From an uncultured Anaerolineales bacterium (GTDB lineage: Bacteria; Chloroflexota; Anaerolineae; Aggregatilineales; Aggregatilineaceae), in assembly GCA_937135955.1 (NCBI GenBank), contig CAKZOB010000079.1, positions 1 to 64,000 on the forward strand: a stretch of 64,000 nt of DNA, given 5' to 3'. How positions within the stretch are numbered: position 1 is the stretch's first letter; each line of letters begins with the position of its first letter. The notes under the pieces were generated by a model. It searched no databases. It was not told the DNA's origin and saw nothing but the letters and a program-made list of their open reading frames with translations. Both the position numbers and the translations under genes were made by a program. Below, piece by piece: positions 1 through 64,000 of this stretch.

Positions 1-62
1 TATAGTTTGCTAGAACAAGTGTTTGTCAGACTATCCCAATCTCACGACGCGAGGGCCTCCGC

Positions 63-2135
63 ATGACCGTGTATTTCGTCGAAGGGCCAGCCGGCACAGG
101 CAAGACAACGCGCGGCGTCGGTTACGTTCGCGAGTTGCTGAATGCAGGGGTCAGCGGCGATCAAATACTGATTCTCCTGCCGCATCGTACCCTGGGCTGG
201 CCCTACTACCGCGCCTTCTCGGCTTCTGACTGGCCGCCGGGCACCGCCATTGATATCGTGACCCTCGGTGGACTGGCCCGCCGCAGTCTGGAAGTCTTCT
301 GGCCGCTTGTGTGGCAACCTGCCGGTTTCACCGACCCGACTCGTGAACCGCTCTTTCTAACCATTGAGACAGCGCAGTACTTTATGGCCCGACTGGTGCT
401 GGAAGCTCAGAAGACCGGGGTCTTCGATAGCGTCTCCGTGACCGCTTTCGAGATCATGCGTCAGACGCTCGACAATCTTTCCAAGGCCGCCATGAATCAG
501 CTTTCTCTGGACACCGTCGCCGAACGCCTGATCGCGGCCTGGGGAGACCGCCATTCGAGCCGCCCGCCTGTTTATCGCGCCTGCCTGGAGATCGCCAAGC
601 GCTTCCGGGAACTCTGCCTGCGGTATAGCCTGCTCGACTTCTCGTTGCAGATCGAAGTCTTCATGACGCATCTGCTGCGCGAGCCGCTCTTCGAGCACTA
701 CATCCGCAGCCGTTACCGTCACCTGATCGCCGACAACCTGGAGGAGAACTTCCCCCTGGTAGAAGATTTCATCCGCTGGTTGTTGCCCAGCTTGGATTCC
801 GCGCTCTTCCTCTATGATCACGACGGGGGTTTTCGCCTGTTCCTGGGTGCTGATCCGGCTGGCATGTACCGCTTGTCTGAGGTTGCCGACGAACGCGAAA
901 TCTGGAGGGAGCCGATCGGCACATCTCCGGCGATGGCCGCTCTGGCCGATTCGCTGTCGGCCATTTTGTCCGGCAATTCCGCGCCTCTGGCCATCGCTGC
1001 TGATCCGGGTGAACAGCCCCTCGTGATTCACTCCACTCGCTTCTTCCCACAGATGGTTGACTGGGTCGTGGACCAGGTGACCGCGCTGGTGCGAGCAGGG
1101 GTGAGTCCGCGCGAAATCGTGATCGTTGCGCCGTACATGAGCGACGCGCTACGCTTCTCGCTGGCCACTCGTCTGGAAGAACACGGTGTGCCAGTAGTAT
1201 CGCACCGACCGTCGCGTGCGCTACGCGAAGAACCCGCGGCGCGCGTCATCCTCACCCTGACAGCACTGGCACATCCACACTGGGGCTTCACCCCGTCAGT
1301 ACAGGACGTTGCCGGTGTGCTGCATCGCGCCATCGCCGGCCTTGATCCTGTACGCGCCTGGCTGCTAGCGCGGATCGTCTATCGTCCTGGCCGTGCCGAA
1401 CTGGGCAGCTTTGATAACATTCAGCCCCCTACTCAGCAACGCATCTCCTACCTGGCCGGAGAGCGCTACGAACAGCTACGCGCCTGGCTGATGGAATACT
1501 CCTGCAACGACCTCGGCCAGATTCCGCCCGATCATTTCTTCAGCCGGCTCTTCGGGGAAGTGCTTTCCCAGCCCGAATTCGGCTTTCATGCCGACCCGGA
1601 GGCCGGGCGCATTGTCGCCGAACTTGTCGAATCGGCGCGTCGCTTCCGCCAGGCTCTCTATCCCGATGGCGTTGAAGAAAGTTGGGATGCCGTCAGCCGC
1701 GAGTATTACGAGCTGGTGCGCCAGGGCTTGCTCGGTGCGCTCTATGTCACCAGTTGGCAGGACGAGCAGCGCGATGCCGTCTTTCTGGCTCCCGCCTACA
1801 CCTTTCTGATGCGCAACCGCTGGACCGACTATCAGTTTTGGCTCGATGTCGGCAGCACTTCCTGGTGGGAGCGCCTGGAACAACCGCTGACTCATCCTTA
1901 CGTCCTGTCCAGGAATTATCCCGCCGATCAGGTCTGGACGGATAGCATGGAGGTTGCAGCGCGCGACGATGCATTGCGCCGCCTGATCGCGGGCCTGGTA
2001 CGCCGGTGTCGGCGACGGGTGTACGCTGCTATCGCTGAGCTAGGCGAGCAGGGCTACGAGCAGCGCGGCCCACTCCTCCGTGTGTTGCAGCAATTACAGC
2101 AACAGCAACCGTTGTCTTGGGGAGGCTCCGCATGA
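63..2135 (+). CDS. AddB-like P-loop (inactivated helicase-type) recombination protein
   Basis: 690 aa. It opens with a Walker A loop, GPAGTGKTT at residues 8-16. Further on there is a degenerate acidic motif (LIADNLEENFP, about residue 220) where helicases have their Walker B, and a motif IV-like stretch (EIVIVAPYMSDALRFSL, about 350). I find no clear motifs V and VI, so it looks like the AddB/RecC class: a superfamily 1 fold that may bind ATP but is not a complete helicase. No nuclease domain is present; that function sits two genes downstream. GAGGG at 51-55 is a suitable ribosome binding site for this ATG. The stop overlaps the next start by ATGA, which implies translational coupling with the UvrD-like gene. 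The role in end resection is inferred from context and the weak helicase signature; the AddB assignment is less certain than the P-loop. Confidence 0.7.
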   Translation: MTVYFVEGPAGTGKTTRGVGYVRELLNAGVSGDQILILLPHRTLGWPYYRAFSASDWPPGTAIDIVTLGGLARRSLEVFWPLVWQPAGFTDPTREPLFLTIETAQYFMARLVLEAQKTGVFDSVSVTAFEIMRQTLDNLSKAAMNQLSLDTVAERLIAAWGDRHSSRPPVYRACLEIAKRFRELCLRYSLLDFSLQIEVFMTHLLREPLFEHYIRSRYRHLIADNLEENFPLVEDFIRWLLPSLDSALFLYDHDGGFRLFLGADPAGMYRLSEVADEREIWREPIGTSPAMAALADSLSAILSGNSAPLAIAADPGEQPLVIHSTRFFPQMVDWVVDQVTALVRAGVSPREIVIVAPYMSDALRFSLATRLEEHGVPVVSHRPSRALREEPAARVILTLTALAHPHWGFTPSVQDVAGVLHRAIAGLDPVRAWLLARIVYRPGRAELGSFDNIQPPTQQRISYLAGERYEQLRAWLMEYSCNDLGQIPPDHFFSRLFGEVLSQPEFGFHADPEAGRIVAELVESARRFRQALYPDGVEESWDAVSREYYELVRQGLLGALYVTSWQDEQRDAVFLAPAYTFLMRNRWTDYQFWLDVGSTSWWERLEQPLTHPYVLSRNYPADQVWTDSMEVAARDDALRRLIAGLVRRCRRRVYAAIAELGEQGYEQRGPLLRVLQQLQQQQPLSWGGSA

Positions 2136-4471
2136 GCGCTGAGACCGTGTCGTTTCGTCTCCGCCCAGAGCAAGAGGAGATCGTCTACAAGTATCGCGGT
2201 GGCAAACTGGGCATCGCGGCTGTCCCCGGTAGCGGCAAGACTTTCACGCTGGCCCACCTGGCTGCTCGCCTGATCTACACGGGCCAGGTCGGCCCCGACC
2301 AGGAAGTGCTCATCGTTACCTTCACCAATTCAGCAGTGAACAGTTTCCGCGCGCGCATTGCCCAGATTCTCACCCAGGACTATCACCTGATCGGGCATGT
2401 AGGCTATCGAGTGCGCACCTTGCATGGCCTGGCGCGCGACATCATTCACGAGCGTCCGGCACTGGTCGGCCTCTCTGGGGACTTTCTCATCCTGGATGAA
2501 AAGGAAACTCAGCTTGTTCAGCACGACATCGTTGTCCAGCTTGCCGTACAGTGGCGCGAGCGGTTACAGGGGTATCTTGATCCTGCGTCTGACCCGCGCG
2601 CAGCCTGGCAGGGGCTTGAAGGAGAACTGCCTGAGCTGGTCAGCACTTTCATCCGACAGGCCAAAGACCTCCGACAGTCCCCTGCGACGCTGATGGCACT
2701 GTTGGAAGACGCACCCGCTGAATTCGAACTGGCCCGCTTTGCTGTGGCCGCGTATGCTGACTATCAGCGTAGCCTGGCCTATCGTGGCGCTGTGGATTTC
2801 GACGATTTGGTCCGGCTGGCGCTCGACGTGCTGGAAAGTGAGCCTGACTTCCTGGCCCGTCTTCAGCAGCGCTGGCCCTTCGTGTTGGAAGACGAAGCCC
2901 AGGATAGTTCGCGCCTGCAAGAAGAGATGTTGCGCCTCTTGAGTGGGGAGCGCAACTGGGTGCGCGTCGGCGATCCTAACCAGGCCATCTACACCACTTT
3001 CACTACAGCCAATCCTGGTTTCCTGCGTCGTTTCCTCGATCGCGAGGACGTGGACGAAAAGCCACTATCTGTATCTGGGCGCTCAGCAGCTCCGATCATT
3101 GATCTGGCAAACGAATTGGTACGTTGGGCTACTGAAGAGCATCCCACGCCAGCCCTGCGCACTACGTTCGAATATCAACCGCATGGTCATCAGGGATCGC
3201 TGCGCGGTGTCATCCAGCCGACGAGCGCAGACGATCCCGACCCGAATCCTCCCGATGAAGAATGTCAGATCGAGTTGCGTTACTGTCCAGATGATAAGAT
3301 CTCTCCCGTAGCGGAACTGGAGCATGTGATCAACCGCAGTGCGTTACCTTTGGTAGCGCTTTTTGAGGACGATCGCCCCTCCCCCTACACAATAGCGGTG
3401 CTGGTACCGGACAACAACCGCGGTTATGCCCTGGCCGAGGAACTACGCCGTCACTATCCTCAGGTGCGTTTTGAAGAATTGCTGCGCAGCACGTCGCAGA
3501 CTCGTCAGTCTGTCGGGCGACTCATCGCCGTGCTCGAATACCTATCTCACCCCGACCATCTGCAACAGCTCAAGCAGCTTTTTTGGACTCACCTTTCCGA
3601 CGAACGTCGCGACCTGGTGCGTGCTGAAACGGACATTTCCGCCGCTCTGTCGGCGTACTTCAAGTCGGTGCCCACTGTCGAACAACTGCTGTGGCCCGAT
3701 GATCCAGGCAATCAGCCCTCTCTGCCAGAGTTGCCGGAAGCCTATCGCTGGATAGCGGATGAACTGGAACGCTTCCGCTTCAACGTTCGCCGCTGGCTGC
3801 GCCTGACGGATCTCCCCATTGATCAGCTTGTCCTGACCATTTCTCAGGACCTTTTCGACACGCCCGCCGATCTCGCTCTGGGGCACAAGGTGGCCGTGAC
3901 GCTACGCGCCCTCGCCAATTCTCATCCGGATTGGCGACTGGCGGAGTTCGTGGCCGAGTTGACCGCGATCAACAAGAATCAGCGCCGCTTTCTGGGCTTC
4001 GACGATGACGAGGCCGGTTATGCTCCCAAACCGGGCGTTGTGACCATCGCCACCATGCACGCAGCTAAGGGCCTGGAGTGGGATCGTGTCTATCTGTTGT
4101 CCGTGAGCAACTACGATTTTCCCTCTGCCATGCCCTACGATTCCTACCGTGATGAACGCTGGTTCGTGCGTTATGTTCCGGATGGCGGCAACCTTCGGCT
4201 GAATCTCGGGGCCGAATTGTTGGCGCAACTGGATCACCTGGTTGGCAGGCTGCCTGTCTACCGGGAAGGAGAGGCAACCCAGCGGGCGCGCATTGAGTAC
4301 GCCTGTGAACGGCTGCGTCTGCTGTATGTGGGCATCACGCGGGCCAGGCGCGAGGTGATCATTTCGTGGAACATGGGACGCTATGCCCATAAGGGTCCTG
4401 CCTACGAGAATCGGCCTGCTCTCCCGCTGATCCATCTGGGCTATTACGTAGACGGTCGCTATTGGGAGTAA
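2132..4471 (+). CDS. UvrD/AddA-like superfamily 1 DNA helicase
   Basis: 779 aa ATP-dependent 3'-5' DNA helicase of the UvrD/RecB/AddA type. Visible motifs in order: Q motif RPEQEEIV (about 11-18), Walker A VPGSGKT (31-37), Walker B DEAQD (about 254-258), motif III VGDPNQAIY, motif V ATMHAAKGLEWDRVYLL, and motif VI LYVGITRARRE near the C-terminus. There is no C-terminal PD-(D/E)XK nuclease, unlike true AddA or RecB; the nuclease is the next gene. An in-frame ATG 15 bases upstream exists, but the ATG at 2132 overlaps the previous stop and is preceded by GGGGAGG at 2119-2125, so it is preferred. With its neighbours it probably forms a double-strand-end processing complex; that role is inference. 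Confidence 0.9.
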   Translation: MSAETVSFRLRPEQEEIVYKYRGGKLGIAAVPGSGKTFTLAHLAARLIYTGQVGPDQEVLIVTFTNSAVNSFRARIAQILTQDYHLIGHVGYRVRTLHGLARDIIHERPALVGLSGDFLILDEKETQLVQHDIVVQLAVQWRERLQGYLDPASDPRAAWQGLEGELPELVSTFIRQAKDLRQSPATLMALLEDAPAEFELARFAVAAYADYQRSLAYRGAVDFDDLVRLALDVLESEPDFLARLQQRWPFVLEDEAQDSSRLQEEMLRLLSGERNWVRVGDPNQAIYTTFTTANPGFLRRFLDREDVDEKPLSVSGRSAAPIIDLANELVRWATEEHPTPALRTTFEYQPHGHQGSLRGVIQPTSADDPDPNPPDEECQIELRYCPDDKISPVAELEHVINRSALPLVALFEDDRPSPYTIAVLVPDNNRGYALAEELRRHYPQVRFEELLRSTSQTRQSVGRLIAVLEYLSHPDHLQQLKQLFWTHLSDERRDLVRAETDISAALSAYFKSVPTVEQLLWPDDPGNQPSLPELPEAYRWIADELERFRFNVRRWLRLTDLPIDQLVLTISQDLFDTPADLALGHKVAVTLRALANSHPDWRLAEFVAELTAINKNQRRFLGFDDDEAGYAPKPGVVTIATMHAAKGLEWDRVYLLSVSNYDFPSAMPYDSYRDERWFVRYVPDGGNLRLNLGAELLAQLDHLVGRLPVYREGEATQRARIEYACERLRLLYVGITRARREVIISWNMGRYAHKGPAYENRPALPLIHLGYYVDGRYWE

Positions 4472-4481
4472 TGCAAGGACA

Positions 4482-5324
4482 ATGCCTATGTTGCTGCCAG
4501 AGGGTTTCGCTTTCACACAGGCCAGTTTGCAGGATTACGCGGACTGTCCGCGCCGTTTTCAGTTGCGCTACGTTGTCAACCAGCGCTGGCCAGCCGTAGA
4601 AGCCGAACCGCTGTTTGAGCACGAGCTTTCAGTGCGCCGCGGTGAGCGCTTTCACCGGCTCGTGGAGCGCCATCAGCTTGGCGTGCCGACCTCTCAGCTA
4701 GAGATTCTGCTGGGAACCGATCCCACAGTGCGTGGCTGGTGGCAGGAGTATCTGGGTTTCGCCTTTCTGCACAGTCTGTCCGGTAACCGCTATCCGGAGT
4801 TGCGGCTGAGCGCAGACCTCGGCGGCGCGAGGGTGGTTGCTGCGCTCGATCTGCTGGTGGTGCAGCCGGGCTATCACGTGTATATCTTTGACTGGAAGAC
4901 GCACGCACCTGTGCCCCGCGCCGGCTGGCTGCGCGAGCGGGTGCAGACGACGTTGTATCTGTGGATGGTGGCGGAAGTGGGGCCAGCTTTGTTCGGAGAA
5001 TGGGTGGAGCCAGAGCGAATCAGTATGATCTACTGGTTCACAGCCGCCCCTGAGGCTCCCTTGCGCTTCGATTACTCCTCCGCTTGGCGTGTCGAAAGCG
5101 GAGCGCGTCTGGCGGGGTTGGTTGGTGAAGTTCTGGCCGGGGATCAGCGTCTCACTTGGCCGCTGACAGCGGAGCAGCGGCGTTGTCGGCACTGTGTGTT
5201 TCGGTCGTTGTGTGCGCGTGGGGTTGTGGCGGGGTCGCTGGCGGAGCTTGGGGTTGGCGTTGATGGCGAGCGGGACTTTTTGCTTGCGGCGTTGTTTGAG
5301 GCAGTGGATGAGGTGGGTTTTTAG
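4482..5324 (+). CDS. Stand-alone PD-(D/E)XK nuclease with AddB-type Fe-S cysteines
   Basis: 280 aa, the size of the nuclease domain of AddB or RecB alone. C22 lies in DYADCPRRF, and C235, C238 and C244 lie in CRHCVFRSLC; this one-plus-three spacing is that of the iron-sulfur cluster that staples the AddB nuclease. Between them is the catalytic core: AALDLLV, then FDWKT (the D-x-K signature), then QTTLYLW, a QxxxY motif. Family knowledge says such domains cut single-stranded DNA behind a helicase. AAGGA at 4475-4479 fits the ATG. It starts 10 bases after the helicase stop and ends directly before recJ. The split of an AddB-like protein into two genes on either side of the helicase is unusual. 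Confidence 0.88.
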   Translation: MPMLLPEGFAFTQASLQDYADCPRRFQLRYVVNQRWPAVEAEPLFEHELSVRRGERFHRLVERHQLGVPTSQLEILLGTDPTVRGWWQEYLGFAFLHSLSGNRYPELRLSADLGGARVVAALDLLVVQPGYHVYIFDWKTHAPVPRAGWLRERVQTTLYLWMVAEVGPALFGEWVEPERISMIYWFTAAPEAPLRFDYSSAWRVESGARLAGLVGEVLAGDQRLTWPLTAEQRRCRHCVFRSLCARGVVAGSLAELGVGVDGERDFLLAALFEAVDEVGF

Positions 5325-7697
5325 GTGAATGACTATACGAAATTCTCGACCTGGGAAATTCTCCCGGCGGACGAAGCGCGCGCTCACTCTCTCTTCCCAG
5401 GATTACCTCTTCACCCCCTCGTGGCGAGCCTGCTGGCTGCACGAGGCATTACCACCCCTGCGGCTGCCCAGGGGTTTATGGACCCCCGTTTCTACCGCCC
5501 CACCCTCGCCGACGAGTTACCGGATTTGCCGCAGGCCATAGAGCTATTGCAAAGGATCGTCAGCCAGCAACTGCCGGTTTTGGTTTGGGGTGATTTCGAT
5601 GTAGACGGACAAACGGCGACAGCGTTGCTGGTCAGCGTTCTGGGAGCCTTGCACGTACCGGTTGCCTTCTACATCCCCAACCGGCTTGATGAATCGCATG
5701 GGATTCAACTCGCCACTCTCCGCCAACAGTTAGAACAATTCTCCCCTGCCCTGCTGCTCACCTGCGACACAGGCGTTGCAGCGCATAGGGCTATTGACTA
5801 TGCGAAACGGCAGGGAGTGGCAGTCATCATCACCGATCATCACGATCTGCCGCCTGTCTTACCCCAGGCCGACGCGATCATCAATCCCAAGCGTCTGCCG
5901 CCCGATCATCCGCTTGCCACACTGCCCGGTGTAGGCGTTGCCTATAAACTGTGCGAGAGTCTGCTGGCCCATCTCGGCCAACCGTTGACCAGTACAGAAC
6001 TGACCGATCTGACCGCGCTGGGCATTGTGGCCGATGTCGCTGCTCTGCGGGGTGACACGCGCTACCTGCTGCAAATCGGGCTGGCTCAGCTTCGCCGCAA
6101 TCAACGCCCTGGGCTGAGCGCTCTTTACCGCCTGGCCCAGCTTGACCCACAACATCTCACTGAGACGCACGTCGCCTTCCAGATCGCCCCGCGCTTGAAC
6201 GCCGCTGGTCGCCTGGACGACGCCCGTCTAGTAGTGGAACTGCTCACCACCGCCGACGAAGAGCAGGCACAGACTCTGGCCTTGCGCCTGGACGGACTGA
6301 ATCGCCAGCGCCAGCTCTACGAGCGCCAGATTCTCGCTGCCGCTCAATCGCAAATCGAACAAGATTCATCTCTGCTCAACTGGAACGCCCTGGTCTTGCA
6401 CAACCCTAATTGGCATCCGGGCGTTCTGGGTATCGTAGCCAACCGCCTAGCTTCGCTCTACCAGCGTCCGGTGATATTGCTGGCCTCCAGTGGAGATGTG
6501 GCCCGTGGTTCTGCTCGCTCGGCGGGGGGCTACGACATTCACGCTGCCATCGCCGTTCAGGCTGATCTGTTGCTCTCCTTCGGTGGACATCCGGGCGCAG
6601 CAGGACTCGCCTTGCCTGTGGCAAATATCCCTGCTTTTCGCCGCCGTCTTTCCGACACGCTGGCCGCTATGCCAGCAGCCGAAGACCGCATCAGCCTGAC
6701 CGTTGAGGCCGTCGTGCGCCTGGACGAGGTCACCCTTGATCTGGCCCGCGTTCTGGAACAACTCGCCCCTTTTGGCGAGGGCAATCCCCGCCCGATCCTG
6801 GCCTGCGAGCGCCTCTCTCTGCTCAACGCCACTTTTCTGGGCAGAGAGCAGGAACACCGCCGCCTGTCTGTGACCGATGAACACGGCAACCGCCGCGACG
6901 TTCTGTGGTGGAATAGCGCTGCAGCTTCCCTGCCCACGGGCATCTTTGACCTGGCCTTTCAGGTTGAAGTCAGCCACTACCGCGACCAGCCAGAACTACA
7001 GCTTACGCTTGTAGATTTCCGACCATCACCCACCGAAACTGTCGCCGTACCCACGCCTGCCCGCCAGATCCTTGATCGGAGACTCGCGCCCCAGCCCCTG
7101 CTCGAACTGAGCGCCCTGCGTAGTGCTTATCCAGATGCCGTGACTTGGGCTGAAGGGTACCGCCGCAGTGAAGCGCCGGGCGTCCCTCTTTCGGCATTGT
7201 GTCCTGCTCAGACGCTCATCATCTATACTGCACCTTGCGGTCCCAACGCCTTGTCGCAGGCCATGCAACAGGTCAGTCCGGCACGCGTCATTCTGTTCGG
7301 CGTGGATCCGCCGCTCACCAAAGCCGATGCTATCCTCCGCCGCATCCTGGAACTGGTCAAGTATGTTATGGCCCGGCAAGGCGGATTGGCAGCGCTGGGA
7401 CAACTGGCTGAGGCAGTCGCTCAGCCGGAGCGTGTGATCCGGCTGGCGCTGCGCTATGCTCAGTCCGCCAACGTGCTGACGTGGGAAGAGAGTCAGGATG
7501 GAGAGGTAAGCATCTCTCGTCCCCCTGCGGGCGTTTCGGCCACCGACGGCGATTCTGCCCTGTGGGCCGCATTTCAGGCACAGGTAGCCGAGACTTCCGC
7601 CTACCGGACTTTTTTCCGACGCGCTACGCTGGCCCAGTTGTTCCCAGAGGAAACATACGATGTCTTACCCGATTCCGGCCCAGACCGCACGTATTGA
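5325..7697 (+). CDS. recJ: Single-stranded-DNA-specific exonuclease RecJ with long C-terminal extension
   Basis: 790 aa 5'-3' single-strand DNA exonuclease acting in recombination and mismatch/base-excision repair. The DHH domain shows DFDVDG (90, 92, 94 acidic), CDTG (D148) and DHH at 171-173; the DHHA1 domain carries NWHPGVLGIVANRL and GGHPGAAG near residue 420; an OB-fold region follows to about 570. The metal-binding residues are present. The remaining 220 residues go beyond the usual 570-580 aa of bacterial RecJ and I do not recognise them, although longer RecJ forms with an extra C-terminal domain exist, for example in Deinococcus. The start is GTG immediately after the preceding TAG, so it is translationally coupled to the nuclease gene and places RecJ in the same resection operon. 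Confidence 0.93.
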   Translation: MNDYTKFSTWEILPADEARAHSLFPGLPLHPLVASLLAARGITTPAAAQGFMDPRFYRPTLADELPDLPQAIELLQRIVSQQLPVLVWGDFDVDGQTATALLVSVLGALHVPVAFYIPNRLDESHGIQLATLRQQLEQFSPALLLTCDTGVAAHRAIDYAKRQGVAVIITDHHDLPPVLPQADAIINPKRLPPDHPLATLPGVGVAYKLCESLLAHLGQPLTSTELTDLTALGIVADVAALRGDTRYLLQIGLAQLRRNQRPGLSALYRLAQLDPQHLTETHVAFQIAPRLNAAGRLDDARLVVELLTTADEEQAQTLALRLDGLNRQRQLYERQILAAAQSQIEQDSSLLNWNALVLHNPNWHPGVLGIVANRLASLYQRPVILLASSGDVARGSARSAGGYDIHAAIAVQADLLLSFGGHPGAAGLALPVANIPAFRRRLSDTLAAMPAAEDRISLTVEAVVRLDEVTLDLARVLEQLAPFGEGNPRPILACERLSLLNATFLGREQEHRRLSVTDEHGNRRDVLWWNSAAASLPTGIFDLAFQVEVSHYRDQPELQLTLVDFRPSPTETVAVPTPARQILDRRLAPQPLLELSALRSAYPDAVTWAEGYRRSEAPGVPLSALCPAQTLIIYTAPCGPNALSQAMQQVSPARVILFGVDPPLTKADAILRRILELVKYVMARQGGLAALGQLAEAVAQPERVIRLALRYAQSANVLTWEESQDGEVSISRPPAGVSATDGDSALWAAFQAQVAETSAYRTFFRRATLAQLFPEETYDVLPDSGPDRTY

Positions 7698-8277
7698 GAC
7701 CCTTGTGATCAATTCTCGCTTCATCGCCACAGCCGGTCGCGCCGACACTGTAGATGCCGCTAAGCGCTTCATCCAGGCCATTCGTGCCGAAATGCCCGAT
7801 GCCACGCATCACGTCTACGCTTTCAAGGTCGGCTATGGGAGCACTCTCATCGAGGGCATGTCGGACGACGGAGAACCATCCGGCACAGCGGGGCCGCCGG
7901 TGTTAGCCGTACTGCGCGGCGCAGACCTGGGCGATGTAGTGGTAGTTGTCACGCGTTATTTCGGTGGCACCAAGCTGGGCACCGGTGGCCTGGTACGCGC
8001 CTACAGCGACGCCGCCAGGCAGGTGCTCGCGGCGCTACCCATCGAACTCAAGATCGAAAAGAGGACGATCGGGCTGACCGTCCCCTACCACTTCTTCGAG
8101 CGAGTGCGGTTGCTGCTAGAAGCACACCGTGCGGTGATTGAAGACCAGGAATTCTCGACTGAGGTAACTCTCTATGCCACTATCCCTGCTGACCAGCTCG
8201 AGCTCCTGGCCGTCGCCGTCCAGAATCTCACTGCCGGGCAGGTCACTGTCGTCTCCCTGGACACTGCCAGACCCTGA
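7660..8277 (+). CDS. IMPACT/YigZ family protein
   Basis: 205 aa member of the UPF0029/IMPACT family. Signature elements are SRFIATAGR near residue 20, THHVYAFKVGYG, the SDDGEPSGTAG loop near residue 70 and TRYFGGTKLGTGGLVRAYSD near residue 110, followed by a C-terminal ferredoxin-like domain. The biochemical role in bacteria is not settled; the eukaryotic relative binds GCN1 and modulates translation stress signalling. The gene starts inside the last 38 bases of recJ and has AGAGGAAA at 7646-7653 as a ribosome binding site, so it is the last gene of the repair operon. No functional link with repair can be read from the sequence. Confidence 0.9.
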   Translation: MSYPIPAQTARIETLVINSRFIATAGRADTVDAAKRFIQAIRAEMPDATHHVYAFKVGYGSTLIEGMSDDGEPSGTAGPPVLAVLRGADLGDVVVVVTRYFGGTKLGTGGLVRAYSDAARQVLAALPIELKIEKRTIGLTVPYHFFERVRLLLEAHRAVIEDQEFSTEVTLYATIPADQLELLAVAVQNLTAGQVTVVSLDTARP

Positions 8278-8291
8278 CTCTCGTCGAGCGG

Positions 8292-10217
8292 CTAGCCGAA
8301 ACTGGCCGGCGTGCCGGTAGGTATAGGCGGGCCAGTCTCGACGTCATCTTCGGCATTACCGTAGACGCAAGAGTTATACGATCTGCCAATCTCCACGCGG
8401 AAATCCACACTGCGGTTGGGATCGGGCTGCGCGATCACCTGCGCTTCGCTGACGCGCAGGATACGCTGCAGATCAGCCAGGGCATTTCCCTTTGCCTGTC
8501 CGGTGTAGTCGAAAACGGTCGTCAGATCGCGCAACTGTCCCGCGGGCGCGGTGCTGATCTGTGCCGCGAATCCTTCCCATGCCAGTCGGTCCCTGGCAAC
8601 ACGGTCGAAGCCAATGCCATAGCCCGACGCATCCACAATATCCACCGTCACCGTCTGGCGGCCCAGACGATTGGCCGTAGGGGGAGTCAACAGCGCGCGC
8701 ACCAGTTCCAACAGGGCGTCGCGTTTCGGCAACACCACTTCGCGCCCATCATCCGGCGTCAGGAATGTCTCATAGTGCACCCCCGGTGTCCCGCTGTAGC
8801 GGGCAATCCGGCTGATGTCCAGGCTCATCGCCAGAGGCACCAACCCCAACACATCGGTCAGGCTCATGTCAGTCTGCACGATCTCGACTGCCTCCGGCCA
8901 CAATTGCGTAACCTGGGCAAAAAGCCCCTGCTCGCGGGCCTGATACCACATCGCGCGCAGCGCGTCCATCTGACGCCGCCCGCGATCCAGATCGTTGGTC
9001 GTCTTGCGGCTGCGCACATACCACAGAGCCATGTAGGGGTCGAGCCGCTGATGACCGATTGGCAGCGTATAGTATTCCCAGTTGTCTTCCACTGTCGGAT
9101 CCAGATCGGGCGATTTGAGCCGCCAGTCGGCAATGGCACAGTCTACGCTGATCTTCAGGCCGCCCAACTCCTCAACGATGCGCATGAAGTCGTCGAAGTC
9201 CACCCGCGCGTAGTGCTCCACCTCGATCCCAAAGTTATAGCGGAAAGTCTCCTGCATCAATCCGAAACCGCCGCCAGGATAACCGCTCGACTCGCCCAAC
9301 GCATAGGCCAGGTTGATGCGATCCATGGTATGGTTGGGGATATACACGAACAAGTCGCGCGGCACATGCCACATGGCCACGGTTCCCTCGCGCCGGTTCA
9401 CCGACACGACAATAATCACGTCCGTGCGCCCTACCCCACCGCCGCTGGTGTCGCTCCCCAGCAACAGAAAGTTGGTCACATCAGGATCGTCGTCCAGCCA
9501 GGGTGCCCGCTCTGGAATAGGGACAACCGGCGTCTGCAAGGGGACAGCGTATGTCCCCTCAATCACATAGGTAGGCGTGGGCGTCGGCGGAATCGGAGAG
9601 GGGGTCAGCGTCGCCGGGACGGGTGACGGGGTTAGCGTCACCACAACAACTCCTGCAGGCGTGTTGGTCTGCACTTGAGGGATGGTTGGGCGCGGGGTGT
9701 TTGTCGGAATGGGTGTCGGTGGAAGCGGGCGCGGCGTATTTGTCGGGATGGGCGTCATCGTCGGCGTGCTCGTAGGCAACACCTGCATCTGCGCGGGCGT
9801 AAGGGTAGCTGTAACCGTCGGTGACGCCGTAGCGGTGACACTGGGCGAAGGCGTCTCAGTGGGAGTCCATGTAGCCGACGATGTCACTGTGTGGGTCGGG
9901 GTGTTGGTTGCTGTCTCCGTCGGTGTCGCGGTCGGAAAGGGCGTCGGTGGCTCCTCTTCCAGGCCCACATCAGGCAGTGGGGTCTGCACCACCATCCCGC
10001 CCTGAAGCTGATCTGGACGAAATGACGTCAGGCGCACCGCCATTGCCGTTGCAGTCGGCACAATCAGCCGGTCATAGCGTTCACGCCGATCCTGAGCGCG
10101 CAACTCGTCCCAAATCCCATTGGCTGCGTATACTGCGTAGCCCGCCAGAATCAAGGCGACAGTAACCGCAAAAAGAACGCTGAATACGGCTTTCACGACG
10201 CGCATCCCGGTTCGCAT
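8292..10217 (-). CDS. LytR-CpsA-Psr (LCP) family cell-wall polymer transferase with Thr-Pro linker
   Basis: 641 aa. An N-terminal membrane segment (about 8-30) is followed by a Thr/Pro-rich linker of roughly 150 residues (about 90-240), then the LCP domain: LLLGSD, GRTDVIIVVSVN, MWHVPRDLFV, DRINLAYALG and the DRGRRQMDALRA arginine motif. A LytR_C-type domain (TVTVDIVDASG...) forms the C-terminus. LCP enzymes transfer lipid-linked glycopolymers onto peptidoglycan outside the membrane. The linker probably spans the wall or envelope space. GAGGGAC precedes the ATG by 5 bases, and an extended -10 lies at 10259-10267. It converges with the IMPACT gene with 14 bases between. Confidence 0.93.
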   Translation of the reverse strand: MRTGMRVVKAVFSVLFAVTVALILAGYAVYAANGIWDELRAQDRRERYDRLIVPTATAMAVRLTSFRPDQLQGGMVVQTPLPDVGLEEEPPTPFPTATPTETATNTPTHTVTSSATWTPTETPSPSVTATASPTVTATLTPAQMQVLPTSTPTMTPIPTNTPRPLPPTPIPTNTPRPTIPQVQTNTPAGVVVVTLTPSPVPATLTPSPIPPTPTPTYVIEGTYAVPLQTPVVPIPERAPWLDDDPDVTNFLLLGSDTSGGGVGRTDVIIVVSVNRREGTVAMWHVPRDLFVYIPNHTMDRINLAYALGESSGYPGGGFGLMQETFRYNFGIEVEHYARVDFDDFMRIVEELGGLKISVDCAIADWRLKSPDLDPTVEDNWEYYTLPIGHQRLDPYMALWYVRSRKTTNDLDRGRRQMDALRAMWYQAREQGLFAQVTQLWPEAVEIVQTDMSLTDVLGLVPLAMSLDISRIARYSGTPGVHYETFLTPDDGREVVLPKRDALLELVRALLTPPTANRLGRQTVTVDIVDASGYGIGFDRVARDRLAWEGFAAQISTAPAGQLRDLTTVFDYTGQAKGNALADLQRILRVSEAQVIAQPDPNRSVDFRVEIGRSYNSCVYGNAEDDVETGPPIPTGTPASFG

Positions 10218-10258
10218 ACGTCCCTCGTCTCAACCATCTCGGCGATCCCGAAGCGCCA

Positions 10259-10267
10259 AGTATACCA
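10259..10267 (-). promoter_or_regulatory. Extended -10 promoter element of the LCP gene
   Basis: On the minus strand TGGTATACT, an extended -10 (TGn plus TATACT), lies about 40 bases before the LCP start codon. No good -35 is seen at 17 bases, as is common for extended -10 promoters. Confidence 0.55.
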
Positions 10268-10362
10268 GAAGAACAGCGGGCTGCACCCGTCCAACTGTGC
10301 CGCTTGCCCTACGTCCCCATGACGTTTCGCTGGCTCTCCCTTCCGAGCGCCATAGAACGTGT

Positions 10363-10368
10363 TACAAT
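10363..10368 (+). promoter_or_regulatory. -10 element before the GT2 gene
   Basis: TACAAT, with only a weak -35. Transcription would begin near 10375, which excludes the longer upstream reading of the next gene and supports its GTG start at 10408. Confidence 0.45.
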
Positions 10369-10407
10369 GCAGACGAATCAGAACTCTTGCAGTTGCGCAG
10401 GAACACT

Positions 10408-11319
10408 GTGGAACAACCGACTTCAGCCAATCACCACCCGCGTATAGCGGTGATCGCCGCCTTCAACGAGGACCGCTTCATCGGCAGCGTCGTGCTCAAG
10501 ACCCGCCGCTATGTGGATCATGTCATTGTGGTTGATGACGGTTCGCAGGATCAGACAGCTACCGTCGCCGCAGAGGCGGGAGCGATCGTGCTGCGACACG
10601 ATCACAACCAGGGCAAGGCGCAGGCGGTCAACACCGGCCTGCGCAAAGCGCGCGAAATGAATGCAGCTTTGGTGATATTGATTGATGCCGATGGTCAGCA
10701 CGACCCTGCCGAGATCCCTGCTCTCATCGCTCCTATCGAGGCTGGGGCCGCCGATATGGTCGTCGGCTCGCGCTTCCTCGGCGTGCGCAACCGCATCCCA
10801 CGCTGGCGCATCCTGGGCCAACACGCCCTGACCCTGGTGACCAACATGGCTTCTGGCGTGACCATCACCGACTCACAGAGTGGCTTCCGGGCGCTTTCTC
10901 AGCGCGCCATCAATGCCATGACCTTCCGCCCCGAAGGCGGCTTCTCACTGGAATCGGAGATGCAGTTCCTGGCGCAACAACATCATCTGACCATCCGCGA
11001 AGTACCGGTCAGTGTCACCTATGCTGAGCGTCCCAAGCGCAATCCGCTTGGTCATGGACTGCAAGTGCTCAACGGTATTGTTGTGCTCGTCAGCCAGCAC
11101 CGCCCGCTCGTCTTTTTCGGTGTGCCCGGCATTCTGATTCTGTTGGCAGGCATCTTGCTAGGAGTGGTAGTGGTACAGCGCTACAACGCCTATCAGACAC
11201 TGGCCGTCGGGACAGCGTTGATCAGCCTGCTGCTGTCTCTCATCGGCATTCAGACGCTTTTCACTGGTATCATCCTGCACTCGATCCGTGCTCTCCTGAC
11301 TCCTGGTGACCGCGAATGA
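10408..11319 (+). CDS. Family 2 glycosyltransferase, polyprenyl-phosphate sugar synthase-like, with two C-terminal membrane segments
   Basis: 303 aa. The GT-A domain shows VIAAFNE, IVVDDGSQDQT, the metal-binding LIDADGQHD (DxD-type) and MVVGSRFL, then SGFRALS. This is the DPM1/GtrB-like group that loads a sugar onto a polyprenyl phosphate. Two C-terminal hydrophobic segments (about 225-250 and 262-290) anchor it in the membrane. The frame is open from 10297, but a -10 at 10363 and AGGA at 10399-10402 before GTG 10408 favour this shorter start. It is 15 bases before an ABC ATPase gene, so the two are likely co-transcribed. The sugar and lipid substrates cannot be told. Confidence 0.9.
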   Translation: MEQPTSANHHPRIAVIAAFNEDRFIGSVVLKTRRYVDHVIVVDDGSQDQTATVAAEAGAIVLRHDHNQGKAQAVNTGLRKAREMNAALVILIDADGQHDPAEIPALIAPIEAGAADMVVGSRFLGVRNRIPRWRILGQHALTLVTNMASGVTITDSQSGFRALSQRAINAMTFRPEGGFSLESEMQFLAQQHHLTIREVPVSVTYAERPKRNPLGHGLQVLNGIVVLVSQHRPLVFFGVPGILILLAGILLGVVVVQRYNAYQTLAVGTALISLLLSLIGIQTLFTGIILHSIRALLTPGDRE

Positions 11320-11334
11320 GGCCAGGGATGACCT

Positions 11335-12504
11335 ATGCCTACGATCGTCTTGCGCCATGTGTATAAGAGCTACGAACGGGAAGAACTGATCCTATTGGGA
11401 CGCCGCGAGGCTCCCCCTGTCAATTCTCCCGCCCGCGGCCCTGCCCCCTCAGCACCCCATGCACCAGGGCACGCAGACACTCCAGAAAGTACCAACGCGC
11501 TGGATGACCTTTCCCTCACCATCCGCAACGGAGAGACCCTCAGCATTCTCGGGCCTTCAGGGTGCGGCAAGACCACCCTGCTGAAGGTGATCGCTGGCCT
11601 GCTCAAGCCCGATTCTGGAGAAATAACCTACGACGGTGTTCCCCTGGAAGACATCCCCATGGCCGAGCGCGGTATTGGCATGGTCTTCCAGAATTATGCC
11701 CTCTACCCCCATATGGAGGCGCGCGAGAATATCGGCTTCTACGACATCGTCCGCCGCCAACCAGAGAAGATTCCGGAGCGCATTCAGCATATTGTGGAGG
11801 TCATGGGTGTTGAGGTGCGACACCTGCTCAGTCGTAAACCACCCACCCTTTCCGGCGGAGAGCAGCAGCGGGTAGCAGTAGCGCGTTGTCTGGCCCGCGA
11901 GCCTAAGATTTTTCTGTTCGATGAGCCGCTTTCCAATCTCGATGCCAAGCTGCGCGTCGAAACACGGATGCAGCTCAACCGCCTGCTGCGCCATTACCAG
12001 ATCACTTCGGTCTACGTCACGCACGACCAGACGGAAGCGATCGCCCTGGCACACCGCATCGCCATCATGCGCGCGGGCCGGATCGAGCAGGTCGGCACCG
12101 CGCAGACCCTTTACAACGCCCCTGTCAACGCCTTTGTAGCGCAGTTTTTCGGCACGCCGCCCATGAACCTGTTTCTGGGCCACGTCTACGGCAACACCTG
12201 GGAAGGCAAGAGCTTCTCGGTGTCGTCCATCCGCCCCGGCCTGCGTCAGGGTCAGTCGGTATGGCTGGGGATTCGCCCGGAGCACATCGAGCCGGCGTCA
12301 TCCGGCATTGTTGGACAGGTCGAGTTTGTCGAACCGCTGCTCAGCCAGCAATCCCAACTGGTACACGTGAAGCTGGCTGGGCAACAGTGCGTTGTGCGCC
12401 TGTCCCTGGCCCATCAGATTCACCCTGGGGACACCTTCACCATGCGCTTTCCATCGGAGCATCTCTACTTCTTCGACCGCGACACCGGCGCGCGCATCGG
12501 CTGA
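11335..12504 (+). CDS. MalK/UgpC-type ABC transporter ATPase with Pro/Ala-rich insertion
   Basis: 389 aa. Walker A GPSGCGKTT, Q-loop VFQNYALYPH, signature LSGGEQQRVAVARCLA, Walker B IFLFDEPLSNLD and the H-loop YVTHDQTEA are all intact, followed by a TOBE domain with LGIRPEH. This is the carbohydrate-uptake (CUT1) ATPase type. An insertion of about 30 residues rich in Pro, Ala and Gly (about residues 22-52) interrupts the N-terminal beta strands before the ALDDLSL segment; I know of no such insertion in standard MalK. No permease or binding-protein gene is adjacent, so its transporter partner is unknown. The 15-base gap from the glycosyltransferase gene suggests an operon. Confidence 0.9.
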   Translation: MPTIVLRHVYKSYEREELILLGRREAPPVNSPARGPAPSAPHAPGHADTPESTNALDDLSLTIRNGETLSILGPSGCGKTTLLKVIAGLLKPDSGEITYDGVPLEDIPMAERGIGMVFQNYALYPHMEARENIGFYDIVRRQPEKIPERIQHIVEVMGVEVRHLLSRKPPTLSGGEQQRVAVARCLAREPKIFLFDEPLSNLDAKLRVETRMQLNRLLRHYQITSVYVTHDQTEAIALAHRIAIMRAGRIEQVGTAQTLYNAPVNAFVAQFFGTPPMNLFLGHVYGNTWEGKSFSVSSIRPGLRQGQSVWLGIRPEHIEPASSGIVGQVEFVEPLLSQQSQLVHVKLAGQQCVVRLSLAHQIHPGDTFTMRFPSEHLYFFDRDTGARIG

Positions 12505-12526
12505 CGGGTGACCGTTTGCTTCTCGT

Positions 12527-15500
12527 TCATTCGTAACGCAACACATGCAGCGGTTTTTCGCGCATCGCCCCCCATGCCGAAAGCATGGCCGCGCCAATAG
12601 CCACACCGATCGACAGCAGCATCAACCATCCCAGAGTCCCGAATTCGATGACGCGGCGCATGTCTTCGGGCGAGGGTGTCGCCAGCACGACTACGACCGT
12701 CACCACCAGCCCTACCCCGCCGCCGATTAGGCCCGCCAGCAAGCCAATCAGGCCGTTTTCTACCAGCAACATGGCCAGCGCACGCCAGCCCTTCAGCCCG
12801 ATGGCTTTCATCACCGCGATCTGACGACGCCGCTCCTGGACAGCGAGCGCCACCGTGTTAGCAATGATCGCAGTCCCCGCCACCAGCGCGAGCCACGCCA
12901 CCAGGGTAGGAATGGCATTGAGCTGCTCCAGCAGACTCTGAGCAAGCTGCGTCAGAGCATCGAGTTCAAAGGTGATCACACCTGGCACCTGTGCCAGGGC
13001 TACCATCACCTGATCCATATAGCGCGGGTCGCTCTCGTCCACCAGGGCGATCGTGGCCGTGCCTTGCGGCTTGACTGTGTCGGGCAACGTGCCGGGCGGC
13101 AACACCGATAGATTGCCCATTTCTTCCAGGCCCGTCTGTTCCGACTGACGCGACACAATCCCCACGACGCGAAACTGCAACAGCACGTCGTCGCCCTGGC
13201 CCAGCCCATTTTCGAAGAGGAATTGCAAACTGTCCCCGGTCTTGATGTCCAGCCACTCTGTCACAAACGACTCGCGCAACATGATCCGATGTTGCCCCTC
13301 GTCACCGGGCATCAAGGGGCGCCCATTCACCATCTTGTAAGACGGCATGTCGTCCAGCGTTTCGCGCTCGATCAGCCCCAGAGGGATGCCACGCTCCATC
13401 TCCTCAAACTCAATCTCTTCGTCAGGCTCAGAACGCCCGTCGCGTCTCCAACGAGATCGTACATCCTCCCCGTTGAGCGCTACCAGCACGCCACGGTAGG
13501 TCGTCACCTGCGAGTAGCCCAGCACGCCTTCGGATGCCTCCAGAATGGCAGCCACCTCTGGCCCATGGCTGGCAGTACGATCGGCGATGAGCAGGTTACC
13601 TTCGACTGTCTCTCCCAGTTGTATCTCCAGGATATGGCTGACCGCCCCGGCGGTGAGCGTCACCAGACTCAAGCCAGCCACGCCCACGCTCAGGCCCAGC
13701 AAGGTCAAAGCCACACGTGCCCGTCGCCCGGCCAGTTCGCGCAAGACCAACCGTGCGTCGGCCCGGTAGTTCCGTTGCAAGAGTATCCACCAGCCCAGAA
13801 ATGTAGCTCCGGCCACACTCCCTGTCACTGCGGCGACGGGCCATGCGAACCGTCCCGCCAGCCAGACACTGGCGGCTATAGCTCCTGTTCCCAGCAACAA
13901 CGCCGAGAGATGCCGCGCCGGGTCGCGGTCGCGTGCCTGCCGCCAGATGACCTTTTCTGCGCGCGCCGCGACAACTGGATGACCATCCCTGCGCCGCTTT
14001 CCCCACATGATCAGGCCAATGATCCCCGTGATCCCTGCCGACGCCACCTCCAGCCCACGCCCGGCCATAGTGCTGGCGACCGCGCCACCTGTGGCCAGCG
14101 CAACCAGAAGCAGGCTGGCCACGCCAGTCATCAGCGCGGGGGGCATTCTGGACGCCAGCCACACCAGCAGCCAGTAGCCCAGGTAGACCGCTGCCAGAAC
14201 GGCCAGCGCTCCCTCGACCAGCACAACGCCTGTAGAGAACGAAGTCAGTGTCCGCCACAGGGAGGTGTGACCCAGCAGGCTTTCCAGCGCCATGCCTGAG
14301 ATTGCTCCGGCAAAGCCTCCGACCGTCATCCCCGACGTTGTCAGCGCGAGCGCCCGCGCCGCCCGCTGCGCATACCGACGGATCAGCCAGGCTACCCCCA
14401 ACGTCAGCACCAGCCAGGTCAGTGACCAGGCAAGCTCACCGCGTCGCAACGCACTCACTATGGAAGAGGCAGGTTGGTCATCCCCTATGCCAAATGGACA
14501 CCAGACGGCGCTGAGGATAAGCACGATCGCCGAGGCGACCGCCGCTCCGATAGCCAGCGCACCGTAGCCCCACAATATTTGCGCAACGATGCCCCGTAGC
14601 TTTGCCGTGTATTTACTTTGGGATGCAGTGAGGACTGGGCCACGCCGGTTGGCGAGAATCGCTCCGGCAAACAGCCCGATCAAGCCGCCTCCGCCAGCCA
14701 GCATGATTTCGGGGCCGAACGAAAGCGCATCTTCGACGATGGAGCTAACCAAGAAGCCCAACACCACGATCATGCCAGTAATGACCAGCAATGTCTGCAC
14801 CAGCCCCGCCGGTGGCATCTCCGCGTCGTTCGGACGAAGCACAATCGCCGGACGCACCTGCCCTGCGATCAGGGTGGGCATGAAGCCAAACAGCGTGGTC
14901 ATGATCACGCCCAGGAACAACCCGCTGATCATTGCAGCCGGATAGAGCCGCCATTCGAGCGTCAGCGCAAAGGCTTCCTCCCCGACTCCACGCACCAGAT
15001 AGCTGAGTACCACCCCCACCCCTGCTCCGATGACGCTGCCAATGAGTCCCATCAGCAGTGCCTCGACCAGGAACAGCAAGGTGACGCGGTACGCCTTCAG
15101 CCCCAAAGTCTTCAGCACAGCGATCTCCAGCATGCGCCGGTTGACCACTACCAGCATGGTGTTGACAATGCCGATCCCACCAATCAGCAGCGATGATAGA
15201 CCAATGGTCAGGATCATGTCGTCAATCACGCCGGCAACCTCGGTGTTTTCTTCGGCCAGCTCCGGCACGGTGGAACGGCTTAATTGCTCATCAAACGACG
15301 ATTCGCTACCCAATCGTCTTTGCAGATAGGTGACCAGGCTCTCTTCAACCTGCCCAATATCACGGCCCAGAGGGACTTTAACAAACACCTGGTCGGGCAG
15401 AACCGGCTCATTTAGCCACCGCAAATCCTCCAAAGGCAGATAGACATATAGCCCCAGGAACGCCGCCGAAGGAAGGGTGAGCACTGTTTCGGCAGATGTT

Positions 15501-16189
15501 GGCGCAATGCCGCGTACTTCATAAGTGGTACCAGATGCCCCAAGGCGCACCCTGTCCCCCACTTGCAACCCCAGGCTGGACGCACGTGCCAGCCCAGTCG
15601 AGATCACCAGTGGGCGCGGGTCTTCCGGCGTCCCCTGAGCTTCACGGTCGGCCAACAAAACGTCGGCAAGCGTTGCGCCTGCTGGTTCGCGCAAGACGAT
15701 GCGATCGTAGAAAGGGTACGTTTCCGGCTCGATGAACAGCGCGACAACTGTCTGCGCCGTCACTTCCTCCCCATCCACGACCTGGCGCAAAGGCCATGCC
15801 CCAAACAGGCGCGCGAAAGACAGCGCCACTCCTTCTTCCGTTGCCCAGGCCCGAAATGCCTCTACCGCCTGCTGGTTGAACAGCGGTAGCTGCTGACCGC
15901 TCAGAGTCGTCAGCTCAGGCACCTGGCGCGTTGCATATACTCGGATGTCGCCGCGGTTGATCTGCGCCAGGTTGGTGGTCAGTTCGTCCCCCACCATGAA
16001 CGCCAGCGAACGCAATGCCACCACCGCGCTCACGCCAGTCACCACACAGATCAGCGCGAAAACCGTCCGTGTCCGATTACGCCACATATCGCGCAACGAG
16101 TGGTGCAGCGCAAAGCGCAGGAAGCGCATCAGACCGCTCAGAAAAACTCTGCTCTCCTTCATCATCCGCTCAACCGACAATCCGCCCAT
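12527..16189 (-). CDS. Giant MacB/FtsX-type ABC transporter permease with two FtsX modules
   Basis: 1220 aa. An N-terminal membrane helix after RNRTRTVFALICVVTGV and an extracytoplasmic MacB_PCD-like domain lead to the first FtsX helices (about 310-450). A middle region of about 300 residues with many additional hydrophobic segments follows (about 460-800). A second module begins near RARVALTLLGLSVGVAGL and ends with FtsX helices (about 1050-1220). Such permeases work with a LolD/MacB-type ATPase to move or extract lipoproteins, peptides or lipids, or to drive extracytoplasmic enzymes. The matching ATPase gene overlaps it by 20 bases. A second possible start is the ATG at 16165. The extended middle region is the odd part. 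Confidence 0.88.
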   Translation of the reverse strand: MGGLSVERMMKESRVFLSGLMRFLRFALHHSLRDMWRNRTRTVFALICVVTGVSAVVALRSLAFMVGDELTTNLAQINRGDIRVYATRQVPELTTLSGQQLPLFNQQAVEAFRAWATEEGVALSFARLFGAWPLRQVVDGEEVTAQTVVALFIEPETYPFYDRIVLREPAGATLADVLLADREAQGTPEDPRPLVISTGLARASSLGLQVGDRVRLGASGTTYEVRGIAPTSAETVLTLPSAAFLGLYVYLPLEDLRWLNEPVLPDQVFVKVPLGRDIGQVEESLVTYLQRRLGSESSFDEQLSRSTVPELAEENTEVAGVIDDMILTIGLSSLLIGGIGIVNTMLVVVNRRMLEIAVLKTLGLKAYRVTLLFLVEALLMGLIGSVIGAGVGVVLSYLVRGVGEEAFALTLEWRLYPAAMISGLFLGVIMTTLFGFMPTLIAGQVRPAIVLRPNDAEMPPAGLVQTLLVITGMIVVLGFLVSSIVEDALSFGPEIMLAGGGGLIGLFAGAILANRRGPVLTASQSKYTAKLRGIVAQILWGYGALAIGAAVASAIVLILSAVWCPFGIGDDQPASSIVSALRRGELAWSLTWLVLTLGVAWLIRRYAQRAARALALTTSGMTVGGFAGAISGMALESLLGHTSLWRTLTSFSTGVVLVEGALAVLAAVYLGYWLLVWLASRMPPALMTGVASLLLVALATGGAVASTMAGRGLEVASAGITGIIGLIMWGKRRRDGHPVVAARAEKVIWRQARDRDPARHLSALLLGTGAIAASVWLAGRFAWPVAAVTGSVAGATFLGWWILLQRNYRADARLVLRELAGRRARVALTLLGLSVGVAGLSLVTLTAGAVSHILEIQLGETVEGNLLIADRTASHGPEVAAILEASEGVLGYSQVTTYRGVLVALNGEDVRSRWRRDGRSEPDEEIEFEEMERGIPLGLIERETLDDMPSYKMVNGRPLMPGDEGQHRIMLRESFVTEWLDIKTGDSLQFLFENGLGQGDDVLLQFRVVGIVSRQSEQTGLEEMGNLSVLPPGTLPDTVKPQGTATIALVDESDPRYMDQVMVALAQVPGVITFELDALTQLAQSLLEQLNAIPTLVAWLALVAGTAIIANTVALAVQERRRQIAVMKAIGLKGWRALAMLLVENGLIGLLAGLIGGGVGLVVTVVVVLATPSPEDMRRVIEFGTLGWLMLLSIGVAIGAAMLSAWGAMREKPLHVLRYE

Positions 16190-16865
16190 CCACCAGTGTC
16201 ACCTGGCGATCCATCTTTCTTGCCAGCGCTGGATCGTGCGTCACCAGCACGACCGTAGTGCCTGTCTCGCGCCATACGTCGCGCAGCGCCTGGATCACGA
16301 CCGCTGCCGCCTCCGAGTCCAGGTTTCCTGTTGGCTCGTCCGCCAGCAACAAGGGTGGATTGTTGGCCAGCGCCCGCGCAATGGCCACGCGCTGCTGCTG
16401 CCCGCCCGAAAGTTCCATAGGCCGGTGATGCAGGCGATCTCCCAGGCCCAGCAGTTCCAGCAACTCGCGGGCACGCTTCTCCGGATCAAACTTCGGGTAA
16501 CGGGCAAACTGTATGGGTAAGGCCACGTTCTCCAGAGCCGTCAGCGTCGGGATGAGATTGAAGAACTGGAACACGAAGCCGATCTTCTCATTACGAACTT
16601 CGGTGAGCCTGCCCTCGCTCATATATGTGATGTCAATCCCGTCAATCTCAATGCGCCCGGCGGTTGGCCTGTCCAGGCCGCCAATGAGACCCAACAGGGT
16701 GCTCTTACCACTGCCGGATGGCCCTACAATGCCCACCATCTCGTTAGCGTAGATATCCAGGTCTATGCCGCGTAGCGCGCGCACCACCACACTGCCGAGG
16801 TTGAATTCTTTGGTCAGCCCTTCAGTGTGCAGCACAACCCGCCGCGATCCATTCAACTGTGTCAT
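16170..16865 (-). CDS. LolD/MacB-type ABC transporter ATPase
   Basis: 231 aa. Walker A GPSGSGKST, Q-loop VFQFFNLIPTLTALENV, signature LSGGQQQRVAIARAL, Walker B LLLADEPTGNLDSE and H-loop LVTHDPALA; the QFFNLIPTLTALENV and EPTGNLDS forms are typical of the LolD/MacB/FtsE branch. An upstream ATG at 16946 would add 27 residues, but the ATG at 16865 has GGAGCAGAGG just ahead and begins where the family begins. It is followed by, and overlaps, the two-module FtsX permease gene, and the two make one transporter. Confidence 0.95.
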   Translation of the reverse strand: MTQLNGSRRVVLHTEGLTKEFNLGSVVVRALRGIDLDIYANEMVGIVGPSGSGKSTLLGLIGGLDRPTAGRIEIDGIDITYMSEGRLTEVRNEKIGFVFQFFNLIPTLTALENVALPIQFARYPKFDPEKRARELLELLGLGDRLHHRPMELSGGQQQRVAIARALANNPPLLLADEPTGNLDSEAAAVVIQALRDVWRETGTTVVLVTHDPALARKMDRQVTLVDGRIVG

Positions 16866-16990
16866 CCGAACCTCTGCTCCTGCAAGCAGTACATCACACA
16901 CTACTTGCCTTGTGACGATCTTAAGATAATTTGCGCCTTCTGCCACAAATACTGCTAGCCTGCGTTTACCTTACGTCCCTCTTGCAGCCA

Positions 16991-17019
16991 TTGACCCTCA
17001 CCGCAAACGTTGCTATTCT
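16991..17019 (+). promoter_or_regulatory. Sigma70-type promoter of the L,D-transpeptidase gene
   Basis: TTGACC at 16991-16996 and TATTCT at 17014-17019 with a 17-base spacer. The predicted transcript starts near 17026, which rules out the longer TTG-initiated frame beginning at 17010. Confidence 0.65.
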
Positions 17020-17057
17020 CTTCCAGAGATGTCCGCTTCAGTGAGCATTGGCTTGCC

Positions 17058-18218
17058 ATGACTACAGCTAAACGTTCCATTCTCGTCTTCATTGTCCTCG
17101 GGATCGTGCTTTTCGAGCTATCTGGCGTCCATCACACCTTGGCTTTCCCCGGCGATCGGCGCGATGAAACCTGTTCTGAACGGATCGCTGCCGCCATCGC
17201 CGCCACTCCAGAGGGCGAGAAACCCGTCCTCCCCAGGGATTGCGTAGAGCACCCTGGGATGAGCGCCCTTGAACTGCGCGCTGCCGAAGCCGAAATGCGC
17301 GCTCACCCCAGACCAGATGTTGTCCAGGTACCCTACCAGGAAGATATTGTCTGGTCACGCGCTTATCGCCGCATGGTGGGACACGTCGTGATCTATGACG
17401 CGCCCAATGGCAACCCCATCGGTGAACTCGATGCGGGCTACAACTTCGTAACCGTCATCAATGAAAAGGACGGTTTCATCCAGATCAATTACGGGCAGTG
17501 GGTGCCGGCTGAACATATCACCTGGGCCGATGTTTCCGAATTCTCTGGCGTAGAGATCACCACTCAGCCCAAGCGCCCCTTCGCCTGGATGCTGGCTGAA
17601 GCTCGCCCCAGCCGCTACCCTGGTGGCCCCCAGGATAAGTCCGCCGAGATCATCCCCCGCTACACACTGATGAATATCTACGGCGTAGAGTATGTAGACG
17701 GCTGGGAATGGTATCTCGTCGGCCCCGATCAGTGGATACAGCAGATCCGCGTGGCCAAAGTGAAAGCCATCCCGCGTCCTGAGGGTATCGGGCCAGACGA
17801 TCATTGGGTAGCCGTTGACCTGTACGAGCAAACGGCTGTTGCCTACGAAGGCGATCGCATGGTATTCGCCACCCTCATCTCCTCTGGCCTGCCGCGTTGG
17901 AGCACCCGTGAGGGCCTGTTCCAGATTTACGAGCGCCATGAAGCCACGCGCATGAGTGGCGCGTCGGGCCAGCCGGACTTCTATTTCATTGAGGAAGTCC
18001 CCTACGTCATGTACTTCGACGGTGACATCGCCCTACACGGCACCTACTGGCACGATCGCTTCGGCTACCGCCAGAGCCACGGTTGCGTCAACCTGTCCAT
18101 CATGGACGCCTGGTGGCTGTACCAGTGGACCAATCCGGAGCCTTACCAGAACGCCTGGGTCTACGTCTACAGCAGCGGCACGTACCGCAGCGACCTGCCA
18201 GCCTGGGCACGACGATAA
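17058..18218 (+). CDS. Exported L,D-transpeptidase (YkuD family)
   Basis: 386 aa. A signal peptide or anchor covers about residues 6-30. The central part (about 100-250) resembles SH3-like wall-binding modules. The C-terminal YkuD catalytic domain has HGTYWHD and SHGCVNLS, with the nucleophile Cys near residue 343 and the paired His about 20 residues earlier. These enzymes make 3-3 peptidoglycan cross-links or attach proteins outside the membrane. The start is chosen as the first ATG after the promoter at 16991-17019; the Shine-Dalgarno sequence is weak. A strong terminator follows at 18251, so it is a single-gene unit. Confidence 0.92.
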   Translation: MTTAKRSILVFIVLGIVLFELSGVHHTLAFPGDRRDETCSERIAAAIAATPEGEKPVLPRDCVEHPGMSALELRAAEAEMRAHPRPDVVQVPYQEDIVWSRAYRRMVGHVVIYDAPNGNPIGELDAGYNFVTVINEKDGFIQINYGQWVPAEHITWADVSEFSGVEITTQPKRPFAWMLAEARPSRYPGGPQDKSAEIIPRYTLMNIYGVEYVDGWEWYLVGPDQWIQQIRVAKVKAIPRPEGIGPDDHWVAVDLYEQTAVAYEGDRMVFATLISSGLPRWSTREGLFQIYERHEATRMSGASGQPDFYFIEEVPYVMYFDGDIALHGTYWHDRFGYRQSHGCVNLSIMDAWWLYQWTNPEPYQNAWVYVYSSGTYRSDLPAWARR

Positions 18219-18250
18219 CCGTCTGATCGCGTTGAATAGGACGGAACAGA

Positions 18251-18284
18251 ACGGAGCGCCCTGTTGGTGCTCCGTTTTTCTTTT
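18251..18284 (+). terminator. Rho-independent terminator after the L,D-transpeptidase gene
   Basis: A 10-base stem, ACGGAGCGCC against GGTGCTCCGT (18251-18260 and 18266-18275, one G-T pair), with a 5-base loop, followed by TTTTTCTTTT. Confidence 0.85.
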
Positions 18285-18346
18285 CCTTTCGCCCCGGCTA
18301 TGATCGGTGCGCAGGCCGACTTCATACTGCAGGAACTGGCAGCCCT

Positions 18347-18913
18347 ATGGAGCACAGACGCCGGGCTATCCTGGCCGCGATCGCCCTGGTGAGCGTGTTG
18401 ACTGCGCTGACTCTGGGCGTGGCTATGCTGGTACCCTTCCCGGTGGAGCTCACCGGCTCTCTGATCGCCTTCAGCGGTACCGTCGAGTATGTTCCGCCAG
18501 GCCAAATTTCTCGCCCCTTACGACCGGAATCCGACACCCCGCTGATCCTTGAACCTGGCACACGCATCATTCTTTCAGAAGACGCTTCCGCTACTCTGGC
18601 ATTCGATGCCAGTCGTGGGCGCGTCATCATCAACGGCCCAACCTCCTTGGCTCTGGTCTCGCTCGCGCGCAGAGCGACGCTGCCAGGGCATCTTTTTGAC
18701 TGGCAGCGCGTTCCCCGTCGCTTCGAGTTGACGTTTGAACAGAGTGGTGGAACCGCCAGCTACGTATTCGATACCAATTTGTTCGACGCTGGCCTTCTCA
18801 AAGTCACCATCCGGCTGCCTGGTACGACTTTTGTGCCCCAACAACCGTGTTGGTCTATCGTTTTCGGGGACAAGGAAACACCCTCAGTGCGCGAATATCC
18901 TTGTCCTTCCTGA
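18347..18913 (+). CDS. Membrane-anchored protein of unknown function, faintly FecR-like
   Basis: 188 aa. One N-terminal membrane segment (about 8-32, AILAAIALVSVLTALTLGVA) is followed by an extracytoplasmic beta-rich part. The section LILEPGTRIILSEDASATLAF and GRVIINGPTSLALVS resembles the repetitive beta pattern of FecR/iron-dicitrate sensor domains, but this is only a pattern impression. Two cysteines (in QQPCWS and REYPCPS) near the C-terminus could form a disulfide. The gene lies downstream of a terminator and converges with the histidine kinase gene with 4 bases between stops. No function is assigned. Confidence 0.6.
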   Translation: MEHRRRAILAAIALVSVLTALTLGVAMLVPFPVELTGSLIAFSGTVEYVPPGQISRPLRPESDTPLILEPGTRIILSEDASATLAFDASRGRVIINGPTSLALVSLARRATLPGHLFDWQRVPRRFELTFEQSGGTASYVFDTNLFDAGLLKVTIRLPGTTFVPQQPCWSIVFGDKETPSVREYPCPS

Positions 18914-18917
18914 GCCT

Positions 18918-21242
18918 CTAGCTCTGTCCAGAACGCTTTTCAGCCAGAGGCAGCCAGAAGCCAAACGTGCTCCCTTTGCCGGGCGTGCTGCTGAACCACA
19001 CCTGCCCCCCGTGCCGCTCGATTACCGTCTTCACCAGGCTCAACCCCAGGCCCGTGCCGCTGATATGTTCTGTACCAGGCTCGCGTGCGCGGTAAAAGCG
19101 CTCGAAGATGCGTGCCTGTCTTTCCTGAGAAATGCCATAGCCATCATCCGTCACCTGGAAAGCCACTCGATCGCCTTCCTCAAGCCCGGCTGTCACATCA
19201 ATATGTCCCCCTTGGGGCGTGTACTTGATGGCGTTGCCCACCAAATTAGCCACCGCCTGCCGTAGTTGCGCCACGCTACCATGCACGGGCAATGTCCCTG
19301 GCTCGCGCACCAGCCGCAGCATTTGCTGCTTCAGGGTCGCGCCCGCCTGCTGACTTTCTACCACTTCGATCACCAGACCGCCGAAATCAAAGGTTTCCCA
19401 CTCCGCCTGACGCTCGCTCTCGATTCGCTCCAGTGTCAGCAGGTCTTCTAGCAGCGTCTTCATGATCTCCGCGCTGGCCCTCAGATTCTGCAGGTACATC
19501 TGTTGCGTTGGCGTCAGGCATCCCAGTTCGTCCAGACTCATGGCCAGCAGTTCCGCGTAGCCCATCACGTTATTGAGTGGGTTCCGCAGGTCGTGCGAAG
19601 CCATGCGGATCATTTCGGACTTGAGCGTCTCCAGCTCTTTGATCTCACTGAACAGCAACGACTGTCGCAACGCAATGGCGGCCTGGCTGGCCAACGCCTC
19701 GGCCTTGTAGACTTCGTTGGCTGTGAAGACGCGGTCATAGCGCCCTTCAATCACCGCTGCAACGCCCATCAATTCATCCTGCGCCACCAGCGGCACCAGC
19801 ACCATGGCGTGAATGCGATCCTCGACCAGATGCGAACGATCCAGAGCCGAAAGCGAAAGATCAGCCGCTCGCAAAGCGAGCGAATGTTGTTGTTCCACCA
19901 CTGTCTGAAAGGCCGGATACAGAGCGAGCGGGATCGCATGTTTCAGGGGGGGCAACATCTCCTGCCCATCCAGATCGGCACCAACTCGATGCACTGCCAG
20001 CACCTGGATTTCGTGTGTTTCCGGCCTGTAGTCGAAAATGACGGAACTCGAACACTCCAGCGTCTCGGTCATGGCCCGGGCGATACGACGCAGCACTTCG
20101 TCTCGATTCAGGGTTGAGGTGATCGCCCTGCTCGCGTTGTAAAGCGCCGCCATGTCGTTGGCCAGTTGTTCCGTGCGACGATACAGCCGCGCGTTGTCCA
20201 GTGCCACCGCCGCCCGCCTCCCCAGCCGCTCCAGGAAGCTGACGACCTCACTGCCGAACACAATGTCGTGTACCGATGCCAGGGTGATCACCCCCAGTGC
20301 CTGCCCTCGCATGGAGAGCGGCACGGACACATGCGTTCTGGCGTTGGGAATGAACGGCAGACGATCCTCTTCTGTCGTCACTTGATGCACTACCTGAGTT
20401 TGTCCGGTGCGGGCCGCCCGGCCAATCACCCCTTCAGACAAAGGCAGAGGGTTATGAGCATCGTAGGGGAACGCCTGTCTGTCCACATATCCCATGACAA
20501 TATAGGGAGCCAAGCCGGTACGGTCGTCGGTGATTAACATCAACAGCCCCGTGTCAGCGCCGGTCCGACGCAACGCCCAGTCCATCGTCAACCGCATGAC
20601 ATGATCGAGGTTGAGATGCGCGCTCAATTCACGATCCGCGCGGTGTATCATGGAGAGTTCCTCAACCTGCTCGGCCAGTTCTTCAGCCGAAGACGAAACC
20701 TCCCGTAACAATCGCGCATTCTCGACGATGTAGGCAGTCTGCGCGGCCAGAATATCCAGGGGACGCAGTTCTTCCCACGACGGTCGCCGCCCATGAGCCG
20801 GATCGCTCACACGGATGACTCCTATCAGCTTCCCTCGGCCCACTTTGAGGGGCGCGAATACCACATCCTCTGACTGCCAGGCTTCGCTGACGCCCCCTCG
20901 CTGTGGGACAAAATACACGCCTCCCCGGCGGTACGGTTCCAGGTGCCCCTCTTGTAGAGCAGTCCACAGCTCTGGCGGCAATATCGCCGTGTCACTGGCG
21001 TCGTGGATCGTTTCCCCGTTGACCATCGTCACACGTTCGTTGGACTCATCGCCCATCAGGGCCAGCACCACCTGTCGCCATCCCAGGGAACGCAGTGCCT
21101 GGCTGACCGCGCTCAGATTCTTATTCAGGTCAGGCTCAGCCAGCATTTGCCGGATCGTGACCTGGATCAGTTCCAGGCGTTCTTGCTCCGCACGTAGTGC
21201 CGCAGCCAGTTCCTCCAATGCAGCAAATCGCTCCTCGGCCAT
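18918..21242 (-). CDS. Multi-GAF sensor histidine kinase
   Basis: 774 aa soluble kinase. An N-terminal coiled-coil-like segment (EELAAALRAEQERLELIQ) leads into three GAF-type domains (about 40-190, 200-360, 370-530). HisKA follows with MASHDLRNPLNN, the phosphorylated His near residue 550, and then HATPase_c with N-box NLVGNAIKYTP, VTDDGYGI, FERFYRA and GTGLGLSLVK. No membrane segment is seen, so it should sense a cytoplasmic ligand or redox state through the GAF domains. An in-frame ATG at 21338 exists, but ATG 21242 has GGGAGGG six bases ahead and clears the yjbQ stop by 14 bases. It is the last gene of a four-gene operon; no response regulator is adjacent. Confidence 0.92.
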   Translation of the reverse strand: MAEERFAALEELAAALRAEQERLELIQVTIRQMLAEPDLNKNLSAVSQALRSLGWRQVVLALMGDESNERVTMVNGETIHDASDTAILPPELWTALQEGHLEPYRRGGVYFVPQRGGVSEAWQSEDVVFAPLKVGRGKLIGVIRVSDPAHGRRPSWEELRPLDILAAQTAYIVENARLLREVSSSAEELAEQVEELSMIHRADRELSAHLNLDHVMRLTMDWALRRTGADTGLLMLITDDRTGLAPYIVMGYVDRQAFPYDAHNPLPLSEGVIGRAARTGQTQVVHQVTTEEDRLPFIPNARTHVSVPLSMRGQALGVITLASVHDIVFGSEVVSFLERLGRRAAVALDNARLYRRTEQLANDMAALYNASRAITSTLNRDEVLRRIARAMTETLECSSSVIFDYRPETHEIQVLAVHRVGADLDGQEMLPPLKHAIPLALYPAFQTVVEQQHSLALRAADLSLSALDRSHLVEDRIHAMVLVPLVAQDELMGVAAVIEGRYDRVFTANEVYKAEALASQAAIALRQSLLFSEIKELETLKSEMIRMASHDLRNPLNNVMGYAELLAMSLDELGCLTPTQQMYLQNLRASAEIMKTLLEDLLTLERIESERQAEWETFDFGGLVIEVVESQQAGATLKQQMLRLVREPGTLPVHGSVAQLRQAVANLVGNAIKYTPQGGHIDVTAGLEEGDRVAFQVTDDGYGISQERQARIFERFYRAREPGTEHISGTGLGLSLVKTVIERHGGQVWFSSTPGKGSTFGFWLPLAEKRSGQS

Positions 21243-21256
21243 GAGACCCTCCCGGC

Positions 21257-21676
21257 CTACGCCTCTCCGATCATCTGCACAATCAACCGACGCTGCCGCG
21301 ATCTGACATCGAAATCCACAAACACGATCTGCTGCCATGTGCCCAGCGCCAACCGACCTGCCACAAAAGGCACTGTCAGTGATGGCCCCAGCAAGGCCGC
21401 TCGCACATGACTGTGACCATTGTCATCGCCCCAGCGGTAGTTGTGCAGATACTCCTGGTCGGACGGCACGATCTGATCGAACAGGCGCTGAAAATCGCGC
21501 ACCGCGCCGCTCTCATACTCTATCGTCGTCACGGCGCTGGTTGCGCTGGGACAGAAAACGGTGACGATCCCATCTCGCAGCCCGCTGTCGTGCACGACAG
21601 ACTGCACCGCCTCGGTAATGTTTAGAACCTGACCGTTGCCAGTTGTCTTCAGCACAATCTCCCCTGTTCTAACCAT
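21257..21676 (-). CDS. YjbQ/UPF0047 family protein
   Basis: 139 aa, the full family length. Conserved elements are GIVTVFCPSATSAVTTIEYE (about 36-55), HNYRWGDDNGHSHVRAALLG with the metal-type histidines (about 78-97), and the C-terminal GTWQQIVFVDFD. Members form trimers and have been linked to a weak thiamin-phosphate-synthase activity; the physiological role is unclear. Its ATG overlaps the stop of the upstream GT39-like gene by 8 bases, and the histidine kinase gene follows after 14 bases, so it is translated from the same operon. Confidence 0.92.
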   Translation of the reverse strand: MVRTGEIVLKTTGNGQVLNITEAVQSVVHDSGLRDGIVTVFCPSATSAVTTIEYESGAVRDFQRLFDQIVPSDQEYLHNYRWGDDNGHSHVRAALLGPSLTVPFVAGRLALGTWQQIVFVDFDVRSRQRRLIVQMIGEA

Positions 21677-23705
21677 CTTCTGGCTCCCCCTCCCAGGGCG
21701 GAATGTCTACCAGGTAGATGTAAATGAGTGGGGTCCTATGACGCGGATTGCAATACTCATGCAGCGTCCCCGTCGGAAAGTACACCGCCAGGGACGACAG
21801 CACTTCGTCCAAACGCTGCGGCGCGATGACAAAAGCGGTCGGCCCTGGCTGCAATACCTCGCGCCAGGCATACAGCTCCCCCTCATACTCCTGCCCAGCG
21901 TTTTCCGGAGTCAGGTAGTGCAGCAGGCTTGTCGAGTCCATATCCAGCTCAAGCGAAGAAAAGCGCCAGACTGCATAGCGTCCCTGGAAGCTGTCCAGGA
22001 TAGCGACCACGTCGTTGAGTTGGCGAGTGCGTTCTCCATAGAGGATTTTCGGCGTCTTGGGGAGATAGCCGTAACTGAAGACAAGCTGATTCACCACGGC
22101 CAGGGCGAGCGCCAGACTCACCGGCACGACAAAGCGCCAGCCTGTCAGGCGAGCAAAGCGCTCTGCGCCGCGCCACTGGGCCACGCTGTCAACCAGACGT
22201 TCCGCACCCCACGTCACGCCCACCGCGGCAATGACCGCTGCCGCAGGAAGCGCACTGATATAACGCGGGAAATGGGGCGGATCGACCAGCATGGCACCAC
22301 CCAGTAACGCCGTACCAGTTACCCAACCGATCAATATGCCAGATCGAGGTTCACGCCAGCGACTGAACAGCACCGCCAGCCCGATCAGGAACGGCACCCC
22401 TGTGTACCAGCTCAGAAGCGGCCCGTAGCGCCCAAAGACATCGCTCTCGTCTTCAAACTGCACATAGGCCAGCAAAGAGTGCTGCAGTTGATAGATCAGG
22501 TAGTCTTTTAGTTCTCCGCGGTCAACGGCCTGCTGCAGGTCTCCAGTTTGCCAGATTCCTACATGTTCCAGCCGGGGATGGAATCCGTGCCCGTGGTCGA
22601 TCGTCGCATACAGGCCGGGAAACACCACAACAGCCGTCACTACCATCAGCGCCAGGATCGCGCCCCGGCGCTGCCACCACCTGCGCCTGTCATAGAGTGC
22701 ATAGAGCGCCAATGCGCCCGCCACAATGAACAAGGCGATGCGCCCGGCAAAGTAGAAGTATTGCGTCAACCCCAGGCACACTCCCGCCAGCGCCGCTTCG
22801 ACCACGTCATTGTGATACAGAGCGCTCGCTGTCAATCCGACCGCCAGCGTCAGGAAGAGCGGGTCGCCGACCATGTCCATCGAAATACGGCTGAAAAAAA
22901 CGTGCACCGGCAGTGTGCTCAGTATCAGCGCGGCGCACCATCCCACCCGCGCATCGAACAACCGCCGTGCCAGCAGGTAGGTCGCGGGGATAGTCAACGC
23001 GCCCAGCACCGCCCAGGGCAGGCGCGACGCTGCCACTGTCTGCCCCAACAGGTGAATGCTCACCGCGATCAGCGTATGCACAATGCGCGGGTGATACCAG
23101 AATCCCATGCGAAAAGGGTTGTAAACCCATCCGCGGTCATCCTTGAGATGCACCGCCTCCTGAGCAAACTGCGCATCGTCGCCCGACATGATGTACGGCA
23201 CGGTTTCCAGGTTGACCGTCCGGATAGCCAGTGCGATCAGCAGCAGCCCCCCGACCATCAGCCAGGTGCGGCGTTCCCCTCGCCAGCTATCGGCCAGGTG
23301 TCGTCTCCAGCCTCGCCAATCTTCGCCGGAGACCAGACCTGCGATTACCAGAGCAATCCCCAGTACCCACATCCCCAGAATCTGCCAGACGACCAGGTCT
23401 TCCCCAACTGCGCGCACGCCCGTATAGAGGCTCAGCGCCAACCCCAACGCGCCCGCGAGCGTTCGCCGCCTTGTCAGCCGCAATGCCCGCGTGCTCTCTG
23501 GCATCGGTGACGAATGGTTGAGGACGGGCGTCTGCCGTCTGGCCGCGAACACCAGCAGAGCCAGTCCGCCCAGGGCAAAAACGCCTCCGGGATGCACGAC
23601 TTCCTTGTGTTCAATCCACAGCCATTGAGCGCGCACCAACAAGACAATGCCCAGCAACATTGTCCACGGCAAGGCCCAGACTGCCCGCCTTATCGTGTGT
23701 GTCAT
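21669..23705 (-). CDS. GT39/ArnT-like polytopic membrane glycosyltransferase
   Basis: 678 aa with about a dozen hydrophobic segments. The first long loop carries YIMSGDDAQFAQEAVHL (about 185-200), where the GT-C fold has its catalytic acidic pair, followed by YHPRIVHTLIA. This layout belongs to the PMT/ArnT/GT39 clan, which transfers sugars from polyprenyl phosphates to proteins or lipids outside the membrane. The first 150 residues add about five extra membrane segments before the usual start of the family. Its ATG overlaps the stop of the FAD oxidoreductase gene by 4 bases. The acceptor is unknown. Confidence 0.85.
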   Translation of the reverse strand: MTHTIRRAVWALPWTMLLGIVLLVRAQWLWIEHKEVVHPGGVFALGGLALLVFAARRQTPVLNHSSPMPESTRALRLTRRRTLAGALGLALSLYTGVRAVGEDLVVWQILGMWVLGIALVIAGLVSGEDWRGWRRHLADSWRGERRTWLMVGGLLLIALAIRTVNLETVPYIMSGDDAQFAQEAVHLKDDRGWVYNPFRMGFWYHPRIVHTLIAVSIHLLGQTVAASRLPWAVLGALTIPATYLLARRLFDARVGWCAALILSTLPVHVFFSRISMDMVGDPLFLTLAVGLTASALYHNDVVEAALAGVCLGLTQYFYFAGRIALFIVAGALALYALYDRRRWWQRRGAILALMVVTAVVVFPGLYATIDHGHGFHPRLEHVGIWQTGDLQQAVDRGELKDYLIYQLQHSLLAYVQFEDESDVFGRYGPLLSWYTGVPFLIGLAVLFSRWREPRSGILIGWVTGTALLGGAMLVDPPHFPRYISALPAAAVIAAVGVTWGAERLVDSVAQWRGAERFARLTGWRFVVPVSLALALAVVNQLVFSYGYLPKTPKILYGERTRQLNDVVAILDSFQGRYAVWRFSSLELDMDSTSLLHYLTPENAGQEYEGELYAWREVLQPGPTAFVIAPQRLDEVLSSLAVYFPTGTLHEYCNPRHRTPLIYIYLVDIPPWEGEPEDG

Positions 23706-26620
23706 CGCCCAGCACCCTCATCCTTGGGCAACAAACGTGCCGCCAGCAACTCAACCGGATGCACGGCCTGCCGACCTGCTCCATGCGCGATCTGCTCGCG
23801 ACACGAGACCCCTGCGGCAACAACGATCGCATCCGGTGCCTGTCGCACCGCTGGAAGCAAACGCTGTTCGGCAATCCGCAGCGAAAGTTCATAGTGCTCT
23901 GCTTCGTAACCAAAACTGCCCGCCATGCCGCAGCAGCCATCGTCTGGTTCGGATACCGTACAGTGAGGCAGTACGGATAGCGCTTTGTGCGCTGGCCCGG
24001 TACCCCACAGCGCGCGCTGATAGCAGTGCCCGTGCAGCAGAATCTGGCAAGGCTCTTCGCTGAACATGCTGGAGACCAACACCCCCTGTTCTACCAGTTC
24101 AGCCAGCCATTCCTCAACGGTGATCACGGCCCCCGCCACACTCATCGCAGCCGCTCGCAAATGCGAGGGGACGAGGTCAGGATATTCGTCGCGAAAGGTA
24201 GCCGCGCAGCTCGGCTCGATGAGCATGAACCGCTCCCCTTGTTCCACCGCCGGTGCCATCCGCGTCACGTTGTGCTCCGCCAGTCGCCGCGCTGCATCAA
24301 GCAGACCTTTAGAGATTAGCGGACGGCCACAACAATCAATCTGGCGTGGCCCCCAGACCCGCAGCGTAATTCCTGCTGCTCTGGCAATGCGCACAACTGC
24401 CTGTCCCAGGTGCGGATAGTTGTACTCTGTATAGGTATCTGCAATCAGAACAGGCGCTTTCAGTGTATGCTGAACTAGCGTTTCCGGGCAATTGCGCTGG
24501 TACCACACGCTGAAACGCTGCGGAGCCAGAGCAGGCAACTGCCGCCGTGTTGTCACCCCCAGCCGCGCCAGTGCCCAACGCGCCAGGGTCGAACGGAGCA
24601 CCCTGTTGGTGAGTTCCGGAGCGAGACTCCCCAGGCGGTTCAGGCGGTGAATGTTGCCAAACAGGCGCGCGCGCCAGGGCACGCCGTGCGCATCATAGTA
24701 GGCTGCCAGGAACTCCACTTTCAGCCGTGCCATGTCCACCAGCGAGGGGCACTCCGCCTTACACGCCTTGCACGACAGGCACAGGTCAAGCACTTCATAC
24801 AGCCGCTCGTCCGCCAGCCCCGCTGTGCCCAGTGCGCCTGTCATGGCATGCCGCAGGGCGTTGGCCCGCCCGCGCGTGGAATGTGCCTCATCGCGGGTCG
24901 CCATGTAACTGGGACACATAACACCCGCCCCTTCCTTCCGGCACACAGCGGCCCCGTTGCACATTTCGACCGCGGCAGCGAACCCGCCGTCGCGCGACCA
25001 GTCCAGGCGAGTCTGGGGCGGTTCCAGCGGCGTGACATACGCCGGCCCCATACGCAAAATCGCCGGGTTGTCCATTGGCCCCACATCCACCACCTTACCA
25101 GGGTTCATCAGACCCAGCGGATCGAAAACAGCCTTGACCTGGCGGAATGCTTCGGTCAGTCGCGGTCCAAAGAGCCTGCGGCTGAACTCACCGCGCGAAA
25201 GCCCTTCGCCGTGCTCGCCGCTAGTCGTGCCACCGTATTGCATCACCAGCTCCGTCACCGCCTCGGCAATGGCGCGATATCGTCGCAGGCCGTCTTGGGT
25301 TTTCAGGGAAAGTAGCGGGCGGATGTGCAAACACCCGGCGCTGGCGTGTGCATAAACGGCCATACGCAGGCCGTGCTCGCTGACCACGCGCTCTACCCCT
25401 GTGACATAATCAGCGAGATGCTCGACGGGCACCGCCGCGTCCTCAATGAACGGGATCGGTTTCAGATCGCCGCGCATACTCATCAACAACCCCAGCCCGG
25501 CCTTGCGCACTTTCATCACGTTGTCCATCTGTGCCGGCGTTGCGGCGATGACCATCGCCCCTGCGAAACCCGCCCGTGCCAGCCGGTCATGCAGACGGGT
25601 CACTTTGGCGTCGAGTTCACGCTCATCTTGGCCGTAGAACTCCACCACCTGAACAGCAACCGGATCGCCCTCGATAAAGGTCAACAACTTCGAGTAGTCG
25701 GGATGGGCGCGCGTGAGATCGAGCAAGAGCTTGTCCATCAACTCGATGGCTGACGGCTCTACTTCCAGAATCGCCGGGACGATCTGTAAAGCGGCGTGCA
25801 GGTCGTCGAAATGCAGCACCGCCTGGCAGGTCAGAGGTGGACGCTCTACCAACCCCAACTCGATCGCTACTACAGTCCCCAGCGTGCCCTCCGCGCCCGC
25901 GAACAGTTGGGCCAGGTCTAGTGAAGTGGGATCGAGCTTGTTCAGCGCATACCCGGCCACAGTGCGCCAGGTTCGGGGATAGCCGGTGCGAATATCTTCC
26001 TCATAGGCGCGCACAATCGCCCCGATCTGCCCCTGCAGGCGCGCCACCTCAGGCGTCAGGGGAACACTGGCCCCCAGCGAGACACGCTTTCCATCAGCCA
26101 GCACTGCGTCCACAGCCCGTACATGGTCACCGAACATGCCGTAAAGGATGCTGTGCATGCCAGTAGCATTGTTGCCCAGGCAACCGCCTATCGTGGCCCG
26201 TTCGGCACTGGCCGGGTCTGGGCCGACCATCAACCCCAGCGGTGCCAGTTGCCGGTTCAACTGTCCCAAAACAACGCCTGGCTGCACGCGCACATGGCGT
26301 GTCTCGCCGTTGATGGACAGCAGGCGATTCATATGCCGCGAGCAGTCCAGCACCAGGGCATGGCCCACTGTCTGTCCGGCCAGGCTGCTCCCTGCCCCGC
26401 GCGGCAAGAGAGGCACCTTCAGCCGGGCCGCAATTTCATGCACGGCGCACACTTCGTCCCCATCACGTGGAAACACCACTCCGATCGGCTCAATCTGATA
26501 GTTGCTGGCATCAGTGCTGTAGAGCAACCGCGTCATCTGGTCGAAGCGGACTTCCCCTGAGATCGCCCGGCTCAGTTCGGCGGCCAGCTCCTCATAGACT
26601 TCGCTCTGCACCACGGCCAT
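23702..26620 (-). CDS. FAD-linked oxidase fused to Fe-S/CCG reductase (GlcD-GlcF / YdiJ type)
   Basis: 972 aa. The N-terminal FAD_binding_4 domain has PRGAGSSLAGQ and ATIGGCLGNNATGMHS; the FAD-oxidase C domain covers about 250-520 with GTTSGEHGEGLSRG. Then two 4Fe-4S motifs follow, CNGAAVC...C near 545-560 and CLSCKACKAECP (cysteines 614, 617, 620, 624), and two CCG domains with DCCGRPLI and DGCCGMAGSFGYE. The family oxidises D-2-hydroxy acids such as D-lactate, D-2-hydroxyglutarate or glycolate and passes electrons toward the quinone pool or another carrier. The exact substrate cannot be read. GAGAGGAAAT precedes the ATG. It is the first gene of the operon leading to the GAF kinase. Confidence 0.92.
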   Translation of the reverse strand: MAVVQSEVYEELAAELSRAISGEVRFDQMTRLLYSTDASNYQIEPIGVVFPRDGDEVCAVHEIAARLKVPLLPRGAGSSLAGQTVGHALVLDCSRHMNRLLSINGETRHVRVQPGVVLGQLNRQLAPLGLMVGPDPASAERATIGGCLGNNATGMHSILYGMFGDHVRAVDAVLADGKRVSLGASVPLTPEVARLQGQIGAIVRAYEEDIRTGYPRTWRTVAGYALNKLDPTSLDLAQLFAGAEGTLGTVVAIELGLVERPPLTCQAVLHFDDLHAALQIVPAILEVEPSAIELMDKLLLDLTRAHPDYSKLLTFIEGDPVAVQVVEFYGQDERELDAKVTRLHDRLARAGFAGAMVIAATPAQMDNVMKVRKAGLGLLMSMRGDLKPIPFIEDAAVPVEHLADYVTGVERVVSEHGLRMAVYAHASAGCLHIRPLLSLKTQDGLRRYRAIAEAVTELVMQYGGTTSGEHGEGLSRGEFSRRLFGPRLTEAFRQVKAVFDPLGLMNPGKVVDVGPMDNPAILRMGPAYVTPLEPPQTRLDWSRDGGFAAAVEMCNGAAVCRKEGAGVMCPSYMATRDEAHSTRGRANALRHAMTGALGTAGLADERLYEVLDLCLSCKACKAECPSLVDMARLKVEFLAAYYDAHGVPWRARLFGNIHRLNRLGSLAPELTNRVLRSTLARWALARLGVTTRRQLPALAPQRFSVWYQRNCPETLVQHTLKAPVLIADTYTEYNYPHLGQAVVRIARAAGITLRVWGPRQIDCCGRPLISKGLLDAARRLAEHNVTRMAPAVEQGERFMLIEPSCAATFRDEYPDLVPSHLRAAAMSVAGAVITVEEWLAELVEQGVLVSSMFSEEPCQILLHGHCYQRALWGTGPAHKALSVLPHCTVSEPDDGCCGMAGSFGYEAEHYELSLRIAEQRLLPAVRQAPDAIVVAAGVSCREQIAHGAGRQAVHPVELLAARLLPKDEGAGR

Positions 26621-26655
26621 ATTTCCTCTCGTCCAATCTGACTGCTGCTGCCAAT

Positions 26656-26690
26656 AAGAAAAGACCGCCTGCGCAATGACACAGGCGGTC
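26656..26690 (-). terminator. Rho-independent terminator after ugpC/malK
   Basis: A perfect 9-base stem, GACCGCCTG (26663-26671) and CAGGCGGTC (26682-26690), with a 10-base loop. On the minus strand it is followed by TCTTTTCTT. It separates the MalK-type gene from the FAD oxidoreductase operon. Confidence 0.85.
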
Positions 26691-26723
26691 CATCTCTCTT
26701 CCCACGAGCAGACTGAATAGCGA

Positions 26724-27827
26724 CTACTGCAACGCCTGCTCTGTCTCGGCGTCGAACAGATGCATCACGGCCATGTTCAACACGACGCCGATACGCTCGC
26801 CAACGTGCACATGAGCACGCGGGTCCATGCGCGACAGGAAGGCCTTGCCACCCTCTTCCAGGTAGACGATCTTCTCGTGCCCCATCTCCTCGACCACATC
26901 CACGTTCGCCTCGACGATAGCTGCCGTCACGCCGGGCGGGGTGTAATCGGGATGATGCAGGTTCTCAGGCCGGATACCGAAGACGACCTTCTTGCCCAGG
27001 TGAGGACGATACTTCTCGTAGCGCTCCTTGGGCACTTCCACCTGGAACAGACCGGTATCCACATACATCTTGCCCTCTTTTTCGATCAACGTGCTGTTGT
27101 CGAAGAAGTTCATCGAGGGGCTGCCAATGAAACCGGCCACGAAGATGTTAGCGGGGTGATCGTACAGATTGGTCGGTGTGTCAATCTGCATCAGGCGTCC
27201 GGCGTTCAACACGGCGATGCGCTGCCCCATCGTCATGGCTTCCACCTGGTCGTGCGTCACGTAGATGAACGTCGTGCCCAGCCGCTGATGCAGTTTGCTG
27301 ATGAAGGTGCGGGCTTCAACGCGCAGCTTGGCGTCCAGGTTCGAGAGCGGCTCGTCCAGCAGAAAGACCTGCGGCTCGCGTACGATAGCGCGCCCTACCG
27401 CCACACGCTGGCGCTGACCACCGGACAACTGGCGCGGACGGCGATCGAGCAACTGCTCAATACCCAGGCTGGCAGCTACTTCACGTACCCGCTCGTCAAT
27501 GATGTGCTTCGGAGTACGGCGCAGGCGCAAGCCGAACGCCATATTGTCGTACACAGTCATATGCGGGTACAGCGCGTAGCTTTGGAACACCATGGCGATA
27601 TCGCGATCTTTGGGAGCAACGTTATTGACAACGCGATCCCCGATCAGGATCTCGCCTTCGGTCACTTCTTCGAGGCCGGCCAGCATACGCAAGCTCGTCG
27701 ACTTGCCGCAGCCGGACGGCCCCACGAACACCAGGAACTCGCCATCGGGGATCTCGATGTTGAGGTTCTTCACAGCCTCTACATCGCCCCAACGCTTCGT
27801 TACATTGCGGTAAGTCACACTCGCCAC
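26724..27827 (-). CDS. ugpC: Carbohydrate ABC transporter ATPase, UgpC/MalK/MsmK type
   Basis: 367 aa with the standard layout: Walker A GPSGCGKST, Q-loop VFQSYALYPHMTVYDNMAFGL, signature LSGGQRQRVAVGRAIV, Walker B VFLLDEPLSNLD, H-loop YVTHDQVEAMTM, then TOBE domains with FGIRPENL. This type energises CUT1 sugar or glycerol-phosphate importers, and single copies often serve several permeases. No permease gene is nearby, which fits a shared ATPase. The start is GTG, preceded by GGGAGGAAA. It has its own promoter (27890-27918) and terminator (26656-26690). The symbol denotes the type, not a proven substrate. Confidence 0.92.
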   Translation of the reverse strand: MASVTYRNVTKRWGDVEAVKNLNIEIPDGEFLVFVGPSGCGKSTSLRMLAGLEEVTEGEILIGDRVVNNVAPKDRDIAMVFQSYALYPHMTVYDNMAFGLRLRRTPKHIIDERVREVAASLGIEQLLDRRPRQLSGGQRQRVAVGRAIVREPQVFLLDEPLSNLDAKLRVEARTFISKLHQRLGTTFIYVTHDQVEAMTMGQRIAVLNAGRLMQIDTPTNLYDHPANIFVAGFIGSPSMNFFDNSTLIEKEGKMYVDTGLFQVEVPKERYEKYRPHLGKKVVFGIRPENLHHPDYTPPGVTAAIVEANVDVVEEMGHEKIVYLEEGGKAFLSRMDPRAHVHVGERIGVVLNMAVMHLFDAETEQALQ

Positions 27828-27889
27828 GGGTTTCCTCCCATATGATCATTGGCCCATGAAAACGACCTAAAGTGACTTTAATGACCCCT

Positions 27890-27918
27890 ATTATGGCACT
27901 TCCTTCGCTGTCAGACAA
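27890..27918 (-). promoter_or_regulatory. Sigma70-type promoter of ugpC/malK
   Basis: On the minus strand TTGTCT (27913-27918), a 17-base spacer and CATAAT (27890-27895) with TGc just ahead. Transcription would start near 27883, about 56 bases before the GTG. The rest of 27828-28008 shows no gene. Confidence 0.7.
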
Positions 27919-28008
27919 GTTATTTCGTCTGCTCTCGCCCTGCCAATGCTCATCATTCAGCGCAAGACGGACAGCCGCTAGCGCAAGTTCTTCCCCCTCC
28001 TCACCTCC

Positions 28009-29544
28009 TTAATGGCGGAAATGACGCACTCCGGTGAATACCATGGCCATCCCCGCCGCATTGACCGCCTCGATGACCTCCTGGTCGCGTATCGAGCCGC
28101 CCGGCTGAACAATGCACGTTACTCCTGCTTCCGCCGCCAGTTGCACAGCATCGGCGAAGGGGAAAAAGGCATCCGAGGCCAGCGCCGCCCCCCGCGCGCG
28201 CTCGCCCGCTTTCATCAGCGCCAGCCGCGTTGCATCCACCCGACTTGGCAAACCTCCCCCAATCCCGACGGTCGCCGAAGCGGTCGAAAGCACGATGGCA
28301 TTGCTCTTTACATATTGTACTGCCTTCCAGCCAAAACGCATCGCCTGCAATTCTTCCGAAGTCGGACGTCGCGCTGATACTACCTGCCACTGTGTGCCGT
28401 CGGGATCGCCGCGATCCACCTCCTGTACCAGGAAACCGCCAGTAATGCTGCGCAACTCCAGCGTATCCGGTTGACGCTCCGGAATTCGCAGCAGGCGACA
28501 GTTGCGACGGCCTTCGGCCAGCATTTGCTGCGCCACCGGTGAGAAATCCGGCGCGGCGATCGCTTCCACAAAGAGTGTGTCCAGCGCTTCCACGAAGGCT
28601 TCGTCCACAGCGCGGTTCGTTGCCAATACACCCCCAAAAGCAGATACCGGATCGGACGCCCACGCTAGCGGAAACGCTTCCGCCAGCGTGGGAGCGGTAG
28701 CGATGCCTGTGGGAGTCAGGTGCTTGACGATTACCACGGCGGGCGTATCAAACAGCCCAACAGCCCTCCAGGCCGCATCCAGATCGAGCAGGTTGTTGTA
28801 AGAAAGCGCCTTTCCGCTGAGCAGTTGGCCGCCCAGCGGGGAACCGTTGGCTCCTATCGCATAGAGAGCCGCCCGCTGATGCGCGTTCTCCCCATAGCGC
28901 AACTCCTCGACCCGTGTCAAACCCAGCGATAGCACTTCCGGCAACGACTCGCCAGAGTCCACCGGCCCATATTGCTGAACCAGATAGGCGTGAATGGCCG
29001 TGTCGTAGTCGCGCGTCATGCGAAACGCCTTGATCGCCAGCCAGCGACGCATGGCCTCGCTCACCCGCCCTGTCTCTCTGAGCATCGCCAGCACCCCTGC
29101 ATAATCCGCCGGGTCCACCAACACTGTGACTCTGGCATGATTCTTGGCCGCCGCCCGCACCAACGCCACCCCGCCGATGTCAATTTGCTCGATCGCCTCG
29201 TCGAGCGTGATGCCGTGCTGAGCAACGGTCTGCTGGAAGGGGTACAGGTTGCATACCACCAGGTCTACAGGCGCGTAGCTGTGCCGCCGCAGGGTTTCCA
29301 TATCCTCCGCGGTATCGCGGGCCAGAATGCCTGCATGGATGGCGGGATGCAGCGTCTTGACACGACCGGCCAGCATTTCGGGAGCCTGTGTGACTCGCTC
29401 CACCGGCGTGATCTTCACCCCAGCGACTTCCAACGCGCGCGCTGTACCACCACTGGCCACCAAGTCCCAGCCCAGTTCGGCCAGCCCACGCGCCAGTTCC
29501 ACCAGACCCGTCTTGTCATATACGCTCAGGATCGCCCGCGGCAT
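28009..29544 (-). CDS. purH: Bifunctional AICAR formyltransferase / IMP cyclohydrolase
   Basis: 511 aa, full length. The N-terminal MGS-like cyclohydrolase domain (1 to about 190) has SVYDKTGLVELARGL, ASGGTARALE and GRVKTLHPAIHAGIL; the formyltransferase domain follows with YGENAHQRAALY, VKHLTPTGIA, GGVLATNR, VKSNAIVL and SRVDATRLA. It catalyses the last two steps of IMP synthesis. The catalytic Lys-His is kept, but the usual KHxNPCG motif reads KHLTPTG, a variant of the residues after it, and GxGQ reads GGGLP. It lies 33 bases after purB, with AAGGAG ahead of the ATG, so purB-purH is an operon. Confidence 0.96.
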   Translation of the reverse strand: MPRAILSVYDKTGLVELARGLAELGWDLVASGGTARALEVAGVKITPVERVTQAPEMLAGRVKTLHPAIHAGILARDTAEDMETLRRHSYAPVDLVVCNLYPFQQTVAQHGITLDEAIEQIDIGGVALVRAAAKNHARVTVLVDPADYAGVLAMLRETGRVSEAMRRWLAIKAFRMTRDYDTAIHAYLVQQYGPVDSGESLPEVLSLGLTRVEELRYGENAHQRAALYAIGANGSPLGGQLLSGKALSYNNLLDLDAAWRAVGLFDTPAVVIVKHLTPTGIATAPTLAEAFPLAWASDPVSAFGGVLATNRAVDEAFVEALDTLFVEAIAAPDFSPVAQQMLAEGRRNCRLLRIPERQPDTLELRSITGGFLVQEVDRGDPDGTQWQVVSARRPTSEELQAMRFGWKAVQYVKSNAIVLSTASATVGIGGGLPSRVDATRLALMKAGERARGAALASDAFFPFADAVQLAAEAGVTCIVQPGGSIRDQEVIEAVNAAGMAMVFTGVRHFRH

Positions 29545-29577
29545 GAGTACTGTTCTCCTTCCTATGCATCACCGCGC

Positions 29578-31029
29578 CTAGGGTCGCCTTGCCACCAGTC
29601 CGGCCTGAATTGCTTCAGCCAGAGCGCGCGCCCGCGCCGGCGCATCGCCCACATGGGTACTGGCGTTCATCAGGTCGTCTATATGCTCTCGCGAAAGATA
29701 CCGCAACAACTCTTCATCTTCCCTCAGCATTTCGTACAAAGGGTTGTGCCCACTGCGCGCCATTTCCGCCCAGGCCGCCATACTGTGTTGCCGCAATCGC
29801 TCGTGTATCACCTGGCGATCCGCTCCCGCTCGTACCAAAGCCATCAGCAGACGCTCCGTCGCCGCAAAGCCACCGTATCGGTTCAGGTTGCGGGCGATGG
29901 CTTCATGGTCTATGCGCAAACCGCGTACTACCTTGAGCGCCGCCCGAAGCATCTCGTCCGCCGCCAGGAACGCTTCTGCTAGCATCAGTCGGCGATTGGC
30001 CGAATCGTCAAGCGTGCGTTCTAGCACCGTCAGGGCCGCGTTATCCCAGGCCACGCGCGGCAAAGCTGCCAGCCAGCGAGCCAGGCTATCTATCTTTTCG
30101 GCATTCACTGGATTGCGTTTGAACGGCATCGCCGACGAACCAACCTGTTGTTCGCGGAATGGTTCGGCCCATTCCCCAATGGCGGGCGACTGCAACACGC
30201 GCAGGTCAAGCATCATCTTGTGCAGGCTTCCCGCCAACCCAGCCAGCGCGTTCAGCACCAGCCAGTCCTGCTTGCGCGGGTAAGTCTGCGTCGTCACAGC
30301 GAACGCCTCCAGATCGAGACGGATCATCACCCGCGTCTCCAGGTCAGTGGGGGTGAGACCCTGCTCGCGCAACAACTCCGCATATGAAGCGCTGGTGCCC
30401 ACCGCCCCTTTGATCCCTTTGCCGCGAATACCCTCGCGCACGCGGGACAATTCCTCCCAGTCCGTCCACAAGTCCTGGGCATACTGCGCCAGGCGGAACC
30501 CCACAGTCGTTGGTTCCGCGGGTTGAATGTGCGTGAAGCCCATGCACGCTGTGTCGGCCCAGCGCTCGATGCTCTCTGCCAGGCTTCGCAACAGGTCGGC
30601 CAGAGTCTCCAACAGCAAATCAAGCGCCTCGCGCAGCCGTAGCGCGTCCGCATTGTCCTGAATGTCTGCGCTGGTCGCCCCCAGATGCAAGACTCTGCCA
30701 CCCAAAGGACACTGCTCCGCGAACGTCTTCAGTTCGGCCATCAGGTCGTGCTGCACCACCGCCTCGATAGCCTGCGCGCGCTGTAGATCGATCTCCTCCA
30801 TATGCGCACGCAGATCAGCCGCCTCTTCTGCCGTCACCAATCCCAGTTCGGCCTGAGCTTCCGCCAGCGCTACCCACACGCGCCGCCATAACAGGCGCTG
30901 ATACGCCAGGCTCCACACCCGACGCATCTGCTCCGAACCATAACGCCAGGTAAATGGAGACTGATAAACCGATTGGTCAGGATCGATTGCTTCACCCATG
31001 AACGATCTGTATTCACCTGGATATGCCAT
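29578..31029 (-). CDS. purB: Adenylosuccinate lyase
   Basis: 483 aa fumarase/aspartase-superfamily lyase that makes AICAR from SAICAR and AMP from adenylosuccinate. Seen are YQSPFTWRYGSEQM at the N-terminus, HDLMAELKTFAEQ, the TSADIQDNADALRL region, GFTHIQPAEPTTVG, and the family signature SSAMPFKRNPVNAEKI near residue 300. Two starts are possible, 31029 and 30999; AGGG six bases before 31029 favours the longer one, and a -10 at 31047 is compatible with both. The next gene in the operon is purH. Confidence 0.95.
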   Translation of the reverse strand: MAYPGEYRSFMGEAIDPDQSVYQSPFTWRYGSEQMRRVWSLAYQRLLWRRVWVALAEAQAELGLVTAEEAADLRAHMEEIDLQRAQAIEAVVQHDLMAELKTFAEQCPLGGRVLHLGATSADIQDNADALRLREALDLLLETLADLLRSLAESIERWADTACMGFTHIQPAEPTTVGFRLAQYAQDLWTDWEELSRVREGIRGKGIKGAVGTSASYAELLREQGLTPTDLETRVMIRLDLEAFAVTTQTYPRKQDWLVLNALAGLAGSLHKMMLDLRVLQSPAIGEWAEPFREQQVGSSAMPFKRNPVNAEKIDSLARWLAALPRVAWDNAALTVLERTLDDSANRRLMLAEAFLAADEMLRAALKVVRGLRIDHEAIARNLNRYGGFAATERLLMALVRAGADRQVIHERLRQHSMAAWAEMARSGHNPLYEMLREDEELLRYLSREHIDDLMNASTHVGDAPARARALAEAIQAGLVARRP

Positions 31030-31046
31030 GCCAACCCTGCCGCCCG

Positions 31047-31052
31047 ATTATA
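31047..31052 (-). promoter_or_regulatory. -10 element of the purB-purH operon
   Basis: TATAAT on the minus strand, 18 bases upstream of the purB start; the -35 is weak. The predicted leader is only about 11 bases. Confidence 0.45.
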
Positions 31053-31150
31053 CTGATCGGCCTGTTCCCAGGCGAAAACTGTGGGCTGCCCGGCTTATAT
31101 CTCAGCGGTCTGGCGGAGCTACTTTAATCAACCTCTTACCAATGTCACTC

Positions 31151-31179
31151 TTGACTCAACTTACCCCAGGTGCTTAAAT
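31151..31179 (+). promoter_or_regulatory. Promoter of the 67-residue protein gene
   Basis: TTGACT (31151-31156), a 17-base spacer and TTAAAT (31174-31179). It leaves an untranslated leader of about 105 bases before the ATG at 31291. Confidence 0.5.
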
Positions 31180-31290
31180 GAAGATAGCAAAGATTCTCTA
31201 TCGGCCTGCCACTGCCGAACGTGTGCAGTCAAGCCCCACTGTCATCTCTAGGGAATGGTGATAGCACGGTGAGTAGTGGAGGGTGAGAAG

Positions 31291-31494
31291 ATGCAAACGC
31301 CAGAAGCACGTATAGGTCGCGTCATTCGAGTGGGACGAGGCTGGGCCGATGTCAGTGTAGATCGCCGCATCGTGCGCCTCACCACCAACCCGGAGTTGCT
31401 GGTGAGGCCCGGCGGATACCTGAAAATCGTCGGCACCAGCGGGGTTGCTACATCTTTGCCCGAGCCACATCAGCCTGTTCGGGCTGGCCATTGA
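31291..31494 (+). CDS. Small beta-rich protein of unknown function
   Basis: 67 aa, basic. The core IGRVIRVGRGWADVSVDRRIVRL followed by RPGGYLKIVG alternates hydrophobic and polar residues as in a small beta barrel or KOW/OB-like fold, but I recognise no family. It is very likely real: GGAGGGTGAG at 31278-31287 is an excellent ribosome binding site for ATG 31291, a promoter lies at 31151-31179, and a strong terminator follows at 31522. It therefore forms a complete single-gene transcription unit. The longer frame from GTG 31276 would overlap this ribosome binding site and is rejected. Confidence 0.65.
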   Translation: MQTPEARIGRVIRVGRGWADVSVDRRIVRLTTNPELLVRPGGYLKIVGTSGVATSLPEPHQPVRAGH

Positions 31495-31521
31495 CCGCAA
31501 TCCAGTTTCTTCCAGACCGAC

Positions 31522-31556
31522 GGCGCGTCGTGCAAGATTGGACGCGCCTTTTTTGT
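31522..31556 (+). terminator. Rho-independent terminator after the 67-residue protein gene
   Basis: A perfect 8-base stem, GGCGCGTC (31522-31529) and GACGCGCC (31541-31548), with an 11-base loop and TTTTTT directly after. Confidence 0.9.
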
Positions 31557-31589
31557 GCCTCGTTACTACCCCAAGCGCCTCTGATCGTC

Positions 31590-31595
31590 TACAAT
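31590..31595 (+). promoter_or_regulatory. -10 element before the 107-residue protein gene
   Basis: TACAAT about 46 bases before the chosen ATG, just after the preceding terminator; the -35 is weak. Confidence 0.4.
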
Positions 31596-31641
31596 AGAGA
31601 GCGGAATCTGATCGAGACTTGCCCGTCTAGTGAGGATGCTG

Positions 31642-31965
31642 ATGCAAAACGCCGAGGAACGGATTCAGCGTATGCGCGAGCTGCGCGACGCAAAAGTCAT
31701 ACCGCACCTGCAACAATACGCGCCGGTGTGGATGGTCAGCGAGACGCCGCTGCTTAACGACGATGCCATTCAATTCAATGTGGTCTTCTATCACCCTTAC
31801 TACGGTTGGGTGAACCGCCGCTACCGTTTCGACGCCTTCAACAACGTCCTCTATCACCAGGGACAGACCGTCATCAGCGAGAACGAGGCGTTGCTGAATC
31901 TCGAAGAGAAAACGCCGTACATCGCCGCCGAGACGGTCAACACGGTAGACTCTTACGGCGGCTGA
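31642..31965 (+). CDS. Conserved-looking hypothetical protein
   Basis: 107 aa, soluble. A short helical N-terminus (MQNAEERIQRMRELRDAKV) precedes an aromatic-rich part with FYHPYYGWVNRRYRF and FDAFNNVLYHQG. The family is not recognised. Three in-frame starts lie close together (31630, 31636, 31642); TGAGG at 31631-31635 has proper spacing only to the ATG at 31642. A promoter -10 lies at 31590. Codon use resembles the neighbours, and the Tyr/Trp-rich centre suggests a folded domain. Confidence 0.6.
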   Translation: MQNAEERIQRMRELRDAKVIPHLQQYAPVWMVSETPLLNDDAIQFNVVFYHPYYGWVNRRYRFDAFNNVLYHQGQTVISENEALLNLEEKTPYIAAETVNTVDSYGG

Positions 31966-31982
31966 GTTCCGTTGCCTGGGCA

Positions 31983-32013
31983 GCGAGCGCACCTTTCCCG
32001 GCTGTGCGCTCGC
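31983..32013. terminator. Hairpin between convergent genes, no U-tract
   Basis: A perfect 10-base stem, GCGAGCGCAC (31983-31992) and GTGCGCTCGC (32004-32013), with an 11-base loop, placed between two converging stops. No run of T follows on either strand, so termination may be factor-assisted. Confidence 0.5.
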
Positions 32014-32036
32014 TCACAACTCCGTCGGGTGCGCTC

Positions 32037-33056
32037 TCACGCCGCCATTGATCGGGGCGCGATCATCAACTGGTAGACTTTGGTATCGCGCCCGCCCATG
32101 TCGTATTTGTACGCCTCATCTCCCCGCAGAAAGTCGAACGTATGATACCCTTGCTGGATCGCGTACTCGATCAGGCGTGCCAACAACACGATGCCTGGGC
32201 TGAGATGCCCATGCTTTTGCGGATCGAGGCCAGAGTTATACACAAGAATGCGCTGGTTGTAGGCAAAATTGAGGTATGCTGCAGCACGCTCCCCCTTCAC
32301 CGTCAGAAACGCCAGTTGCAGCCACCCCCGCTCCGCCATGCGCACTGTCATCAACTCGAAGAAACGCCGGTTCTGTGCGTTTTCCAAAAACCTCGCCTTG
32401 TCCGGCGAACTGGCAGCCATCAACGCCATGAAGTGCACCACTTCCTGCTGCAAGTCATGCTCTGGCCCCACAATGTACCAGTCCACTTCGCCCGCCGCGC
32501 GGCGTAGTTTGCGCCGTAGTTCATGCCTGTTCTTTTTGTCCAGGCTGTTGACGTAGTCCTCAAAAGTGCGCGGCAGCACAATGATCGGACATACCTCTTG
32601 CAGGCGCACAGTGCTTTCCAGGCCGCACATCTGCGCTGCGCGTGCCATACCCTGCAGTGCCCGTGACTGCTCTGGAATGTTACACAACATCATCTCGTCG
32701 AAGGCGTCGGTGTGCTCAGCGACCCAGGCCGCCAGCGCTTCGTATACCGCCCCTTCATAGCCGCGCCGGGCTACAATATCCAGATAGTCTGTCACGTCCA
32801 CACAACCGACTGTCCGCACGATGCGCCGACCGTCGCCCTGCATATCAATGAACCAGGGAGCCAGACCCTGCCACTGGCCGTCATCATCGCGCACCACCAA
32901 CACCCACAACTGCCCAGGGTGATAGGCTTCCCACCATATTTCCTGCCAGTCGCAGGTCAAGAAAATCTGGTTGGCATCGCTGGCCTGCACCAGTTCATTC
33001 CACTCGGCGGAACAATCGCTAAATACGCGGGAATGGTCATAGAGCGTGACGTACAT
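32037..33056 (-). CDS. GNAT/FemAB-like acyltransferase (Acetyltransf_6 / BioF2-like)
   Basis: 339 aa. Two GNAT-like halves are suggested: FLTCDWQEIWWEAYHPG with VLVVRDDDG near the N-terminus, and ERAAAYLNFAYNQRILVYNSGLDP with LIEYAIQQGYHTFDFLRGDEAYKYDMGG at the C-terminus. The YxxFDFLRGDEAYK ending is typical of CelD/BioF2-like GNAT proteins found in exopolysaccharide and cell-surface clusters. Substrate unknown. The frame is open to 33125, but a minus-strand TATAAT at 33096-33101 lies inside that extension; AAAGG seven bases before ATG 33056 gives the preferred start. The adjacent divergent gene encodes a solute-binding lipoprotein, with no visible functional link. Confidence 0.8.
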   Translation of the reverse strand: MYVTLYDHSRVFSDCSAEWNELVQASDANQIFLTCDWQEIWWEAYHPGQLWVLVVRDDDGQWQGLAPWFIDMQGDGRRIVRTVGCVDVTDYLDIVARRGYEGAVYEALAAWVAEHTDAFDEMMLCNIPEQSRALQGMARAAQMCGLESTVRLQEVCPIIVLPRTFEDYVNSLDKKNRHELRRKLRRAAGEVDWYIVGPEHDLQQEVVHFMALMAASSPDKARFLENAQNRRFFELMTVRMAERGWLQLAFLTVKGERAAAYLNFAYNQRILVYNSGLDPQKHGHLSPGIVLLARLIEYAIQQGYHTFDFLRGDEAYKYDMGGRDTKVYQLMIAPRSMAA

Positions 33057-33095
33057 GGACATACCTTTCGTCAGGTGACCATGAATACTCTCTCG

Positions 33096-33101
33096 ATTAT
33101 A
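33096..33101 (-). promoter_or_regulatory. -10 element of the GNAT-like gene
   Basis: TATAAT on the minus strand, 40 bases upstream of the ATG at 33056; weak -35. It decides the start of the gene. Confidence 0.5.
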
Positions 33102-33147
33102 CTGTTCCGGTCCGTTCTTCCCCATGAGTGTTACATCAGAATCATGC

Positions 33148-33153
33148 TAGAAT
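33148..33153 (+). promoter_or_regulatory. -10 element of the solute-binding lipoprotein gene
   Basis: TAGAAT 33 bases before the ATG; no convincing -35. Together with the minus-strand element at 33096 it forms a divergent promoter region. Confidence 0.35.
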
Positions 33154-33185
33154 CAGCGCACCGTCGCGAAGGGGAAAGGTCAGCC

Positions 33186-34376
33186 ATGCGTAGACTTGCC
33201 AGCTTTCTGTGCGTGATCGCGCTCAACACTTTCTTTACAATGCTGTTGGGCGCTTGCCAGAGCGACTCACCTTCGGCGCAACAACTGACGTCCACCGCTA
33301 CACCAGCGCCACCACGCACGCTACTTGTGTGGCACGCCCTACCCCAAGACGAACGCGCCGCGCTTGAAGAACTCCGCCGCAACTTCGAAGCTGCGCATCC
33401 GACCATAGATGTACAGCTTGTCGCACACCCTGCCGACACGCTGCTGGAGACCTTCCGCCAGCAAACTCTGGCCGGCGCGGGTCCCGACCTGCTGATCTTC
33501 CCTCGTTCCGAACTGCCTGGCCTGGCCGGGTCCGGCTTGATTCAGGCGCTGGACAATTCCCTGATAGACGCCATCACGACCTACCAGACGCCTATCGCGC
33601 TTTCGATCGCCACTCTCGACGGGACGACCTACGGCGTGACCCTGGCGACCGAGTTCCCTACTCTCTATTACCGGCGCAGCCTGCTCACCCCATCATTCGC
33701 TTCTGTGGAGGAATTCGTAGCCCAGGCCAAGATCGCCGGGCTGGTCGTCCCGCCGACCTTCGCTGCCACTGCCGGGCTGTTGCTGGCCGCTGATCCTGAG
33801 CCTTTCGACGAAGACGGCCCGTTGCCGTCGGCCTTGTTATCGTACTTCGCAGCACTGGCCAATATGGCTACCACGCCTTCCGTGCATTTCACCACCGATC
33901 CCGCCCCTTTCATGAGTGGGAACGCCACCCTGCTCATCGCCTCTTCAAACGACTATCCGCAGCTTGCAGATGCTGTCGGCAATGATCTGGGCGTGACGAC
34001 CTGGCCTGGGCACGGGCCGTCTTCCTGGCGTGTACCGGTCCAGGGCGAACCAGTGATCGGCATCAGTCTGAACATCACTCGCCAGAGCGCAGAAGCCGCC
34101 AACCTGTTCCTCGCTTACCTGCTCGCGCCCGATTCCCAGGCGCTCTGGTTCGTGCGGACAGGCAAAGCGCCCGCCAACGCCCATGCCATGCCCGACAGAG
34201 AGCTTGCCACCGCCTGGGGCAATGCCTTACAGTGGGGCTTGCCCCTGCCAATCGTGCCAAAGAACGCCGTTGACGCCCTTGCCGCGCTGGACGCGGCTGT
34301 CCGGGAGGTTGTGTTGCAGGGACTGTCCCCCAGTGCAGCCGTTGAGCGAGTTCAAAATGCCCTCTCAGCGCCCTGA
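33186..34376 (+). CDS. Extracellular solute-binding lipoprotein (sugar-type family 1)
   Basis: 396 aa. Signal peptide with lipobox LLGAC, lipidated Cys at residue 24, then a Ser/Thr/Ala/Pro-rich tether. The body begins with LLVWHALPQDERAALEELRRNF and continues with the ABC binding-protein pattern (AGAGPDLLIFPRSEL, LDGTTYGVTLATEFPTLYYRR, ISLNITRQSAEAANLFLAYLL), the cluster that binds oligosaccharides or similar solutes outside the membrane. No permease or ATPase genes adjoin it; it might use the shared UgpC-type ATPase, which is speculation. GGGGAAAGG precedes ATG 33186; the long open frame upstream of it is antisense to the GNAT gene. Confidence 0.9.
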   Translation: MRRLASFLCVIALNTFFTMLLGACQSDSPSAQQLTSTATPAPPRTLLVWHALPQDERAALEELRRNFEAAHPTIDVQLVAHPADTLLETFRQQTLAGAGPDLLIFPRSELPGLAGSGLIQALDNSLIDAITTYQTPIALSIATLDGTTYGVTLATEFPTLYYRRSLLTPSFASVEEFVAQAKIAGLVVPPTFAATAGLLLAADPEPFDEDGPLPSALLSYFAALANMATTPSVHFTTDPAPFMSGNATLLIASSNDYPQLADAVGNDLGVTTWPGHGPSSWRVPVQGEPVIGISLNITRQSAEAANLFLAYLLAPDSQALWFVRTGKAPANAHAMPDRELATAWGNALQWGLPLPIVPKNAVDALAALDAAVREVVLQGLSPSAAVERVQNALSAP

Positions 34377-34423
34377 CACTGGCTGCCTTCAATTCCGCTC
34401 CGCTGGCTCAGGGCGCGGAGGGT

Positions 34424-34432
34424 TGCTATACT
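34424..34432 (+). promoter_or_regulatory. Extended -10 promoter of the HEAT-like gene
   Basis: TGCTATACT, an extended -10, about 60 bases before the GTG at 34492. Confidence 0.45.
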
Positions 34433-34491
34433 GGTGACGATTCACCTGCTCAGTGTACCGATCGGCGGCCAGCCCCAACCGAGGAGTACCC

Positions 34492-34722
34492 GTGTCCACG
34501 AACGAGCGATTGATTGCCTATCACCTCTCGCGTCTGAAAGACAAAAATCCGGAAGTCCGGCTCAACTCCATCGCCGAGCTAGTCTTGTTGCAGGCCACCG
34601 ACGCGCTCGATGCGCTGGAAGCCCTTTACTACCACGATCCCGACGAGCGCGTCCGCCAGGAAGCGCAGCGCGCCGGACGCGCTCTGTTCATGCTCAAGAA
34701 ACAGCAGACTTCGCCTCGTTAG
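34492..34722 (+). CDS. Small HEAT-repeat-like helical protein
   Basis: 76 aa. The sequence LKDKNPEVRLNSIAELVLLQ then ALEALYYHDPDERVRQEAQRA shows two helical repeats with the DxxxRxxAxxAL pattern of HEAT/PBS-lyase repeats, which mediate protein contacts. Such short two-repeat proteins usually act as adaptors, but the partner is unknown. GTG 34492 has GAGGAG five bases ahead (34481-34486) and follows an extended -10 promoter. It converges on valS with the terminator at 34753-34790 in between. Confidence 0.65.
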   Translation: MSTNERLIAYHLSRLKDKNPEVRLNSIAELVLLQATDALDALEALYYHDPDERVRQEAQRAGRALFMLKKQQTSPR

Positions 34723-34752
34723 GCTACGCGCCAATTCACAGGCAGATTGACG

Positions 34753-34790
34753 AAAACGCGGGCTACTCTGCGCACAGAGCGGCCCGCGTT
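34753..34790 (-). terminator. Rho-independent terminator after valS
   Basis: A nested hairpin: AACGCGGGC (34755-34763) pairs with GCCCGCGTT (34782-34790), with an inner CTCTG/CAGAG stem. On the minus strand it ends in TTTTCG, so it serves valS. Confidence 0.75.
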
Positions 34791-34806
34791 CTCCCTCGCG
34801 CTACGG

Positions 34807-37443
<2,637 letters not shown>

Positions 37444-37524
37444 GGTGTCCTCGTTTACCGCTATGGCACAGTGAACCCGTGACAACTCGTCGAATGCATT
37501 GATAGACTTGCCCTGCTCCCCCCC

Positions 37525-38289
37525 TCAGCCCGGCCTGACAGCGGTCATCACCACCTCCCAGCGATCCCGTTGCAGCCGGATATCGGTGAAACCCACTTCG
37601 GACATCACCACTTCTACCTCGGCAGTGGTGAGGGCGCGCAACCTGACCGGATGACGCGCGACACGATACGACACCCCATTGCCCCGCACGATGAAACTAT
37701 TGTGTGTCACTGTAATCGGTGGCCCATCATCCCAATCCCAGATATCGAAGGTGATGACCTGCTCCTGCGGTTCATCGTGCACGCGCCCCGGCACAAAGCG
37801 CGGGCGATCTTCGAGCAGAAGCTCGAAATCGCGCATCCCTACCAGCAACAGCCCTCCTGGCCGCAATAGCTCGTAGAAGATGAGCATGGCCTCCTCGATC
37901 TGATCGTCGCGCAGCAGGTGCGGCAACGCATTTCCCTTGGTGATCACTGCGTCGAACGGGCCGCTGACATGATCCGGCAGGTTCTGGAAATCCGACTGCA
38001 CAAAGGTGATGCGTTCGCTCACGCCCTTTTCAGCAGCATTCTGCCGGGCGCGCGCCAGCAATCCCCCGCTGGGATCTGCCGCCGTCACCTGATAGCCCAG
38101 GGCAGCCAGGGCAATGCTCTGTGTCCCTGGCCCGCACGAGGCGTCTAGCACTGTCCGCACGCCGTGTTCGCGCAGGTATCGCCGCAGATTCAGCCCTTCA
38201 CGTTCCAGTTCCGCATCCCAGTCCCGATACCACAGGTGATAGTCGTCTGCCATCGCATTGTAGAACGCATTCGTATCGTTGTTGTCCAT
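37525..38289 (-). CDS. SAM-dependent methyltransferase, first gene of the T-box/valS operon
   Basis: 254 aa class I methyltransferase. Motif I is VLDASCGPGTQSIALAALG (about 47-65), motif II VTAADPSGGLL, post-motifs FDAVITKGNALPHLL and LRPGGLLLVGMRDFELLLED. The GNALPHL segment and overall length recall glycine/sarcosine N-methyltransferase-like enzymes, but substrate residues cannot be judged. The frame is open to 38376, inside the T-box antiterminator; ATG 38289 with TGAGGATGAG ahead is the natural start. Its place between a T-box and valS means it should be induced when valyl-tRNA is uncharged. Whether it modifies tRNA, protein or a small molecule is unknown. Confidence 0.85.
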   Translation of the reverse strand: MDNNDTNAFYNAMADDYHLWYRDWDAELEREGLNLRRYLREHGVRTVLDASCGPGTQSIALAALGYQVTAADPSGGLLARARQNAAEKGVSERITFVQSDFQNLPDHVSGPFDAVITKGNALPHLLRDDQIEEAMLIFYELLRPGGLLLVGMRDFELLLEDRPRFVPGRVHDEPQEQVITFDIWDWDDGPPITVTHNSFIVRGNGVSYRVARHPVRLRALTTAEVEVVMSEVGFTDIRLQRDRWEVVMTAVRPG

Positions 38290-38567
38290 CTCATCCTCAG
38301 AAACAGTTAGCGCTCTTTCGCCACACCAAGGACGAAAGAGCGCTCTTCCGCGGTACCACCTTGCTTCCCGGCGCATTGCACGCCGGGCGCTTATACGCGC
38401 GTTAACGGGCGCATCCCGGACACACCTACTGACACCCCGGTGCTTTCAGCGTGTCGGCTCAGGAGCGACCTTCAGCGGCGGCCACTATGCGGGCTTGCAG
38501 CCTCCGACCCGCATTCTCTGCCAGCGCCGGACCGCTTACTCCTCTCCGTCGCAGCCAGTCTCAGACT
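38290..38567 (-). ncRNA. T-box leader, predicted tRNA-Val responsive
   Basis: The minus-strand leader has the main T-box marks. The T-box proper, AAGGTGGTACCGCGG, is at 38348-38362. The Stem I AGTA motif lies after GACGGAGAGG, the distal AGAGA/GGCTGCAAGCC region follows, and a specifier segment GAAG-GTC-G has GTC (Val) at 38467-38469, followed by the purine expected after a specifier. A Stem III hairpin CCCGGCG/CGCCGGG spans 38367-38387. The bulge reads UGGU, whose last base would pair with discriminator A73, as in tRNA-Val; a Gly reading (GGT) would need UGGA. CAAGG and CCTTG form the antiterminator, mutually exclusive with the 38310-38343 hairpin. Confidence 0.9.
38310..38343 (-). terminator. 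T-box terminator-like hairpin without a U-tract
   Basis: An 11-base stem, GCGCTCTTTCG and CGAAAGAGCGC, with a 12-base loop holding the TCCTTGG segment that pairs with the T-box in the alternative fold. It is followed by TAACTGTTT rather than a run of U. Confidence 0.7.
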
Positions 38568-38573
38568 TGCGCA

Positions 38574-38603
38574 AGTATAGCATGTGCCTCACAGCAGCGT
38601 CAA
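38574..38603 (-). promoter_or_regulatory. Promoter of the T-box/methyltransferase/valS operon
   Basis: TTGACG (38598-38603), an 18-base spacer and TATACT (38574-38579) on the minus strand. Transcription would start near 38567, giving a 278-base leader. Confidence 0.75.
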
Positions 38604-38653
38604 CGGCAAATCGCGCGGTTTTTCCGGTTTCCTCTCGCTCGCTCTGCGCTCAA

Positions 38654-39208
38654 TCAGAGCCACTTTTCTACCCATCCCAACGAAAGCGCCCCCGCAAAGG
38701 CTATACCCGTTGCCTGGATGAACTTCCCCAGAAAAGACACGCCCAGGAAGCGCAAGACAGGCATCTTCCCGGCACCGGCCATTAGCCCCGCCAGATCAAA
38801 GAACGGATTGGGTACGGCGCTGAGGGCGAAGATGGTGAGCACGCCGTTACGCTGCATCCACTGCCGGATGCGCACAGCGATCGCCGATTCCTCGATGAGC
38901 GCCAGGCCCGTGTAGCCCGTCACATAGCCGGTGATTTCGCCCAGTGCTGCGCCCAGCCCTGCGACTGCCCCCACAATCACCGGGTTCAGGGAGTGACCCA
39001 GCGCAAACACGATGATCAGACCTGGCGCAGGCAACACCAGCGTGGCATTACTCAGCAACATCGCCAGAAAAGCGCCTGCGTACCCCAGCGCGGAAAATTC
39101 CTGCATCCGGTCGCGATTGACCGCCACGATCCCCGATAGCAACAGAATCCCTGCCAGCCCTGTTCCCCGCAGCACCCACGACAACCTGGACGACTGCACC
39201 GATTTCAT
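38654..39208 (-). CDS. VTT-domain (DedA/SNARE-associated type) membrane protein
   Basis: 184 aa with about five hydrophobic segments. The VTT core is visible as GLIIVFALGHSLNPVIVGAVAGLGAALGEITGYVTG (in two pieces, about 62-98), then NGVLTIFALSAVPNPFFDLAGLMAG and the C-terminal FLGKFIQATGIA. Members include DedA and TMEM41/VMP1-type scramblase-like proteins acting in membrane lipid or polyprenyl-phosphate flipping; the specific role here is unknown. It lies 42 bases after udk and may be cotranscribed with it. 38604-38653, between its stop and the T-box promoter, shows nothing further. Confidence 0.85.
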   Translation of the reverse strand: MKSVQSSRLSWVLRGTGLAGILLLSGIVAVNRDRMQEFSALGYAGAFLAMLLSNATLVLPAPGLIIVFALGHSLNPVIVGAVAGLGAALGEITGYVTGYTGLALIEESAIAVRIRQWMQRNGVLTIFALSAVPNPFFDLAGLMAGAGKMPVLRFLGVSFLGKFIQATGIAFAGALSLGWVEKWL

Positions 39209-39250
39209 GGCCTCTGCTCACTTCGCTCGATAGGCTGACCGCACCCCACC

Positions 39251-39919
39251 CTAACGGCGCATCAGACTTGACCGCAATTCCGGGCTTTCCAGCATACTGC
39301 GAATGCGCGCTGCCACCATATCTATGGCCACCAGATTCATCCCCCCTTCCGGGATGATCACGTCTGCATACCGCTTGCTCGGCTCCACAAAATCCAGGTG
39401 CATGGGGCGCACGCTGTTCAGGTACTGCTCAATGACCGAGTCAACTGTACGCCCTCGCTCGGCCAGGTCGCGCTTGAGTCGGCGGATGAAACGAATATCC
39501 GGATCCGTGTCTACGAAGATGCGCACATCGAAGAGTTTGCGCAATTCCGGCTCAGCGAAAATCAAGATTCCCTCAACCAGAATGATAGGCTGCGGGTGCA
39601 CAATGCGCACTTCGTCCAGTCGGCGAAATGTGGTGAAGTCATAGACGGGCACGGCGACCGATTCACCGCGCTTTAGTTGCTGAATATGTTCGATCAGCAG
39701 CGATGTTTCCAGCGTGTCGGGGTGATCGAAGTTAATCGGCTGTCCGGCTGAAAAGGGGAGATCACGCAGGTCTTTGTAGTAAGCATCGTGCTCCAGATAG
39801 GCGATGTTCTCAGTCCCGACACGCTCCAGAATGGCGCGCGAGACGGTGGTCTTGCCCGCGCCCGTTCCTCCTGCCACCCCGATCGTCACCGGGTTGATCG
39901 GTGTGCGGTGACCGCTCAT
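39251..39919 (-). CDS. udk: Uridine kinase
   Basis: 222 aa phosphoribulokinase/uridine kinase family enzyme that phosphorylates uridine and cytidine in pyrimidine salvage. P-loop GGTGAGKTT (17-25), then HDAYYKDLRDLPF, NFDHPDTLET, PVYDFTTFRR, ILVEGILIF, RFIRRLKRDLAERGRT and PMHLDFVEPSKRYADVIIP, all standard for Udk. The open frame continues upstream into the tRNA gene; ATG 39919 with GGAGGGAGCC directly ahead is the start. It begins 71 bases after the tRNA-Thr gene, possibly on the same transcript. Confidence 0.95.
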   Translation of the reverse strand: MSGHRTPINPVTIGVAGGTGAGKTTVSRAILERVGTENIAYLEHDAYYKDLRDLPFSAGQPINFDHPDTLETSLLIEHIQQLKRGESVAVPVYDFTTFRRLDEVRIVHPQPIILVEGILIFAEPELRKLFDVRIFVDTDPDIRFIRRLKRDLAERGRTVDSVIEQYLNSVRPMHLDFVEPSKRYADVIIPEGGMNLVAIDMVAARIRSMLESPELRSSLMRR

Positions 39920-39990
39920 GGCTCCCTCCATCGGGCCACGAACAGATAAAACAAATGCCCGCAGTTTGCTCACTGGGGCACTCTGGCGAG

Positions 39991-40063
39991 AGCCACCCAA
40001 GGGAGTTGAACCCTTAACCTAACGCTTACGAAGCGTTTGCTCTGCCGATTGAGCTAGGGTGGC
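39991..40063 (-). tRNA. tRNA-Thr (anticodon CGU)
   Basis: A 73-base cloverleaf: acceptor GCCACCC/GGGTGGC, D stem GCTC/GAGC, anticodon stem AACGC/GCGTT with loop TTCGTAA, 5-base variable loop, T stem AAGGG/CCCTT with loop TTCAACT. The anticodon CGU reads ACG (Thr). The discriminator base is U73, whereas the E. coli and Bacillus tRNA-Thr genes I recall have A73. CCA is not encoded. Confidence 0.97.
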
Positions 40064-40077
40064 AACCGTTGGCTGGC

Positions 40078-40106
40078 ATTATAACAACCTGCGCCCCGGC
40101 TGACAA
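40078..40106 (-). promoter_or_regulatory. Promoter of the tRNA-Thr gene
   Basis: TTGTCA (40101-40106), a 17-base spacer and TATAAT (40078-40083) on the minus strand, with the predicted start about 8 bases before the mature tRNA end. It may also serve udk and the VTT gene. Confidence 0.8.
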
Positions 40107-40185
40107 GAGCGAATCCAAGGGAAAACTGCGGGCGCTCCAGGGCGCTAAGTGTCCCAGTTATTAGAACCCCGCCGGATGCGGCGCG

Positions 40186-40214
40186 TTGTTCACCAGGTTC
40201 CCTCAGGTTATAAT
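40186..40214 (+). promoter_or_regulatory. Promoter of mutL
   Basis: TTGTTC (40186-40191), a 17-base spacer and TATAAT (40209-40214). The leader to the mutL ATG is about 110 bases and shows no gene. Confidence 0.65.
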
Positions 40215-40333
40215 CCAGCGCGTCGGTTTGGACAACAAGCACTTCTGATCTGCGCTAATCTGCATCCGCCACAGACAGTCCCGGCTCGTTTTCGCCCGAA
40301 GACACGCGCAGAGCATACCGAGGCCGAACTCCC

Positions 40334-42163
40334 ATGCCTATCCAGATTCTTCCCGATGTGGTAGCTGCTCAGATTGCTGCAGGCGAGGTAGTAGAACGCC
40401 CGGCCTCGGTGGTCAAGGAACTGATAGAGAACGCCATAGACGCCGGCGCATCCTCCATCATCGTTGAAATTGAGCGCGGCGGGCAGCGGCTGATTCGTGT
40501 CAGCGACGATGGCGTCGGCATTCCCGCAGGCGAAGCGGCACTCGCCTTTGCCCGCCATTCCACCAGCAAGTTACGCACCGTTGACGATCTAAGCCATATC
40601 ACCACGCTGGGCTTTCGCGGGGAAGCGCTCGCCAGCATTGCCGCCGTCAGCCGCACGCGCCTGATCACACGCCATCGGGACGAACTGCTGGGAGCCGAAG
40701 TGCTCGTCGAAGGTGGCGATTTGCGCTACGACCGCCCCATCGGCGCGCCAGCAGGCACCGTGGTCGAGGTCGAGAACCTCTTCTTCAACACCCCCGCCCG
40801 CCTCAAGTTCCTCAAGTCCGAGAGCACCGAGCGGCGACATATCACCCAACTCGTCACGCGCTACGCGATGGCCTACCCTGCCATCCGCTTCCGGCTGATT
40901 CAAGACGGCCAGGAGCAATTTCACAGCACGGGGAGTGGTGACCTGGCCGACGTGCTGGTAGAGGCGTTTGGGCTGGAAACGTTCAGGGACATGCTCGAAG
41001 TCAGCCCCCTGCCCCCCACACGGCCCGACCTGCCCCCTGTCGAGGTATACGGCTTTACGTCCGTGCCCGCGCTGACCCGTTCCAACCGCGGACACATTGT
41101 CCTCTTTGTCAATGGCCGCGCTATCGCCGACCAAAGCCTCACCTATGCGGTAGTGCAGGCTTACCACACGCTGATCCCGCAGGGCCGCTATCCCCTGGCA
41201 GTGCTCATGATCAACCTGTCGCCGGAAGAGGTAGATGTCAACGTCCATCCTACCAAAGCCGAAGTCCGTTTCCGCGCGCCCGACGTAGTCTTTGCGGCTG
41301 TCCAGCGGGCCGTCCGACAGGCCGTCATCGCGCAGGCTTCGGTACCATCTGCGTCCGGCGTACCCGAAACGGCGCCCTGGCCAACCCCGGCTCATGAGCC
41401 ACTATCTCAATCCCAGCGACCGTTGGTTCCCGGCGAAGAACAGCTTCGTCTTGACCTGCACACGTTGACTCCAGGGCAACACAGTCTGCATGTTCCTCGC
41501 CCCATCCAACGTGACGCGGGCGTCCCGGTCGGCCCGGCCCCTACCGCCATCCCCGCCGGGCCAGGAGCACCCGAACGGCCTCGTACGCTGCCCATCCTGC
41601 GCGTCATCGGTCAGGTGGGGGCCGCCTACATCGTCGCCGAAGGGCCGGCAGGGTTGTATCTGATTGATCAGCATGCGGCGCATGAGCGTGTCCTCTACGA
41701 GCAGTTCATGGCACAGCGCAACAACGCCGAACCATTCGTTCAGCATGTCCTGCCCACCGCCACAGTTGACCTGCCCCCTGCCACCGCCCAACTGCTCGAA
41801 GAACATCTCGCCAGCCTGACTGCTCTGGGTTTCGAATTGGAGCCTTTCGGCCCGCACACCTTCCGCGTGCGGGCCGTGCCGGCCCTGCTCGCCGACCAGA
41901 ACCCCATCGAAGTGTTGTACGCCCTGATCGAAGACCTCGAAACAGGTGCAACGCCAGGCGAAGTTTCGGTGGAGGAGAAACTGATCCGGCGCATCTGCAA
42001 GGCAGGTGCCATCAAAGCCGGTCAACTGCTGAGTCTGGACGAAATGCAGGCGCTCATCCAGCAACTGGAACGTTGCACGTCACCGCGCACCTGTCCGCAC
42101 GGTCGCCCGACTATGCTGCACATCAGCGGTGAGGAACTCGCCCGTCTCTTTGGCCGCACCTGA
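40334..42163 (+). CDS. mutL: DNA mismatch repair protein MutL with endonuclease motif
   Basis: 609 aa. The GHKL ATPase domain has VAAGEVVERPASVVKELIEN, DAGA, DDGVGIP, RHSTSK and TLGFRGEALASI; the transducer domain ends with NVHPTKAEVRF. After a Pro-rich linker (about 340-415) comes the C-terminal domain with DQHAAHE from residue 445 (DQHA-x2-E-x4-E, the nicking endonuclease motif) and CPHGRP at 587. These residues indicate latent endonuclease activity, as in bacteria without MutH-directed repair. The start has GAGG ahead and a promoter at 40186-40214. No mutS lies in the window. An LLM oxidoreductase gene follows after 29 bases. Confidence 0.97.
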   Translation: MPIQILPDVVAAQIAAGEVVERPASVVKELIENAIDAGASSIIVEIERGGQRLIRVSDDGVGIPAGEAALAFARHSTSKLRTVDDLSHITTLGFRGEALASIAAVSRTRLITRHRDELLGAEVLVEGGDLRYDRPIGAPAGTVVEVENLFFNTPARLKFLKSESTERRHITQLVTRYAMAYPAIRFRLIQDGQEQFHSTGSGDLADVLVEAFGLETFRDMLEVSPLPPTRPDLPPVEVYGFTSVPALTRSNRGHIVLFVNGRAIADQSLTYAVVQAYHTLIPQGRYPLAVLMINLSPEEVDVNVHPTKAEVRFRAPDVVFAAVQRAVRQAVIAQASVPSASGVPETAPWPTPAHEPLSQSQRPLVPGEEQLRLDLHTLTPGQHSLHVPRPIQRDAGVPVGPAPTAIPAGPGAPERPRTLPILRVIGQVGAAYIVAEGPAGLYLIDQHAAHERVLYEQFMAQRNNAEPFVQHVLPTATVDLPPATAQLLEEHLASLTALGFELEPFGPHTFRVRAVPALLADQNPIEVLYALIEDLETGATPGEVSVEEKLIRRICKAGAIKAGQLLSLDEMQALIQQLERCTSPRTCPHGRPTMLHISGEELARLFGRT

Positions 42164-42192
42164 GCTGCACCACACCAAAGGAGAAAATCCCT

Positions 42193-43059
42193 GTGAAATT
42201 TGGAGCCGTCTTCCCACAGACTGAGATCGGCGCCGACCCGGTCGCCATCCGCGACTACGTGCAGGCCGTCGAAGACCTGGGCTACGACTATCTGCTTACC
42301 TACGAACACATCCTCGGCGCTGATCCCGCCGCTTACGCCGACGGACGGCGCTTCACCTACACTTACCGCGACATGTTCCACGAGCCGTTCGTCCTGTTCG
42401 GCTACCTGGCGGCGCTCACCCGGCGGCTGGAATTCGTCACCGGCATTCTCATTCTGCCCCAACGCAACACGGCCCTGGTCGCCAAGCAGGCCGCCGAAGT
42501 GGATATCCTGACGGCAGGGCAGTTACGTCTGGGCATAGGGGTAGGCTGGAATCAGGCCGAGATGGAAGGCGTCGGTTACGATTTCGGCACACGAGGGCGG
42601 CGTATTGAAGAGCAGATCGTCGTGCTGCGCGAACTGTGGACGAAACCGCTCGTCACCTTCAGCGGACGCTATCACACCATACGCAGCCTGGGCATCAATC
42701 CTCTGCCCGTTCAGCGCCCGATTCCCCTGTGGTTTGGCGGCTCTGCCAGACCGGTCTTGCGCCGCATGGCCCGCTTTGGCGACGGGTGGATACCCTCCGG
42801 CCTCACGCCAGAACAGGGTCAGCCCCTGGTCGAGCAACTCCACCGTCACCTGGCAGCAGAAGGCCGCGATCCGACCGCGTTCGGCATTGACGTGCGCATC
42901 TCGCTGGCGCAACAACCCCGCAACACCTGGGAAGCTTATCTCAGCGGTTGGCAGGCCCTGGGGGCCACTCACATTTGCCTGAACACCATGAAGGCGGGCT
43001 TCAACACCGTGCAGCAGCACATCCAAGCGCTGCATCAGTTCAAGTCAGAAATGGGCTAA
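42193..43059 (+). CDS. LLM-class (luciferase-like) flavin or F420-dependent oxidoreductase
   Basis: 288 aa TIM-barrel protein of the bacterial luciferase superfamily. Features are MKFGAVFPQTEIGADP, GYDYLLTYEHILG, TGILILPQRNTALVAKQAAEVD, RLGIGVGWNQAEMEGVG, GRRIEEQIVVLRELW and IPLWFGGSARPVLRRMARFGDGW. This subgroup is usually annotated as F420-dependent, though FMN use cannot be excluded. The substrate is unknown. GTG 42193 has AAAGGAG at 42177-42183. It follows mutL closely, which looks like co-transcription without evident functional linkage. Confidence 0.9.
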   Translation: MKFGAVFPQTEIGADPVAIRDYVQAVEDLGYDYLLTYEHILGADPAAYADGRRFTYTYRDMFHEPFVLFGYLAALTRRLEFVTGILILPQRNTALVAKQAAEVDILTAGQLRLGIGVGWNQAEMEGVGYDFGTRGRRIEEQIVVLRELWTKPLVTFSGRYHTIRSLGINPLPVQRPIPLWFGGSARPVLRRMARFGDGWIPSGLTPEQGQPLVEQLHRHLAAEGRDPTAFGIDVRISLAQQPRNTWEAYLSGWQALGATHICLNTMKAGFNTVQQHIQALHQFKSEMG

Positions 43060-43073
43060 GCACCGCGTCTCCC

Positions 43074-43107
43074 CTAAAAACTGAGGACGCCGGGCGGGCG
43101 TCCTCAG
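43074..43107 (-). terminator. Rho-independent terminator after secF
   Basis: A perfect 11-base stem, CTGAGGACGCC (43081-43091) and GGCGTCCTCAG (43097-43107), with a 5-base loop. On the minus strand TTTTT follows. It lies between convergent genes. Confidence 0.85.
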
Positions 43108-43133
43108 GAATTCACTCTCGTCAGGCGATAGGT

Positions 43134-44165
43134 TTACGAAGCGCCCAGCATCTGTTGGCGGCGACGGCGCTTTGCCTCGCGGTTGACGAAGGGGATCTCG
43201 CCTTTCTCCCACGCCACCAGCAGGGGCACAGCGTTGAAAATAGACGAGTAGGTACCGCTCAGCAGGCCGATCAACATGATGGCGATGAACTGTTTGATCG
43301 TCTCGCCGCCGAACAACAGGATGGCTACCATCACAAAGACGGCGTTGAGCTGCGTCGCCAGTGAACGGTGCATCGTCTCCAGCACGCTGCGGTTGACCAC
43401 CGTCTCGTAGTCTTCGTCACGATACTTGGGGATGTTCTCGCGGATGCGGTCGAACACCACAATCGAGTCCTGCACCGAGTAACCGACCACCGTCAGCACA
43501 GCGGTCAGGAACAGCGCGCCCGCTTCCCAATCGAACAGCAGGCCCAGAATGGACATGATGCCCATCGTCACCAGAATGTCATGGAACATGGCCGCAATCG
43601 CACACGCGCCATAGCGGAAGGCGTGAGGCACACGCCGGAATGCCAGCACGATGAACCCCAGGATGATGACCGCCACCGCCAGCGTCGCGATGATCGCTGC
43701 CCGCGTCACTTCCTCACCTACTGTCGCGGAGACGCTGCTGGTGATCAACGCCGCTTCGCGAGCCGGGTCTTCTTCGACCGGCTTGGGCGACCAGAACTCG
43801 CCTAGCCGCGACGGATCGCGCATGAAGGCTTTCAGTTCTTCGATGCGGTCAGTCTCTTCGAAGCGCAACTGCCAGCGGCTGCCCGCCTGGTCAAACGCGC
43901 CTTCGATCTCGTCTGCGGGGATCGGGTCGAGCCGCTGCACGACGTAGTCCTTCAGGCCGAATTCGGCCAGCGTGTCGCGCACCGTCTGCTCGCTGACGTT
44001 GTCCACCAGCGAGACTTCCATCAGCGTGCCGCCGGTGAAGTCAATGCTCAGCCGCACAGGGCTACCGTACTGCACAAATGAAATGATCATGGCGATCACA
44101 CCAGGGATGATCACCATGGCCGAGATCAGGAAATAGAGGTGTCGGCGTTGGGCAAAGTTGAACAT
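43134..44165 (-). CDS. secF: Protein translocase subunit SecF
   Basis: 343 aa. An N-terminal membrane helix (HLYFLISAMVIIPGVIAMIISF) and IDFTGGTLMEV lead into the first extracytoplasmic domain. Five further membrane segments follow from about residue 155, including VGYSVQDSIVVFDRIREN, the SecD/SecF fingerprint. With SecD it forms a proton-driven complex that pulls translocating proteins off SecYEG. It starts 24 bases after the secD stop. The extracytoplasmic loop includes a charged insert (about 105-140, RIEELKAFMRDPSRLGEF) before the second helix. Confidence 0.96.
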   Translation of the reverse strand: MFNFAQRRHLYFLISAMVIIPGVIAMIISFVQYGSPVRLSIDFTGGTLMEVSLVDNVSEQTVRDTLAEFGLKDYVVQRLDPIPADEIEGAFDQAGSRWQLRFEETDRIEELKAFMRDPSRLGEFWSPKPVEEDPAREAALITSSVSATVGEEVTRAAIIATLAVAVIILGFIVLAFRRVPHAFRYGACAIAAMFHDILVTMGIMSILGLLFDWEAGALFLTAVLTVVGYSVQDSIVVFDRIRENIPKYRDEDYETVVNRSVLETMHRSLATQLNAVFVMVAILLFGGETIKQFIAIMLIGLLSGTYSSIFNAVPLLVAWEKGEIPFVNREAKRRRRQQMLGAS

Positions 44166-44189
44166 GACTGCATCTCCCTTCGGATAGCC

Positions 44190-45647
44190 CTAGACGCCCA
44201 ACAGACGAACGTTGGCGCGCAACCGGTCTCCGGCGATCAGCACAATCGTGTGCAGCAGCGTGCGCGTAACCACCACCGCCGTAAACAGGTTGATTACCAG
44301 GCCCATGCCCAGGGTGATCGCGAACCCCTGCACCGCGCTCGCGCCGAAGGCATTGCCGAAGAAATACAAAATGATCGTGATGATGATTGTCGAAAGGTTC
44401 GAGTCGCGAATAGATGTCCAGGCCCGCTCGAATCCGGCCTCGATGGCACGATCCGCCGCGCGTCCTTTGCGCAGCTCCTCCTTCATACGCTCGAAGATCA
44501 GGATATTGCCGTCCACCGCCGTGCCGATGGAGATCAGAAAACCAGTGATCGCTGGCAGGCTGAGCGTGACCGGAATGAACTTGTAGAGCGCAAAGTTGAT
44601 CGCCGCAAAGAGCAACAGCGCCAGGTCTGCCGCTACGCCAGGCACGCGGTAGTAGACCAGCATGAACACCAGCACAGTGACGACGCCGATGATGCCGGCG
44701 CGAATCGAACGCTCAATAGATAGCTTCCCCAGAGAAGGCCCGATCGTGTCGAATGCAATGATGTTCAGGGGCACAGGCAGCGCGCCATACTTCAACTGCG
44801 CAGCCAGGACGCGTGCCTCGTTGCGGGTGAAATTGCCGGTGATCACGCCGCCGTCCATGGTCCCTGCGCGGGCCGCATCCGAAAGCCCCGGCTGAATGGT
44901 GGGGTAAGAGATCAGCCGACCGTCCAACACAATCGCCATGGGCCGATTGGGATTGTTGGCAATGTACTCGATGAAATCGTCCACGCGGTCGCCATCTTTG
45001 TTGATGACGAAGTTGACCACCCACTGCGTGCCAATGGTGCCCTGCGTGGTTGCCGCTGCGTCGGCCAGACCTGCTCCGGTCATGATCGTGCGGAACGGCT
45101 GCCCATTGTTCAGCAGCGCCGGCTCCTCGTTCGGATTGAGGGGGTCTTCGCTGGGGCAGGTGTACTGGTCATAGGGTAACGGCGTCGCGCCCTCCGGCAG
45201 GCGCGCCTCAGCGAGTGCCACCTGCTCGGTCGTCAGGATGCACGCACCTTCGGGTATCTGGCCCTGCGTGATATTCGAAAAGTCCACAAATTCCAGCAAG
45301 CCCGTTGACTTGATCGACTCGAACGCCACCGATTGCTCGCGCACGCCTGGTAGTTCCACGATGATTCGATCCGCGCCCTGTCGCTGCACGACGGCTTCGG
45401 TGACGCCCAATCCGTTCACACGACGCTCAACATTCTTTACTGCCTGCTCAATCGTATCGTCATCATATTTGGTGCCTGGAGCTACCTGCAACAACACACG
45501 AGAGCCACCTTGCAGGTCCAGGCCCTGCACGACAGCTACTTTTCGGTTGATGCCCAGAAAATTGATATGGGGGTCGGTCAGGCTCATCCACGAGGAGAGC
45601 GCGGCGACCGCCAGGATCACGATGACCCAGAGGCGATACCCTCGCAT
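44190..45647 (-). CDS. secD: Protein translocase subunit SecD
   Basis: 485 aa. First helix RLWVIVILAVAALSSW, then GLDLQGGSRVLLQV (the SecD DLxGG motif), the large P1 extracytoplasmic domain with PGVREQSVAFESIKSTGLLEF, MDGGVITGNFTRNEARVLAAQLKYGALPVPL, and five C-terminal helices with GTAVDGNILIFERMKEE. The frame extends upstream to 45719, but ATG 45647 has GAGAGGAAACC ahead and puts the first helix near the N-terminus as in the family. secD-secF is an operon from the promoter at 45735-45764 to the terminator at 43074. Confidence 0.96.
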   Translation of the reverse strand: MRGYRLWVIVILAVAALSSWMSLTDPHINFLGINRKVAVVQGLDLQGGSRVLLQVAPGTKYDDDTIEQAVKNVERRVNGLGVTEAVVQRQGADRIIVELPGVREQSVAFESIKSTGLLEFVDFSNITQGQIPEGACILTTEQVALAEARLPEGATPLPYDQYTCPSEDPLNPNEEPALLNNGQPFRTIMTGAGLADAAATTQGTIGTQWVVNFVINKDGDRVDDFIEYIANNPNRPMAIVLDGRLISYPTIQPGLSDAARAGTMDGGVITGNFTRNEARVLAAQLKYGALPVPLNIIAFDTIGPSLGKLSIERSIRAGIIGVVTVLVFMLVYYRVPGVAADLALLLFAAINFALYKFIPVTLSLPAITGFLISIGTAVDGNILIFERMKEELRKGRAADRAIEAGFERAWTSIRDSNLSTIIITIILYFFGNAFGASAVQGFAITLGMGLVINLFTAVVVTRTLLHTIVLIAGDRLRANVRLLGV

Positions 45648-45734
45648 AGTAGGTTTCCTCTCACACGGCAGCGCGCGTCCTACCGAGACGCGCTGCTGTC
45701 TCTGTACACATTGGCACAAATCGCAAACTCAGTC

Positions 45735-45764
45735 ATAATAACAAGGAGCGTTGACGGTTGGCAA
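45735..45764 (-). promoter_or_regulatory. Promoter of secD-secF
   Basis: On the minus strand TTGCCA (45759-45764), an 18-base spacer and TATTAT (45735-45740). The leader is about 80 bases. The rest of 45648-45881 shows no gene. Confidence 0.55.
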
Positions 45765-45881
45765 GTAGCATTTTGCGCGGCTCTGCCTGTGACCATCTGC
45801 GCTGATCAGCGCTCCCGGCCACCGTCGCGCGCGGTAGAGTGCCAGTTGCGCCTTTAGGATAGGTCATACTAGACTTCGGCC

Positions 45882-48686
45882 ATGTTTACTCGTTTGAAAC
45901 GCACTCCCTGGACTTTTGCGCTGGTGATCGCTCTATGGGTTGTCGGCGTAGTAGTCGTCCCTGCGGCACACCGCGCCGCCCAGGGACCGACGCCGGTCGC
46001 CACTTCACCCTCCCCCACGCCTGCCGAAAGCACCCCTGTGCCGCAGATTGCACCGATCCCGTCAGTCGCCCAATACGATCTGCTCGATCTGTCGGTAGAT
46101 GTGCCGGGCAACTATCAGAATCCTTACAATCCCGCTGAGATTGATATCACGGCGGTTTTCCGCCCGCCCAATGGGGTTGCCAGGCGCGTGCCCGGCTTCT
46201 TCATGCGCCCCTACCGCGATGCCTGCCTGACCAACTGCCTGGTCGAGGAACTGCAAGCCGCTGGAGACGGCAGTTGGCACGTGCGCTTTGCACCGGATCA
46301 GATCGGGCGTTGGACTTATACCATCGAGGCATATGATGCTGCTGGCGTTCGCACGCTGCAGCAGGGCCAATTCGAAGTCGTGCCCGCCGAGAATCCGGGC
46401 TACGTGCGCGTTTCCAGCAATGGGCGCTACTTTTCCTTCGACAATGGCACACCCTACTTCCCTATCGGCCAGAATCTGGGTTGGTCGTGGAGTGACATTG
46501 GCGGGATCTACACCTACACCCGCTGGCTGGAGACGCTCAGCGCCTCCGGAGCCAACTACGCTCGCATCTTCATAGACGTGCCCTGGTTCATCGGCCTGGA
46601 CTGGCCCGGCCCCGCTGGCGATTACGACGCCGCGCAGACCGCCGCCTGGCGTATGGATACCATCCTCCAACTGGCCGAAGAACATGGCATCTATCTGCAG
46701 GTGGTGCTGGTCTGGCATCGCGCATTCACCGTCAGCGTGTCGCCTCCCATCTCCGTGCCGCAAGATGTACCGCGTCCGCCGCTGGAAATGAGCTGGACAA
46801 TCAACCCGGTCAACGCGGTCAGCGGCGGCCCGCTCAGCAGCCCGGCGGGCATTTTCAGCGATCCGGCGGGAGAAGCGCTGATCAAGCAGCGCCTGCGCTA
46901 CGCTGTCGCTCGCTGGGGCTATAGCCCGAACGTGCTCGCCTGGGAGATCATTGACGCTGTTGACGGAGTGCTCGGTTATTCGTCGAGCCGTGCTGATCCC
47001 TGGCTGCGCGAGATGGTGCGCTATCTGCGCGAGATTGACCCCTACGATCACCTGATCACCAGTGGGGCATACAACCCCAATGTGCTCATCGGCTACAGCG
47101 ACACGCTCGACTTTCTGTCGGTGCGTTTCTATCAGTCGCGCCCGCTGGTCCCGCCAGAGGATCAGGTGGCCGGGGTGATGCGCACGCTGTCCGCGGTGCT
47201 CAGCCGCACCTCACGCCCGGTGCTGCTGACTGAGTTCTCGCTCAACCCCTGGTTCGAACCAACCGCCGATGACCCGACCGGCACTCACGTGCGTAATACG
47301 GTGTGGGCGGCTGCACTTTCTGGCGCAGCAGGCAGCGCCATGTCGTGGTGGTGGGATACGTACATAGACCGGCAGAATCTTTACCGCATCTACGATCCAC
47401 TAGCCCTCTTCGTGCGCGACGTTCCCTGGACAGAAGCGCAGTTTGCCCCCTTGCAGGCGCGTCTGGTTGGCGGCGATCCGGCTATCTATGAGGCAGTGCG
47501 CATCTCAGAGTTCGATCGCACATTTGCCGGCCCTGTCGCGCCCGATCAAATCTTCCGGCTCACTCCTGACGGGGCGGCGCCACCGATCACCGCGCTGCCC
47601 GCTTACCTATATGGTCAGCGCAACATCGAGCGCAGCCGCCCGGTCACTTTCGTGATCACACCACCGGTAGACACCGAACTGAGCATCCATGTGCAGAGCG
47701 TCTCTGCCGAAGCACCCGCTGCCCTGGTGATCACCATTGATGGGACAGAAGCAGCACGGGTGGACTTCAGCCCTGGCAGCCAGGATATCCTGATTACGCT
47801 GCCCATCAGCGCGGGCGAGCATGTGCTGGTGCTCGATAACCTGGGCGAAGACTGGCTCGAACTCGGTTACCTGGAGATCGCGCATTACCGCGCACCTGCA
47901 CGAGTATTGGCCCTGGCCGATCGCACGCGCGGCTATGCCATGGCCTGGGTACAGCATCGCCGTGACACCTGGGAATTCGCCGCCGAGAATGCAACAATTG
48001 ACCCCCTCAGCTTGGACCTGGCCCTGCCAGAAATGCCCGCCGGGCAATATCGGGTGATCTTTTGGGACGCTGTCACAGGCAACGTACAGGGAGACACCTT
48101 GCTCATCCTCAATGGCAACACAGGCCAGACTCTGCAAATAGGTCTACCGCCGGTTGCGTCGCCGCTCGCCATCAAGGTGCTGCGGGTAGCAGGGCCTGAG
48201 TTGCCTGCGACTCCCGTGCAGACTCCCATCGTCACCCGCACGCCGCAGGTGACGCTGACGCCAACGTCTACCATCACGCCGTCGGACACGCCCACCGCCA
48301 CAGCCACCAACACACCGACCGCCACAGATACCCCAACCCCTACAGATACGCCGACTGCTACCGATACACCGACGGCAACGGCAACGGCCACAGCGACTGA
48401 CACGCTGACCCCGACCCTGACACCCACGGATACGGCTACGCGCACGCCCAGCCCCACGGACACTCTCACCTGGACGCCTACGCCGACCCGTACGCCTACC
48501 GCGACCCGCACGCCGACCGCGACGGCAACGCGGACACCTACTTCGACGCCGACCAATACATTGACGCCGTCGCGCACACCAACCAACACGCGCACGCCGA
48601 CGGCGACGCGCACGCCTACCCGCACGCCGACGCCGACGCTCACTCCGACCGCCAGTCCTCTGGAGACGCTGATCGGCGGCGGATAG
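45882..48686 (+). CDS. Exported DUF5060 / clan-A glycosidase-like protein with Thr-Pro tail, acid/base residue missing
   Basis: 934 aa. A signal anchor (about 10-32) and a short Thr/Pro linker lead to a DUF5060-like beta domain (about 62-165; [30 protein letters not shown]). A TIM-barrel glycosidase-like domain (about 170-540) follows with [26 protein letters not shown] and [12 protein letters not shown], then beta-sandwich modules (about 580-770), and about 140 residues of Thr-Pro repeats ending in LIGGG. In clan-A enzymes the segment WEIIDAVDG normally reads W-E-x-x-N-E; here the Asn-Glu pair is D358-A359, so the acid/base Glu is absent, while the nucleophile-type E451 is kept. It may be a binding protein or pseudoenzyme. 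No good Shine-Dalgarno is seen. Confidence 0.8.
48240..48650 (+). repeat. Thr-Pro coding low-complexity repeat tract
   Basis: Imperfect short repeats built on ACGCC, ACC and GACG units encode the (TPT)n-type tail of the DUF5060 protein. Similar but shorter tracts lie in the LCP gene (about 9580-9960) and in both LysM genes at 56-58 kb. Confidence 0.8.
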
Positions 48687-48728
48687 GGCGATGCCTGTCA
48701 GGACGAACGCTCAGAAGATCAGCGAAAC

Positions 48729-48770
48729 ACAACCGCCCGATGTTCTTACACCGGGCGGTTGTTCTGTTCA
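48729..48770. terminator. Bidirectional terminator between convergent exported-protein genes
   Basis: A perfect 11-base stem, ACAACCGCCCG (48729-48739) and CGGGCGGTTGT (48752-48762), with a 12-base loop. The plus strand continues TCTGTTC; the minus strand continues GTTTCG. Confidence 0.75.
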
Positions 48771-48792
48771 CTCAGTCTGTCAGCCGACGCCG

Positions 48793-50379
48793 CTACTTGG
48801 TGACATCGCGCAAGATCAGATAGGCCGGGCGCGGGTTACCGGCGGGATCAAGCAGGCTCCACAAGCATTGTTCGCCCGTCAGGCCGACCACCGGGCAGAA
48901 ATTCAGGTTCCACAGGAACATCGGCCCCACGTAGCCCAGTTCCTTGCCCAGTTGGAAGCCACGCACCACATACGATGCCTGCTCGTCTACGCTGGTATAC
49001 GCCACGAACCCATATTCCGGGGGCGGCTGCACGTTCAGCCCGTCATTGGACCCCCAGCCGAACTGTGTCGGCCAGATGAACGTCCCACTGTCGCCGTTCT
49101 CCACCATGATCTGGCGGTAGTCGGCCAGCGTCTGTTTGAAGAAGAAACTGGGGTGATCGTCCCAGGCAGGCACCGCGGGACGGTTATTGCGGCAACACAC
49201 GCTGTCCGGCGGGTTGGCCCAGCCGTTGGGATGCGCCCCGATGGCATCCGACCATTCCGCGACTCCCGCTACATACATCTGACGCAGGTAGAGTCGGTCG
49301 TCAATGGCATTCACCCCATCATTGAAACCGGTCGGGGCCAGCCCTCCGGTGACGACCAGCGCCGCCGGATCGCCGTTCTTGATCGCCAGGTAGGCCAGCC
49401 GCAGCATTTCCACATAGCTGGCCGCGCTGATGCCTCGCGGCGTATTCCACTCGCGGCGCAGGTTTTGTTCGTTCCAGATTTCGTAGGCGTCCACGCGACC
49501 ACGGTAACGCTGCGCAAGCTGCCCCACAAAGTTGGCATACGTCTGATAGTCCCTGGGCGGGCCTTTCTCCTGGTCGGAATCGCGCGCCCAGCCAGGAGCC
49601 GAACTCACCGACAGCAGTATCTTGAATCCGGCCCCATCCATCGCGTTGACCATCTCGTCAAGCGGTGCCCAATTGATGTTGCCCGGCGTCGGCTCATAGA
49701 TGGCCCATTCAACCGCCTGCTTGACCCACTCCACGCCCAGGTTCTGCGCAGCCTGAATGACCTGCGGGATATTCTGGTTGGGCAGATGAATCTGCACCCC
49801 GTAGGCAAAGCCAACATTGGTAGCGGTATTGGCTGGCGTGGGCAGCGGTGTCGGCGTGTTGGCCGCTGCTGGGGTCGCGGCGACAGGTGTCGGCGTCGCG
49901 GTAGCTGCGACGGCTGCAGGAGCAGCGCCCGCCGGAATGCGCAGACGCTGCCCGACGTAGATCACATTAGGGTTGGTGATGCCGTTATAAGTCGCCAGGT
50001 AGGCCGTCGACAGACTGTACTTCAGGGCAATACGGAACAGATTCTCCCCTGGCTGCACCACGTGAACAGTCTCGGCGGCGGGAGGAGCAGCCGGAGAAGG
50101 AATCGCCGTCTGCGTACCCGAAGGTAGTGGAGTCGCTGCCGCCACAGCGCCAGGGATGATCAGCACCTGCCCAGGCACGATCAGATTGGGATTGGTGATG
50201 TTGTTCGCCTGGACAATGGCCTGCACCGTCGTCCCATATTTGAGCGCGATGCGAGACAGGTTCTCGCCTGCCTGCACAGTATGCGTTATCTGCCCCCCCT
50301 GCGCCAGAACCGCCGCTGGCATGATCACAAGCGCAGCCAATAAGGACAGAACAATGGCAAGTCGCCGCACATAGTGCAT
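48793..50379 (-). CDS. Exported two-LysM glycosidase-like protein, nucleophile residue replaced
   Basis: 528 aa. Signal peptide (about 5-27, ending VLAQGG), LysM 1 (about 33-77), LysM 2 (about 104-149), an Ala/Thr/Pro linker (150-188) and a TIM-barrel domain of the GH39/cellulase-like clan A (190-528). LysM modules bind peptidoglycan or related glycans. The acid/base motif YEIWNEQNL is intact (E304). The strand-7 motif, usually T-E-F-G-W in relatives I recall, reads TQFGW, with Q439 (codon CAG) at the nucleophile place, so retaining hydrolysis may be lost. GAAGGAGGC precedes the ATG. It converges with the DUF5060 gene. Confidence 0.85.
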   Translation of the reverse strand: MHYVRRLAIVLSLLAALVIMPAAVLAQGGQITHTVQAGENLSRIALKYGTTVQAIVQANNITNPNLIVPGQVLIIPGAVAAATPLPSGTQTAIPSPAAPPAAETVHVVQPGENLFRIALKYSLSTAYLATYNGITNPNVIYVGQRLRIPAGAAPAAVAATATPTPVAATPAAANTPTPLPTPANTATNVGFAYGVQIHLPNQNIPQVIQAAQNLGVEWVKQAVEWAIYEPTPGNINWAPLDEMVNAMDGAGFKILLSVSSAPGWARDSDQEKGPPRDYQTYANFVGQLAQRYRGRVDAYEIWNEQNLRREWNTPRGISAASYVEMLRLAYLAIKNGDPAALVVTGGLAPTGFNDGVNAIDDRLYLRQMYVAGVAEWSDAIGAHPNGWANPPDSVCCRNNRPAVPAWDDHPSFFFKQTLADYRQIMVENGDSGTFIWPTQFGWGSNDGLNVQPPPEYGFVAYTSVDEQASYVVRGFQLGKELGYVGPMFLWNLNFCPVVGLTGEQCLWSLLDPAGNPRPAYLILRDVTK

Positions 50380-50421
50380 TTTTGTGCCTCCTTCACGCGG
50401 TGCCGGTGACTAATCCATCTT

Positions 50422-50427
50422 AGTATA
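50422..50427 (-). promoter_or_regulatory. -10 element of the LysM-glycosidase gene
   Basis: TATACT on the minus strand, about 43 bases upstream of the ATG; no clear -35. Confidence 0.4.
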
Positions 50428-50508
50428 AATTGCCATATCACGCTATTCCGCTATCGGCCTGTCATGACCTATGTGACCAGGGCTATCGTGCAACATCCTC
50501 AGGGCACC

Positions 50509-51024
50509 CTAACGCGGATTGGCGAAAAGCATAATCAGCCGGTCGGCTTCGTCGTAACTGGTATGAGCGAAAAACGGTTTCGCAGAAGTCTCAGCATCCA
50601 ATACCTTCTCCAACAGGATAGGCAAATCCTCTACGAGAGGCAAGTCTAGAACCTGGTCTCGCGGCACCCATTCCAGGGTGCCCTCTTCCGTAGCGCGCAC
50701 CTCGCGGCTGAGTGCCTCTGCCTTGAAAACAAAGACCATGATGCCGTTCGGTTGGCCAGCGTCTACATGGATGATCCCCCGCAGTTGGACGTTGGTCACG
50801 TCCAGGCCGGTCTCCTCCTGAATCTCGCGCACCGCTCCGCTCAGAGGGTCTTCGTCGCGTTCCAGGTGCCCCCCTACGCCGTTGTATAGGCCAGGGTAAA
50901 CCCGTTTGTGCGCCGCACGTTTGATCAGCAACACATCTTCCCCGCGTGTCACAAAGCACAGGGTACGTGGAATCACCAGCCAGCGCCCCTCAGTAGCATC
51001 TGCCCCCTGATCTTTGGCTCCCAT
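50509..51024 (-). CDS. Nudix hydrolase, MutT-like
   Basis: 171 aa. The complete Nudix box GHLERDEDPLSGAVREIQEE followed by TGL (G-x5-E-x7-REUXEEXGU) sits near residues 52-74, with PRTLCFVTRGEDVLLIKRA before it and WVPRDQVLDLPL after it. It resembles the 8-oxo-dGTP/NTP pyrophosphatase branch, which cleans oxidised or non-canonical nucleotides, but Nudix substrates are hard to predict. An in-frame GTG at 51042 is possible; ATG 51024 with AAGGA about nine bases ahead is preferred. A promoter lies at 51060-51088. Confidence 0.9.
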   Translation of the reverse strand: MGAKDQGADATEGRWLVIPRTLCFVTRGEDVLLIKRAAHKRVYPGLYNGVGGHLERDEDPLSGAVREIQEETGLDVTNVQLRGIIHVDAGQPNGIMVFVFKAEALSREVRATEEGTLEWVPRDQVLDLPLVEDLPILLEKVLDAETSAKPFFAHTSYDEADRLIMLFANPR

Positions 51025-51059
51025 CTTGTCCAGTCCTTCCACCGAGCCGCACTGCGCGC

Positions 51060-51088
51060 ATTATAGCGCCGCTGCGAAGGTTTGTCTT
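51060..51088 (-). promoter_or_regulatory. Promoter of the Nudix hydrolase gene
   Basis: AAGACA (51083-51088), a 17-base spacer and TATAAT (51060-51065) on the minus strand; the divergent helical-protein gene starts at 51144. Confidence 0.6.
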
Positions 51089-51143
51089 GTGCCAGACGAT
51101 GGTGTAAGCTTGACCATAATCTATGTCACCAGGAGACCAGGGT

Positions 51144-51665
51144 ATGGACGACTTGTATGCGAAGATCGTGCGCGAACGCGGTTCCGTCGAACGCCTGATG
51201 ACGCGCATTCCAGGCTTCCGCGGCTATATGGAGATGAATGCGCGCCGGCAAGCCGATCGGCTACTCCGCGACCACGTGGCCGCGCTACTCAAGGCTCAGA
51301 TCAACCGCCTGGCCGAGGCAGAAAAGCTCCTCCTGGAAACGGGCGGCCTGTCCCATATGAGTCAGACTCGCAGCGCCAAAACCAAGTTCCAGACCTACAT
51401 TGATCGCATTGCTACTGATGTCCCTGGTTACTCTGGTTTCTTTGACGCCGTCAAGATTGGCGAAGACGACCTGGCTGTCGTATACGCCTTTGATGAAGCG
51501 CTACTCGATTACGTCGAGAAATTCACCCAGGCCATAGATGCACTCTACCAGGCCGCAACGACCGGCGAGGGCGTGCAGGAAGCTATCCGCGCCCTGGATG
51601 CGCTGGCCATCGAAGCGAATCAGGCGTATAGCCTGCGCGACCAGGTATTGAATGGCATCGCCTAA
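51144..51665 (+). CDS. Helical protein of unknown function, partner gene of an SPFH protein
   Basis: 173 aa, soluble and almost all helical. The basic N-terminal part (FRGYMEMNARRQADRLLRDH, about 25-45) and a coiled-coil-like central helix (LLKAQINRLAEAEKLLLETG) precede an acidic C-terminal half (AVVYAFDEALLDYVEKF). No family is recognised with confidence. AGGAG at 51131-51135 supports ATG 51144 over the ATG at 51123. It ends 47 bases before the SPFH gene on the same strand, so the pair is likely an operon and the proteins may act together at a membrane or in a shell-like assembly; this is inference. Confidence 0.7.
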   Translation: MDDLYAKIVRERGSVERLMTRIPGFRGYMEMNARRQADRLLRDHVAALLKAQINRLAEAEKLLLETGGLSHMSQTRSAKTKFQTYIDRIATDVPGYSGFFDAVKIGEDDLAVVYAFDEALLDYVEKFTQAIDALYQAATTGEGVQEAIRALDALAIEANQAYSLRDQVLNGIA

Positions 51666-51712
51666 GCCGGCGCTGGAACGCATATCCCGCTAGATACCAG
51701 GAGAGACAGACC

Positions 51713-52789
51713 ATGCCGCGCATTATTGACGTTGTGTCGCATGTGAACGTGATGGACGATGAGCTATGCTACCGCGAACCACAGGGGGGCGCAGGAGATT
51801 TCCGGCTGGGATCGCAGGTGATCGTTCAGGAGAATCAGGCCGCCGTCTTCGTGCGACAGGGCCAGGTGCTCGATGCGCTGGGGCCGGGCACGCACACGCT
51901 CAGCACCGCCAATCTGCCCATCCTGTCCAGCCTGGTAGGCCTGGTGACAGGCGGACGCAACCCCTTCACCGCCGAACTGTACTTCGTCAATCTCAAAGAC
52001 CTGCCGCAGGTGCCCTGGGGCACCAATCCACCGATTGTGCTCGAAACACCGGGCAAGGGCGTGGGGGTTGTGCTGCTCATCACGCATGGCGTGATTGACA
52101 TTGGGATCGAAGACCCCGTGCGTTTCATGAAGCAATACGGCGTTGGCAAGGCCATCGTGCGCCTGGATGATATCCGCGAACGCATCCAGGCCATGCTGCT
52201 GGGCGAACTGGGCACCCTGCTCTCTTCGTCCGGAGCCACCAGCGTCATGGACGCCAATCGCCTGCTTTCTGACCTGGAGGGCGCAGCGCTGGCCCGCCTC
52301 AATGAGCAATTCGCCGCGATCGGGATGCGCATCAAGGCATTCGAGGCCAAACCTTTCACCGCCAAGGAAGTCAGCACCGAAGAACTGCGCAACTACGTAG
52401 ACTTCGAAACCTGGGAGCGCATCCGCCGCCTGGAGGTAGCCGACGCTGCTGCCAGCAACACCGGCCTGGGTGGTGGATTGGCGGGAGCCGGCGTTGGCCT
52501 GGGCGTCGGGCAACAGATTGGCGCGGCGCTCAATCCGGAAGCGGCGGCCCTGCAGCAGCAACAGCAAATGATGATGATGCAGATGATGCAGCAGATGCTC
52601 CAACAGCAGGGAGGCGGGCAACCTGCCGCGCCCGGCCAGGCTGCGCCTGCCGTCCCGCAGACGCCCGCCGAGATCCGCGCTTATCTGGACCAGCTAGACG
52701 CAAAATTGCTCGCAGGCCAGATATCCGAGGAAACGCACAAGAAACTATACGAGAAATGGGAAGCCCGCCTCAAAGAACTGGGAGAATGA
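51713..52789 (+). CDS. SPFH/band-7 domain protein with Gln/Met-rich segment and SHOCT-like tail
   Basis: 358 aa. The SPFH domain (about 25-240) has SQVIVQENQAAVFVRQGQVLDALGPGTHTLST and RLNEQFAAIGMRIKAFEAKPF, the form seen in YdjI/virion-core-like SPFH proteins, which lack an N-terminal membrane anchor. A Gly-rich hinge (GLGGGLAGAGVGLGVGQQ), a low-complexity Gln/Met run (about 281-300) and a C-terminal SHOCT-like helix pair (LDAKLLAGQISEETHKKLYE) follow. Such proteins oligomerise at membranes and recruit partners through the tail. The upstream helical-protein gene is the likely partner. A terminator begins 16 bases after the stop. Confidence 0.88.
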   Translation: MPRIIDVVSHVNVMDDELCYREPQGGAGDFRLGSQVIVQENQAAVFVRQGQVLDALGPGTHTLSTANLPILSSLVGLVTGGRNPFTAELYFVNLKDLPQVPWGTNPPIVLETPGKGVGVVLLITHGVIDIGIEDPVRFMKQYGVGKAIVRLDDIRERIQAMLLGELGTLLSSSGATSVMDANRLLSDLEGAALARLNEQFAAIGMRIKAFEAKPFTAKEVSTEELRNYVDFETWERIRRLEVADAAASNTGLGGGLAGAGVGLGVGQQIGAALNPEAAALQQQQQMMMMQMMQQMLQQQGGGQPAAPGQAAPAVPQTPAEIRAYLDQLDAKLLAGQISEETHKKLYEKWEARLKELGE

Positions 52790-52804
52790 GCCGTTGTGCT
52801 GTGA

Positions 52805-52840
52805 GCGGGGATGCGTCAGACCATCCCCGCCTGTTTATTT
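52805..52840 (+). terminator. Rho-independent terminator after the SPFH gene
   Basis: A perfect 8-base stem, GCGGGGAT (52805-52812) and ATCCCCGC (52823-52830), with a 10-base loop, then CTGTTTATTT. It reaches into the end of the convergent GT39 gene. Confidence 0.75.
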
Positions 52841-54676
52841 CGGCGGCCAGACGATAGTGGCCAGCGAATAGCGATCGCCCAGAAGCACCCCGGTCTCATC
52901 ATAGACTGGCAGGCGCATACCGCTATCTGGATCGTACATCCCCACCTCAAGCGTGTACGTGCCTGGTTGCAGGGTTATCTCAGCGTCTCGCAGCAGATGG
53001 TACGGGTCACGGTAGAGCGTCCCTGGCTCCCAGGCCAGTGTGCTGGCAAAGCCATTGAGAGGACGATGGTCGTCCTGATCCCATAGCGGGCTGCCTGCGG
53101 CATTCACCGCCCCATTGAGGTGTACGAAGACCACGTAATCCACTTCTGCCCTGGCCAGCGGCTCCCAATACAACAGCAGCGTGATACTGTGACTGCTCGC
53201 GCCCGGCCCCTGTAACGTATATCCGGCCAGCCAGGCGATATCCCCAAACCGCACCCTATCCCTCACGCCGATCTCTGCGCGGTCGGGCACCCAGCGCCGA
53301 AACTGCATCACTTCAAAGCCAGCGGGAGTGTCGTAGCTGAGCACCTGCATGGCGTCGTTCAGATATTGCTCAGCCTCCACCGACCTTCCCACCAGCCAGA
53401 TGCCCTGATAGAAGTTCACCTGAGGCTGCAACTGTGCGCGAATGGGCGCGCCCGGCACCAGGCTGATCTCGTCAGCAGGGCCGCGGTAATAATAGGCAAA
53501 AGCCGGGTCGGGCAATGTCTGCAGGATCAGGTCGCCGGGCATGGCGCGTTCCCGCAGGTAAGTCGCCAGAACAGGCCAGTTAGGAGCTTTGGGAGACTCC
53601 CCTCGATAGTAGGGCACCAGTTCAGCCAACCCTAGTGCCGGAATCGTCAGCAGCAAGGCCCAGGCGACGATCCTGCCTCGCCGTGTGATGGAAGGCGCCG
53701 TCAGCCCCGCGCCGGTCATCAGCAACAACGCCGGCATCACCGCTATCAGATAGCGCGGGTGAAAGACGCTCATGCGGGTCGCTGCCACCAACAGCAATAG
53801 GGTGGGCAGAATCACCCAGACCGCCAGCAGGAAGAGCACCCGCCGGGGCAACTTCACCAACGCTGCCCCCAGCGCGCCAAGCCAGAGCAGCGGTAGAACG
53901 TACTTCCAGGGAGAACCGTACTCACCGTCAGTCAGCCACGCTGGCACGAACCACGTCAGCAGCCGCGCTGGGGCAGCGTCAGTTGTAGCTCCCTGGTAAT
54001 CGCTGTCCTTTAGATACCACGCCTGAATCAGCCATGGGACGAGTAACACGGCCAGCAACGTCCAGGTGCGTAGCGCCGACCACACTACCCCGCGGCGCGG
54101 GCGCTGCCATGCCAGATAAATCGCCTGCACGGCCACAAAGAACGCTTCGAGGAAGAAAAGGTAGAGCGCCACCGCTTCAGCGGCCAGATACATCCACCAA
54201 TCGCGCCGCCGGTTGGAAGCCACCGCCCGCAGGAATAACCACATCGCCAAGCTGCTTGCGCCGAACCACAATGCGTAGTTGCGGGCATCCTGCGCGTGCC
54301 AGATCAGGAACGGCTGCAACGCTGCCAGCCCCATGGTGACGGCCATCGTCGCCCGCCGCCGCATTAGTTGGCGGGCCAGCGCGCCAACTGCTGCCACGCC
54401 GACCCACCCGCCCAGCGCTGAAAGGTAGCGCATGGCGAATTCGCTGTCGCCAGCCGCCGACCTCCAGGCCCAGAAGCTCAGGAAAGTGCCCAGCGGATGC
54501 GGCTCCCACTGCGCCAGATCACGCGCAACGCGCTGCGGCGAGTCTGCCCAGTAGCGCACCGCAAACGCCTCGTCGCCACGCAGTGGTACCTCATCCAGGT
54601 TGACGATACGCGCTACGAAAGCGACCGCCAGCAGTCCAGTCAACACCGCCAACCATTGCGCGCGCTTGCGGTTCAT
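52835..54676 (-). CDS. GT39/ArnT-like polytopic membrane glycosyltransferase
   Basis: 613 aa. The first helix is followed by VNLDEVPLRGDEAFAVRYWA (about 24-43), with the acidic GDE motif of the GT-C fold, then WEPHPLGTFLSFWAW and about ten more membrane segments to residue 370. The C-terminal 240 residues form an extracytoplasmic beta domain (VRFGDIAWLAGYTLQGPG, LQPGTYTLEVGMYDPDSG). This layout fits a dolichol/undecaprenyl-phosphate sugar:acceptor transferase. ATG 54676 lies 8 bases after the stop of the NERD protein gene; a longer frame to 54790 would overlap that gene by more than 100 bases. It differs clearly from the GT39-like protein at 21.7-23.7 kb. Confidence 0.85.
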   Translation of the reverse strand: MNRKRAQWLAVLTGLLAVAFVARIVNLDEVPLRGDEAFAVRYWADSPQRVARDLAQWEPHPLGTFLSFWAWRSAAGDSEFAMRYLSALGGWVGVAAVGALARQLMRRRATMAVTMGLAALQPFLIWHAQDARNYALWFGASSLAMWLFLRAVASNRRRDWWMYLAAEAVALYLFFLEAFFVAVQAIYLAWQRPRRGVVWSALRTWTLLAVLLVPWLIQAWYLKDSDYQGATTDAAPARLLTWFVPAWLTDGEYGSPWKYVLPLLWLGALGAALVKLPRRVLFLLAVWVILPTLLLLVAATRMSVFHPRYLIAVMPALLLMTGAGLTAPSITRRGRIVAWALLLTIPALGLAELVPYYRGESPKAPNWPVLATYLRERAMPGDLILQTLPDPAFAYYYRGPADEISLVPGAPIRAQLQPQVNFYQGIWLVGRSVEAEQYLNDAMQVLSYDTPAGFEVMQFRRWVPDRAEIGVRDRVRFGDIAWLAGYTLQGPGASSHSITLLLYWEPLARAEVDYVVFVHLNGAVNAAGSPLWDQDDHRPLNGFASTLAWEPGTLYRDPYHLLRDAEITLQPGTYTLEVGMYDPDSGMRLPVYDETGVLLGDRYSLATIVWPPK

Positions 54677-54684
54677 CGGCTGCG

Positions 54685-55776
54685 TCACTGCCCCTGGCGT
54701 GCTTTGATCCAGGCCAGGTCTTTCTTGCTCAGACCGAACCACAGGCCCTTCTGCCGCTTGCGCTCGAATTTGCGCTGCAGAGCCTGGCATATTGCCTTGG
54801 GGTTGGCCGTCTCAAAAGCGTGTACCAGCGCGACTTCCTGACCCACTTCAGCCTGCACCGCAGCCAACGCCTGCTCCACCGACTCGTTGGTGGCACCAAT
54901 GTAATAAAGCTGCCCCGCCTGCGCCACGAACACTGTGCCTCGCTCGGTACCGGCTGCGGCTTCGACCTCTTCGAAGTCCGCCTCTCGCTCCAGGTCGCCA
55001 GCTTCGGCGTCCGCCAGGTCTATGCTCTCGCCCGTCAGTTCGGCGATCTCCTGGCGCGTCATCAGCCCATACATGCGATCAATGGCGTCGAGGTGTTCTG
55101 GGGTCAGGGTGCCTGCGTCAGTAGGGACATACTCGCGCAGATACTGCCGTAGCGACGGCTTCTTCTTGGGATCGGCATAGAGCACCGGATAAAGCGGGTC
55201 TTCCAGTTCCACCGCCGCCCTGGGATGGATGAGCACCACCAGCGGCTGTACCTTGACCTCAGCGTCCGGCGCGATCTTGGACAGCAGACGTTCCACCTCA
55301 CGCGCATGGAGAGTTGCCTCAGCGAAGGGATTGCCGATCAGATCCTGCCGCAGGTAGCCATTCAGCTTGCGCAGAAGCCCCTCGTCGCCATACCACTTCT
55401 TGCCCTTTACACGATAGGACTTGTCCTGCCATACTGTCGTGATGGTGAACACCCCCTCTGGCCCGATCAGCACATGCGGCGCGGGCAACAGGTGATGAAA
55501 GATGGTGTACTTCTGCCCCAGTCCCTTCAGGGCATTGTTGAGCACCTCTACAGGACGCGGTTCGCGAATCCAGATGTTGGCCATGCGCACCGAGGTTAGA
55601 GTCAGCAGCAGCAACAGGGGCAGAATCAGGCAACTGAGCTGACTGGTTCCCGACGCAGGATCGGTCGTCCAGGTGAGGAAGAAGCCCGCGCCCATGCCTG
55701 CCAGGCTGATGAAGAACAGGATATGCGAAATCTTGCGATTGCGGTTGATCAGCGCTTCGTTGATGACTACACGCAT
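54685..55776 (-). CDS. Membrane protein with NERD domain and degenerate GIY-YIG/MUG113-like tail
   Basis: 363 aa. Two membrane segments (about 17-37 and 47-65) are followed by a NERD (nuclease-related) domain (about 75-190) with LNNALKGLGQKYTIFHHLL, VLIGPEGVFTITTVWQDKSYRVKGKKW and a PLVVLIHPRA strand. An acidic linker (ADAEAGDLEREADFEEVEAA) precedes a C-terminal region VFVAQAGQLYYIGATNES...LQRKFERKRQKGLWFGLS, which looks like the T5orf172/MUG113 branch of GIY-YIG nucleases. The usual catalytic Arg and Glu positions appear replaced by Gln and Cys/Gln, so it may be inactive. ATG 55776 has AGAGG ahead. The gene is co-oriented with the GT39 gene 8 bases downstream. Confidence 0.72.
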   Translation of the reverse strand: MRVVINEALINRNRKISHILFFISLAGMGAGFFLTWTTDPASGTSQLSCLILPLLLLLTLTSVRMANIWIREPRPVEVLNNALKGLGQKYTIFHHLLPAPHVLIGPEGVFTITTVWQDKSYRVKGKKWYGDEGLLRKLNGYLRQDLIGNPFAEATLHAREVERLLSKIAPDAEVKVQPLVVLIHPRAAVELEDPLYPVLYADPKKKPSLRQYLREYVPTDAGTLTPEHLDAIDRMYGLMTRQEIAELTGESIDLADAEAGDLEREADFEEVEAAAGTERGTVFVAQAGQLYYIGATNESVEQALAAVQAEVGQEVALVHAFETANPKAICQALQRKFERKRQKGLWFGLSKKDLAWIKARQGQ

Positions 55777-55944
55777 CTTGCCGAGACCTCTCCAGAAAAG
55801 GGTAACGCTATTGCAATCAGTGAATGGTAACACAAAACATGCCCAAAGCGGGAAAATCCCGCGCCTGCCTTCAGGGTGATTGCACCAAACGCCCTCGCGT
55901 CAGGCAATCGCTGACACTTTACGCGCACCCTGTTCCGCTGGGGC

Positions 55945-55972
55945 TGGTCAGACCTGCCGGGCCTGGTATAAT
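55945..55972 (+). promoter_or_regulatory. Extended -10 promoter of the LysM gene pair
   Basis: TGGTCA (55945-55950), a 16-base spacer and TATAAT (55967-55972) preceded by TGg. The transcript would begin near 55979. Confidence 0.6.
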
Positions 55973-56054
55973 CCGCCGCACAGCTCAGGAGCGCTCAGCA
56001 GAGCGTTGCCAGCGCCCGCCATGGGCCGACAACAGCGTCTCTGAACCGGACGGC

Positions 56055-57425
56055 ATGGTCAAAGTGACACGCACCCAGCAATGCCCAATCTGCGGTGCCG
56101 CGGAACCGCTCTCTGCGCGCACATGCCGCCAATGCGGTGCCAGGCTGACGGCGACGCCATCGTCTGCGCTGCCTGCCGTTGAGCCAGCACGCCCGCGTCA
56201 GCTCTCTCCCCTGGCGTTCGACCCCACCCGCGGTGACGACGACCTCTACCTGGGAGACTTGAGCGGGCGGATGTGGCGCTTGCTCCTGGTGGGCTTGCTG
56301 GCCTTCGTGGCGCTTCTCGTCCTGGGTGTCCTGTTGCTCTTCGATCGTGGACGCGGCAAAGACGATCTGGGGCAGAACGCGCTGCCCACCGCCCCCCCTA
56401 CTTCGACGCCCCGCATTCTGACACCGGCAGTGACGGCCACACCCACATCGAACATCATCATATCGCTGCCCACCGTCACGCCCATGCCGCCAACCGCGAC
56501 GCCGACACCAACCGTGACGCCCTGCTACCAGACCGCCCAGCAAGGGGATACTGTGTTGGGCATGGCCTATCGCTGCGGACACCGCGACCTGGCCGTCGTA
56601 GACCTGATTCTCGACATCAACGGCATGGACAGCCCTCAGGAATTGCAGCTCGGCCAGACGCTGGAGATCCCCTGGCCTACGCCCACGCCAGTGCCCGGTC
56701 AGGAGACCCCAACGGCGGAAGCCGTAGCAGAAACAGGCGACATCGCGCCAGCGCTGACTCCCACGCTGCGCCTGAATCAGTTCGGCACACCGGATGCGCT
56801 CGCCAAGTACGAGAATATCGAGCCGACCCTGCGCCCCGGCCATGCCTGGCACATCGTCAGCGAGGACGAGACGATTCTCTCCATCGCCTACACCTACGAC
56901 ACCACGATCGAGGTGCTCTCGCAGATCAACCCGGAGATTCCATTCCTGCAGTGCGATTACGGCGATCCCACCGGCGGCCCCAACTGTGTAGTCTTGCTGT
57001 CGATCGGGCAGCGCGTCCGCGTACCGGTGCCCCTCCCCTCGCCGACCCCCACACTGACGCCCGCCGGCACTTTCACCCCGACTCCATCAGCGACGCCGAC
57101 CATCAACGCGCCTTACCCGCTCTCGCCGGAAGACGGGGCGCGTTTTGCTGCGGATCAACTGGTCACCCTGCGCTGGGGCAGCACCGGTACGCTCGCCAGA
57201 CAGGAACGCTATATCGTACACGTCCGCGACCTGCACACGGGCCAGGAGTACACCGCTTCCGTAGCCGAACTGAGCTACGTCCTGCCGGGCGGTTGGCAGC
57301 CCGCTGATCGCAACCGGCACACCTTCGAATGGTGGATCGCCGTTGGGACTCTTGACGAACAGGGTGCGGTGCTCTCCGAACGTTTCGCCACCGCGCCGCG
57401 CCGTTTCACCTGGGATAGTCGTTAA
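56055..57425 (+). CDS. Zinc-ribbon, single-pass membrane LysM protein with Thr-Pro linkers
   Basis: 456 aa. A cytoplasmic zinc ribbon (CPIC and CRQC, cysteines 10, 13, 24, 27) is followed by one membrane helix (about 72-95), a Thr-Pro linker, a LysM-like module (about 155-210; QQGDTVLGMAYRCG and LQLGQTLEIP), another linker, a second LysM-like module (about 265-325; SEDETILSIAYTYDTTIEVLSQIN) and a C-terminal beta domain (SPEDGARFAADQLVTLRWGS). The zinc ribbon at the inner side of a wall-binding protein suggests a link between cytoplasm and wall. ATG 56055 follows the promoter at 55945; the Shine-Dalgarno is weak. The longer frame from 55824 starts before the promoter. Confidence 0.82.
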   Translation: MVKVTRTQQCPICGAAEPLSARTCRQCGARLTATPSSALPAVEPARPRQLSPLAFDPTRGDDDLYLGDLSGRMWRLLLVGLLAFVALLVLGVLLLFDRGRGKDDLGQNALPTAPPTSTPRILTPAVTATPTSNIIISLPTVTPMPPTATPTPTVTPCYQTAQQGDTVLGMAYRCGHRDLAVVDLILDINGMDSPQELQLGQTLEIPWPTPTPVPGQETPTAEAVAETGDIAPALTPTLRLNQFGTPDALAKYENIEPTLRPGHAWHIVSEDETILSIAYTYDTTIEVLSQINPEIPFLQCDYGDPTGGPNCVVLLSIGQRVRVPVPLPSPTPTLTPAGTFTPTPSATPTINAPYPLSPEDGARFAADQLVTLRWGSTGTLARQERYIVHVRDLHTGQEYTASVAELSYVLPGGWQPADRNRHTFEWWIAVGTLDEQGAVLSERFATAPRRFTWDSR

Positions 57426-57460
57426 CATATTGGCTGAGGGGGGAGAGAGTCGGAGGAAAT

Positions 57461-58576
57461 ATGCTACGTCAACGCTGGTTCATCGGGGGTGTGGGGCTTG
57501 TCTTTGTGCTGATACTCGCCGCGTGCGGCGGACAGGACAGGCCATCCGCCACGGCAACGCCTGCCGTCAACGGAACCGCCTTTCCGACGCTGGTGCTGGC
57601 CGCCCCCACGCAGACTCCTGGTGGTCCCACCATGACCCCGTCGCCCACCTTGCCGCCGACCATCACGCCGACCAACAGCCCCCCGCCTCCGCCGCCCTCA
57701 GCCACGCCGACAGCTACGGAAACGCCTGGGCCGTATGAACACGTCATTCGGAGCGGCGACACCTGCCTGGGCATCGCCTACCAGTACGGCCACATTCATC
57801 TCGATGTCAAGCGTGCCATCGAGTTGCTCAACGGTATGGCGGACTGTGCAATCTTGCCAGGGCCAGGCACGACAATCCTCATTCCCCGCCCCACAGCGAC
57901 CCCAACTGAAACCGGCGCTGACCTGACCCAGACCGCTATCGCCACCAGCGCTCCGCCGGGCATTCCGCTGGTGGTGACGCCGGCTTTCGCTGTCAAGACC
58001 TATGTCGTCCAGGCTGGAGATACGCTGAGCAGCATCGCCATCATGCACGACAGCTCGCTGCGGCAAATTTGCGAGTTGAACCCTCTGCCTGGCGGAATTG
58101 ACTGCCGCGCCTGCATCTGGGAGTCGCCCAATTGCTGCTGCACGCGACCGGTAGTGCTCAGCGAAGGGCAGCAGATCAACGTGCCCGCGCCCACGCCGAC
58201 GCCCACCTTCACCCCTACCTTCACCGGCAGTGAGACGCCCACCCCCACGCCCACCTACCGGGCACCGCAGCCCGCTTCTCCTCTCCACGGTGCTCAGGTG
58301 TCCGGCCCGGTGCGGCTGACCTGGCTCTCCGTGGGAATTCTCCAGCCCGCTGAAACCTACCTGGTGACAGTGCGCGACGACACCACTGGCGCGACGTTCG
58401 CTGCCAGCACACGTCAGCTCTCGCTCGATCTGCCCGCTTCGTATCTGCCCAACGACGGACAGGCGCATCAGTTCGCCTGGCAGGTCTCGGTGGTACGCCT
58501 GGGCGACGACGGCCTGTACTATCCGCTGGGTGGCATCGTGCCAGAACAGCGTTTCACCTGGCTGGGCTGGCAATAA
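57461..58576 (+). CDS. LysM lipoprotein, paralogue of the preceding gene
   Basis: 371 aa. Lipobox LILAAC (Cys at about residue 22), then a Thr/Pro/Ser tether, a LysM-like module (about 93-142; IRSGDTCLGIAYQYGH), a linker, a second LysM (about 183-240; VVQAGDTLSSIAIMHDSS) with a Cys-rich insertion (CRACIWESPNCCC), a Thr-Pro linker, and a C-terminal beta domain (PASPLHGAQVSGPVRLTWLS) matching that of the upstream protein. It is a lipid-anchored counterpart of its neighbour and probably binds the same wall polymer. GGAGGAAAT precedes the ATG, 35 bases after the previous stop. The pair is one operon, closed by the terminator at 58596-58636. Confidence 0.87.
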   Translation: MLRQRWFIGGVGLVFVLILAACGGQDRPSATATPAVNGTAFPTLVLAAPTQTPGGPTMTPSPTLPPTITPTNSPPPPPPSATPTATETPGPYEHVIRSGDTCLGIAYQYGHIHLDVKRAIELLNGMADCAILPGPGTTILIPRPTATPTETGADLTQTAIATSAPPGIPLVVTPAFAVKTYVVQAGDTLSSIAIMHDSSLRQICELNPLPGGIDCRACIWESPNCCCTRPVVLSEGQQINVPAPTPTPTFTPTFTGSETPTPTPTYRAPQPASPLHGAQVSGPVRLTWLSVGILQPAETYLVTVRDDTTGATFAASTRQLSLDLPASYLPNDGQAHQFAWQVSVVRLGDDGLYYPLGGIVPEQRFTWLGWQ

Positions 58577-58595
58577 CCCCCTGGATGCAGTTTGC

Positions 58596-58636
58596 AAGAA
58601 AAGCCCCCTGCGCAGGTCTGCGCAGGGGGCTTGCTT
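58596..58636. terminator. Bidirectional terminator
   Basis: A 14-base inverted repeat, AGCCCCCTGCGCAG and CTGCGCAGGGGGCT (58601-58614 and 58617-58630), flanked by AAGAAA and TGCTTGTT, between convergent lipoprotein genes. Confidence 0.85.
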
Positions 58637-58657
58637 GTTCGAAAGAGTCGAACTGCT

Positions 58658-59035
58658 TTACTGGGCCGCCGCTGCCGTTTGCGTAGCCTCGACCAGAGCG
58701 GGATCGAGCACGCTTTCCAGGCGCACATTCAGCGTCTGACCTTTGGGCAACATCGTCGTCACGCGCTTGGCATCGCAGACGATGTACCCTGGCTGACGCG
58801 GATACTCGACCTCGTAGCGATACTGCACATTGGGTTTCAACTCGATCTCCAGCGTGTCGCCCTCATTTAGCGAGTACTCTTGGAGATTCCCGGTCTGAGT
58901 ATCCGTCAACTTGATCGTGGCCGTACCACACTCAGTAGCATTTGTGAAACGCAGAGCTGTTTTCTGTTCGGCACATGCCGTCAAGGCGGTTGCCCCAACC
59001 AGAAGCAAAATCACCACGATATTCCGCCAACTCAT
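58658..59035 (-). CDS. Small lipoprotein of unknown function
   Basis: 125 aa. Signal peptide with lipobox LTAC, lipidated Cys21, then a single beta-sandwich-like domain (ALRFTNATECGTATIKLTDT, YSLNEGDTLEIELKPNVQYRYEVEY, PKGQTLNVRLESV) and an Ala/Thr tail. Two further cysteines (about 37 and 87) could pair. The pattern suits a small extracytoplasmic binding or structural protein, and no family is recognised. ATG 59035 is preferred over 59056 because GGAG lies nine bases ahead. It has a good promoter at 59071-59099 and shares a bidirectional terminator. Confidence 0.75.
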   Translation of the reverse strand: MSWRNIVVILLLVGATALTACAEQKTALRFTNATECGTATIKLTDTQTGNLQEYSLNEGDTLEIELKPNVQYRYEVEYPRQPGYIVCDAKRVTTMLPKGQTLNVRLESVLDPALVEATQTAAAAQ

Positions 59036-59070
59036 AGAAAGCCACTCCTCTGGCAACTGGTCAGGGCGGG

Positions 59071-59099
59071 ATTATAGAGTCCCCCAGCACAAATGACAA
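59071..59099 (-). promoter_or_regulatory. Promoter of the small lipoprotein gene
   Basis: TTGTCA (59094-59099), a 17-base spacer and TATAAT (59071-59076) on the minus strand, close to consensus. Confidence 0.8.
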
Positions 59100-59196
59100 A
59101 ACCATGCTCACCGGGTTTCCCGAAAAGCGTGTATCATAGATCACATTGATTCGCGACCTCTCCGCCTGTTGCCTCACGAACAAGGGGGCCAATGTC

Positions 59197-60153
59197 ATGC
59201 TTGCAACCATCAAAGCTGTGGAATTCGACGGCGTCCTGCGGGTGATCGAGCGCCCTATCGTTGCCCCCGAAGCTGAGGAAGTGTTGATCCGCCTGCGCCT
59301 GGGCGGCATCTGCAACACCGACCTGGAACTCATGCGCGGCTATCGTGGCTTCCGGGGAACACTGGGACACGAGTTCGTCGGGGAGGTCATCGCCGGGCCG
59401 ACAGAATGGCTCGGCGCGCGCGTGGTAGGCGAAATCAACATCGGCTGCGGCACCTGCGACTGGTGCCAGCGCGGCGTTCCCGAACACTGCCGCCGTCGTC
59501 GTGTACTCGGTCTGCACGACTACGACGGAGTCTTTGCCGAGGTATTTCGCCTGCCCCTCGCCAACCTGTACCGTGTGCCGCCCGCCCTGCCCGACGAGGT
59601 GGCTGTCTTCACCGAACCGCTGGCTGCCGCCTGCCAGACGCTGGAGTGCGTTCACATCAAACCAAGCGATCGGGTCGTCCTCTTGGGCGCAGGCAAACTG
59701 GGATTGCTCACCGCTCAGGTCTTGCGCCTGACCGGCTGTGATTTGCTCGTCGTCGCCCGTCACATACGCCAGAAAGAATTGCTCGCGGGTTGGGGCATTC
59801 AGACTACCTCGCGCGACGACCTGGCCGATGGCACCGCGGACGTCGTGGTAGACTGCACTGGTACTCCCCAGGGTCTGGCCGACGCCATACGTCTGGTCCG
59901 GGCACAAGGCACGATCGTGCTCAAGAGCACCTACGCCGACCCCGCTACGCTCGACCTGTCTCCGCTCGCTGTCAACGAGATTGCGCTGGTAGGCAGTCGG
60001 TGCGGACCTTTCCCCGCAGCCCTGCGCCTGCTTGAGGAAGGCCTGGTAGACGTACAGTCGTTGATCGAAGCGCGCTACGCTCTGAACGATGCGCCCGCGG
60101 CCCTCGACCATGCAGCACGGCCCGGTGCCCTCAAGGTACTGCTGATCCCTTGA
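59197..60153 (+). CDS. Zinc-dependent MDR-family alcohol/polyol dehydrogenase
   Basis: 318 aa medium-chain dehydrogenase. Catalytic zinc ligands are in GGICNTDLE (Cys) and GHEFVGEV (His-Glu), with EPLAAACQTLE further on; the structural zinc site CGTCDWCQRGVPEHC has all four cysteines. The Rossmann domain has LLGAGKLGLLTAQVL. The protein is shorter than typical family members of 340-350 residues. It belongs to the sorbitol/threonine-dehydrogenase-like group; substrate unknown. ATG 59197 has AAGGGGG at 59182-59188; the longer frame from 59146 has no such site. It converges with a histidine kinase gene with 2 bases between stops. Confidence 0.9.
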   Translation: MLATIKAVEFDGVLRVIERPIVAPEAEEVLIRLRLGGICNTDLELMRGYRGFRGTLGHEFVGEVIAGPTEWLGARVVGEINIGCGTCDWCQRGVPEHCRRRRVLGLHDYDGVFAEVFRLPLANLYRVPPALPDEVAVFTEPLAAACQTLECVHIKPSDRVVLLGAGKLGLLTAQVLRLTGCDLLVVARHIRQKELLAGWGIQTTSRDDLADGTADVVVDCTGTPQGLADAIRLVRAQGTIVLKSTYADPATLDLSPLAVNEIALVGSRCGPFPAALRLLEEGLVDVQSLIEARYALNDAPAALDHAARPGALKVLLIP

Positions 60154-60155
60154 AC

Positions 60156-61412
60156 TCAGGCCGTGTCTGGGCTACCAGCGGGCAACGTGAAATAGAAAGT
60201 GGTGCCCGCGCCAGGCGTTGATTCAAACCACATCTCACCGCCATGCGCTTCCACAATGCGGCGGGCGATGGTCAGTCCCAGCCCTGTGCCAGAAGTCTGA
60301 CCGGCAGTGCTGGCCCGGTAGAACTTCTCGAAAATGTACGGAGCCTCGTTCTCTGGAATGCCAGGGCCAGTGTCGCTCACGCTGATGACATACTGCTCCC
60401 CATCTTGTCTCTCTGGCGCCCGCCTTACATCGAGCGCCACCGTAACCGCCCCACCCTGCACATTGTACTTGATGGCATTGGTGAGCAGGTTTAGCAAAAC
60501 CTGCTTGATGCGATCTCGATCGGCATAGGCGACGCCTGTGCCGGGGCGAAGACTCAGGCTGATATGCTGTTGGACCGCAACGGGAGCTATCACTCCCAGG
60601 CATTCTGTCAACAGTTCCCGCAGATCGAAAGACGTCGGCTCCAGACGCATCCGCCCGGATTCGAGCCGCGCGAGATCGAGAAAATCGGTCGTGAGTTCGG
60701 TCAGGCGATCCACCTCCGCCAGCAGCGAATGCGCAATCTCCTGGCGCATATTCTCTGGCACATCGGGTCGCACCAGCAAGGCAGCTCCGGCCTTGAGCGC
60801 AGCCAGAGGGGTGCGCAACTCATGCACCATGTCGGCAATGAAATCGTTCTGCTGAAACAGGCGGGCGTTCTGCACGGCAATCGCTGCCTGGTCGGCCAGA
60901 GCAGTCAATACCTCTCGATCGTCATCTGTCCACGGCTGATCGCCACGCTTGTTAATCGCTTCCAGCACCCCAATGGTCTGGCCATGTACCTGCATGGGTA
61001 CTGCCAGCAGGTTGCGCGTCACAAAGCGCGTCGTCTTGTCCACCCGCGGAAACCAGCGTGCGTCGCTGCGTGTGTCGCGCACCAGCACCGGCTCCCCATG
61101 CGTCGCCACCCACCCAGCCAGGCTCCCCTGCATCGGCACAGGGATCGCCTCCATCTCCGCCCGCGATAGATTGCTGGCAGCCTCGAAACGCAATTCACCG
61201 GTCGTAGGGTCTACCAGCAGTATCGAGGCTTCCTCGGTATCAGTCAGTTCGCGTGCCGCATCGAGAATGCGCCGCAGCAACGCACCGAGATCGAGCGTCG
61301 AATTCAGTTGCCGGCTGATTTCCATCAGACGCTGGTAGCGGCGCTGCAGCCGTTCATACACGCCCCGGCTGACCGCGCCGCTCTCAGCCGCAGGATTATC
61401 ACTCATGCTCAT
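60156..61412 (-). CDS. GAF-domain sensor histidine kinase
   Basis: 418 aa, cytoplasmic. A GAF domain (about 40-185; EEASILLVDPTTGELRFEAAS, NLLAVPMQVHGQTIGVLEAIN) is followed by HisKA with MVHELRTPLAAL, phosphoryl His197, and HATPase_c with LLNLLTNAIKYNVQGG, VSDTGPGIPE, FEKFYRA and GTGLGLTIARRIV. No transmembrane segment is seen. Its ATG at 61412 overlaps the end of the Sir2 gene (stop at 61399), so the two are translationally coupled; AGGG lies six bases ahead. Two genes upstream on the same strand is a receiver-domain protein, which is its probable phosphorylation partner. Confidence 0.92.
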   Translation of the reverse strand: MSMSDNPAAESGAVSRGVYERLQRRYQRLMEISRQLNSTLDLGALLRRILDAARELTDTEEASILLVDPTTGELRFEAASNLSRAEMEAIPVPMQGSLAGWVATHGEPVLVRDTRSDARWFPRVDKTTRFVTRNLLAVPMQVHGQTIGVLEAINKRGDQPWTDDDREVLTALADQAAIAVQNARLFQQNDFIADMVHELRTPLAALKAGAALLVRPDVPENMRQEIAHSLLAEVDRLTELTTDFLDLARLESGRMRLEPTSFDLRELLTECLGVIAPVAVQQHISLSLRPGTGVAYADRDRIKQVLLNLLTNAIKYNVQGGAVTVALDVRRAPERQDGEQYVISVSDTGPGIPENEAPYIFEKFYRASTAGQTSGTGLGLTIARRIVEAHGGEMWFESTPGAGTTFYFTLPAGSPDTA

Positions 61413-62175
61413 AGGCTGCCCTGTCCTCCAGAGCATCCGCCAACCGCGGCAATACATCTACGACATCCGCGTGAATAACTGCGTCAGCCAGCGGATCAAG
61501 CGCCGTGCTGCCCAGGTTGATGAAGACCAGCGCAGCACCCGCCCGCTGCGCCAGCAATGGCAGTTCTGCAGCAGGATATACTTCCAGCGATGAGCCAATC
61601 ACCAGCATCAGGTCACACTGCCGGGCCTCGCGCCGGGCCGCCGCCAGCGCACGCGCTGGCAACTGTTCGCCCAGCAAGATGACGTTCGGCTTCAGCACGT
61701 GTCCGCAGTGTGGGCAATATGGCACCTGCCCCACCTCAACGAAGGCATTGACCAGCGGCCCGGCAGGAAACACGGCAAAGCAGTGAATGCACGTCAGTTC
61801 GCGCAGGTGCCCGTGAATCTCATAGACCGTGCGCGACCCCGCCCGTTCGTGCAGCATATCAATATTCTGCGTGATGATGCTTTTCAGGTGTCCGTTGCGC
61901 TCCAGGCGGGCCAGTGCCAGATGTGCGGGATTGGGGCTGGCAGTCAGGATCAGGCGCGCCAGCGGTCGCATCCAGTGATAGAACCGTTCGGGGTGATGGC
62001 GGAAGCCGTACAGGCTACCGACTTCTGCCGGGTTGACCTGCTCCCATAGACCCGAATGAGGACTGCGAAAGTCGGGGATTCCTGATCGGGTGCTGATACC
62101 AGCGCCCGTCAACGCTACGATGTAACGCGCGCGCCGCAACAGGGCAACTACGGGTTCCAGCGATTCCAAAGACAT
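61399..62175 (-). CDS. cobB: NAD-dependent protein deacylase, sirtuin family
   Basis: 258 aa. GAGIST (24-29), GIPDFRS (32-38), TQNIDMLHE (102-110), catalytic His121 in IHGH, and zinc cysteines 129, 132, 154 and 157 are all present, then GSSLEVYPAAELP and the C-terminal VIHADVVDVLPRLADAL. The enzyme removes acyl groups from lysines using NAD. In bacteria it typically controls acyl-CoA synthetases and other metabolic enzymes. Here it lies between a receiver-CpaE gene (24 bases upstream) and a histidine kinase gene that overlaps its 3' end, which points to a shared regulatory unit. Confidence 0.94.
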   Translation of the reverse strand: MSLESLEPVVALLRRARYIVALTGAGISTRSGIPDFRSPHSGLWEQVNPAEVGSLYGFRHHPERFYHWMRPLARLILTASPNPAHLALARLERNGHLKSIITQNIDMLHERAGSRTVYEIHGHLRELTCIHCFAVFPAGPLVNAFVEVGQVPYCPHCGHVLKPNVILLGEQLPARALAAARREARQCDLMLVIGSSLEVYPAAELPLLAQRAGAALVFINLGSTALDPLADAVIHADVVDVLPRLADALEDRAAYEHE

Positions 62176-62199
62176 GCGCCCTGTATCTCACAGGCATTG

Positions 62200-63339
62200 T
62201 TAGCGGCGGGCAGTGACTTCCTCGGCGAGCTTGGCGAACTGTGTGCCAACAATTGAATTGGGTTGGTACAGCACGACCGGAAGCCCGGCTTCTGCCGCCT
62301 GGAAGACCAGCTCAGGGGCAGGGGAAATGATGGCTGCAATCTCATGACCCAACATGTGTTCGGCTTCCTGCCAGGGCACATGCAGGCTCGATTGCGTGCG
62401 ATTCACCAGCACCACGCTCAGGCGCGCTGCCTGAACACCGATCTGCTGCAACTCCGCCAGGATATCGCGGGCCAAGATCAGCGCCACACGGTTGGGTTCA
62501 ACCACCAGTGTCAGCTGGTCTAGCTCAAGTACCAGGCGTGCCGTCAGACGGCTGAGTCCCGATCCCAGATCGAGCACCACCTGCGGATGGATGGCCTGCA
62601 AATGCCGCACAATCGCCGCCGCGCCGTCGGGGGCCGCGTTGAGCAGCGTCTCCTTGGGGCGGCTGGACGAGAGCAGCAGTCGCAAGCCGCTGGCATGAGT
62701 AACCAGCTCCCCTTCCACCGCCCGCACCGTGATCTCCGGCGTGGGTCGCGCCAGCAGATTTGCCATCCCAGTAGCCCGCATCAGCCCCAGGGACAGCGCC
62801 AGGGCACCCTGCCCCAGCCGGAAGTCAGCCAGGATGGTCGTGTCGTACTTGACCAGCGCCGCCGCGCAGTTGGCTGCAACCGTCGTCGTGCCCACGCCGC
62901 CTTTGGCTCCCAGGAAGCCCCACACCAGCGAGCGATTCGCCATGACCGGAGCCTGCGCGGGCTGAGCCGGGCGACGTGCCAACAGCGCCTTGACCCGCGA
63001 TGCGAGTTCGGCGGGATGAGTCGGTTTGGTGAGGTAATCGTCCGCTCCGGCCTCGAACCCGGCGACTTTGTCGTCCACCATCGTCTTGGCCGTGAACATC
63101 AGAATGGGGATGTGCTGAGTGATGGGATCCTGGCGTAACCGGCGGCATACTTCATAACCGTCCATGACGGGCATCATGATATCCAGGATGATCAGGTCTG
63201 GCCGGTCTGCCAGAGCGCGATCGAGGGCCTGTTGGCCGTTGCTCGCCAGTATGACCTCGTATCCCTGGCGCTGAAGCATCATGCCGATGAGCTTCAGACT
63301 CTCGACATCGTCATCCACGACAAGGATTCTCTCAGCCAT
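62200..63339 (-). CDS. Response-regulator receiver domain fused to CpaE/TadZ-like MinD-family ATPase
   Basis: 379 aa. The receiver domain (1 to about 120) has acidic residues in VVDDD, phospho-acceptor Asp53 in ILDIMMP, Thr83 and Lys105, so it appears able to accept phosphate. A Pro/Ala linker is followed by a ParA/MinD-superfamily ATPase (136-379) with deviant Walker A KGGVGTTT (146-153), LADFRLGQGALALSLGL, VVLDLGSGLSRLTARLVLE and VLVNRT, like CpaE/TadZ, which localises Tad pilus machinery. No pilus genes are in the window. The open frame runs to 63417, but the promoter at 63386-63414 excludes that start; ATG 63339 follows AGGCGG. First gene of the operon with cobB and the kinase. Confidence 0.9.
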   Translation of the reverse strand: MAERILVVDDDVESLKLIGMMLQRQGYEVILASNGQQALDRALADRPDLIILDIMMPVMDGYEVCRRLRQDPITQHIPILMFTAKTMVDDKVAGFEAGADDYLTKPTHPAELASRVKALLARRPAQPAQAPVMANRSLVWGFLGAKGGVGTTTVAANCAAALVKYDTTILADFRLGQGALALSLGLMRATGMANLLARPTPEITVRAVEGELVTHASGLRLLLSSSRPKETLLNAAPDGAAAIVRHLQAIHPQVVLDLGSGLSRLTARLVLELDQLTLVVEPNRVALILARDILAELQQIGVQAARLSVVLVNRTQSSLHVPWQEAEHMLGHEIAAIISPAPELVFQAAEAGLPVVLYQPNSIVGTQFAKLAEEVTARR

Positions 63340-63385
63340 TGAAAGACCGCCTGTCACGCCGCACAAAGTGACCAATTTGCCGCGG

Positions 63386-63414
63386 AGTGTAGCATGAACG
63401 CCTAAGCCGCGCAA
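63386..63414 (-). promoter_or_regulatory. Promoter of the receiver-CpaE/cobB/kinase operon
   Basis: TTGCGC (63409-63414), a 17-base spacer and TACACT (63386-63391) preceded by TGc, on the minus strand. The leader is about 40 bases. Confidence 0.65.
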
Positions 63415-63490
63415 CACGCCTCAGGGCGATGTTAATAAAGCCAGTATGAATTGAGCGGCGATCTGCCAGCGTCGCGCGCAACCCCAGCCA

Positions 63491-63499
63491 TGCTATAAT
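63491..63499 (+). promoter_or_regulatory. Extended -10 promoter of the nucleotidyltransferase gene
   Basis: TGCTATAAT, a full extended -10. Transcription would start near 63506, only about 20 bases before the GTG start. Confidence 0.6.
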
Positions 63500-63525
63500 G
63501 CGCGCATGACACAACGGAGAGACTT

Positions 63526-64000
63526 GTGAACAGTCAGACTATTCAGCAGGCGGTGATCCTGGCCGCGGGTCGCGGAACGCGACTGACCCCGCTGACCAAC
63601 GACCGGCCTAAATCTCTGCTACCGGTGATAGGGCAACCCATCCTGGCGCGCCTGATTGAATGCTTTCACCAGGCAGGGATCAGGCATGTCATCATCGTCA
63701 CCGGCCCCGAGTTACCCCAGGTGCAGGTGGGCATCAGGAAGGCGCTCGCCCCGGGCCAGAGGGTCGAGTGGGTCGTCCAGCCATATCCCACTGGCACAGT
63801 CGAGGCGCTGCAACGCGCGCTGCCTCTACTGTCCGGCCCTTTCCTGCTTTCCGCTGTGGACAACCTGACCCCCGTAGAACATGTGCGTACCCTGATCGCT
63901 CACCACGAGTCTGCTCCCCATCGTATCGCCACCCTCAGCCTGGTGCGTGCGACGCCCGCCGAAATCCGCCAGTCGGCGGACGTGCTCCTGGCCGGGGCAG
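63526..64000 (+). CDS. Sugar-phosphate nucleotidyltransferase, 5' part only
   Basis: The first 158 residues of a gene cut by the window edge. The N-terminus reads MNSQTIQQAVILAAGRGTRL, then TPLTNDRPKSLLPVIGQPIL, the signature of glucose-1-phosphate thymidylyl/uridylyl- or mannose-1-phosphate guanylyltransferases; GRGTRL binds the nucleotide and the Lys of RPKSLLP the sugar phosphate. HVIIVTGPE, QPYPTGTVEAL and LLSAVDNLTP (metal-binding Asp region) follow. It makes an activated sugar, probably for surface polysaccharide. The start is GTG at 63526, with GGAGAGA ahead (63515-63521). The exact nucleotide and sugar cannot be told from this part. Confidence 0.9.
   Translation, partial: MNSQTIQQAVILAAGRGTRLTPLTNDRPKSLLPVIGQPILARLIECFHQAGIRHVIIVTGPELPQVQVGIRKALAPGQRVEWVVQPYPTGTVEALQRALPLLSGPFLLSAVDNLTPVEHVRTLIAHHESAPHRIATLSLVRATPAEIRQSADVLLAGA

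Follow-up and report, generated by a model that had tools for sequence, protein, structure and literature searches.

The DNA analysed here, referred to as the window, is a stretch of 64,000 nucleotides from an uncultured Anaerolineales bacterium of the Aggregatilineaceae (assembly GCA_937135955.1, contig CAKZOB010000079.1, positions 1-64,000, forward strand). The window opens with a single plus-strand gene run, P1-P2-P3-recJ-yigZ, within its first 8.3 kb, and all five open reading frames are present in the ORF listing:

P1, 63..2135, plus strand: predicted UvrD-fold pseudo-helicase of 690 aa, without a nuclease domain.
P2, 2132..4471, plus strand: intact UvrD-type SF1A helicase, without a nuclease domain.
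P3, 4482..5324, plus strand: free-standing PD-(D/E)XK (PDDEXK_1) nuclease of 280 aa.
recJ, 5325..7697, plus strand: RecJ 5'-3' exonuclease with a C-terminal extension.
yigZ, 7660..8277, plus strand: YigZ/IMPACT-family gene, the last of the run.

P2 most likely starts at the ATG at 2132, which overlaps the P1 stop as ATGA, and 10 nt separate the P2 stop from the P3 start. The recJ gene begins with a GTG at 5325, the base right after the TAG stop of P3, and is itself overlapped by yigZ over 38 nt. A sequence-only reading of this DNA had described the genes as following one another with overlaps or short gaps, and recJ as starting at the base after the nuclease stop; the coordinates bear out both descriptions. 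The contig end sits 62 nt before P1. In a relative that is 92% identical (L002) the gene upstream of P1 is divergent, and P1 therefore probably heads the operon. At the other end of the run, yigZ is missing from the Salinibacter cassette described below, and is probably not part of the machine that we propose.

P2 has the marks of a working motor. It matched PF00580 (E = 5.7e-49) and UvrD_C (E = 3.2e-16) in Pfam, its residues in motifs I, II (DEAQDS), III, V (AKGLEW) and VI (TRA) are invariant, and searches of Pfam and NCBIfam found no nuclease domain in it, as expected of the UvrD-like helicase without a nuclease that had been proposed. It falls under the cut-off of every named NCBIfam equivalog, scoring 81.6 bits against a cut-off of 707.65 for addA_Gpos and 98.3 against 696.05 for recB. 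Judged by equivalog scores and profile comparison, its nearest likeness is to PcrA/UvrD.

P1 is a different kind of protein. Its sole Pfam match was a sub-threshold one to UvrD (18 bits, cut-off 23), no nuclease domain was found in it with Pfam or NCBIfam, and the NCBIfam comparison listed no addB model. In an alignment of 37 family members, the motor residues of P1 are decayed in a conserved manner. The P-loop is intact (GPAGTGKTT, residues 8-16), with G11, G13 and K14 kept in all 37 members. Motif II reads DN-x-EE (DNLEE in the window), with D224 found in 34, N225 in 36 and E228 in 37 of the 37 members, so that another residue stands in for the glutamate of Walker B, and P1 has probably lost its motor function. 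Motif III is reduced to G-x-R-x-F-L-G-A (GGxRxFLGAD in the window), the KGLE of motif V is lost and its place taken by ...Q-F-W-L-D..., a GLxRRC stretch resembles motif VI, and between the equivalents of motifs V and VI comes a further conserved stretch, QPLTHPYVLSR. Given the P-loop, P1 may still bind ATP.

An AlphaFold2 model of P1 built from 13 sequences (pLDDT 83.8, pTM 0.78) shows a complete UvrD fold. Foldseek placed UvrD at the top by E-value, with TM-scores by query length of up to 0.68 for AdnB, up to 0.63 for AddB and about 0.57 for UvrD. With VIA-align, 616 residues of the model superposed on AddB residues 2-701 (Z 23.1, rmsd 6.1) and 616 on AdnB residues 39-809 (Z 24.7, rmsd 4.5); UvrD-type chains gave higher Z, up to 29.3, some of them over fewer residues (447). 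The model stops where the nuclease part of AddB begins, the aligned region being residues 2-701 of about 1150, and P1 thus resembles, in its predicted structure, an AddB or AdnB cut down to the helicase-like part, without the nuclease. The sequence-only reading had allowed that P1 might match an unrelated helicase family, which is not what the fold and these superpositions indicate.

Sequence profiles do not support descent of P1 from AddB: the P1 profile matched a PcrA-type profile better (E = 4e-25 over 594 columns) than that of the canonical AddB proteins of Chloroflexota (E = 4e-12, N-terminal half only). The description of P1 as a P-loop, AddB-like protein consequently holds for the P-loop and for a predicted shape like that of AddB and AdnB, but not demonstrably for ancestry, and we use "AddB-like" for shape and putative role rather than for proven descent. 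Since its profile is closer to PcrA than to AddB, P1 could also be an independent pseudo-helicase.

A few genomes carry P1 or P3 within longer frames. For P1 in G315 and G302, and for P3 in G486, we dismissed a fusion: Pfam matched only the P1 or P3 part, and the upstream part looks like an unused open frame. G604 has another long frame around P1. In G324 (L151, 7682-11143) dnaN, encoding the sliding clamp, lies directly upstream of P1 and in frame; the assembly has ambiguous bases there, and for this reason we claim no dnaN-P1 fusion.

P3 is a clear member of its superfamily, matching PF12705 with 73.8 bits against a cut-off of 22 (E = 2.8e-20). Its catalytic positions H58, E106, D123, D137-W-K139, Q155 and Y159 are invariant in 17 aligned homologs, as are cysteines C22 and C235-x2-C238-x5-C244, and the Cx2Cx5C pattern was present in 42 of 42 P3 homologs. 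The earlier account of a free-standing nuclease with the AddB Fe-S cysteine spacing was right about the stand-alone protein, and the four cysteines are conserved. We dropped the spacing as a hallmark of AddB, as the canonical AddBs that we found in Chloroflexota did not match the pattern; Cas4-type nucleases carry a related Fe-S module. That the nuclease is unlinked from both motor-type proteins, also part of that account, agrees with the lack of a nuclease domain in P1 and P2. By profile comparison P3 is much nearer to the AddB nuclease domain (E = 1.6e-11) than to its AddA counterpart (E = 0.0015). The two nucleases of AddAB divide the strands between them, that of AddB degrading the 5'-terminated one and that of AddA cutting the 3'-terminated one (PMC4824097), and P3, like RecJ, may therefore act on the 5' strand. 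The structural model of P3 is poor (pLDDT 58.6); its matches to RecE, SSO0001, ACE1 Cas4-like, MGME1 and AdnA back the PD-(D/E)XK fold and nothing finer.

RecJ scored 464.7 bits against TIGR00644, above the cut-off of 396.9. Beyond its OB domain it has a C-terminal extension of about 225 aa (residues about 565-790; window positions 7017-7697). The RecJ of the Salinibacter cassette also has this extension, weakly conserved at about 20%. In Deinococcus the C-terminal domain of RecJ binds HerA (PMC4663267).

We then asked how the genes are distributed. In a sample of 301 Chloroflexota genomes P1 was found in 31, all of the class of the window; weaker P1 matches elsewhere in the sample are other UvrD-type proteins. 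P2 was found in exactly the same 31 genomes, and a stand-alone P3 in 29 of these and in none of the 270 others; eight weaker P3 matches sit in frames as long as AddB (959-1095 aa). In a second sample, of 396 genomes of the class, P1 was present in 252 and P3 in 231: both in 218, P1 alone in 34, P3 alone in 13 and neither in 131 (Fisher p about 6e-56, a statistic that kinship among the genomes inflates). Of the 114 genomes for which the positions of both genes were listed, 50 had P3 downstream of P1 at a distance of no more than 4.5 kb and 64 had it elsewhere. The nuclease is thus free in position yet stays in the company of P1, and the genes of the set co-occur even where they are no longer neighbors.

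Loci with the P1-P2-P3-recJ order in at least seven families. f1: the window, L003, L004 and L007; f2: L155; f6: L056, L057 and L059; f84: L156; f90: L159; f110: L151; f118: L163. The order recurs with a short spacer in f124 (L160, where a single gene separates recJ from P3) and in f11 (L161, where P1 was located by the genome scan, as a longer antisense frame hides it in the ORF listing).

The possibility that the order would be absent in relatives, raised by the sequence-only reading, did not materialize in this survey of Chloroflexota, in which the order is conserved in many families. In f3 the set is dispersed and recJ unlinked, and genes outside the set differ between families. P1 and P2 are the tightest pair, found in identical sets of 31 genomes and adjacent, often overlapping, at many loci. 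Because P1/P2 adjacency and the four-gene order recur across the class, the pattern is not due to chance.

P3 is absent or beyond recognition, with P1 kept, at L062 and in genus g14 of f4 (G152, G402, G420, G485, G503, G537, G587 and G611). In G152 P1 and P2 are adjacent with no nuclease beside them, and we found no stand-in among the neighbors, which encode a nucleotidyl transferase, an acyl-CoA dehydrogenase, pentapeptide repeats and a DUF3048 protein. As P3 is missing from 34 P1-bearing genomes, and consistently from this genus, P1 and P2 can apparently work without it. Separately, a class member lacking P1 encodes an 888-aa UvrD-like protein (L127, 2419-5085) directly before a 291-aa PDDEXK_1 frame (G232:C18:41102-41776), a further unfused helicase-nuclease pair.

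The loose linkage of P3 and recJ, both frequently unlinked from P1-P2, bears on one alternative, in which P2, P3 and RecJ would belong to a RecF-pathway set and act in turn on ends or gaps, with P1 a regulator outside any AddAB-shaped complex. The likeness of P2 to PcrA/UvrD fits this, and there is precedent in D. radiodurans, which is without RecBCD and AddAB and in which the 3' tail has been proposed to be the work of UvrD and RecJ, or of an unidentified UvrD-associated exonuclease (PMC2806897). We nonetheless consider it unlikely, given that P1 and P2 are so tightly paired and that P1 has the predicted shape of AddB or AdnB.

A scan of the genome collection with P1 alone returned Chloroflexota only; other phyla were covered through plasmids. 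Searching plasmids by tblastn with P1 identified plasmid pSR56 of Salinibacter ruber M8 (40% identity over 96%), from the phylum Rhodothermota. On pSR56 (NC_014028.1; L165, 8059-17884) P1, P2, P3 and recJ are consecutive on one strand, annotated as "hypothetical protein", "ATP-dependent helicase", "PD-(D/E)XK nuclease family protein" and recJ, and each protein is 37-40% identical to its counterpart in the window. All signatures of P1 are kept: GPVGTGKTT, DNVEE, GYRKFLGAD, QFWLD, QPLTHP and GLTRRC. This cassette is the best single argument for treating the four genes as one unit, recJ included. Shortly upstream of it lies a gene for a protein with HTH and IrrE/M78 peptidase domains. A megaplasmid of Ilyobacter polytropus (Fusobacteriota; NC_014633.1; L166, 5983-7956) encodes a distant P1 relative, scoring 225.8 bits against the P1 profile, with no P2 or P3 beside it, which suggests that the pseudo-helicase family is wider than Chloroflexota. 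The phages and viral contigs that we searched contained no P1 relative.

If this were an ordinary repair neighborhood, its enzymes would be separate ones, co-transcribed without acting jointly, and the variation among families of the genes beyond the set could be expected. We regard this as very improbable, because the genes still co-occur in genomes in which they lie dispersed and because all four have moved or persisted together across phyla.

Plasmid carriage in Salinibacter also raises the idea that the set serves mainly to break down plasmid or phage DNA that enters the cell, working from its ends, and less to repair the chromosome. UvrD-nuclease fusions have been described in defense contexts (PMC5704561), and in S. 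elongatus an RSF1010 plasmid and natural transformation both benefit when uvrD, recJcy, a Cas4-like gene or the PD-(D/E)XK gene Synpcc7942_0992 is lost (PMC10653904), which is a possible parallel. Against this, the set is present almost throughout many lineages of the class and adjoins the housekeeping gene yigZ here, no PADLOC model matches P1 or RecJ, and the matches of P2 to GajB are those of a generic UvrD. A role chiefly in defense therefore strikes us as improbable, though a little less so than a mere repair neighborhood.

The genome of the window (4.28 Mb, reported as 100% complete) encodes four UvrD-domain proteins, with no frame above 810 aa, and four PDDEXK_1 proteins, with no frame above 522 aa. 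Going by these sizes, no AddAB, RecBCD or AdnAB of the usual build was seen in it, nor any UvrD-nuclease fusion. It does encode NurA away from the locus (G000:C65:43834-44676; L164), and resection could for this reason be the work of HerA-NurA; none of the five operon proteins has a NurA match in Pfam. At least six of the 30 other genomes bearing the P1-P2-P3 trio also have a canonical-looking AddAB pair or AddB, so trio and AddAB are not mutually exclusive.

Co-inheritance and co-transfer thus unite four proteins: a motor and a nuclease that both look active, a conserved dead helicase with the predicted shape of AddB/AdnB, and RecJ. The reading we favor, with a confidence only somewhat better than even, is that P1, P2 and P3 together make up an AddAB-like helicase-nuclease, divided into single proteins, that processes DNA ends for recombination, with RecJ as its co-worker. 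P2 would be the single 3'-5' motor and unwind the DNA end. P1, clamped to P2 in a putative complex, would hold or channel one strand of the DNA in the manner of AddB and RecC. P3 would be a nuclease in trans, docking on the P1-P2 core and presumably cutting the 5'-terminated strand, and RecJ would finish this strand to leave a 3' tail for RecA. Because the set has no AddA-type nuclease for the 3' strand, a destructive phase switched by Chi may be needless.

One survey found RecBCD, AddAB or AdnAB in 88% of genomes (PMC6452273), so that the remainder have none of the three. For the resection of broken DNA in such lineages this set is a conserved, co-inherited candidate, and with the part list defined, reconstitution is possible. 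If our reading is correct, AddAB-type enzymes can also occur with their motor, scanner-like dead helicase and nuclease on separate proteins, and RecJ can act as a partner and not a back-up. More tentatively, and with doubt outweighing belief, the set might constitute a further class of end-resection system besides RecBCD, AddAB, AdnAB and HerA-NurA: a core of motor and dead helicase, joined by a single detachable nuclease and by a RecJ of its own, in which both of these would act on the 5' strand to give constant 3' tails with no Chi switch, the whole being basic equipment of the class of bacteria and mobile as a cassette between phyla.

The literature that we searched, which covered few subscription journals, contained no account of the four-gene set or of a partner like P1, and the known systems each share some of its features. 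Nearest to it come the UvrD and Cas4-like gene pairs described next and the S. elongatus work cited above. Unfused pairs of UvrD and Cas4-like genes in Clostridiales (Hudaiberdiev et al. 2017, PMC5704561) likewise place a UvrD-like helicase and a PF12705 nuclease in one predicted operon, but neither a pseudo-helicase partner nor recJ is described there. Deinococcus UvrD-RecJ (PMC2806897) and RecJ-HerA (PMC4663267) resemble the set in tying a UvrD-type helicase and RecJ to end resection, and in the C-terminal extension of RecJ, whereas a P1-type or P3-type partner is not described for them. HerA-NurA differs in its nuclease, as the P1-P2-P3-recJ locus encodes no NurA. RecBCD also joins an active RecB-type motor to a dead helicase (RecC) and has a single active nuclease; the RecB nuclease is fused to the motor, unlike the separate one here, and the operon has no gene for a RecD motor. 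With actinobacterial AdnAB the likeness lies in the full-length superposition of the P1 model on the helicase part of AdnB, but AdnA and AdnB both have nuclease domains and P1 and P2 do not.

AddAB invites the closest comparison. It too pairs one active SF1A motor with one inactivated UvrD-fold partner, a pairing indicated here by linkage and co-occurrence, and the inactive helicase domains of AddB and RecC are without most motifs (PMC4824097). P3 likewise belongs to the RecB/AddB superfamily of PD-(D/E)XK nucleases and has four conserved cysteines. AddAB also has a latch insertion in domain 2A of AddB and recognizes Chi; the QPLTHPYVLSR stretch of P1 may or may not correspond to the latch. 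In contrast, AddA and AddB each have a C-terminal nuclease domain and neither P1 nor P2 has one, the single nuclease here stands alone as a protein of 280 aa, the operon includes recJ, and P1 and P2 reach no AddA or AddB equivalog cut-off. With both C-terminal nucleases missing, the set is no member of AddAB.
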